From positions 1 through 37,066 of the forward strand of contig JAFGKR010000166.1 in assembly GCA_016928515.1 (NCBI GenBank): DNA of 37,066 bases. The letters run 5' to 3'. The position numbers and the translations under genes are program-made. Source of the DNA: Bacteroidota bacterium. Its GTDB lineage: Bacteria > Bacteroidota > Ignavibacteria > SZUA-365. Below, piece by piece: positions 1 through 37,066 of this stretch (its first letter is position 1; the number at the start of each line of letters is the position of its first letter). The notes under the pieces were generated by a model. The model was not told where the DNA came from, searched no databases, and was given only the letters and a program-made list of their open reading frames with translations.

Positions 1-345
1 CAGGACAAAAAGGCGAAAATCCAGATCTACCACAAGAGCGGGAAGTATCACGGAAAAATCGTCTGGCTCAAGGAGCCGAATGACGAAAGCGGCAAGCCAA
101 AGCTCGACAAGGAGAATCCGGAGGAGTCCTTGCGGACACGACCGTTGTTGGGACTCGTGATGCTGCGGGATTTCGTCTACGATGAGGATCGTGAATGGGA
201 GGACGGCGAAATCTACGACCCGAAAAACGGTAAAACCTACAGCTGCGTGATGACGCTGAGTGAGGACGGCAAGACACTCGACGTCCGGGGGTACATCGGC
301 TTCTCCTTCATCGGCCGTACACAGGTCTGGACGCGGACGGACTGA
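1..345 (+). CDS. DUF2147-like protein, C-terminal part (5' truncated by window edge)
   Basis: Frame 1 is open from base 1: DKKAKIQIYHKSGKYHGKIVWLKEPNDESGKPKLDKENPEES...PLLGLVMLRDF...W.DGEIYDPKNGKTYSCVMTL...LDVRGYIGFSFIGRTQVWTR; matches the DUF2147 C-terminal pattern. Confidence 0.85.
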   Translation, partial: QDKKAKIQIYHKSGKYHGKIVWLKEPNDESGKPKLDKENPEESLRTRPLLGLVMLRDFVYDEDREWEDGEIYDPKNGKTYSCVMTLSEDGKTLDVRGYIGFSFIGRTQVWTRTD

Positions 346-547
346 CCTGCAAGCAGGCATCCCACAACGAAGTTCCGTCCCGCTCTGCGGGAGGAGGCCG
401 GCGGGCGGCGCACATCTGCATTCTTTCCGCTATTGCCCCGGCAAGCCGTCGGCTCAACGTGGCATCTCCGTGGCATCTGCGCCCGGGCCTCTGACAACCG
501 GCCCCTGCATTTTTGCCTGATACCTTCCGCCCGCGCTATCTTGCATA

Positions 548-1621
548 ATGCGGAGCGCAGAAGAAATCCTCAATAAAATCAAAGGGAAAGCACTGCTGGC
601 CCCGATGCTTGCGACCACGGACATCCCGTTCCGCCGTATCTGCCGGGAGTTTGGCGCCGCTCTCACCTGCACGGAAATGGTCAGTGCCGCCGGTATCCTG
701 CGTTCCTCCTCCCGATCCTTCCGCAACGCTGTCTTCGGAGCGGATGAACACCCCATCGCCATACAGCTCGTGGTCGCGGAAGCAGAAGACGGCGCGGCAG
801 CCGCCGCGGAATTGCAATCGCTGCAGCCCGATCTGTTCGACATCAACTGCGGATGTCCGAACGATCGCATATGTGAAGCCGGAGCGGGAGCGCAACTGCT
901 CGAAGACCTGTCCCGTTTCGGCGCCATCATCGCCGCCGTGCGGCGCGTCTCCGAAGTGCCGCTTTCCGTCAAAGTCCGCAACCGCGGATTCACGAAGCAA
1001 CAATCCGTTCGCGATATCGTGCGTACCGCGCAGGACAGTGGAGCCGATCTGATCACGATCCATGCCCGAACGAGAAATACACCGTATAACGTCGCGGCCG
1101 ACTGGACGCACATCGCCGAAGCCGTGAGCGTCGCCCGTATCCCCGTCATCGGCAACGGCGATGTCTTTTCCGCCGACGATGCCTTCCGCATGCTCCGGGA
1201 GACGGGTTGTCATGCAGTCATGATCGCACGAGGCAGCCTGGGCACACCATGGATTTTTCGTGATATTGCCCGGGGAGACTCCTGTGGAATACGGGCTTGT
1301 GCCCCATCCGGCCCCGAAATGCAGCGTCTCGTCCATCGTCATCTCGCGATGATTCGCGATGAATTCGGTCCTGTCCATGCCCTGCCCCGCATCCGGAAAC
1401 ATGCGTTGTGGTATGCGCGATTCTTCACGGGGACGGACGCTCTCCGCAGAGAAATCTTTTCCGTCGAAGATCCGGACGTCATCCTCGCATCCACAGACAG
1501 GTTTTTCGCTTCGGAACCCGATGCGCTCGCACCTGACAGCGTGGAAGCCCGGCGTATTGAACACGCCTTCCGCGAACGCATACTTTTCTGGACGACAAAT
1601 GCGCTGCAGATCGAGGGGTGA
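548..1621 (+). CDS. tRNA-dihydrouridine synthase (Dus family, DusB-like)
   Basis: LLAPMLATTDIPFRRICREFGA, DINCGCPNDRICEAGAGAQLL, TIHARTRN, PVIGNGDVFSADDA, MIARGSLGTPWIF: Dus FMN-barrel motifs. Confidence 0.93.
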   Translation: MRSAEEILNKIKGKALLAPMLATTDIPFRRICREFGAALTCTEMVSAAGILRSSSRSFRNAVFGADEHPIAIQLVVAEAEDGAAAAAELQSLQPDLFDINCGCPNDRICEAGAGAQLLEDLSRFGAIIAAVRRVSEVPLSVKVRNRGFTKQQSVRDIVRTAQDSGADLITIHARTRNTPYNVAADWTHIAEAVSVARIPVIGNGDVFSADDAFRMLRETGCHAVMIARGSLGTPWIFRDIARGDSCGIRACAPSGPEMQRLVHRHLAMIRDEFGPVHALPRIRKHALWYARFFTGTDALRREIFSVEDPDVILASTDRFFASEPDALAPDSVEARRIEHAFRERILFWTTNALQIEG

Positions 1622-1689
1622 GACCGCGCAACCCCTTCGCGAATGATCCGTACATAAAGAGAACTGACAAGAATCCCAACGGGAGAATC

Positions 1690-2850
1690 ATGCTTCACGT
1701 TTCGCATCTCCGAAAGGAATTCACGAATATCGTCGCCGTCGATGACGTATCCTTCTCGGTACAACCAGGACAGATCTTCGGCCTCATCGGACCCAATGGA
1801 GCGGGAAAATCAACCACGATCCGCATGATCATGGATATCATTCAGCCCGACGCAGGGCAAGTGACAATCGACGGTCATCCGATGAACGCTTCGGCGAAAA
1901 ATATCATCGGATACCTGCCCGAGGAGCGCGGCCTGTACCGGAAAAACAAGCTGATCAATGTCATCAGCTATTTCGGCGCGCTCAAGGGCCTCACCCCGCG
2001 TGCCGCCCGTGATGCGGCACGTCCGCTGCTCGATCTGTTCGATCTCACGAAATACGAAAACCGGAATATCGAAGAGCTCTCGAAAGGCAATCAGCAGAAG
2101 GTCCAATTCATCATCTCCATTCTGCACCAGCCGCGCTTGCTCGTGCTCGATGAGCTGTTCGCCGGCCTCGATCCGGTGAACCAGGTCCTGATGAAGGATG
2201 AGCTGCTGCAGCTCCGCCGGGAGAACCGTGCGATCATCTTCTCCACGCATCAGATGGACCAGGCCGAGAAGCTCTGCGATGATCTGATGATGATCAACCG
2301 GGGGAAAACGGTGCTGCACGGCACACCCACCGGCATCAAACAACAACATGGCCGTAACGCACTGCATGTCGAGTTCACCGGAGACGGTTCCTTCCTCCGG
2401 GAGATCGACGGTGTGGTCTCCGTCGATCTCGCACAGAATTATGCTGAAATCGAACTGCGTGATGACGTCCGCACAAACGATATTGTATCCGCCATGCTGC
2501 CTCGGCTCGAACTGCATCACGTCGCACGCATCGAACCGTCGCTGCAGTCCATTTTCATCACCGTCGTCGGCCGCGACAATGTCGCAGCGGGAGAGGATAC
2601 CGCGACGGCACAACCTGCTCCGCCACGGATGAGCAGCAAGGATCCCCGTGTACGGAAACCTTTCGTCAATATGCTGATCTTTTTCGCGGTTGGACTCATA
2701 CTCTCCTTCAATCTCCGCGAAGGCATCGACACGGTCATGCTGCTGTTCGTACTCGCAGCATTCGCGGGCATGGTAATCTCCTATGTCAAATTCACCAGAG
2801 CACGCAGAGAACTGCAGCGCGAGTACATCCACGAGGAGGAACAGAAATGA
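1690..2850 (+). CDS. ABC transporter ATP-binding protein (NatA-like) with C-terminal two-helix membrane extension
   Basis: Walker A GPNGAGKST, signature LSKGNQQKVQ, Walker B LLVLDELFAGLDP, H-loop STHQMDQAE. Start chosen at MLHVSHLRKEF rather than the upstream in-frame Met at 1618. Confidence 0.93.
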   Translation: MLHVSHLRKEFTNIVAVDDVSFSVQPGQIFGLIGPNGAGKSTTIRMIMDIIQPDAGQVTIDGHPMNASAKNIIGYLPEERGLYRKNKLINVISYFGALKGLTPRAARDAARPLLDLFDLTKYENRNIEELSKGNQQKVQFIISILHQPRLLVLDELFAGLDPVNQVLMKDELLQLRRENRAIIFSTHQMDQAEKLCDDLMMINRGKTVLHGTPTGIKQQHGRNALHVEFTGDGSFLREIDGVVSVDLAQNYAEIELRDDVRTNDIVSAMLPRLELHHVARIEPSLQSIFITVVGRDNVAAGEDTATAQPAPPRMSSKDPRVRKPFVNMLIFFAVGLILSFNLREGIDTVMLLFVLAAFAGMVISYVKFTRARRELQREYIHEEEQK

Positions 2851-4100
2851 AACTGACGACCAAGGCGATACGTGTTGCGCTCTGGGAATTCGTCGAGCGC
2901 GTCAAAACGAAAAGTTTTCTGATCAGCCTGTTCCTCACCCCGGGTATCATGGTGCTCTTTGCCGCCGGTCCCGCTCTGCTCAAGGATTCCCTCGAAACGA
3001 CGGAATCCCAGCGCATTGCCATCTTTGATGGAAGCGGTATCGTCTTTGACAGTCTCAACGCCTCACTGCAGGAGTCACCGACACTGGCGAACGGAAAGCC
3101 GAAGTATATTCCGGAACGTATTCCGGACGACGGCCGCCCCCTGTCCGCCATCAAGACCGAACTCGACACGGCCTTGCTGCGCGAAGAATTTTCCGCCGTG
3201 ATACTGATACCCGCGGGAGTCCTCGATTCACACGTCGTGGAATATCGCTCGCAGAATGTGTCGGATATCGAAGGGATCACCATCCTGGAACGACGCGTCT
3301 CGCGCATCATCACCGGATACAAGATTTCACACGCCGGTCTGGATCCCGACCGGGTGCGTGTATTGAACCGCGGGACCGACATGCGCACTGTGCGCATTTC
3401 GGAGAAAGGAGAAAAGGAGTCCGGTTTCCTCGAATCCTTCGGCCTCGCCTACGTGTTTCTCATTTTCATGCTCATCATGATTCTGTCCTCGGGACAGATG
3501 CTCGTGCGCAGCATGGTCGAGGAGAAAAGCAACCGGATCGTGGAGGTCCTGATCTCGTCCTGCTCCCCGATGGATCTGATGTTCGGCAAAATCGTCGGCA
3601 TCAGTCTGCTTGCCATCGTGCAGGTTCTGTTCTGGACGGCGATCGGAGTGCTGCTGGTGTACGCCGTCGATCTGCGCAATCTGCCGCTGGAAAATATCTG
3701 GCTGATGGTCGTGTATTTCATTCTCGGCTTTTTCCTGTATGCGGGGATATTCGTGGCATTCGGCTGTTTCGCCTCCACTGAACAGGAGGCACAGCAGATG
3801 ACCGGGTATCTGTCCATGCTGCTGATGCTGCCGATCATCATTGCCGTCATCGCGACACAGAGTCCGAACAATCCCGTGCTTGTCGGGCTGACGATGATCC
3901 CCCTGATCACCCCGCAGATGATGTTCGTGCGTCTCCCGATTACAACCCCTCCGACCTGGGAAATTGCATTGAGCCTCGGAATCCTCGTATGTTCCATCAT
4001 TATCGTCACCTGGATCGCGGCGAAAATCTTCCGGACCGGCATTCTGTTGACAGGGAAGCGACCGGGACTCGAAGAGATCTGGCGCTGGATCCGCGCCTGA
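2847..4100 (+). CDS. ABC transporter permease (ABC-2/NatB-like)
   Basis: N-terminal TM, large extracytoplasmic segment, then several TM helices; SNRIVEVLISSCSPMDLMFGKIVG motif typical of NatB/YhaP-like permeases. ATGA overlap with the ATPase gene; strong SD (gaggagg) upstream. Confidence 0.92.
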   Translation: MKLTTKAIRVALWEFVERVKTKSFLISLFLTPGIMVLFAAGPALLKDSLETTESQRIAIFDGSGIVFDSLNASLQESPTLANGKPKYIPERIPDDGRPLSAIKTELDTALLREEFSAVILIPAGVLDSHVVEYRSQNVSDIEGITILERRVSRIITGYKISHAGLDPDRVRVLNRGTDMRTVRISEKGEKESGFLESFGLAYVFLIFMLIMILSSGQMLVRSMVEEKSNRIVEVLISSCSPMDLMFGKIVGISLLAIVQVLFWTAIGVLLVYAVDLRNLPLENIWLMVVYFILGFFLYAGIFVAFGCFASTEQEAQQMTGYLSMLLMLPIIIAVIATQSPNNPVLVGLTMIPLITPQMMFVRLPITTPPTWEIALSLGILVCSIIIVTWIAAKIFRTGILLTGKRPGLEEIWRWIRA

Positions 4101-4109
4101 GGAGAAAGC

Positions 4110-4268
4110 ATGAAAGACCTGCTGTTTGTCATCGCCCTGATCGTCCTGATCATCGTCGCCCTGAAAATACTTTTCTGGGCAATATCCAAAGTCATCGTCA
4201 TCGCCGTCATCGCGGCGGCGGTATATATCGGATTTCGTATGCTCACCGCCCGGAAGAGAGGCGGCTGA
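4110..4268 (+). CDS. Small single/double-span membrane protein (52 aa), not in supplied ORF track
   Basis: MKDLLFVIALIVLIIVALKILFWAISKVIVIAVIAAAVYIGFRMLTARKRGG; SD-like ggagaaagc just before ATG; sits tightly between permease and der. Confidence 0.6.
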   Translation: MKDLLFVIALIVLIIVALKILFWAISKVIVIAVIAAAVYIGFRMLTARKRGG

Positions 4269-4283
4269 GCGGGAGTTCCCCGC

Positions 4284-5603
4284 ATGAACAAACCCATCGT
4301 GGCTATCGTCGGCCGCCCGAACGTGGGGAAATCCACGTTGTTCAACCGTATCATCGGTGCACGCAAGGCCATCGTAGACGATCAGCCGGGCGTCACCCGC
4401 GACCGGCACTACGCCGAAACGGACTGGTCCGGTCGCGAATTCGTACTCATCGACACCGGCGGCTACGTCCCGGAATCAGACGACGTCTTCGAACGCGCCA
4501 TTCGCGAACAGGTCCGCATCTCCGTCGAGGAAGCGGCGGTGATCGTTTTCGTCGTCGACGGACAGGAGGGATTGTATCCCATCGACATGGAAGTGGCGCA
4601 ACTGCTGCGGAAAAGCGAGAAGAAGGTGGTTCTCGCCGTCAACAAGATCGACAGCCGGAAGTACGAAATGAATCAGGCGGAATTCTACGCGCTCGGTCTC
4701 GGCGATCCACATCCGGTCTCCGCGATCAGCGGTCGCAGTTCCGGCGACCTTCTGGATGTGATCGTCGAGGGATTTCCGCCGCCCGACGAGGAGGAAGCGC
4801 TTCCGCATATGCAGCTCGCCATCATCGGCCGGCCGAATGTCGGAAAATCCTCCATCACCAATGCCATCATCGGTGCCGAACGTTCCATCGTGACGGATGT
4901 GCCCGGCACAACGCGCGATTCCATCGATTCGACCCTGACGTATGAGGGACGCACCATCACGCTCGTCGACACCGCAGGCCTGCGCCGGAAAAGCCGCGTC
5001 AGGGAAAATGTGGAATACTTCTCCACCCTGCGCACGCTCAAAAGCATTCAACGCTGTGACGTGGCATTGTGCCTGCTCGACGGTGCGGACGGGATGACGC
5101 ATCAGGATATCGACGTCCTGAATGAAGCCATCCGCTTCAACAAAGGCGTCGTGATAGCCGTCAACAAGTGGGACCTCGTCGAAAAGGATCACAAGACGGC
5201 CGACCTGATCACCAAGGATATTTATGCGCGGGTGAAGATGTTCGATTACATCCCCGTGATCTTCGTCTCCGCCATGACACGCCAGCGCGTGCTCAAGGCG
5301 CTGGATCTCTGTCTCACCGTTTATGACGAGCGAGCGAAACGCATTCCCACATCCGAGCTGAACGACAGCATCCTCGAAATCCTGCGCACGACACCGCCAC
5401 CTTCGACACCGACCGGCAAACAGGTCAAGATCTTTTACGCGACACAGGTGCGGGAAGAACCGCCCGTCATTGTACTTTTCGCCAACGAGCCCAAATACAT
5501 TCCCGAAAGCTACCGGCGTTTCGTGGAACGGCAGATTCGCGGACTCTGGGGATTCACCGGTGTTCCCCTCACGGTGCAGTTCCGCAGAACCAAACCGGAA
5601 TAA
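4284..5603 (+). CDS. der: Ribosome biogenesis GTPase Der (EngA), tandem G domains
   Basis: Two GRPNVGKS P-loops, two NK[IW]D motifs, DTGG/DTAG motifs and C-terminal KH-like domain. Confidence 0.97.
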   Translation: MNKPIVAIVGRPNVGKSTLFNRIIGARKAIVDDQPGVTRDRHYAETDWSGREFVLIDTGGYVPESDDVFERAIREQVRISVEEAAVIVFVVDGQEGLYPIDMEVAQLLRKSEKKVVLAVNKIDSRKYEMNQAEFYALGLGDPHPVSAISGRSSGDLLDVIVEGFPPPDEEEALPHMQLAIIGRPNVGKSSITNAIIGAERSIVTDVPGTTRDSIDSTLTYEGRTITLVDTAGLRRKSRVRENVEYFSTLRTLKSIQRCDVALCLLDGADGMTHQDIDVLNEAIRFNKGVVIAVNKWDLVEKDHKTADLITKDIYARVKMFDYIPVIFVSAMTRQRVLKALDLCLTVYDERAKRIPTSELNDSILEILRTTPPPSTPTGKQVKIFYATQVREEPPVIVLFANEPKYIPESYRRFVERQIRGLWGFTGVPLTVQFRRTKPE

Positions 5604-5625
5604 CCGGCATCACATAGGAATAACG

Positions 5626-5655
5626 CGGGAAGCGGAAATTTCCCTCCCGCTTTTC
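5626..5655 (+). terminator. Probable Rho-independent terminator after der
   Basis: GCGGGA ... inner GGAAATTTCC ... TCCCGC followed by TTTT. Confidence 0.6.
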
Positions 5656-5698
5656 GTGTTGTAGACAATGTATGTCCCTCCGCAGAATCAGAGTACCC

Positions 5699-7651
5699 AT
5701 GAGCAAGCAACAGCAACGACAGAGACAACAACAGGAAGAACAGAAACCACAATTCCCCATGCAGGGCATGAGTATGTACCGGTGGTTCCTCATCGCCCTC
5801 GTCATCATTTTCGGACTGCAGTTTTTCTGGAACTGGTCCCAGCAGGGATCCTCCCTCCCCTACACCAGTTTCAAGGACATGGTGCGCAACGGAAAAATCA
5901 CCAAGGTCGAAATCGATCAGGGAATGCTCACGGCGTTCGAGAAATCCGCCGGCGACAAGAAGGATGCCTCCTCCGGAAAGTCCTACAACGTCGTCATCCC
6001 CACATCGGTGCAGGACGACAATCTCATGTCGCTGCTCGAGGAGAATGACGTCACCGTGGTCGCGATCAAGGACACCTCGGAGCTGTGGAACACCATCATC
6101 TGGTTCATCCTTCCCATCGCGCTGATGCTCGGATTCTTTTTCTTCATGAGTGCTCGCCTGCGCGGCTCCGGTGGTGGACCGGGCGGTCTCCTGTCCATGG
6201 GGAAAATGAATGCCCAGGCGTACACGAAAGAGAAGGTGAAGACCACCTTCGACGACGTCGCCGGGTCGAAGGAGCAGAAGGAGGCGCTCTATGAGATCAT
6301 TCACTTCCTCCGTCGACCGCAGGACTTCCACCGCCTCGGCGGACGCGCTCCCAAGGGTGTGCTGTTGGTCGGTCCTCCGGGAACTGGAAAGACGCTGCTC
6401 GCACGTGCAGTCGCCGGCGAGGCCGGTGTACCGTTTTTCCACGTCTCCGGCTCAGCCTTCCTCGAAATGCTCGTCGGTGTGGGGGCGAGTCGTGTGCGGG
6501 ATCTGTTCGCCACGGCGAAGAAAAACACGCCCTGCATCATTTTCGTTGACGAGATCGATTCCATCGGCCGCCGGCGCGGAGGGATACAGGGATTCTACGG
6601 CGGTGGGGCCAGCGAGATGGAGCAGACGTTGAATCAGCTGCTTTCGGAGATGGACGGATTCGAACCGAACGAGGACGTCATCGTCATGGCCGCCACGAAC
6701 CAGCCCGATGTGCTGGATCCGGCGCTGTTGCGTCCGGGCCGTTTCGATCGCCGCATCACCGTCGATCTCCCGAACCTGCAGGAGCGGGAAGCGATCCTCA
6801 ACGTGCACACGCGCAAAGTGCCCCTCGGCGAAGATGTGAACCTCAAGGATGTCGCGCGCAGCACGCCCGGCAATTCCGGCGCGGATCTGAAAAATCTCGT
6901 CAACGAGGCAGCCATCCTCGCATCGAAAAAACGCAAGGACCAGGTGGAGCGCGAGGACTTCATGAACGCGCTCGATACCATCATGCTGGGGCACGTGCGA
7001 TCGAGCGTCATTCTCAGCGAGGAGGAGAAACGCCGAACTGCGTATCATGAAGGCGGACACGCCCTCATCGCCAAACTCACACCGGGCTCCGATCCCGTCA
7101 CCAAGGTGTCCATCGTCCCCCGCGGGCGCGCCCTGGGCGTCACCATGCAGACCCCCCTGGATGAACGCCATAACTACACGGAAGACTACCTTCTTTCCCG
7201 CCTCGCCGTCCTGCTCGGCGGACGTGCGGCGGAACTGTTGGTGTTCGACAGCATTTCCACCGGTGCGGAGAATGATCTCACACATTGCACGACGCTCGCC
7301 CGCAACATGGTTGCGCGCTACGGCATGAGCGAAAAGCTCGGGAACATGTCACTGATGGATCCTGGCGGGGAATCATACATCAATGAGAATCCCTTCGCAC
7401 AGCGCAATTTCAGTGACGATACCCTCGAACTGGTGGACAGCGAAACGCGGCGCCTGATCGATGACGCCTACGACAAGGCCAAAACCATGCTCCGCGAACA
7501 CCGTGACACACTTGACCTTATCGCCAAAGCACTGCTCCAGCACGAAGGATTGGATGGGCACGAACTCGACGTGATCATCAACGAGAAGCGGATTCCCGAG
7601 ACCCTGCAGGCGAACGGGAATTCCAACGAGGCTGCAATCCAAAACCAATAG
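5699..7651 (+). CDS. ftsH: ATP-dependent zinc metalloprotease FtsH
   Basis: [23 protein letters not shown] region, HEGGH zinc motif, TGAENDL third ligand; two N-terminal TMs. Start at MSKQQ (5699) or upstream Met 5672 is ambiguous. Confidence 0.96.
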
Positions 7652-7662
7652 TGCAATCCAGT

Positions 7663-7685
7663 AACCTGTTGTGAAATAACAGGTT
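7663..7685. terminator. Small hairpin AACCTGTT-N7-AACAGGTT in convergent ftsH/rsmB gap
   Basis: Perfect 8-bp inverted repeat directly upstream of a second, stronger hairpin. Confidence 0.45.
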
Positions 7686-7695
7686 GCGTTATATT

Positions 7696-7731
7696 TTAGC
7701 CCGCACTAAAATATTTTTTAGTGCGGGCTAA
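7696..7731. terminator. Strong bidirectional terminator-like hairpin
   Basis: TTAGCCCGCACTAAAA-TATT-TTTTAGTGCGGGCTAA: 16-bp perfect stem between convergent ftsH and rsmB. Confidence 0.8.
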
Positions 7732-7821
7732 TTTCTTTGTGGAACTCTGTACTGCGAGCCGGCGCTTCGCTCGTACAGTCTCACGGATTGGCGTCCATTT
7801 CACTGATCCGCGACTTCCTGC

Positions 7822-9183
7822 CTACTGCCTTTTCCGCAGTCGAGCGGCGAAGGCACCGTCCATACGATGTCTGTGCGGAAAGGTTGCGAGAAAGCCTTCA
7901 TCGTTAACGACACGGTTGGGCAGCAGCTCCTCGGCATGCTCGAGCTCGAATTCGGAGTGCGCTTCAAGAAACGGCTTCACGATGCCCTCGTTCTCTTCCG
8001 GTTCGATGGTGCAGGTGCTGTATAGGAGCACACCACCCGGCTTGACGAGTCTCGCTGCATTCTCGATGATATTTTTCTGCAGGAGTGCGAGCTTGCGAAT
8101 ATCCTCCAGGTCGCGCTTCCACTTGATGTCCGGCTTCTTGCTCAATGTACCGAGACCGGAACACGGCGCGTCCACCAGCACCTTGTCCGCCGGCTCCAGT
8201 TCGATGCTCTCCGCGAGTCCCTCGACGGTTTCGATGATGCTGGCACCAATGCGTTCGGCCGCCTGACGCACGAGATTCAAACGCACGTCATAGCGGTCCA
8301 CTGCGATGATACGTCCCTGGTTCTGCATGTGCTCCGCCGCATGCAGGGACTTCCCCCCCGGTGCGGCGCAAAGGTCGATCAGTGTCTCCCCGGGTTGCGG
8401 TGCAAGCAGGTCGCCGACCAGACCGGCACTTTCATCCTGAATCGTGAACAGCCCTTCCGTGAAAAGGCGACTCTGACGAATGTTCGGCAGGTTGCGCACG
8501 GTGACGTAATCACGCATGTAAAAACACCTGCGGTAATCGATGCCGACCTCCACCAGCTCGTTGACGAAGCTGCGATAGTCGATCTTGAGGGGATTCGGAC
8601 GCAGCGTCAGAAATGGACGCATATTGTTCGCTTTGCACAGGGATTCCGTTTCCTCGAACCCATAGCGCGCATGCCATCGTTTAACCATCCAGGGCGGATG
8701 GGAATGCACGACGGAGAGATATTGAATCTCGTCATTCGTCGCCAGAGGATAACGAATGTTCTCCACATTGCGTGCAATGTTGCGCAGGAGGCCGTTCATT
8801 GTGTCAGCCAGGCGTTGTCCGCGGTATTTTTTCACGAACTCCACCGCCTCGTTCACGGCGGCGTGATGCGGAATACGGGTCAGGAACAGGATCTGATATA
8901 ACGCCACCCGCAGCGCGCTACGTACGTTCGGAGCCACCTTGGAATATTGCCCGTGATAGAAACCCGTGAGCACCCAGTCAAGCTTGGACTGGTTGCGAAG
9001 AACACCGTGCACCAGCTCGTTCAGCAGGCGTTTGTCGGGGGGATTCAGGTCGCCCATTTCAAGCTCGATATCGATCAGCTTGTCAAGATAGGCATCCGTC
9101 CGCTCGACCCGCGTGAGGATTTTCACCGCAATGCCGCGCACCCCCGTGTACAAAGGGGGAAGGGAGTGGGAGTCGTTGGTCAT
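7822..9183 (-). CDS. rsmB: 16S rRNA (cytosine(967)-C(5))-methyltransferase RsmB
   Basis: NusB-like N-terminal domain, LIDLCAAPGGKSLHAAE SAM motif, VDAPCSGLGTLSKKPDIKW, LLYSTCTIEPEENE. Confidence 0.95.
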   Translation of the reverse strand: MTNDSHSLPPLYTGVRGIAVKILTRVERTDAYLDKLIDIELEMGDLNPPDKRLLNELVHGVLRNQSKLDWVLTGFYHGQYSKVAPNVRSALRVALYQILFLTRIPHHAAVNEAVEFVKKYRGQRLADTMNGLLRNIARNVENIRYPLATNDEIQYLSVVHSHPPWMVKRWHARYGFEETESLCKANNMRPFLTLRPNPLKIDYRSFVNELVEVGIDYRRCFYMRDYVTVRNLPNIRQSRLFTEGLFTIQDESAGLVGDLLAPQPGETLIDLCAAPGGKSLHAAEHMQNQGRIIAVDRYDVRLNLVRQAAERIGASIIETVEGLAESIELEPADKVLVDAPCSGLGTLSKKPDIKWKRDLEDIRKLALLQKNIIENAARLVKPGGVLLYSTCTIEPEENEGIVKPFLEAHSEFELEHAEELLPNRVVNDEGFLATFPHRHRMDGAFAARLRKRQ

Positions 9184-9203
9184 AGGTCCTGTATCGCTAT
9201 GGG

Positions 9204-10484
9204 TTATGATGCAAAATTGCGCTGTGCGGATGTCTGGACAAACACATCGCGCAGAAGACGTCGTTCGTTTTCGGTCAGGGGACGGTCTCGCCGCGCCATC
9301 ACCGCTGATGCCGTCGACGCGAAACGGTCAAAATCATACTCTTCCAGTCCCGTGGCTCCACCCCAGGAAAAGCTGGGGAGGAACTTGGGCGGGAAATCCG
9401 CGCCGAAAATATTGCAGCCCACCCCCACCACCGTGCCGGTGTTGAACATGGTATTGATGCCGCACTTGCTGTGATCCGCCATGATCGTACCGAGAAACAT
9501 CCGCCCGGTATCGTAGGAGCGGCCCTCGAGCGTCACACGAATGGCGGAGTAATTGTTTTTCAGATCGCTGGTGTTCGTATCCGCCCCGAGATTCGTCCAG
9601 GGCCCAAGGTAGGAATGACCGACGAATCCGTCGTGCTGTTTGTTGGCATACGAATGGAAAAGAGTGTCTTCCACTTCACCACCGACCTTGCAGACGGGAC
9701 CGATGGTGGTCCCTCCGTACAGTTTCGCCCCCGCCTTGACGCGGGAGGAACGTCCGACCGCGGCAGGCCCCATGATCAATGCCTGCGGCAATATCTGAAC
9801 ACCGGACTCGATAATGACCGGACCGTCCGTCGCATCGATGACGGCACCCGCACCGATGCGAACATCCGCTCCGATGAAAATCCGATCCGCAGCGATCAGT
9901 TCCACCGAGGTGGCGAGGTTCGCCGAGGGGTGCACTGTTCCGGGCATGAAAAAATCAGCATCCTCCTCGAGCAATGTCCGGTTCCAGGTGATCAGATCCC
10001 ACGGAAAACGAAATGCGCCATGTTCCACCTCTGAGAGCGGGGCCGGAAAATCCTCGAGCGACGAATGGCTGTGCGGGGAATGCACCAGTTCTTCACGTAT
10101 GAGCCCGGTTTTCAACCAGCTGTACAGCTTCTCGCGAAGTTGATCGGAAACCACGGTCGCAGCCAGGAGTATCCCGTGATGCGTGAAGAGATGATCCTCG
10201 CCGCGGGATTCGCGGATGGCATGGACGAGAGTGCTGCGCAGTATCGCGCTGCCGTTGATGAAAACATCCGGTTCGGTCGGGTTGTTGACCGGAAGCGATG
10301 TCCGTTCAGCCATGACCTCGGAGAGCCCCATGCGCGTAAACAATGCAAGCGCTTCATTTTCAAAGTATTGGCCAACGCGCTCTCTGAGAGTGAACACGCC
10401 GCTCCGAAGGTCGAAGTCGGGGTGGAGATGGGTCAGAGGCAACAGGGTTGAAATCGAGAAATCTTCGAACAGGCAGATGGACAT
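9204..10484 (-). CDS. GlmU family protein / putative sugar-nucleotidyltransferase with left-handed beta-helix
   Basis: Hexapeptide-repeat C-terminal half (IFIGADVRIGAGAVIDATDGPVIIESGVQILPQALIMGPAAVG...), N-term LFEDFSISTLLPLTHLHPDFDLRSGVFTLRERV as in Bacteroidota GlmU-like proteins. Start chosen at MSICLFED. Confidence 0.8.
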   Translation of the reverse strand: MSICLFEDFSISTLLPLTHLHPDFDLRSGVFTLRERVGQYFENEALALFTRMGLSEVMAERTSLPVNNPTEPDVFINGSAILRSTLVHAIRESRGEDHLFTHHGILLAATVVSDQLREKLYSWLKTGLIREELVHSPHSHSSLEDFPAPLSEVEHGAFRFPWDLITWNRTLLEEDADFFMPGTVHPSANLATSVELIAADRIFIGADVRIGAGAVIDATDGPVIIESGVQILPQALIMGPAAVGRSSRVKAGAKLYGGTTIGPVCKVGGEVEDTLFHSYANKQHDGFVGHSYLGPWTNLGADTNTSDLKNNYSAIRVTLEGRSYDTGRMFLGTIMADHSKCGINTMFNTGTVVGVGCNIFGADFPPKFLPSFSWGGATGLEEYDFDRFASTASAVMARRDRPLTENERRLLRDVFVQTSAQRNFAS

Positions 10485-10554
10485 GGCGATTGCATGGAGT
10501 AAGTAAGAAGAAATGTACGATTCTGTATGGGGAATGACAAGACGGAGAAAGGAA

Positions 10555-10587
10555 ACGGCCAAGCTGCAGAATGCGCAGTGTGGCCGT
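10555..10587 (-). terminator. Probable terminator hairpin after FecR/TPR-like gene
   Basis: ACGGCCA-ag-CTGC-agaatgc-GCAG-tg-TGGCCGT; on the minus strand followed by TTTCCTTTC. Confidence 0.5.
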
Positions 10588-10621
10588 GTTGATGTCGGGG
10601 ATTGGCGTCGAAGGGAAAAAA

Positions 10622-11548
10622 TCAGTCGAGGAGATACTCCTCCTCGGCATACAGCTTCATCTGAAACAGGAGATTTCGCATCATTTCACGGTACTCCTCG
10701 ACGTCGGGCGCCAGGGCGATCGTCTCTTTGTATTCATGGAATGCGTCCGTGTACAACCCGCGTTTCTCGAAATAAATACCGCGGATGAGATGCAGCGTCA
10801 CATCGTCCGCACCCATCGCGGTGAGTTCTGTATCGAGCTTCCCGAGCTCGTCCTGGATGGCCGCAACGGTATCCGCAGGAAGGATGCGAAATGTCTGGAT
10901 GTCGCTCTCCAGGTAGTCTGAGAGCCGCGTGATGCGCCAGTGGTATTGATGATCGGGAGAGAGCGCAGGCAGACTGTCGGAGAGATATCGAAACTGATCA
11001 GTGTTCAGCTTCATCCTCGTGATGGTATTGAACTGATCATCGAGAAGGATGAAGTCATATGTCTGCGCCTCGTCAGCATCCACCCACTGAAACAGTGGAT
11101 CGGTGGTCATGACCGCGTATTTCGGGAATACCGCAGTGAAGACGTCGAAGCCGCCGCGTACGGCGCCGTATACCGGATCGTCGTCCTTCTCTCGTGTCCG
11201 GTTCATTTGAGCGGCAGCGTATTCGAGAATGGAACCCGCGGTCGCTTCCCCCGCGTTGCGTCCTGCCAGTGCCTCGAATTCCGCGAGGCGTTTGGTCATA
11301 TTCTCATCGATGCTGACCAGACGGGATCTGTTAAGCATCAACTTGGCGTAACTGGCGAATGACGTCTTGACGATGTCTTTCCCGTCCAGTGTCATCCCGA
11401 CCTTCACTGCTATCCACGGACCCTTTCCGTCATCCTGATATGTCACTTTCCCTTTGGCGCTCATGACCATGAACTGAGTCTGGGCGGAGACCGCTGCCGT
11501 CGTTAGCAGCAGCACTACACCGGTCACGGTTATCTGCAGAATATTCAT
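10622..11548 (-). CDS. Secreted FecR-like / TPR-like hypothetical protein
   Basis: Signal peptide MNILQITVTGVVLLLTTAAVSAQ; GKVTYQDDGKGPWIAVKVGMTLDGKDIVKTSFASYAKLML resembles a FecR fold; C-terminal TPR-like repeat GIYFEKRGLYTDAFHEYKETIALAPDVEEY. 4-bp ATGA overlap with the upstream gene; SD gaggaggt. Confidence 0.65.
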   Translation of the reverse strand: MNILQITVTGVVLLLTTAAVSAQTQFMVMSAKGKVTYQDDGKGPWIAVKVGMTLDGKDIVKTSFASYAKLMLNRSRLVSIDENMTKRLAEFEALAGRNAGEATAGSILEYAAAQMNRTREKDDDPVYGAVRGGFDVFTAVFPKYAVMTTDPLFQWVDADEAQTYDFILLDDQFNTITRMKLNTDQFRYLSDSLPALSPDHQYHWRITRLSDYLESDIQTFRILPADTVAAIQDELGKLDTELTAMGADDVTLHLIRGIYFEKRGLYTDAFHEYKETIALAPDVEEYREMMRNLLFQMKLYAEEEYLLD

Positions 11549-13584
11549 ACTGACCTCCTCTCTGTCTGATTATCGGGAAACGCCATAGCCTGAAATTCTT
11601 CCATTGTCCACATCGGCAGGACGGGTTCGCAGTTTGGTTCCTGCCCGAAAAATGCCGGCACCGGCGGCAGCCCGTGTTGCTTGTACATGAGACCGTTGAA
11701 AATGAACAGTTCGTGTTTGCGATGCAGTTTGCATTCCGCCCATTCGCACAGCGGAGAGAGACGGATCCATGTCGCGGGGTCAATACCTCTTGTACCATAC
11801 AGACCGGGCGGGAGTTCCTGATCAGGGATCGTGCCTCCGCCAGGCGCCCCGGCGTGCCCCCCTGCGGAAAGCAGAACGGGGATACCGGTCTCCGGAACAA
11901 ACCGCAGCGACATGTGCAGAAAAACGCGCAGTGTTTGTTCCCAGAGTCGCATGACATGCGGAAGCATCAGCTCCCATTCCTCGAAATACACGAATTCGTT
12001 GAATGTCTGAAGCTCGGTCGAGAGGTAGCGCTCCTTGACGAGACTTTCGCGAAGTAACTCGCTTCTTTTCCCTGCCAGGAAACGCAGAAAGTAGCGGAAA
12101 TCGCGGTCGCCGGCACCGCAGGTCTCCATGACCTGCGCGATCTCCGGAATCCGTGCCTCCCACTGCTCCACCCTGGGATTGAGCGCATCCGGCGTCAGCG
12201 CTCGGCGACCGCTCTCTTCCATCAACCGATAGCAGTAGGCAAACTGAGGAAGCGTCAGTGCAGCATGCATGAGTCGCGTGTGTGCGAGAAACGGTTCGTT
12301 ATCGGCGAAGGCATGCGTCAACACGGTAGGGAGAGGATTGGCGCTGTCACGGAACGCGCGCCGCGTCTGCTGCTCCCGATACTGAAAGCGCAGCCAGGTC
12401 GTGAATGCATTGGCGGGAATGAACAGCAGCACGGCCGTTGCCATGAGATTGTAGCTGATCTTCCAATCGAAATAGAAAAATGCGATCAGCGGCAGAAAAA
12501 ACACCACGACCGCTTCGGTGAACAGAAGCACTGTGATGAGGACGGCGACGTGGAAGCGTCCAGGCGGTTTCGTGCGAAGAGTGCGGTACAGCGCGATGCT
12601 GAGATAGGACAACAGGAAGACCAGCAGCCAGTCGCCCCAGCCCGGAATCGGCTCGATGAAACGGTCCGTCAACAGCATGTTGATGACATTCGCGTGTATG
12701 AATGCACCCGGCATGTCCGGTCCCTCTATCCCCATTTTCCGGCCGAGCGGTGTCTTATGGGTATCATCGAGGTAAAACATCCCACCCTCATTGACGAAGC
12801 CGACGATGATGATTTTCCCTTTCAGGACATCATCGTACCGTGTACTGAATAGCACATCGTCGATAGGCACGTTCGGGATGATACTGTAATGGGAGGTGTA
12901 ATAGACGATCTGGGGTTCCGCAGGCTGCCGGAGAATGGCGTCGATGGTCGAAGGATCATACAATTCGAGCATCTTCAGAGGAAAACTCAGCCAACGCTCC
13001 CCGTCCACAACCGCATACGGCAGAAAGCGACGCACAACCCCATCCGGATCGGGCACGAGATTCGCAAAGCCGTAATGCCGGGCGACGGCCTTGACGGGAG
13101 GAAGAATATCAAACGTCGGTTGCATGTTGCGGGGATCGAAACCATTGACGAGAACGACATTTGGTACGTCCCTGATCGCGAGCCGCAGATCCTCCACCTC
13201 CATCAATCGCTCCGGAGGAAAGCGCTCAAGATGCATCTCGTCGAAAATGACATCCACACCGATCACCGCGGCACCGATATCCTGCAGGCGGTACAGCAGG
13301 GCGGCGATCTTCCCGTCGGGCGCAGGGGCGGCTTCGCCGATGTTGATGACGTAAATGCGATCGTCCATGTACTCCATATCCTTGACCGCAAAGATCGCAT
13401 CGAGGCTGACGTCCGCGATGTTGAGAAAATCGATGCGGTCGAGGATGGGGTTGAGAAAGGACGTCTCGTCTGCTTCGGGAAGGCTCTCGGAGATGACTAT
13501 CATCACCTGCACACCTAGCATCACCAGGAGCGAGGCGAGCAGGTATTCAAGACGGAAGATGTACTGGACGAGACGCTTTCGCAT
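11545..13584 (-). CDS. CHASE2 domain-containing membrane protein with uncharacterised cytoplasmic C-terminal region
   Basis: N-terminal TM, then DRIYVINIGEAAPAPDGKIAALLYRLQDIGAAVIGVDVIFDE...GKIIIVGFVNEGGMF...MPGAFIHANVINMLLTDRFIEPIPGW (CHASE2 pattern), three TM helices, about 270 aa with no recognised kinase, cyclase or GGDEF domain. Confidence 0.78.
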   Translation of the reverse strand: MRKRLVQYIFRLEYLLASLLVMLGVQVMIVISESLPEADETSFLNPILDRIDFLNIADVSLDAIFAVKDMEYMDDRIYVINIGEAAPAPDGKIAALLYRLQDIGAAVIGVDVIFDEMHLERFPPERLMEVEDLRLAIRDVPNVVLVNGFDPRNMQPTFDILPPVKAVARHYGFANLVPDPDGVVRRFLPYAVVDGERWLSFPLKMLELYDPSTIDAILRQPAEPQIVYYTSHYSIIPNVPIDDVLFSTRYDDVLKGKIIIVGFVNEGGMFYLDDTHKTPLGRKMGIEGPDMPGAFIHANVINMLLTDRFIEPIPGWGDWLLVFLLSYLSIALYRTLRTKPPGRFHVAVLITVLLFTEAVVVFFLPLIAFFYFDWKISYNLMATAVLLFIPANAFTTWLRFQYREQQTRRAFRDSANPLPTVLTHAFADNEPFLAHTRLMHAALTLPQFAYCYRLMEESGRRALTPDALNPRVEQWEARIPEIAQVMETCGAGDRDFRYFLRFLAGKRSELLRESLVKERYLSTELQTFNEFVYFEEWELMLPHVMRLWEQTLRVFLHMSLRFVPETGIPVLLSAGGHAGAPGGGTIPDQELPPGLYGTRGIDPATWIRLSPLCEWAECKLHRKHELFIFNGLMYKQHGLPPVPAFFGQEPNCEPVLPMWTMEEFQAMAFPDNQTERRSV

Positions 13585-13622
13585 CCAGAATCGTGCGAAA
13601 ATTCAACGGACGAATTGTCCGC

Positions 13623-13651
13623 ATAATAGAACTTCCCCCCAGCATTTCCAA
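13623..13651 (-). promoter_or_regulatory. Predicted promoter for CHASE2/FecR pair
   Basis: Minus strand: TTGGAA-N17-TATTAT upstream of 13584. Confidence 0.5.
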
Positions 13652-13698
13652 GAAGGACGATCGTATGTCCGGTGCGAACCGGAAAGCGGCTTCAGCGA

Positions 13699-16600
13699 TC
13701 AGAATCCATCGGAGAGATCGAAGCCGAAGAGCATGCCGAAATACCACCGCCATTCCTTCCCGTAGGTCACATCGGTGAACTGGAACGTCCGCGTGAACTC
13801 GTCGAGTCCGTAGGCGCCGCTGAAGAAAATGCGCGTCGGATACATGGAGAACGAAAAACTCTCCAGGCGCAGTTCGAAACCGACGTTCTTTTTGAGCGTA
13901 CCGACGGTGAACTGATCCGGTGCCATGACGGCATCACCGACATCGAAGAAGATCCCGCCGTACAGTTTGTCGAACAGGATATGCCCGATATGCAGATCCA
14001 TGCTCGGGATGATCGGGAAGCGGTATGCAAGTTGCGCGGTTGCGAGTTCGTTGCCGCCCAGCGCGTAGTAAGTATAGCCCTGCATGCCCGTGATGCCGCC
14101 GGCGTAGAAGTTGAAAAAGTCGTCGACAGGATCTCCAAGGATGGTTGCGCCGCGCAGGCGCAGGGCGAGAGTGTGATTGAGCCAGGGGAGTGCACCGGCA
14201 AACATCAGCTGCGCGTCGAAGCGATGGAAATTGAAATCCGTGTACAGTGGCACCAGCAGTCCCGTGCTTCGGTCGATCTCATAATCCCCGTTGGGATTGT
14301 AATTGTTGAATTCGTAATTGTAGAAGAGAGCAGCCCTGAAACCCACAGGATTGATTTCATGATCCCTCGTGGGCACCATGTTGCGGTAGCGCAATACCAC
14401 GCTGATGTCGTTCCCCACGAAATACAGGTTGTCCAGCGCAGGCACAAGATTGTCCGTGGCGGGATTGATGAACTGCCCGATGGTTGATGTATACCGATTG
14501 TGTGTGTACCCGACTTCAAGACGCATGCGCTCACTGAAGAGGTTGTGCCCGAGCTTCGCCGAAAATGCGAGCAGATTGAAATCCACGTCCACGCCGAGGG
14601 TGTCGTAGGAGAGACCGATCTCCGTGTTGGTTCCGCGTGTCACGTTGAACACTTCGAGCGAGAGATCCGGATAGAGCCGGAGACTGCTGAAGATCGGCAG
14701 ATCATCGCGGAAGGTGACATTCAGGTACAGATCGCGCTCGCCTTTCAGATTGATCGAGCCGCTCGCGAGAAACTCGACACGATTCAGCACATCCGTGGAA
14801 TACATCATCAATCCCGGTTTGAGCAGATTGATCCCCGTGTTTTCGGGGTTGAATTCGTCAACGCGAATCGTGGGAAAGTACATCATGCTCTGGAAAAGAC
14901 GCTCATACACCGAGGATTCATACTTCTCCACGTTCGTATCGTCGAAGCTGTTGAGCGCTTCCCAATCCCACTCCCCCGCCGATGCGATGGGAGAGGTGTA
15001 CATCCGTGACGGCAGATAGGTGTGTCCCGCCACATCGAGTGGCTTTGCGTCGCGAAGTCGAGCGATTCTGTATCCCCCCGCTGTGTAGGCTGCGTACAAG
15101 AGGTCTCCACCTTCCTTCATATCGGGCATGAACGCCCCCCCCGTCACATTGGTCAGCGGTGTGTCCTCCCCGCGTGAACCCAACTGGTGGCGGTAGATGT
15201 TGAAAATGCCCGTGCGATCGGAGGCATAGAGAATAGCGCTGCCATCGGCAGTATACCGGGGATCACGGCAGTCGAACAGGGGGTCCGCAATCAATGCCTC
15301 GAAGCCACTGCCGTCGGGACGTACACGCGCGATGCTGCGCTGCAGTCGCGGCGAGTATGCGAAGAGAATCCACTCTCCATCCGGTGACCAGCGTGGCGTG
15401 AAAATCTGTTCTCCGTTCGCGAAAGAGGTAACACTGCTGTAGCCGCTGCCGTCGGCGTTCACAATGCCGAGATTGACGGTACCGTCTTTCGCATGGACAA
15501 ATGCGATGCGGTTGCCATCGGGTGAGTAGGCGGGATTATGCGCCCGTCGTCCGTGTGTAAGCCGCTTCTCCTCTTCGGTGATCAGATCGTATTCATAGAT
15601 GTCGTAGTAGATATGCCCGTACACACTGGGATCGTTGTACTTCGCGTAGACGATCTTCCTGCCGTCCGGTGACCATGAGACGGTCGACCGGACGCCGGGT
15701 ACCACCGTCCGCTCCTTCCCGGTCTCGATGTCGTGAATGAAGAGAGAGGACTGCCCGAAGAAATCGGATGTCTTGTTCGAAATGTAGGCGAAGGATTTTC
15801 CGTCGGGGGACCAGACAGGGAAAAAGTTACCGAATCCCACGTCGGCGATCAGATCGCCCTCCACCCTTTTTGCCAGTACGGGTGCAATGCGCAGTTCGTA
15901 TTCCTTCCGTAAATGTGCGGCCCATTCTTCGTACACTTCCCTGCCGCTCTTCCCGAGCACATCCTCGAACGCAGCATCGACGGTAAAAACGAAGGGATCA
16001 CTTATAGCTCGGGTGAGGTCACGCAATCTCTCCTCCCCGTACTCCTGTGCGATGTACCGCGTGAGATTGAATCCCGCGTTATAGACACTTTCGTTTCCGA
16101 GACTGGTCTTGCCGAAGGCGCTCATCTCACCCCAGCTCAGCATGGAATCGGCAAGCACATAGCTGCGGAGAATCATGTCGCGATGCGCATCCCAGTTTTC
16201 GTACCCGAGGCGACCGCGCTGGAACTGCGCTGTTCCCTCCGCGAACCAGGGCGGCACGATCACACCGGGAAAGGGGTAGGACACCAGCAGATTGGGGAAA
16301 CCATACAGCACGTCACGCCGCCGCTCCTTCTCGTAGCCGAACCACTGGAAAGTCAGTGCCGGGACTTTTCGGCCGAATTTCATCGCAGCCTGAATCTGGA
16401 TAATGTGCGTGTACTCGTGAGCAACGACATTGCGCAGCCAGTTGTGCGTGCCGCGCAGTTCGAAATCCAGCGGCGAAGCCCAGATCTCGATCTTGTTGTT
16501 GAAGAAATACGCCGCCCCGTTCGAATAGTCGGAGATGTCCTTGACGATGAAACTCACACGGGTATCGGGCTCATGGTCGTAGAGCGATGTAATCGGACCG

Positions 16601-16797
16601 TATATGTCCTCCGCGATCTTTGCGATCACGCGGGCCGTGCGTTCCGCACCCTCGTGATAATGCACGTGGAAATGCTTTGTCGTGATCGTATACCAGTCCT
16701 TCTCCTGTGCGGAGTACGTATCTGGCTGGGCATGCACCGGAGCGTTCACAACGAAAAGAAGAAATGCCACGGAGAGGAGTGATAGATATGTGCGCAT
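13699..16797 (-). CDS. Secreted peptidase_MA-like (HEYTH) / PD40 beta-propeller / Omp85-like outer-membrane barrel fusion
   Basis: Signal peptide MRTYLSLLSVAFLLFVVNAPVHAQ; VVAHEYTHIIQIQ ... PPWFAEGTAQ; repeated WSPDGKSFAYIS / YSPDGNRIAFVH / WSPDGEWILFAY; C-terminal barrel with GGITGMQGYTYYALGGNELATAQLAYRFPI, GGIFFDVGDA and terminal Phe. Confidence 0.8.
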   Translation of the reverse strand: MRTYLSLLSVAFLLFVVNAPVHAQPDTYSAQEKDWYTITTKHFHVHYHEGAERTARVIAKIAEDIYGPITSLYDHEPDTRVSFIVKDISDYSNGAAYFFNNKIEIWASPLDFELRGTHNWLRNVVAHEYTHIIQIQAAMKFGRKVPALTFQWFGYEKERRRDVLYGFPNLLVSYPFPGVIVPPWFAEGTAQFQRGRLGYENWDAHRDMILRSYVLADSMLSWGEMSAFGKTSLGNESVYNAGFNLTRYIAQEYGEERLRDLTRAISDPFVFTVDAAFEDVLGKSGREVYEEWAAHLRKEYELRIAPVLAKRVEGDLIADVGFGNFFPVWSPDGKSFAYISNKTSDFFGQSSLFIHDIETGKERTVVPGVRSTVSWSPDGRKIVYAKYNDPSVYGHIYYDIYEYDLITEEEKRLTHGRRAHNPAYSPDGNRIAFVHAKDGTVNLGIVNADGSGYSSVTSFANGEQIFTPRWSPDGEWILFAYSPRLQRSIARVRPDGSGFEALIADPLFDCRDPRYTADGSAILYASDRTGIFNIYRHQLGSRGEDTPLTNVTGGAFMPDMKEGGDLLYAAYTAGGYRIARLRDAKPLDVAGHTYLPSRMYTSPIASAGEWDWEALNSFDDTNVEKYESSVYERLFQSMMYFPTIRVDEFNPENTGINLLKPGLMMYSTDVLNRVEFLASGSINLKGERDLYLNVTFRDDLPIFSSLRLYPDLSLEVFNVTRGTNTEIGLSYDTLGVDVDFNLLAFSAKLGHNLFSERMRLEVGYTHNRYTSTIGQFINPATDNLVPALDNLYFVGNDISVVLRYRNMVPTRDHEINPVGFRAALFYNYEFNNYNPNGDYEIDRSTGLLVPLYTDFNFHRFDAQLMFAGALPWLNHTLALRLRGATILGDPVDDFFNFYAGGITGMQGYTYYALGGNELATAQLAYRFPIIPSMDLHIGHILFDKLYGGIFFDVGDAVMAPDQFTVGTLKKNVGFELRLESFSFSMYPTRIFFSGAYGLDEFTRTFQFTDVTYGKEWRWYFGMLFGFDLSDGF

Positions 16798-16868
16798 GAT
16801 TCCTGCTAACATCGGTTGCGTGGCGTTGATACGCGAATTGATTCCCGGGGATTCGTCGAGCGGAACGG

Positions 16869-19800
16869 TTACCTGACCACGGCGATCTTGATGATCTTTT
16901 CTCCCGTCTTCCCCCCGGCGGTGGCCTGGATGCGTGCGAGATAAACGTCGCTCTGGATGCCGGAGACATTCCATGGAATGTCGTTGTCCGTCCCTCCTGC
17001 TACGGTCGCGGTAATCTCGTCCACTTTGTCGCCCGCGAGATCATAGATCTTCACCGATACGACAGCGTCCTCGGACACGTACAAACGGATGTAGGTTATT
17101 TCGTCATAGACCGGATTCGGCCAGTTGTAGCAGCGCTCCGGTGGGAAGAATTCAGCGATCGGGGCATCCGCGGTGAATGCTCGGGTAACAGCGAACGCGT
17201 TCCGCTCGTCGCCGTCGCGGGATCGCCAGAGCAGCTGCTCTTCCGTCACCGGTGAACCGGTTTCGAACAGAAACAGCTGTCCCGATGGAGATGCTGCGGC
17301 AAGAGCAAGTTTGTCATCCGCTGACGGGAACAGTGACACATCCGCGTTTTGCTGGATTGGTATGGGAAAACCGTCGGCCTGCTTCGCACCGGTCGTGAAC
17401 TGCCAGACCTGATCCGCACCGATACCGAACACCGCGTTCCCTCCGGTTGAACGCAGATCCGCGGAAAGCGTGAAACGTGCGGGGTACGGTGCCGGATAGT
17501 AATCGACGGAAGACAGCGCCAGGTTGACCGCACGGAGTTCAGTGCCGCTGCACAGAAGGACATCAAGTCGCCCGTCGCCATCCGCATCTGCCGCACCTGC
17601 ATGAACCGGGACATCCAAGGCGATGGACGGCAGCTCAACATACTCGAACGGCAGAGTGTCAGGATCGTCCGGCCGGCTCGCAAATCCGAGACCGCGATAG
17701 GACGCTCCGAATGCTTCACGGACACCGTCACCGTCGAAATCGCCCGCCGCGGCGGTCTGAGGCAGGAAGTGTGATGGCACGCCTCGCCAGGAAATGGCAG
17801 GATCCGAGAGTGTGCCGCTCCCGGTGTCCAGGAGTTTCGGTGTGGCATACCCCGTCAGAAGTGCGGTGGACTCTCCCATCGCGAGGATACGGAACGACAG
17901 TTCCTGCCAACCGATAAGATCGGGGGAGCGATCCAGATGAGGAATGGCAGAACGGGCGGTGCTGCTGGAAACGACATACACCGTGTCCGCGTCAGGCCCC
18001 TCGACACTGAACAGCAGCTTGCCGTCGATCACTGCCGGCGGCGCGAGCAGCGCCTGATCCAGACCCGAAAACACGTACCGCAGCTGAACATCCAGCATGC
18101 CGTCCCCATTCAAATCACGTGCTGCGAGAATCCAGAGATGTGTCGTTGCGCGGACATCGCCGAGACGGGTCACAAAGGCGATGTCGGCCACACCATCCTC
18201 GTTCCAGTCACCGATCGTCGGAGGTGTGATCGTTCGCATCGAGGCATCGAGAAAGACACGGGGACCCTGCGGAAGGAACGAGGACCCGTCCTGTCGCAGC
18301 ACATAGAGTTTGACCGTGTCCGGCAGCACTTCGTGCTCGGGACTGTGCAGCAGTGAATCCGTTCCGAACAGGGCGATGATTTCGTGCGTGCCGTCTCCGT
18401 CGAGATCCGCTGTGCGCATTGCCACCGTACGGTTCGGCCCGAGATCCGTGCTTACATCGACCGGCCATCCGGCCATCGGCGCGATGGTGTTGTCGCCCAG
18501 CGCCACATCTAGTGACATGACGGGACCGCCGGCGGAGAAACGATCCATCGTTACGTGCGTAAAGGCCCCGCTGTTGGCGCGCGTATTCGGCGAAGTGTAC
18601 ATGCCGAAAGAATTCGTGTACACGGGGGAGATGTTCCCGCTGGACCAGTAGTCGAGAGGTGATCCCGTGCCGGTTTCCGTCCCGAAGACCGTCTGCACGT
18701 CCACACCGATGTCCTGTGGTCCGCCGGCCTGTTCGAGATCCACACCCTTGATGGGATGCCCGGTGTTGACCGTGTTCGCGGCGAGACGCTCGCGGATGCG
18801 GCCTTCATCGATATGCCAGATGAGTATGCCACCGTTGATGCGCACCTCCCGGTCCTCGGCGACAACACGACCACCGGGAAGCGACCAGTCGATGTCTTCC
18901 ACGTCGATGATCACACCCTTGAGTTGCGACACGTCGCCGTTGGAGAAACCCGTGGTATCCTTGGGGAAGCGCAACTGCTGTACACTCCCGCCTGATACGA
19001 AGGTGATGTTCTGCCCATCGCCGCCGAGATCCCGCTGGCGATTCTCTGCCAGCCAATACTCATCACCGGTGATGGGCACACGGAGCACGTCGGCTGTCGA
19101 TAGCGAATCGGATGCGGTGAGAAGATAGTTGTTCCTGCCCGGCGAGGCCTCACGCGGCACGGTCCACCCGAGCAGCATTTTCTCCCATGCCGATGGCTCC
19201 GGCGGACAGATGCCACCGTACGCAAAAATGCCTTCTCCATCCATCAGTCCGAAACGTCCGATACCGGTCTTTCCTGTCCTGGTATCGAAAAGATCCGGCA
19301 GCCCGGCGTACGTGCCGAAACTCGCAGCGAGCAAACCGTTGATGGTCAGCTCGAGCAAGCCCGTGGACCCGTCGAGGAGAGGGATTTCCCTGTTGTTGGT
19401 GGTGGGGATGACGGCGCAATTGGTAATGCGCGCGCCACCGGGCATGGTGATGCCATCAAAATCCTCGCCGAGCAGTCGCCGGAAACTGTCCATGGTGAAC
19501 GAGAGGGAAGGGATGTCCAACGGCGTAGGATCGAAACCCTGGATACTGACCAGGTCGATGTCCCGGCCGCGTCCCGCATGAAAAACAACGAACATGTCAT
19601 ACGCGGTGAAGTCCCTGTCCGGATACTGCTGCCCGGCAAGTGTCCACGCTTCCACCGAGAGTTCCGCCACTGGCGCTTCGGATTCCTCCCCGCGGAAACT
19701 GTACTCCCCGAGCGGCTTTGAGACGGTAATCACGCGATCGAGAACCTCACCGATGAGATATGTTTTGCGGCCTGAAACCTTCCGCACGTAATTCTCGAGG

Positions 19801-20117
19801 AAACGGAGATGATGCTGAAAGTACGCCCGGTCATGCGGCATGGGATCGAGAATCTCCGTGCCGTAGTCGTACTGATAGATCGTGCCGAATTTTCCTGTAC
19901 CGCTGGTGCGTTCGTCTTCATCTTCCTGAAAATCGACCATGACCGCCAGCACCCGCACGGTATCGGGCAGGCGGAGCAGGTTGGTCACGGAAGCACTGCG
20001 ATGCGGACTGAACGAGTGATTGAAGCGTGGTACCGGAATCTGCTGCTGGGCGGAGGCGATGCCGCCAAGGAGAAGGAACGGAAGCACAGCGGCGATCGCG
20101 TGAAAGCGAAGCATCAT
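16869..20117 (-). CDS. M6 metalloprotease-like protein lacking HExxH, with FG-GAP/VCBS-like repeats and T9SS C-terminal sorting domain
   Basis: VLAVMVDFQEDE ... AYDMFVVFHAGRG ... AASFGTYAGLPDLFDTRTGKTGIGRFGLMDGEG; repeats DLDGDGTHEIIALFG, DWNEDGVADIAFVTRLG, DFDGDGVREAFGASY, DADGDGRLDVLLCSG; CTD NWPNPVYDEITYIRLYVSEDAVVSVKIYDLAGDKV...KIIKIAVVR. Start at 20117 (or 20114) preceding signal peptide. Confidence 0.82.
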   Translation of the reverse strand: MMLRFHAIAAVLPFLLLGGIASAQQQIPVPRFNHSFSPHRSASVTNLLRLPDTVRVLAVMVDFQEDEDERTSGTGKFGTIYQYDYGTEILDPMPHDRAYFQHHLRFLENYVRKVSGRKTYLIGEVLDRVITVSKPLGEYSFRGEESEAPVAELSVEAWTLAGQQYPDRDFTAYDMFVVFHAGRGRDIDLVSIQGFDPTPLDIPSLSFTMDSFRRLLGEDFDGITMPGGARITNCAVIPTTNNREIPLLDGSTGLLELTINGLLAASFGTYAGLPDLFDTRTGKTGIGRFGLMDGEGIFAYGGICPPEPSAWEKMLLGWTVPREASPGRNNYLLTASDSLSTADVLRVPITGDEYWLAENRQRDLGGDGQNITFVSGGSVQQLRFPKDTTGFSNGDVSQLKGVIIDVEDIDWSLPGGRVVAEDREVRINGGILIWHIDEGRIRERLAANTVNTGHPIKGVDLEQAGGPQDIGVDVQTVFGTETGTGSPLDYWSSGNISPVYTNSFGMYTSPNTRANSGAFTHVTMDRFSAGGPVMSLDVALGDNTIAPMAGWPVDVSTDLGPNRTVAMRTADLDGDGTHEIIALFGTDSLLHSPEHEVLPDTVKLYVLRQDGSSFLPQGPRVFLDASMRTITPPTIGDWNEDGVADIAFVTRLGDVRATTHLWILAARDLNGDGMLDVQLRYVFSGLDQALLAPPAVIDGKLLFSVEGPDADTVYVVSSSTARSAIPHLDRSPDLIGWQELSFRILAMGESTALLTGYATPKLLDTGSGTLSDPAISWRGVPSHFLPQTAAAGDFDGDGVREAFGASYRGLGFASRPDDPDTLPFEYVELPSIALDVPVHAGAADADGDGRLDVLLCSGTELRAVNLALSSVDYYPAPYPARFTLSADLRSTGGNAVFGIGADQVWQFTTGAKQADGFPIPIQQNADVSLFPSADDKLALAAASPSGQLFLFETGSPVTEEQLLWRSRDGDERNAFAVTRAFTADAPIAEFFPPERCYNWPNPVYDEITYIRLYVSEDAVVSVKIYDLAGDKVDEITATVAGGTDNDIPWNVSGIQSDVYLARIQATAGGKTGEKIIKIAVVR

Positions 20118-20160
20118 GGAATCCCCTGGTTGATCAAGCAGGTTGCGCAGATGGATGAGA

Positions 20161-20196
20161 AACGGCTCACCCTCGGGAACAGAGGGTGAGACCGTT
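20161..20196 (-). terminator. Strong hairpin between porV and M6-like gene (terminator/attenuator candidate)
   Basis: AACGG-CTCACCCTC-GGGAACA-GAGGGTGAG-a-CCGTT (9 bp + 5 bp stem with one bulge). Confidence 0.55.
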
Positions 20197-20232
20197 ACCA
20201 GTGCAGTGCGGGCGCGGATGCACGATGCCCGA

Positions 20233-21429
20233 TCAGTTCGCGGCGTCGTCGGCCGGGATGCGCGTACCGTCATCCTCCGGTCCGCCGGCGCGATTCCAGT
20301 TCACGGTCAATGTGAAACGGAGCGTCTCGGACAGCGGACTCGGTGTATCGTCATCGGAAATCGCGGTTGAGATGTAACTGAAATCGAAGCCGTAGATGTC
20401 ATAGCGCACACCGGCGCCGAAAGTCAGGAAGCGGCGGTTGCCCTGACTGGGATCCTCGTGGAAGAAACCGAAGCGCAGACCGACCAACTGCGAGTACCAG
20501 TACTCGAAGCCGGTCCCGAGCGTAAAGGTGTTGAACACGCTCCCCGGTGTATCCCAGCTGTTGAAGATTGCCTTGTAGAAGGGGTCCGCCTTCTTGCGGG
20601 TCTCGTCCTCCGTACGGCTGACCAGCAGCTTGGTTACATCTGTCGTCCAGGTCAGCGTGTTGTATTTCTCATGCACGAGGTCGTACGCGAACCCGAGTCT
20701 CAGCGCCGTCGGTAGAGGATCGGACTGATCCTCATCAATGTAGCTCAACGAAGGACCGATGTTGGTGATGGATGCACCCAGCGAAAAGCGGTCACCGATG
20801 TCGGTATCAGTGAACGGGAGCACCAGCTTGGAGGGACGATACAGGAAACCCAGATCGCCCGCGACGGCAGTGGCCGTGCCGGACCCTTGCTCACGCGCGG
20901 TTCCGACGGTGGAGAGACTGCTGTGTATCAGCTTGAGGCCGATCCCAATGCCGAAATCCTCATCGAGCCGTGTGCCGTATGAAGCCGTGAAGGCAACCTC
21001 GTAGCTCTTGAAGAAACCGAGGGAATTATTGCCCTCATCACGACGCTCGAATTCACCGAGGTTCAGAAAGGTCAACGCGGCGCCAAGCGTTCCTCCGGTG
21101 GAGGGAACGTCCATCTTGTATGCGGCATACTCGAAAAACAGATCGCTCTGCTGGAATTGCGGCAGCCAGTTGGAGTGGTTGAGACTGAGTTCCATTCCCT
21201 TCTGGAAGCCGAGGCCGGCCGGGTTCCAGAAAATGGCGGAGACATCGTCCGCGATCGCCACACCGGCTTCACCCATTGCACTGTTGCGCGAGCTGGGGGA
21301 AATCAGCATGAAGGGAACCGCGGTACTGGTCTGCGCCATAAGATCCTGTGCGAATGGCAGCAGCATCAGGACCACCGCGATGGCACAGAAAAGGGATTTG
21401 CTCTTGCGAATCATGTGAATCCTCATCAA
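20233..21429 (-). CDS. porV: PorV/PorQ family outer-membrane protein (T9SS)
   Basis: Signal peptide then PFMLISPSSRNSAMGEAGVAIADDVSAIFWNPAGLGF, characteristic PorV N-terminus; beta-barrel-like remainder; directly downstream of porU. Confidence 0.88.
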   Translation of the reverse strand: MMRIHMIRKSKSLFCAIAVVLMLLPFAQDLMAQTSTAVPFMLISPSSRNSAMGEAGVAIADDVSAIFWNPAGLGFQKGMELSLNHSNWLPQFQQSDLFFEYAAYKMDVPSTGGTLGAALTFLNLGEFERRDEGNNSLGFFKSYEVAFTASYGTRLDEDFGIGIGLKLIHSSLSTVGTAREQGSGTATAVAGDLGFLYRPSKLVLPFTDTDIGDRFSLGASITNIGPSLSYIDEDQSDPLPTALRLGFAYDLVHEKYNTLTWTTDVTKLLVSRTEDETRKKADPFYKAIFNSWDTPGSVFNTFTLGTGFEYWYSQLVGLRFGFFHEDPSQGNRRFLTFGAGVRYDIYGFDFSYISTAISDDDTPSPLSETLRFTLTVNWNRAGGPEDDGTRIPADDAAN

Positions 21430-21447
21430 ACCTATGACAGAACAGTT

Positions 21448-21476
21448 AAAGTATTGCGTTTTTCTTTCAATTTCAA
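21448..21476 (-). promoter_or_regulatory. Predicted promoter upstream of porV
   Basis: Minus strand: TTGAAA-N17-TACTTT. Confidence 0.45.
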
Positions 21477-21480
21477 GCGA

Positions 21481-24400
21481 TTAGCGCACGACCAGAATTT
21501 TGCCCGATGCTTCGCTTCCGAGCGTTCCGTCTGCGGTACGGCAGACGATGCGATAGATATACATACCGGTACCGAGGGGTACCCCGTCCATACTCCGTCC
21601 GTCCCACGGGATATCTACGACGCGCGCCGTTACGGCTTCGCGACGGATGTGGCGTTCCAGACGACCGGCGGTGGAGTAGATGAGGACGTCGACGTTAAGC
21701 GGGTCGAGCACGTTGTGCCGGAAGGTAAACGTGGTGCCGCCCACAATGGGATTCGGGAAGTTTGCGACATCCTGCAGGGACAGTCCGCCGACGACGGTGA
21801 ATGGCGTTTGCACCGTCGTGGAATTGTTGAAGATGTCCCATGCACGCAGTCGCAGGACGTGCGGACCCGGGGCGAGATCACGCAGGCGGTATTCCACCGT
21901 GCCGCGCTGATACGAATCGATGTCACCCTTGTAGTGAGCGTTGAGAACAATACCGGCATTGGTGTCATCCAGCCAAATCTCGATATCGTGACCGATACCG
22001 AGGCCGGTGGTATTGATGCCGCTCTCGTCGAAAAGATCGGCGATAAGAAGGGGATCCGTTCCGGTTTCGTCTCCGGATCGAAAAGTTCGCGCATCCATGA
22101 ACAGCTCGACGACCGGGCCTTCGGTATCGGGCGTCACCGTGGAGTCAGATCCCCCGACGCGCAGATCGCTGAAGAATCCCGCACCGTCAGTTTCGCCGTT
22201 ATCGAAATACATTGAAATACGACCGGTCCGATCCTCATACGAAATATCCTTCGGGACGATGAATTCCACCGTGAACCGCCCGTTGGCGATTGTCGCCTGT
22301 CCGCGGTAGAGTAATCCGCCGGGCATGGTGTAGGTGAATTTTCTCCAGAGAGTATCCTGCACAATGACACGCCGTTCTGCATCAAACAACCGCAATTCCA
22401 GCGTCCCGGTGAATGCACTCCACACGTCACCGGCGGCCGTCCGTACGCTGCCCTCGATGGTAACGGTACTCAGGGCCCGCAACTGCAGGGTGTCACCGGT
22501 TATGGGAAGACCGTTTATAAGCACTCGCTCGACGGTGGCGCGGTACCGGGGCAGTGCCAGGCGCAGCGCCGGATCCGCGAACAGATGAAACTTCTCATAG
22601 CCGGCAACACCGAAGTAGCGCTGTTTTGCAGAGGAGATCGCGTCTCCGATGCGCTTGGCGCGACCGTCCTCTTCCCTTCCCTCCACGAGCAGATGACGGA
22701 AAAATTCCTTGTTGAAGGCGCTGTTTTCCGTCGAGAACACGACGCGTGGGGCGGAAAGACCGCCGATAGCTCCGCCGTTCTCATGCAGCAACATCAGCTC
22801 CGTACCGCTGCGCAGCTCGGGCGCATCGTACAGACCGAATGTGCAGGTGGCTGCGGAGACAAATGTCAGGCGATCACTGTTGGTGAACTGGGGGATGCTG
22901 ATATCGGAGTCGAAAATCCGCTCGTGCGCCCAGATATCATGCGCCCCATGGCCGGTGTAATTGAGAATCAACGTCCCGTCATTCACCTGATCGATAATCC
23001 CTCGAAAGGCATCGGGTTTTGTGCGTCCCTGCGTCGTGATCTCGGTACGATACGAGACGATATAGATTTTTTTCTGCTCGATGTCCGAAGGGATGAGGGC
23101 AGACAGTTCCTCGGACTGCGATGTATGCTGCTGCAGATCGGTATCGCGATATGTCGTCCATCCGTCATCAGCAACGAAGGTGACGTGGTTTTTCCACGGA
23201 TCGAAATCCGGATCGCTCTCATACCGGATGATCTTGTCCACGACGAGATTCGCCTCATCGATCGTCAACACGGGGATCCTTCCGGTTGCGAGATCCACAC
23301 GGCTGTCGGTTCCGACAACCTTGGCGTAATAGTCATCCGTCGCGTACGAATTGATGCGACTGGTCGAATTCTCCGTCTCCCAGACCGGTACCAAAATCGG
23401 CTCTGTCGTCGTGAAGTTCCGGTAGTCGTAGTGCCCGTCCCCGAAAAAGAGCACGTACCGCGGCTGCACCGACCAGTTCTCCATGGCCCAGGCAAGGAAA
23501 TCCCGAATCGCGGTGGGATCGGTAACTCCATAGTTGAATTCGTTGTAAATCCACTCCATGGGAATGACCATGGAACTGATGAACTCGTCTCCGCCTCGTT
23601 CGCGGTGTGCCTTCAAGCGTTCCGCGGCGGGTATGAGAGAGGCGTGCGTGATGATGAGGTGTTCCGCTCCCCCCGAGGCCATCAGCGGAGAATTCGTAAT
23701 GCCCGCGACCCCTGCCGCGGTCTTCAGGGCGGGAGCTGCGACCGCGAGAAACTGCCGGGGATTCCCCTCCGTGTTGCGGATCTGGAAGCGCACCGTGCCG
23801 CCGCTGATCTGCGCATCGACAATGCGCCGGACATTGGCATCGTCTGTGACGTCATAGAGGACGATATCGGAGGTCGAAAAGCCGTTCAGAACGAATTGAA
23901 TGACTGCGGTCGTGTCGGGAGCGGAGAAAAGCAGTTCGTCATTGAGCGGTTCGAATCGCCGTGCATACTGCCATTCCACCCAATCGACATATCCTCCGCG
24001 GGCGCGATCCGCGGGGGACGCGCTGTAGGTGATACTGAGCATCGAGCGTTCATCGGCGAGCTGCCCGCTGCCGGTGAATTCGCGGATACCTGACAGCTTG
24101 GCCATGTCGCCAGTGTCAGCTCCGAAATCCACGACAAGCATGTCCACCATACCAAGCGGGGTATCATTGGCTCGAATGCTGAAGGAATTGCTGACTTCCG
24201 AGCTGGAGACAAGCTGCATGCGGTACAGGACAGGCTGTTCCTGCACGAGTCCGTGCAGCTTGCGGGTGTACACGGCAGCGGATGCGCTGCCTGCCCCGGG
24301 CACGAGGCGTTTGCCAACCCAGAGCTTCCCGGAGTTCTGCACGTTGACTGCCTCCTCTTCCTCGAATTCACGACCGATGAACCAACGCGGTTCGTAGGCA

Positions 24401-25482
24401 CCGGTTTCATTGAGTGCCGTTTCTCCGGTGATACGCTTGCCGGATACACCACCGAAGGTCAACAGGTAGGAATTCACATCGTCGTAGCGATGGATGTAAT
24501 GATCGTAGCGTCTGCTGGCCGCATTCCAGGAAAAGCCGCTGAGTCCCTGTGCGTAGAACTGCACGAAGTCCGCTTCGTCAAATCGTCCGTCTTCACCGCC
24601 AAACACTTCGATCGCGATTTCACGCAGGGGCTCCGATCCCGGTGCACCAAGCTGCTGCGGCCGTTCACGGCCACCGCTCCCGAACAGGCGAATGGTTCGC
24701 GGGTCCACGCCCGAGACATCGATGCCGGCATCGATGAACCAGCGCCGGTCGAGACGATAGATGCCGGTCTGCTGCACGTCGATACGATACCAGGTCCCTG
24801 TGGCAAGCGTGACGTCCGCACTGCCGCGCGGCAGCGCCACGCGATGTACATACTTCCATTGTGACGCCTGTGCCACGTTCAGCACCTCCGGAATAGTCTC
24901 GTCGCGGAAATCCCCATTGACGACATCCGAATCGCGGGGACCAAACTGCACGCGAAACCGTATCCGAGCGTAAACACGTGCGGTCGCGGTGGCAGGATTC
25001 CACTGTACGGGGGAAAGCAGGAGATCACCGACAACGCGGTCGCGGATAATACCGACCTGTTCCAGCACAGCAATTTCCTGCGGAAGCATGCTGTCCAGTT
25101 CGTAGCATGCACCCGGAGTGAATGTCTCCGTCAACGCATCACCGATTCTCCGGTACCCCGGTACGGGAGCGATATGCACATTGACAATGTCGCGATAGTC
25201 CACCTGGAGGATTTCGATTCGGTGACCGCGCAGACCGGGCAGGGCGAGAAGCTCCTTGCGGAAACGCAGGTCCGGTTCCCTGGCGTGGGAAACGTCCAAT
25301 GCCGTCGCACCATCGAATGTAAACACACTCCCTGCGGAGGCAACAGCGGTTCGTGTTACGGCGGGCCGGTATTCCAGGGTGACCCCGCTCTCATCCATGG
25401 AAAGAATCCGGAGGTCCTGACCCGCCGCCGTGAAAAGGAGGAGCAATCCTCCGACAACCGTCATGAGCATTGACTTCAGCAT
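21481..25482 (-). CDS. porU: Type IX secretion system sortase PorU (C25 gingipain-like)
   Basis: LILNYTGHGAHDIWAHERIF (catalytic His region), LTFVSAATCTFGLYDAPELRSGTELMLL (catalytic Cys region), RYVLFFGDGHYDYRN; C-terminal CTD-like VANFPNPIVGGTTFTFRHN...GKILVVR; adjacent to porV. Confidence 0.93.
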   Translation of the reverse strand: MLKSMLMTVVGGLLLLFTAAGQDLRILSMDESGVTLEYRPAVTRTAVASAGSVFTFDGATALDVSHAREPDLRFRKELLALPGLRGHRIEILQVDYRDIVNVHIAPVPGYRRIGDALTETFTPGACYELDSMLPQEIAVLEQVGIIRDRVVGDLLLSPVQWNPATATARVYARIRFRVQFGPRDSDVVNGDFRDETIPEVLNVAQASQWKYVHRVALPRGSADVTLATGTWYRIDVQQTGIYRLDRRWFIDAGIDVSGVDPRTIRLFGSGGRERPQQLGAPGSEPLREIAIEVFGGEDGRFDEADFVQFYAQGLSGFSWNAASRRYDHYIHRYDDVNSYLLTFGGVSGKRITGETALNETGAYEPRWFIGREFEEEEAVNVQNSGKLWVGKRLVPGAGSASAAVYTRKLHGLVQEQPVLYRMQLVSSSEVSNSFSIRANDTPLGMVDMLVVDFGADTGDMAKLSGIREFTGSGQLADERSMLSITYSASPADRARGGYVDWVEWQYARRFEPLNDELLFSAPDTTAVIQFVLNGFSTSDIVLYDVTDDANVRRIVDAQISGGTVRFQIRNTEGNPRQFLAVAAPALKTAAGVAGITNSPLMASGGAEHLIITHASLIPAAERLKAHRERGGDEFISSMVIPMEWIYNEFNYGVTDPTAIRDFLAWAMENWSVQPRYVLFFGDGHYDYRNFTTTEPILVPVWETENSTSRINSYATDDYYAKVVGTDSRVDLATGRIPVLTIDEANLVVDKIIRYESDPDFDPWKNHVTFVADDGWTTYRDTDLQQHTSQSEELSALIPSDIEQKKIYIVSYRTEITTQGRTKPDAFRGIIDQVNDGTLILNYTGHGAHDIWAHERIFDSDISIPQFTNSDRLTFVSAATCTFGLYDAPELRSGTELMLLHENGGAIGGLSAPRVVFSTENSAFNKEFFRHLLVEGREEDGRAKRIGDAISSAKQRYFGVAGYEKFHLFADPALRLALPRYRATVERVLINGLPITGDTLQLRALSTVTIEGSVRTAAGDVWSAFTGTLELRLFDAERRVIVQDTLWRKFTYTMPGGLLYRGQATIANGRFTVEFIVPKDISYEDRTGRISMYFDNGETDGAGFFSDLRVGGSDSTVTPDTEGPVVELFMDARTFRSGDETGTDPLLIADLFDESGINTTGLGIGHDIEIWLDDTNAGIVLNAHYKGDIDSYQRGTVEYRLRDLAPGPHVLRLRAWDIFNNSTTVQTPFTVVGGLSLQDVANFPNPIVGGTTFTFRHNVLDPLNVDVLIYSTAGRLERHIRREAVTARVVDIPWDGRSMDGVPLGTGMYIYRIVCRTADGTLGSEASGKILVVR

Positions 25483-25557
25483 ACGCACCTGGCGTTTTTC
25501 GACGTGCACGACAACACGCAAACTCCGTACTTCAGCAACACGGGGCAATACAAAAGT

Positions 25558-26934
25558 TTATCCATTCGCGGGTTCCTCCGTATGTCCAGGCGCAGCGCCC
25601 TGCAGTTGCATGTGACGGTAAAAATGAACATTCATCAGCATGTTGATGGCATATGTAGCAAGAAAGGAGATAGCGGCTCCGGTCATTCCAAGCAGCGGGA
25701 TCAGCACCAGATTCAACACGACATTGACCGTGGCGCAGATGATCGACATCAGACGAATCGCACGCCCCTGTCGCCGGGCAGCCAAAAAAACGTGAAACGG
25801 GTGATTGAGTCCGGCGAGTGCGAAACCGGCCATAACCCACGGCAACACACTGAGAGCCGTGGCGTAACGATCCGTGAAGAACAACGGGATCAGCGTCTGA
25901 CAGGCGACAAAGAGGAGCGCGGCACCGATGGTGCTCCAGAGCATTGTCACCAGAAGGATATTCCTGGGGATGTGTTCCGCGTGCACGAAGCGTCGATAGG
26001 CACTCTGGGAAACGGCGTTGCTGAACATGCTCACAGGGGTGCTCATGGTCAGCGCAACAGAGTAGAATCCGACCGGCGCCATGCCGTGAAAAAAAGAGAT
26101 CAGAATTTTATCCAGACCGCTGGTGAGTCCGTCAACCACACGCCCGACATACATCTCCTTCCCGAATTCCCGAACCTCACGAAAGATGAGTCGCATTTCT
26201 TCGCGCAGCCCGTGGAAGGACGGACGCAACATTCCCGCGGCAACTCCCACCGCTGCACCGATCGCAAGAAGCGTCGCTGTGACCGCCAGGCGTATGTCGA
26301 TTGTTCCCGATGCCGCAAGGACAATGAGGAGCAGGATCAGGATTCCGCGGGGCAGTACCAGGAAGGCAGACAGGAGGGTCATGCGACTGCTGCCCTGACT
26401 GACGGAAAGAATGGTCTCCTGCAGATGGAAGACGATCGCCAGAGGCGAAACCACAAGCAGTACTGCTCCCGCTCCTGCATGAAACCAGGCCTCGACCGCG
26501 TACGAGGCTGCCGCCACGAACACCGCGTACAGCATTCCGACCATCAGAGAAAGCAGAAGCAGCGCACCGATGCGCCGCTCCATGTGCCCTGGATCGTCCG
26601 TGATCGCCACGATGCGCTTGCCGGCGGGTGCGATACCGAAATCGAAAAACATGGCGGTGAAAACGAAAAAGGCCAGGATAAAGGTGTACGTTCCAAATTC
26701 GGATACATCCATCGCGCGGGCGAGCACACCATACACGACGATGCCGAGAACGGCGTTCACCAACAGCGCGGTAAAGTAGATCGAGGACTTCCTCCCGAGC
26801 TCCGAGCGGAGCATGGACCGAATATCCACCGGGCCGAACATGGTCAATCCCCGGATACGGTTCTCGACCGTAACGGGAAGCAGCGGAAGCAAATTTCGGA
26901 AAAGGATCCGAAGTGGTGTGCGTGCAAAAGACAT
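25558..26934 (-). CDS. Polysaccharide/oligosaccharide flippase (MATE/Wzx-like)
   Basis: About 12 TM segments, SIYFTALLVNAVLGIVVYGVLARAMDVSEFGTYTFILAFFVFTAMFFDFGI, PWVMAGFALAGLNHPFHVFLAARRQGRAIR. Confidence 0.85.
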   Translation of the reverse strand: MSFARTPLRILFRNLLPLLPVTVENRIRGLTMFGPVDIRSMLRSELGRKSSIYFTALLVNAVLGIVVYGVLARAMDVSEFGTYTFILAFFVFTAMFFDFGIAPAGKRIVAITDDPGHMERRIGALLLLSLMVGMLYAVFVAAASYAVEAWFHAGAGAVLLVVSPLAIVFHLQETILSVSQGSSRMTLLSAFLVLPRGILILLLIVLAASGTIDIRLAVTATLLAIGAAVGVAAGMLRPSFHGLREEMRLIFREVREFGKEMYVGRVVDGLTSGLDKILISFFHGMAPVGFYSVALTMSTPVSMFSNAVSQSAYRRFVHAEHIPRNILLVTMLWSTIGAALLFVACQTLIPLFFTDRYATALSVLPWVMAGFALAGLNHPFHVFLAARRQGRAIRLMSIICATVNVVLNLVLIPLLGMTGAAISFLATYAINMLMNVHFYRHMQLQGAAPGHTEEPANG

Positions 26935-27035
26935 CCGTTCCAGACGGCACGTGAAAAAAGGACTTCTACCGGTACCGAAATGTCTATATGCACTCGAGAG
27001 GTGAGGGAAAAATGAGTGAAGTAAAAGTAGTGTAT

Positions 27036-27548
27036 TCAGAACAGAGTGTCAAGCGGGAAAAGCGCCCCTTTCGCTCGCCGGGCACGCCTGACAAGAACAG
27101 CCGCGGATCGCTCGAGAAGTTCGGTATCACTCTGGCAGAAGCGATCGGGCACAGGACTGTCAACATCGAGGACACCCCAGAGGGTTCCCTCGGCCTGCAG
27201 TGGGACGACGACTTCGGACCGTGAGGACGGGTCGCAGGTGATGTGCCCGGGAAACGAATGCACGTCCGGGACGACGATCGTCCGCCGTTCCGCCGCAGAG
27301 GTCCCACAGACACCCTTCCCCATGTCGATCACCGTACAGGCGGGTTTCCCCTGAAACGGCCCCAGATGAAGTCGCGCCCCGTCGGTCAGATAGAAACCGA
27401 CCCAGTTCACGTCCTTCAGTGAGCAGTACAGCAGGGCTGCCATATTGGCCATGTGCGTCAGCAGCGTTTCCTCCGGTGCGAGGAGCGTATCGAGCTGCGC
27501 AAGGATCTCATCGTTCGAAGGAGAGTCGCGTACAGTGCTGTCAGACAT
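27036..27548 (-). CDS. msrC: GAF-domain free methionine-(R)-sulfoxide reductase (fRMsr)
   Basis: VNWVGFYLTDGARLHLGPFQGKPACTVIDMGKGVCGTSAAERRTIVVPDVHSFPGHITCDPSSRSEVVVPL, with three characteristic Cys. Confidence 0.9.
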   Translation of the reverse strand: MSDSTVRDSPSNDEILAQLDTLLAPEETLLTHMANMAALLYCSLKDVNWVGFYLTDGARLHLGPFQGKPACTVIDMGKGVCGTSAAERRTIVVPDVHSFPGHITCDPSSRSEVVVPLQAEGTLWGVLDVDSPVPDRFCQSDTELLERSAAVLVRRARRAKGALFPLDTLF

Positions 27549-27570
27549 GGTACCCGGGATCGGTGTGAAT

Positions 27571-27598
27571 TTGACAATTACCTGAAAATACCTAGCTT
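27571..27598 (+). promoter_or_regulatory. Predicted promoter for small OMP
   Basis: TTGACA-N16-TAGCTT about 33 bp before the ATG at 27632. Confidence 0.55.
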
Positions 27599-27631
27599 AG
27601 AGTATTCACACAAACTGAGAGGGCCCGGATC

Positions 27632-28180
27632 ATGAAATCACATTTTTCGTTCATTACGATCATCGGCATGGTACTTCTTCTCGCCGAAGTTCAACATGCT
27701 TACGCACAGGATGGCACCGCAGGAGACCGAGAATACTATATGCAAAAAGCCCATTGGGGCGTCGGCGCCCAGGCCGGCCTTCTGTCGGGAATGGGCGTCG
27801 GGGTGCGTTACCATCCGCTCGGGCGCTTCGGCTTGCAGTTGGCCGGTGGAGGCATCAGTGGTGGAGAGGGTCTGGCAGCCGCAGTCGGCATCGAGGGACA
27901 ATTTGATTTCGACTGGCGCGACCGTTCGCGTTTCTTCGGTTTTGTCGGGATGGGGTACTACACCAACGGCGAGGCGGAACTCACCGTCGCGGATGGAACC
28001 TGGGAACAGGGCAAGGAAGATCCGCGGCTGAAGTCGCCTTTCCGTGCCGGTCTCGGACTGGGCTATGAATGGGATATTTCCAACACGCTCATTTTCACTG
28101 CCAGTGTTGCCTTCACGTACTTCTCGGAAGGGACCTTCCTTCCCCTACCGCAGGTCGGTCTGTATTATCTCTTCGACTGA
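27632..28180 (+). CDS. Secreted outer-membrane beta-barrel-like protein
   Basis: Signal peptide MKSHFSFITIIGMVLLLAEVQHAYAQ; alternating strands GVGAQAGLLSGMGVGVRYHPLGRFGLQLAGG..., terminal VGLYYLFD. Confidence 0.7.
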   Translation: MKSHFSFITIIGMVLLLAEVQHAYAQDGTAGDREYYMQKAHWGVGAQAGLLSGMGVGVRYHPLGRFGLQLAGGGISGGEGLAAAVGIEGQFDFDWRDRSRFFGFVGMGYYTNGEAELTVADGTWEQGKEDPRLKSPFRAGLGLGYEWDISNTLIFTASVAFTYFSEGTFLPLPQVGLYYLFD

Positions 28181-28244
28181 GCCTGACCGCTGTGCCGGAC
28201 CACCGAGCCAGACCACAGGATCGGACCCGCGACCAGGGACCGTA

Positions 28245-28895
28245 TCAATCCAGAATCACTGGCAATTCACTGAAGGCGCTCACCGTAAAATCGGGTTCGA
28301 GCGCCTTCAGCGTTTCCAGTGGTTGAAAGCCATAGGCCACTGCGACGGTTTTTACCCCGGCACGTCTTCCCGCCTCGATGTCATACGTCGAATCCCCGAT
28401 CATGAAGGTGTGGTCCGTACCGGCACCGCGGCGTTCCATCAACCGCAGCAGCGGCAGTGGCGACGGTTTCATTTCCTCGTAACTGTCTCCCCCGGCGATG
28501 TAGTCGAAGTGATGCGAAAGTCCCAGCATGCCGAGGATCTCGCGGGAGGCGGCTTCCGGTTTATTGCTTACGACCGCCATGCTGCAGTGACCGAGCGCAT
28601 CCAGCGTTTCCGGAACACCGGGATATGGCGCTGTGGTGTCCATGGCGTGTTCCTGATAGATCCGGCGATACCGTGTCACAGCCGCTTCAATGTCACAGCC
28701 CTGGATTCCTGCACTTGCGAGCAGGCAGGAGACCAGATACCGAACCCCCTGTCCGATGCACGGGCGGAGAATGTCGCTTTCCAGCGGCGGACAGCTGTAC
28801 TCGGCCAGCAGGAGATTTGCGGAGGTGTGAATATCCCCCATCGAATCGATGAGAGTCCCATCGAGATCAAAAAGAAGAAAAGGAATGGTATGCAT
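28245..28895 (-). CDS. HAD family hydrolase, phosphoglycolate phosphatase-like
   Basis: LLFDLDGTLIDSMGDI, VVSNKPEAASREIL, MIGDSTYDIEAGRRAGVKTVAVAYGFQPLETL. Start at MHTIPFLLFDLDG. Confidence 0.93.
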   Translation of the reverse strand: MHTIPFLLFDLDGTLIDSMGDIHTSANLLLAEYSCPPLESDILRPCIGQGVRYLVSCLLASAGIQGCDIEAAVTRYRRIYQEHAMDTTAPYPGVPETLDALGHCSMAVVSNKPEAASREILGMLGLSHHFDYIAGGDSYEEMKPSPLPLLRLMERRGAGTDHTFMIGDSTYDIEAGRRAGVKTVAVAYGFQPLETLKALEPDFTVSAFSELPVILD

Positions 28896-29005
28896 GCACT
28901 GACCAGGATAACGGAGGAACAAATCCTCCCCGCTGTAAGTTACACCTTTATATGCTGCAGAAAACCCCCTCATCAGATAAAACGAAGAGAATACGGCGAC
29001 GAGGC

Positions 29006-29034
29006 TTGCACTGCGGCAAAAATTTCCTTAGCTT
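29006..29034 (+). promoter_or_regulatory. Predicted promoter of tRNA-Lys/tRNA-Leu unit
   Basis: TTGCAC-N17-TAGCTT about 20 bp before the tRNA. Confidence 0.55.
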
Positions 29035-29054
29035 AAATGACCACTTTTTGTGGC

Positions 29055-29129
29055 GGGGCTGTAGCTCAGTGGTAGAGCATCTGCCTTTTAAGCAGAGGGT
29101 CGATGGTTCGAGCCCATCCAGCCTCACCA
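29055..29129 (+). tRNA. tRNA-Lys (anticodon TTT), CCA encoded
   Basis: GGGGCTG...CAGCCTC acceptor (one G-T), TCTGC-CTTTTAA-GCAGA anticodon arm, GATGG-TTCGAGC-CCATC T-arm, ACCA end. Confidence 0.95.
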
Positions 29130-29140
29130 GAAAAGGACTT

Positions 29141-29224
29141 GCGGAAGTGGTGAAATTGGCAGACACACCATCTTGAGGGGGTGGCGCTCGAAAGGGCATG
29201 CGGGTTCAAGTCCCGCCTTCCGCA
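29141..29224 (+). tRNA. tRNA-Leu (anticodon GAG), CCA not encoded
   Basis: GCGGAAG...CTTCCGC acceptor, CCATC-TTGAGGG-GGTGG anticodon arm, long variable arm CGCTCGAAAGGGCATG, CGGGTTCAAGTCCCG T-arm; followed by CAAA. Confidence 0.93.
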
Positions 29225-29302
29225 CAAACCATCTCGTCACGCCAGACTCGCCGTATCTCTTCAATGTTCCACCGATATCCTCAGGTGCAAGGAGTTCGAA
29301 CT

Positions 29303-30055
29303 ATGCTGAAAAAGTGCATATTCCTCTCTGTTCTTTCGTTCGCGATATTTGCCGCAGGTGCATTCGCCCAGAGCAACAACGAAGCAAAAAAGCTCTTCAA
29401 TGAAGGCAACGCGCTTCTGAAATCCGGAAACTTCGAAGGAGCAGTCACGAAGTACGACGCGGCGCTCAAACTGGAAAAACATGAATTCTTCTATTACCAG
29501 CGCGGGCTGGCGATGAAGAAGGCACGGAAAATGGATGAAGCGCTGGAATCCTTCAAGTCGGCTGTCGGAGTGAACCCCAAGTGGGAAATAGGGTATTTCG
29601 CGCTGGCGGGCGCTTATTTTTCCAAGGGCGATTATCAGAACGCCCTCGAAAATTATGAACTGGCCCTTAAGCAGAATCCCACACATGGTCCTTCCAGAAA
29701 AGGTCTCGCCGCCGCGCAGACCGCCCGTGCGCAGGAGCTGCTGACCAGGGGAGAAACCGGAAACGCCATTGCACTCTGCCAGAAAGCAGTCGAGAACGAC
29801 GAAAAATACGACAAGGCATGGGTGATTCTCGCGCAGGCATTCAATAAGGATGCCCGTTACGCGGACGCCATTCAGGCCGCACAGAATGCGATCAAACACG
29901 GGAACGCCGCACGGAACGGAGCCGCCTACTTCGAGTTGGGCCTCGCGTATCGCAATCAGGGCAACACCGCCAAGGCCAAGGATGCGTTCCAGAAGGCCAA
30001 AAAGGACCCGAGTTATGCGCGCAACGCGGAGTACGAGCTGAAAATGCTGAAGTAG
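29303..30055 (+). CDS. Secreted tetratricopeptide-repeat protein
   Basis: Signal peptide MLKKCIFLSVLSFAIFAAGAFAQ; repeated TPR units (NEGNALLKSGNFEGAVTKYDAALKLEK..., ALAGAYFSKGDYQNALENYELALKQNP...). SD aaggag. Confidence 0.88.
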   Translation: MLKKCIFLSVLSFAIFAAGAFAQSNNEAKKLFNEGNALLKSGNFEGAVTKYDAALKLEKHEFFYYQRGLAMKKARKMDEALESFKSAVGVNPKWEIGYFALAGAYFSKGDYQNALENYELALKQNPTHGPSRKGLAAAQTARAQELLTRGETGNAIALCQKAVENDEKYDKAWVILAQAFNKDARYADAIQAAQNAIKHGNAARNGAAYFELGLAYRNQGNTAKAKDAFQKAKKDPSYARNAEYELKMLK

Positions 30056-30083
30056 ATCCCCTACCTCCCCGGAGATCAGATTG

Positions 30084-30112
30084 GGCTGCTGCGTTTCGCG
30101 GCAGCCTTTTTT
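30084..30112 (+). terminator. Rho-independent terminator
   Basis: GGCTGCTGCG-TTT-CGCGGCAGCC followed by TTTTTT. Confidence 0.88.
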
Positions 30113-30177
30113 CTTCCACACCACGACAATGCAACCACGCACCCGCACATTCGCGAATGGCATGGCAGGGGACGACG

Positions 30178-32415
30178 CTACAACGCCGCCTCGAGCATCA
30201 GACGATATCCGCGCGGGGGAGCGATGTTGGCGATGACTTCGGTATAATGATACTGGAAAATATTGTCGGCAAGAAAGGACAACCGCAACGGCAACGAGAG
30301 CGGCTTGCCGGTCAGCGACACACGCACATCCATGACGGAGATGGGGACACGACTTTCCGAGTCCGGTATCACCAGGCCGAGCTCCCGGTCGATGTTCTCG
30401 ATACGCGAAAGATGGCGGAAATCCGCACCGAGTGCGACCGGACCGAGTCGCAGGTCCCCGGAGACGTAAAGAAGATGACGCGGTCGGTACTTGAGTGTCG
30501 TGTTGAGCAGAAGATCCCGTGGATACAGGTATGTGTACCCGACGGTGAGAGCGAGCATGTCTCCGAGTGGGCGGGCATCGGCAGCAATTTCGTACCCGAC
30601 AATACGCGCTTCCGTGATGTTGCGGAATGCAATTCGCTGATCCACCGGGTCGATCATCGGTTCGACAAGATTCGTGTATTCGTTCAGAAAAACGGCGGCA
30701 TCGATTGAATATCCTCGCATGAAGTCCTGCTTGAAACCGAGTTCATAGGAAGTACTGCGCTCAGCCTTGAGATCCGGATTCGGCTTCGTGAGTATCCCTC
30801 CCGCGCTGGCAGTGGCATAGCGCTCGGCGATGGATGGACTGCGGAAACCCCAACCATAGGACGCTCGTACGATTCCTCCGGGCCACGGGGTGTACGTCAT
30901 CCCCACGCGCGGATTCAACTGTGCATCGTGATCGAGTGTGTCGATGGCGGTGACGTCGAAGCGCAGTCCGGCGGAGAGATGCCAGGAGTCGTTCAGACTG
31001 ATTTCATCCTGCGCGTATACGGCGGCAAAAATCCCGTTCCGGTCACCGTAGGTCCACGATTCCACCGTTGAAAAAGACGCATCAACTCCGAACGTCAGAA
31101 AATTGAAGGAATTGATGGTCCAATTGCCCTGCCATTCCAGTCCAAGAACATACGCGGTGGATTGGGTCTGATCGGTGGGACGAAATCGGAAATCCGACGT
31201 ATCGCTTCTGGTTTCGAACGCAGTGCGGTACATCGTCGCACGGAGCATCGAGGCGAATTCCGCGCTGTGCGTCTGCCGGTACTGTGCCGTGGCCTGTAGT
31301 TTTGTCGAATGGATACGCTCACTGAGGTCTGCGTTCGCCGGTGGCTGCAACGCATGCTCGAGATCACGCCAGTAGACCCAGTTCCCACGATCATTATTGC
31401 TGTAATTCACCGCGACACTGAGATTGCGCTCGGGCGACAGGCGATACCAGCCCCGACCGCTAAAGGTCCCGCGAAGGTAATCGTCATTCTGTCGAAAGGC
31501 CTGATCATTGTGCAGGCTGCCGGTCAACAGAAAGCTGAAATTTTCATAGGCATCCCCGTACTGAGCGTCAACTCCGTTTCGGTACCGCGGACTGTCTCCC
31601 CACCACCTCCATTGCTCCCACTGCGGCTCGTCCCAGAACCCGGAGGAGAGCCGAATGCGTGCCGTACGCGTTCTCGGTTCTCTGGTAATCACGTTGATTA
31701 CCCCCCCCAGTGCGCTTGAGCCGTAGAGCGCGGAACCCGCACCTTTCACAACCTCGATTCGCTCAACCGCGAACATGGGAACAATATCGAACTTGATTTC
31801 CCCGGCATCGCCGGCAAGGACAGGAGCTCCGTCGATCAGCAGCATGACACGGCTGCCGAGTGCCCGGCTGTATCCACTCGACCCGCGGATATTGACCTGA
31901 TCCTCGGCGACGTGCACTCCTGAGACTTTCCGCAGAGCGTCATCCAGGTTGATGATACCTCGTGCTTCAATCTGCCGGCTGTCGAAGGTGGCGATACTGA
32001 CGGGAATTTCTTCAAAACTCTGTGCATGCTTCCCCGCTGTGACAATCACCTCCCCGGTCTCAATCGTCGTTTCTTCGAGCCGAAAGTCCAACCGCAGATC
32101 CTCTCCGGGGCCAATCGCCAGGCGCGCAGATTCTCTTCTGTAGCCGATCATTGAACAGACGATCGTGTACATCCCGGGCGGTATCCTGCGAACGGTGTAT
32201 CGACCGTCGGTGGCGCTCGCAGCACCCAGCACAGTCCCTTTGATACTGACGTTTGCTCCGTTGAGGGGGATTCCTTCGCTGTCGGTGACAGTTCCGGAGA
32301 GCCGGGCGGGCTGAGCATGAAGCAAAGAGAACGACAACAGGCACATCATGGCGGGCAGGATGGACATGGCTGAGAGTCTGTTGATGGGAGCCGGATTCAA
32401 AGCGTTCCGCTGCAT
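30178..32415 (-). CDS. TonB-dependent receptor with N-terminal carboxypeptidase-regulatory-like domain
   Basis: LSGTVTDSEGIPLNGANVSIKGT; plug domain VSGVHVAEDQVNIRGSSGYSRALGSRVMLLIDGAPVLAGDAGEIKFDIVPMFAVERIEVVKGAGSALYGSSALGGVINVITREP; long barrel. Confidence 0.93.
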   Translation of the reverse strand: MQRNALNPAPINRLSAMSILPAMMCLLSFSLLHAQPARLSGTVTDSEGIPLNGANVSIKGTVLGAASATDGRYTVRRIPPGMYTIVCSMIGYRRESARLAIGPGEDLRLDFRLEETTIETGEVIVTAGKHAQSFEEIPVSIATFDSRQIEARGIINLDDALRKVSGVHVAEDQVNIRGSSGYSRALGSRVMLLIDGAPVLAGDAGEIKFDIVPMFAVERIEVVKGAGSALYGSSALGGVINVITREPRTRTARIRLSSGFWDEPQWEQWRWWGDSPRYRNGVDAQYGDAYENFSFLLTGSLHNDQAFRQNDDYLRGTFSGRGWYRLSPERNLSVAVNYSNNDRGNWVYWRDLEHALQPPANADLSERIHSTKLQATAQYRQTHSAEFASMLRATMYRTAFETRSDTSDFRFRPTDQTQSTAYVLGLEWQGNWTINSFNFLTFGVDASFSTVESWTYGDRNGIFAAVYAQDEISLNDSWHLSAGLRFDVTAIDTLDHDAQLNPRVGMTYTPWPGGIVRASYGWGFRSPSIAERYATASAGGILTKPNPDLKAERSTSYELGFKQDFMRGYSIDAAVFLNEYTNLVEPMIDPVDQRIAFRNITEARIVGYEIAADARPLGDMLALTVGYTYLYPRDLLLNTTLKYRPRHLLYVSGDLRLGPVALGADFRHLSRIENIDRELGLVIPDSESRVPISVMDVRVSLTGKPLSLPLRLSFLADNIFQYHYTEVIANIAPPRGYRLMLEAAL

Positions 32416-33029
32416 CAGAATTTCCTTCGCACGGCATGATCGATCAAATACAACACCTCTTCCTGCTTCTGTGTGTCGTGGACAAAGTCCATTTCATCGG
32501 TATCGATGACGAGCACTCTCCCTGCGGCATACCGCGCGATCCAGTTCTCGTAAAGGGTGTTCAGACGTTCGAGATAGGAGACGTCGATACCCTGCTCGAA
32601 ATCACGCCCACGCAGACGGATCTGCCTCTGTAGCGTCGGAATATCCGCACGCAGATAAATGAGCAGATCGGGTGGTTTCAGATAGGAGGTCATCGCGGCA
32701 TACAACGCCTTGTAATTCGTGTAGTCCCGATCATCCATCATGCCGATGTCGTGAAGATTGACCGCAAAGATTTCCGCATCCTCGTAAATCGAACGGTCCT
32801 GCACCACTGAGACATTCCCCCGGGTGATCTCACGATGGAGGATGAAACGCTTGGAGAGGAAGTAGACTTGCAGATGAAAGGACCATCGCTGCATATCCGC
32901 ATAAAAGTCCGGGAGATAGGGATTATCATCCACGGATTCGAAATGCGGCGTCCATCCGTATTTCTGATGCAGGAGAGAAGTCAGCGACGACTTCCCCGAT
33001 CCGATGTTACCTGAGATTGCTATGAACAT
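32415..33029 (-). CDS. Deoxynucleoside kinase family protein
   Basis: MFIAISGNIGSGKSSLTSLLHQKYGWTPHFESVDDNPYLPDFY, VVQDRSIYEDAEIFA, PDLLIYLRADIPTLQRQIRLRGRDFEQGIDVSYLERLNTLYENWI. Confidence 0.92.
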   Translation of the reverse strand: MFIAISGNIGSGKSSLTSLLHQKYGWTPHFESVDDNPYLPDFYADMQRWSFHLQVYFLSKRFILHREITRGNVSVVQDRSIYEDAEIFAVNLHDIGMMDDRDYTNYKALYAAMTSYLKPPDLLIYLRADIPTLQRQIRLRGRDFEQGIDVSYLERLNTLYENWIARYAAGRVLVIDTDEMDFVHDTQKQEEVLYLIDHAVRRKF

Positions 33030-33033
33030 GCGA

Positions 33034-33579
33034 TCAGTCCTGTTTCCAACGAACGTCCTGCTGTCCATCCAGGTGATTGGCATAGCGTGCAAGGACGAAC
33101 AGCAGATCTGAGAGCCGATTGATGTACTGAAGGTCGTATTCGTTGATATCCTCGACGGTGGCGAGATGCACAACGAGCCGCTCAGTGCGACGGCAGATCG
33201 TGCGACAGATGTGCAGACGCGATGCCGTCACCGTCCCACCCGGGAGGATGAAAAACCGGATTGGTGGCAGCTTCTCCTCGAGTGTATCGATCAGGGATTC
33301 GAGCCGCTGGACATGCACGGCCTCAATGCGCTGCACGTTGACGTTCTTGGAGTCGACGGGAGTGGCGAGATCCGCCCCGAGCATGAAAAGTTCATGCTGG
33401 ATCTGTGTCAGATGCTCCCGCAGCTCGTCATGCGCAACGGTTGCGCACGCATCGCCGAGAAAGGCGTTCAACTCGTCAACGGTGCCGTAGGCTTCGATGC
33501 GTGCACTGTCCTTGCCGACCCGTCGTCCGCCGAAGAGTGCTGTTTTCCCCTCGTCTCCGGTTCGCGTATAGATCTTCAC
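33034..33579 (-). CDS. PduO-type ATP:cob(I)alamin adenosyltransferase
   Basis: MKIYTRTGDEGKTALFGGRRVGKDSARIEAYGTVDELNAFLGDA, FILPGGTVTASRLHICRTICRRTERLVV, INRLSDLLFVLARYAN. Confidence 0.95.
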   Translation of the reverse strand: MKIYTRTGDEGKTALFGGRRVGKDSARIEAYGTVDELNAFLGDACATVAHDELREHLTQIQHELFMLGADLATPVDSKNVNVQRIEAVHVQRLESLIDTLEEKLPPIRFFILPGGTVTASRLHICRTICRRTERLVVHLATVEDINEYDLQYINRLSDLLFVLARYANHLDGQQDVRWKQD

Positions 33580-34511
33580 GATGCGTCCTGATGCTGTTGC
33601 AATGATTGTATTGCTTTGACAACATCACTTTCGCGAGGAAGTTCCGACCAGGTATGAGTCACAGTCCCCTCATGCAGGATGAAGACGCGCGGCAGCGTAC
33701 GGTAGAGGGGACGCGCAAACCGCGGTTCCACGGCCCCCACCGGGAAAGCTGCGGCATATTCGAACATGAGTGTCGTCAGATGTTCTGTCCCGTCGATGAT
33801 CATCCCAACTGCGGAGAGGCCTTCGGCAGATTGTGCAAGTGCATTCATGCGCTGGACCTGGGAGCCGATATCATCCGTGTCGACCGTGAAGAGAAAGACG
33901 AGATGCGTCCCCTCGTTGAGATTCTTCCCGAACAGTCCATCCACCGGCCAGTCACTGAACTGCGCACCGGGATGCAATTGTGTCACGAGGTCATCGGCCG
34001 GGAGATAGGGTCCGAACGCCGTGAGTGCCGCCACGGCCATCCCTGTTCCGATCACTGTTGCGATGCGCAGAAAATTGCTCTCGCTCTGATGGTGCCAGAG
34101 CACCACGACGACGAAAAACAGGGCTGCGATCATCAGCACATCCTCGATGATGACCTGCTCCGGTCCGCGATGGACGAGATTCCCGAAACAGCCGCAGTTC
34201 TCTCCAAGTCCGATCGACATGCCATAGATCGTGATGCCGATGAAGAACAGCAGCAGCGCAATGGTGAGGAGCGGAACGATACGGGGGAGGAAATTGACGA
34301 TCAATGCGATCGCGAGAAGACTCTCGACGATGATCAGCGTCCATGCTGCGAGGAGGGAGAGATCCGGGAAAATCCCGTACTCCGCAATCTGCTCGGCGAA
34401 AGAAACGGGATCGAGTGCTTTGAGGATGACGGCCAGGAGGAAGACGGCTGCCACGATGATTTCCACGACGCGTGCGACACCGAAGAGAACGCGGTTGGAT
34501 GCGAGTTGCAT
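33576..34511 (-). CDS. MauE/DoxX-like membrane protein with C-terminal Cys-less redoxin-like region
   Basis: Four TM helices; SIGLGENCGCFGNLV motif; C-terminal region FSDWPVDGLFGKNLNEGTHLVFLFTVDTDDIGSQVQRMNAL. ATGA overlap with the adenosyltransferase gene. Confidence 0.75.
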   Translation of the reverse strand: MQLASNRVLFGVARVVEIIVAAVFLLAVILKALDPVSFAEQIAEYGIFPDLSLLAAWTLIIVESLLAIALIVNFLPRIVPLLTIALLLFFIGITIYGMSIGLGENCGCFGNLVHRGPEQVIIEDVLMIAALFFVVVVLWHHQSESNFLRIATVIGTGMAVAALTAFGPYLPADDLVTQLHPGAQFSDWPVDGLFGKNLNEGTHLVFLFTVDTDDIGSQVQRMNALAQSAEGLSAVGMIIDGTEHLTTLMFEYAAAFPVGAVEPRFARPLYRTLPRVFILHEGTVTHTWSELPRESDVVKAIQSLQQHQDAS

Positions 34512-34517
34512 AACATG

Positions 34518-35306
34518 CTACCGAAGGATGTTAACGATGCGATCCTCGATCGGGACCGGCGGCTCTCCGACGATGCGATCGAGCTCTTTCCCGTTCTGTA
34601 TGAGGATAACTGCGGGATAGTCATGTCCATAGCGCTCGAGTGCGTCACGGGGCTCGTCGCCTCCCTGTGCGATTCCGAAATAGCGGATGGTGAACCGGGG
34701 ATTACCGGCTTCCTCGAATATGCGGAGTACGGGTGGAAGAACGACCTTGCACGTGGAACACCATGTGGCGAACATCACAATGACGTCTGTTTTCTTCCCG
34801 TACTTTTTCAGAAAGTCGATGGATGCGGCTTTCGGCTTGTAGGCATCCTTCCGAATCTTGTAATCGGGACTGTGCGCGAGGATGATGGAAGGAAAGACCT
34901 CACCCACCAGTGTCTGTCGCACGGTCAGGGCAACCGATTTTCCATCGACACGAAATGTACTGGCACCGCCTTTCAGGGTATACGTACCGATATCCTTCCC
35001 TTTCGGAATTCCGCGGGTTTTGACAAAATATTCCGCGGCATCCACATCTTTGCTGTTGAGGCGATAAACACGCTTCTTGCCGAGATCAATCAGTAAAGGG
35101 GCCTTGATCATTTTCGAGGTCAGAATCAGATAGGGCTGGTAGTTGGTAGGCTGAAAGACCTGCGCTGTAATGTCAAGCTTCCCCCCGATCTCCACACCGA
35201 ACTGAGCGTTCTCCTCCCAGTCAAGGGATCCCTGTCCGGCCTGTGCCGTTAACACTGCAGGAAAGAACAGTAGCGCAGAGATGAGCAGGCGATATGTATG
35301 CGTCAT
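34518..35306 (-). CDS. Secreted thioredoxin-fold protein (TlpA-like C-terminal domain, CSTC)
   Basis: Signal peptide [50 protein letters not shown]...[21 protein letters not shown]. Confidence 0.85.
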
Positions 35307-35323
35307 ATTCACTCCAGTAATGA

Positions 35324-35352
35324 AAGTTACAAAATGCCCGGTGGCTGCGCAA
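35324..35352 (-). promoter_or_regulatory. Predicted promoter of the thioredoxin-MauE-PduO-dNK-TBDR operon
   Basis: Minus strand: TTGCGC-N17-TAACTT just upstream of the ATG at 35306. Confidence 0.45.
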
Positions 35353-35474
35353 TGCACATCTGCGGGTCACGGCGGCCCGAAAAGCCCATACCTTGTAAAC
35401 TGATTCTTGTCTCGCTCTGTTCCGCATCCGATATTGTGAACTGGAGCCAACTGCAGACATCGACGGAGAGAACA

Positions 35475-36302
35475 ATGCATGACGTCATTAGTACACTGCT
35501 TGCTGCGGATCCCGCATCCCCAACGCCGGACGATTTTCGTCGCTTATCCCTCCTCTTTGGAGAGCTCCGCCGTGGGGCCCTCCGCGCGGCCGCGTGCCTC
35601 GATGGAACATGGCAAGCCAACATCGAGGTCAAGCAGATCATTCTGTGGGCATTCAAGGCAGGTGTGCTGCAGGACATCGGGGCGCATGGGGAGGTGTTCG
35701 CCTTCACCGACAAGCATACCCTGCCTGTGCAACATTTTTCAGCTGAAAGCGGACGACGTATTGTGCCGGGAGGAACCACGGTCCGTGACGGATCATTTGT
35801 CGCTCCCGGTGTGATCGTCATGCCACCGGCGTACATCAATATCGGTGCATACGTCGATGAGCAGACACTGGTAGACAGTCATGCACTGGTCGGATCCTGT
35901 GCCCAGATCGGCAAACGGGTACATCTGAGCGCCGGGGTACAGATTGGAGGGGTGCTGGAGCCGGTGGGTGCGGTCCCGGTCATCATCGAAGACGATGTCA
36001 TGGTTGGTGGCAACAGCGGGATTTACGAGGGAACCATCGTTCGTCAGCGTGCCGTCATCGGAACCGGTGTTATTCTCAACGCCTCGACACCGGTCTATGA
36101 CTGCGTTTACGGCCGCATTCTGCGGAGGTCGGGGGATGCGCCGCTGGAAATTCCCGCAAATGCCGTTGTCGTTGCCGGCAGTCGACCTGCCCGCGGTGAC
36201 TTCGCAGGCGAACACGGCCTGCAGATGTATACTCCCCTCATCATCAAATACCGGGACGACAAAACTGACGCCGCAACCGCACTGGAAGAAAGCCTTCGAT
36301 AA
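35475..36302 (+). CDS. dapD: 2,3,4,5-tetrahydropyridine-2,6-dicarboxylate N-succinyltransferase
   Basis: [91 protein letters not shown]: the sequence context and hexapeptides of DapD. Start after SD ggagag. Confidence 0.94.
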
Positions 36303-36494
36303 AATCGTACGGTCGTTGCATCTCTTCCTGAAAAATTCGATCTTGTGATTTCAAGATCATTTCGGTAATTTGCTGGTTCACTACCGGTGCGAACGATAGG
36401 ATCAGGGAATTCCCTGTCTCCTTTCGCCACACGGGAAGCAGCTTTGGACAGCGGCACACGGTGCCTGTTTTCATCACTTTTAGCGGAAACCACA

Positions 36495-37066
36495 ATGACG
36501 AACGAGCCAACCCGGAACGACACTCCTGACAACCTGCCCGAAAACACCGAAGAGAATCTCCAGCACAGAGATCAGACCGGAGGCGAAGAAGCCGCAGCGT
36601 CGGAGGAAACACCGACACCAGAAGATGTCGTAGCACCGGAAAACACTGCGTTCGAACCATCAGAAGAAATCAACTCCACGCCGGAAGCAAAGATGTCGGA
36701 AGAAAAGATGTCGAAAGCAGAGATGCATGCACAAGAGACGACGACGGAAGCTCCCGGGGAGGACACACCATCGAGGGCAACGCCCGGGGAGGAGGCTCCC
36801 GCAGTCGAGCCGCCTTCGACGGATGAGCCATCCGCTGAAGAACCTGCTGCCCAGCGCCCCGTGACGGATGTGACACCTGAACTGGCATCAGCCGAAGAGC
36901 TGCAGAATCCAGTGGAACCGACTCCCGCTGAAGAAGTGAAGGATGCCGCGGAACCGACTCCCGCTGAAGAGGTGAAGGATGCCGCGGAACCGACTCCCGC
37001 TGAAGAAGTGAAGGATGTCGTGGAACCGACTCCCGCTGAAGAAGTGAAGGATGTCGTGGAACCGAC
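36495..37066 (+). CDS. Acidic Pro/Glu/Thr-rich protein, N-terminal part (3' truncated by window edge); not in ORF track
   Basis: Open from ATG 36495 to window end: MTNEPTRNDTPDNLPENTEENLQHRDQTGGEEAAASEETPTPEDVV...EPTPAEEVKDAAEPTPAEEVKDVV...; no stop in 190 codons. Confidence 0.7.
   Translation, partial: MTNEPTRNDTPDNLPENTEENLQHRDQTGGEEAAASEETPTPEDVVAPENTAFEPSEEINSTPEAKMSEEKMSKAEMHAQETTTEAPGEDTPSRATPGEEAPAVEPPSTDEPSAEEPAAQRPVTDVTPELASAEELQNPVEPTPAEEVKDAAEPTPAEEVKDAAEPTPAEEVKDVVEPTPAEEVKDVVEP
36915..37066 (+). repeat. 36-bp in-frame tandem repeat, four complete units plus partial, continuing past window
   Basis: Unit gaaccgactcccgctgaagaagtgaaggatgccgcg (EPTPAEEVKDAA) at 36915, 36951, 36987, 37023, 37059(partial); last two full units end gtcgtg (VV). 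Confidence 0.95.

Follow-up and report, generated by a model that had tools for sequence, protein, structure and literature searches.

The region studied here lies in a window of 37,066 nucleotides, the whole stretch of DNA that was analyzed, from an uncultured Ignavibacteria member of the Bacteroidota. The minus strand of the window carries, in order, porU, porV, a gene for an M6-like protein (M6i) and a gene for a 1032-residue protein, referred to below as the partner. The product of porU (21481–25548), the T9SS sortase, matches NF033707 with 943 bits and that of porV (20233–21429), the type A cargo shuttle, matches NF033710 with 263.8 bits, which confirms the placement of the M6-like gene beside porU and porV in a preliminary description of the locus. 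The partner gene occupies positions 13699–16797 of the minus strand and is directly followed on the same strand by a gene for a CHASE2-domain membrane protein (11545–13584), the C-terminal part of which belongs to no known family.

The listed M6i open reading frame (minus strand, 16869–20273) is open throughout. Its likely start is the ATG at 20117, giving a coding region of 16869–20117 and a protein of 1082 residues with a signal peptide, in keeping with the preliminary description of an intact frame of more than 1000 codons. From this ATG the translated N-terminus (MMLRFHAIAAVLPFLLLGGIASAQ) reads as a signal peptide, which comprises residues 1–24, ends in GGIASAQ (minus strand, 20046–20117) and forms a helix over residues 3–22 in the predicted model. 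An M6-like domain (about residues 53–540; minus strand, 18498–19961) harbors a fossil cleft segment (residues 255–318; 19164–19355) and is followed by an FG-GAP/β-propeller region (about residues 560–980; minus strand, 17178–18440) with matches to PF13517 and PF01839. Finally, a C-terminal T9SS type A sorting domain (CTD; minus strand, 16869–17123) ends in IKIAVVR. Both the FG-GAP-like repeats and the sorting domain had been described before and both stand: the repeats reach an E-value of 8e-12 and the tail scores 23.9–24.0 bits against TIGR04183 (cut-off 23), with 26.3 bits against Pfam PF18962 (cut-off 27). In an alignment of homologs K1077, near the C-terminus, is the invariant lysine of the CTD.

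The AF2 model of M6i has a pLDDT of 88.9 and a pTM of 0.87. With the whole model as query, Foldseek matches are dominated by the propeller and the CTD, no M6 structure is among the best matches, and the best E-value in the PDB (2.7e-9, with a TM-score of only 0.13) is that of PorZ (PDB 5M11; NF052228) from the Porphyromonas attachment complex; searched by sequence, the PDB gave no match to M6i up to an E-value of 1. PorZ is, like M6i, a CTD-bearing T9SS β-propeller protein, but it contains two propellers and no M6 domain, and PF21544, the profile of its N-terminal propeller, has no match in M6i. Moreover, 49 of 56 sampled genomes contain PorZ; the source genome is one of them and encodes it as a separate protein on contig C289, and most M6i genomes carry a separate PorZ. 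M6i as a replacement for PorZ was therefore rejected as a general explanation.

M6i scores 732.6 bits (cut-off 600) against NF052323, the NCBIfam release 20 model named 'T9SS-dependent M6-like inactivated metalloprotease' (T9SSA_dep_M6i), which also matches 27 of 27 aligned homologs. By this profile match M6i is a member of an already named family, from which the protein itself does not differ. Since the family is curated with 'inactivated' in its name, the pseudoprotease core of the finding is not new, and the novelty of a dead M6 protein is not borne out. The open-licence literature yielded no description of the NF052323 family, name searches returning irrelevant papers, and in no paper found there are the porV linkage and one-to-one partner protease reported; these two features appear to be new and can be tested. 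The closest named relatives of M6i are from uncultured Ignavibacteria (L123 and L124).

Loss of the zinc site in the M6i family

HExxH is the zinc motif of true M6 proteases. At this position M6i reads AASFGT (gct gcg agt ttc ggc acg, minus strand, 19328–19311), with YAGLPDLFDT...GIGRFGLMDG directly downstream. As reference for a profile-profile comparison with hhalign we used L073, L091 and L075, true M6 proteins from the same phylum that contain HEYGHxxGLPD. M6i matched these with 99.9% probability and an E-value of 6e-34 over 327 columns, covering residues 107–540. In the alignment the HEYGH of the true M6 proteins lies opposite ASFGT and GLPDLYD opposite GLPDLFD, and the downstream GLPDLYDT, LM, EYxLIENR and HVD segments keep register between the two families. 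The preliminary reading that AASFGT replaces HExxH is thus exact to the base. Its assignment to M6 holds in part: the domain is alike in profile to immune inhibitor A and the M6 metalloproteases, but the Pfam M6 profile PF05547 has no match in M6i, TIGR03296 reaches 40 bits against a cut-off of 110.8, and the zinc motif is absent throughout the M6i family. As judged by these profiles, M6i is related to M6 yet lies outside the curated M6 limits.

The loss is conserved, as none of 150 aligned M6i homologs has HExxH at this site (19311–19328). The position of the old first His is Ala, Ser or Gly, that of the old Glu is Ser, Thr, Asn, Met or Gln (exceptions being one Ile and one Cys) and that of the old second His is Ser, Asn or Thr, while the Asp and Leu of GLPDL are invariant in all 150. 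Near the old site N260, G261, P274, D275, L276 and D293 are invariant, as are H180 and W434 elsewhere in the M6-like domain. A substitute motif was rejected: the window protein contains no HExxH anywhere, and one homolog (L007) has an unrelated HEMAH at residue 138.

The former cleft is also the most constrained part of the protein. The median dN/dS is 0.112 for whole M6i (17 pairs), 0.021 for residues 255–318 (14 pairs) and 0.062 for the CTD, and the propeller, at 0.19, is least constrained; for the window protein and L124 (72% identity) the values are 0.112 overall and 0.028 in the cleft segment. Single values are rough because several pairs have high dS, and the ranking of the regions is alike in nearly all pairs. 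Strong purifying selection (about 0.11 overall and 0.02 in the cleft), combined with absence of HExxH from 150 homologs, indicates that the loss is long-standing and maintained by selection rather than a sign of decay. That the dead cleft is so constrained suggests that something is still bound there.

The predicted partner metalloprotease

The partner protein (1032 residues) consists, by its motifs and predicted model, of a metalloprotease domain, a TolB-like propeller and a BamA-like barrel. With a pLDDT of 87, the model has a mixed α/β domain, a propeller that matches TolB and a 16-strand barrel that matches BamA. In contrast to M6i, the partner has an intact zinc motif, HEYTH (minus strand, 16405–16419), accompanied by WFAEGTAQ (minus strand, 16225–16248; WxAEGTAQ as a motif), in which Glu187 is the presumed third zinc ligand. 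HExxH is present in 63 of 63 partner proteins, and H127, E128, H131, W184 and E187 are invariant in 49 aligned members, with Q191 likewise invariant. The Peptidase_MA_2 profile is matched by 13 of 13 partner proteins, the window copy scoring 29.3 bits (cut-off 32.4), and no NCBIfam model over its cut-off names the protein. From these motifs the partner is a predicted gluzincin-type metalloprotease, apparently catalytically active.

A domain N-terminal to an even-stranded BamA-like barrel is usually periplasmic. By this topology the protease domain of the partner would be periplasmic, while M6i should end outside the cell, and this placement is the main difficulty for a complex at the surface. 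Peptidase_MA-like domains with intact HExxH, fused to a TolB-like propeller and a predicted 16-strand BamA-like barrel, also occur at loci L033–L072, L103 and L114. Separately, genome G164, which has no M6i, contains a 973-residue frame (C15:782474–784090) with weak partner matches of 182 and 86 bits that represents a distant relative.

Co-occurrence of M6i and the partner

Of 395 genomes searched across the phylum, 152 contain both genes and 243 contain neither; no genome had only one. The presence limit for both (E 1e-100) was our own choice, yet the gap to the negative genomes is wide: with no limit applied, a search of 33 of these gave about 1e-54 as the best partner match, and M6i matches in negative genomes reach about 1e-13 at best, mostly via the CTD. 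The two genes are 862 kb apart in G005 and on different contigs in G013, G079, G087, G133, G180, G271 and G280. Four genomes (G151, G227, G250 and G286; loci L203–L206) have lost M6i and the partner together, with porV and the flanks retained. Mapped on a PorV tree, the presence of the genes switches at least 5 times across supported branches, and 8 times on the best tree, with both genes changing together at every switch; with n=5 pairs, a sign test on these changes cannot reach 0.05. The gene neighbourhood and co-occurrence show functional coupling of M6i and the partner, as distinct from binding.

Linkage to porV and lineages without PorU

In 71 of 71 named loci and 73 of 73 others, or 144 of 144 with enough flank to test, the gene directly preceding M6i on its strand is porV; the two sets share some identical contigs and are thus not fully independent. 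The porU gene is located upstream in 89 of 93 loci; of the others, L048 has it on the opposite strand, L054 and L192 do not have it within reach on the contig, and L103 has lost it. M6i and porV stay adjacent also at loci where porU has been lost or lies at another place.

Twenty genomes, all of family f33 (ten of g112, eight of g103, one of g167, and G061 of g96), gave no PorU match at E 1e-20. SprA is kept in all 20, porV is present in all 10 tested and M6i is kept in 16, the remaining four being those that have lost the pair. The presence of M6i thus follows PorV rather than PorU, and a role as a PorU-specific partner is weakened accordingly. PorU resembles M6i as a CTD-bearing T9SS component of the same gene cluster, but it is a live C25 cysteine protease, and M6i outlasts its loss. 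The PorU-less genomes have 5–33 CTD matches, by which M6i as the sole remaining T9SS cargo there was rejected. At L103 and L208 (genomes G266 and G061), as in their f33 relatives, PorU is lost and SprA, PorV and several CTD proteins are kept; in G266 a PorZ match is also absent. Elsewhere in the same class, PorU of loci L105–L113 scores about 700–810 bits, compared to about 890–975 elsewhere; these families have neither M6i nor the partner protease, and their PorV proteins, L109 having yielded none, form one group.

Discussion

We propose, with the balance for and against about even, that M6i is a CTD-bearing partner of PorV without cutting activity and forms one unit with a live protease borne on a barrel. 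The M6-derived protein would first be exported by Sec. Its type A CTD would then take it out via SprA/PorV, after which it would remain on the cell surface close to PorV, like PorU and PorZ in Porphyromonas. Together with the product of the adjacent gene, the metalloprotease with the outer-membrane barrel, it would form a functional unit; any cutting would be done by that protease, and the fossil M6 cleft would hold a partner or peptide without cleaving it. In the solved translocons, a conserved CTD lysine is in contact with PorV (PMC10994853). PorU and PorZ are precedents for CTD proteins that stay behind as parts of the T9SS machine (PMC8545088). The one-to-one ties of M6i to porV and to the partner, with constraint on the cleft rather than on the propeller, suggest that it is part of the secretion apparatus. 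In terms of sequence, the proposal is founded on the family-wide catalytic loss, selection on the cleft, the porV linkage, and co-occurrence and co-loss; we infer export, surface retention, physical association with either PorV or the protease, the binding of a ligand in the cleft and the target of the unit. Given the predicted periplasmic placement of the protease domain, M6i and the partner may meet only in transit or never.

More tentatively, and with doubts that outweigh our confidence, PorV, M6i and the partner could constitute an undescribed T9SS module in which M6i, itself exported by the T9SS, guides a live outer-membrane protease that processes or quality-controls T9SS cargo, a module widespread in Bacteroidota lineages, absent from those of the model organisms and able to persist without PorU.

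A free-standing surface binding or adhesion protein, as suggested in the preliminary description, is less likely than a part of the secretion machine, being weakened by the invariable porV linkage, the all-or-none co-occurrence with the partner and the constrained dead cleft. In this reading, which we consider rather unlikely, M6i would be the dedicated cargo of PorV, encoded beside its shuttle. Its signal peptide, CTD and FG-GAP propeller fit such a role, and type B substrates do pair with PorP/SprF-like shuttle genes (PMC12618676). However, type A cargos all rely on PorV (PMC12618676), which makes a cargo of its own unexpected. A propeller is a usual binding surface, and that of M6i is under the weakest constraint in the protein. 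The one-to-one occurrence with the partner protease is also left unexplained.

The perfect co-occurrence and co-loss would be accounted for if the partner handled M6i in the periplasm or at the outer membrane, with M6i as its substrate, its inhibitor or a guide for its folding, the final role of M6i being secondary. A two-gene unit of an inactive protein and an active protease has a precedent in the M16B α/β pairs such as MPP (PMC11266112), although the subunits there are homologous, whereas M6i (M6-like) and the partner (Peptidase_MA-like) are unrelated. We regard this as unlikely, as it does not explain why the constant neighbor of M6i is porV rather than the protease gene.

The extreme conservation of the cleft, with its invariant residues and the invariant H180 and W434, would also be explained by a rebuilt enzyme in which the M6 cleft performs different chemistry. 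The three old catalytic positions are, however, small or polar and vary by lineage, providing no fixed nucleophile or set of metal ligands, and make such an enzyme improbable. Finally, a decaying pseudogene, a strain-specific mutation or an assembly artefact, for which we found no supporting point, is refuted by the 150 homologs with the same loss and is as good as dismissed by the 1082 open codons, overall dN/dS and confident predicted fold, in line with the preliminary view that this is not a decaying gene.

Knowledge of the T9SS comes mostly from Porphyromonas and Flavobacterium. On the genomic evidence, the M6i–partner pair would be best explained as an accessory T9SS module that is absent from the lineages of these two model organisms. 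The pair would also be unusual in linking a pseudoprotease with a live protease to which it is not related. Those PorU-less lineages that retain SprA, PorV and the pair offer a natural test of how CTD proteins are handled without the sortase. That a porV-linked pair is kept or lost jointly over 395 genomes suggests that many Bacteroidota use T9SS parts that the models lack.
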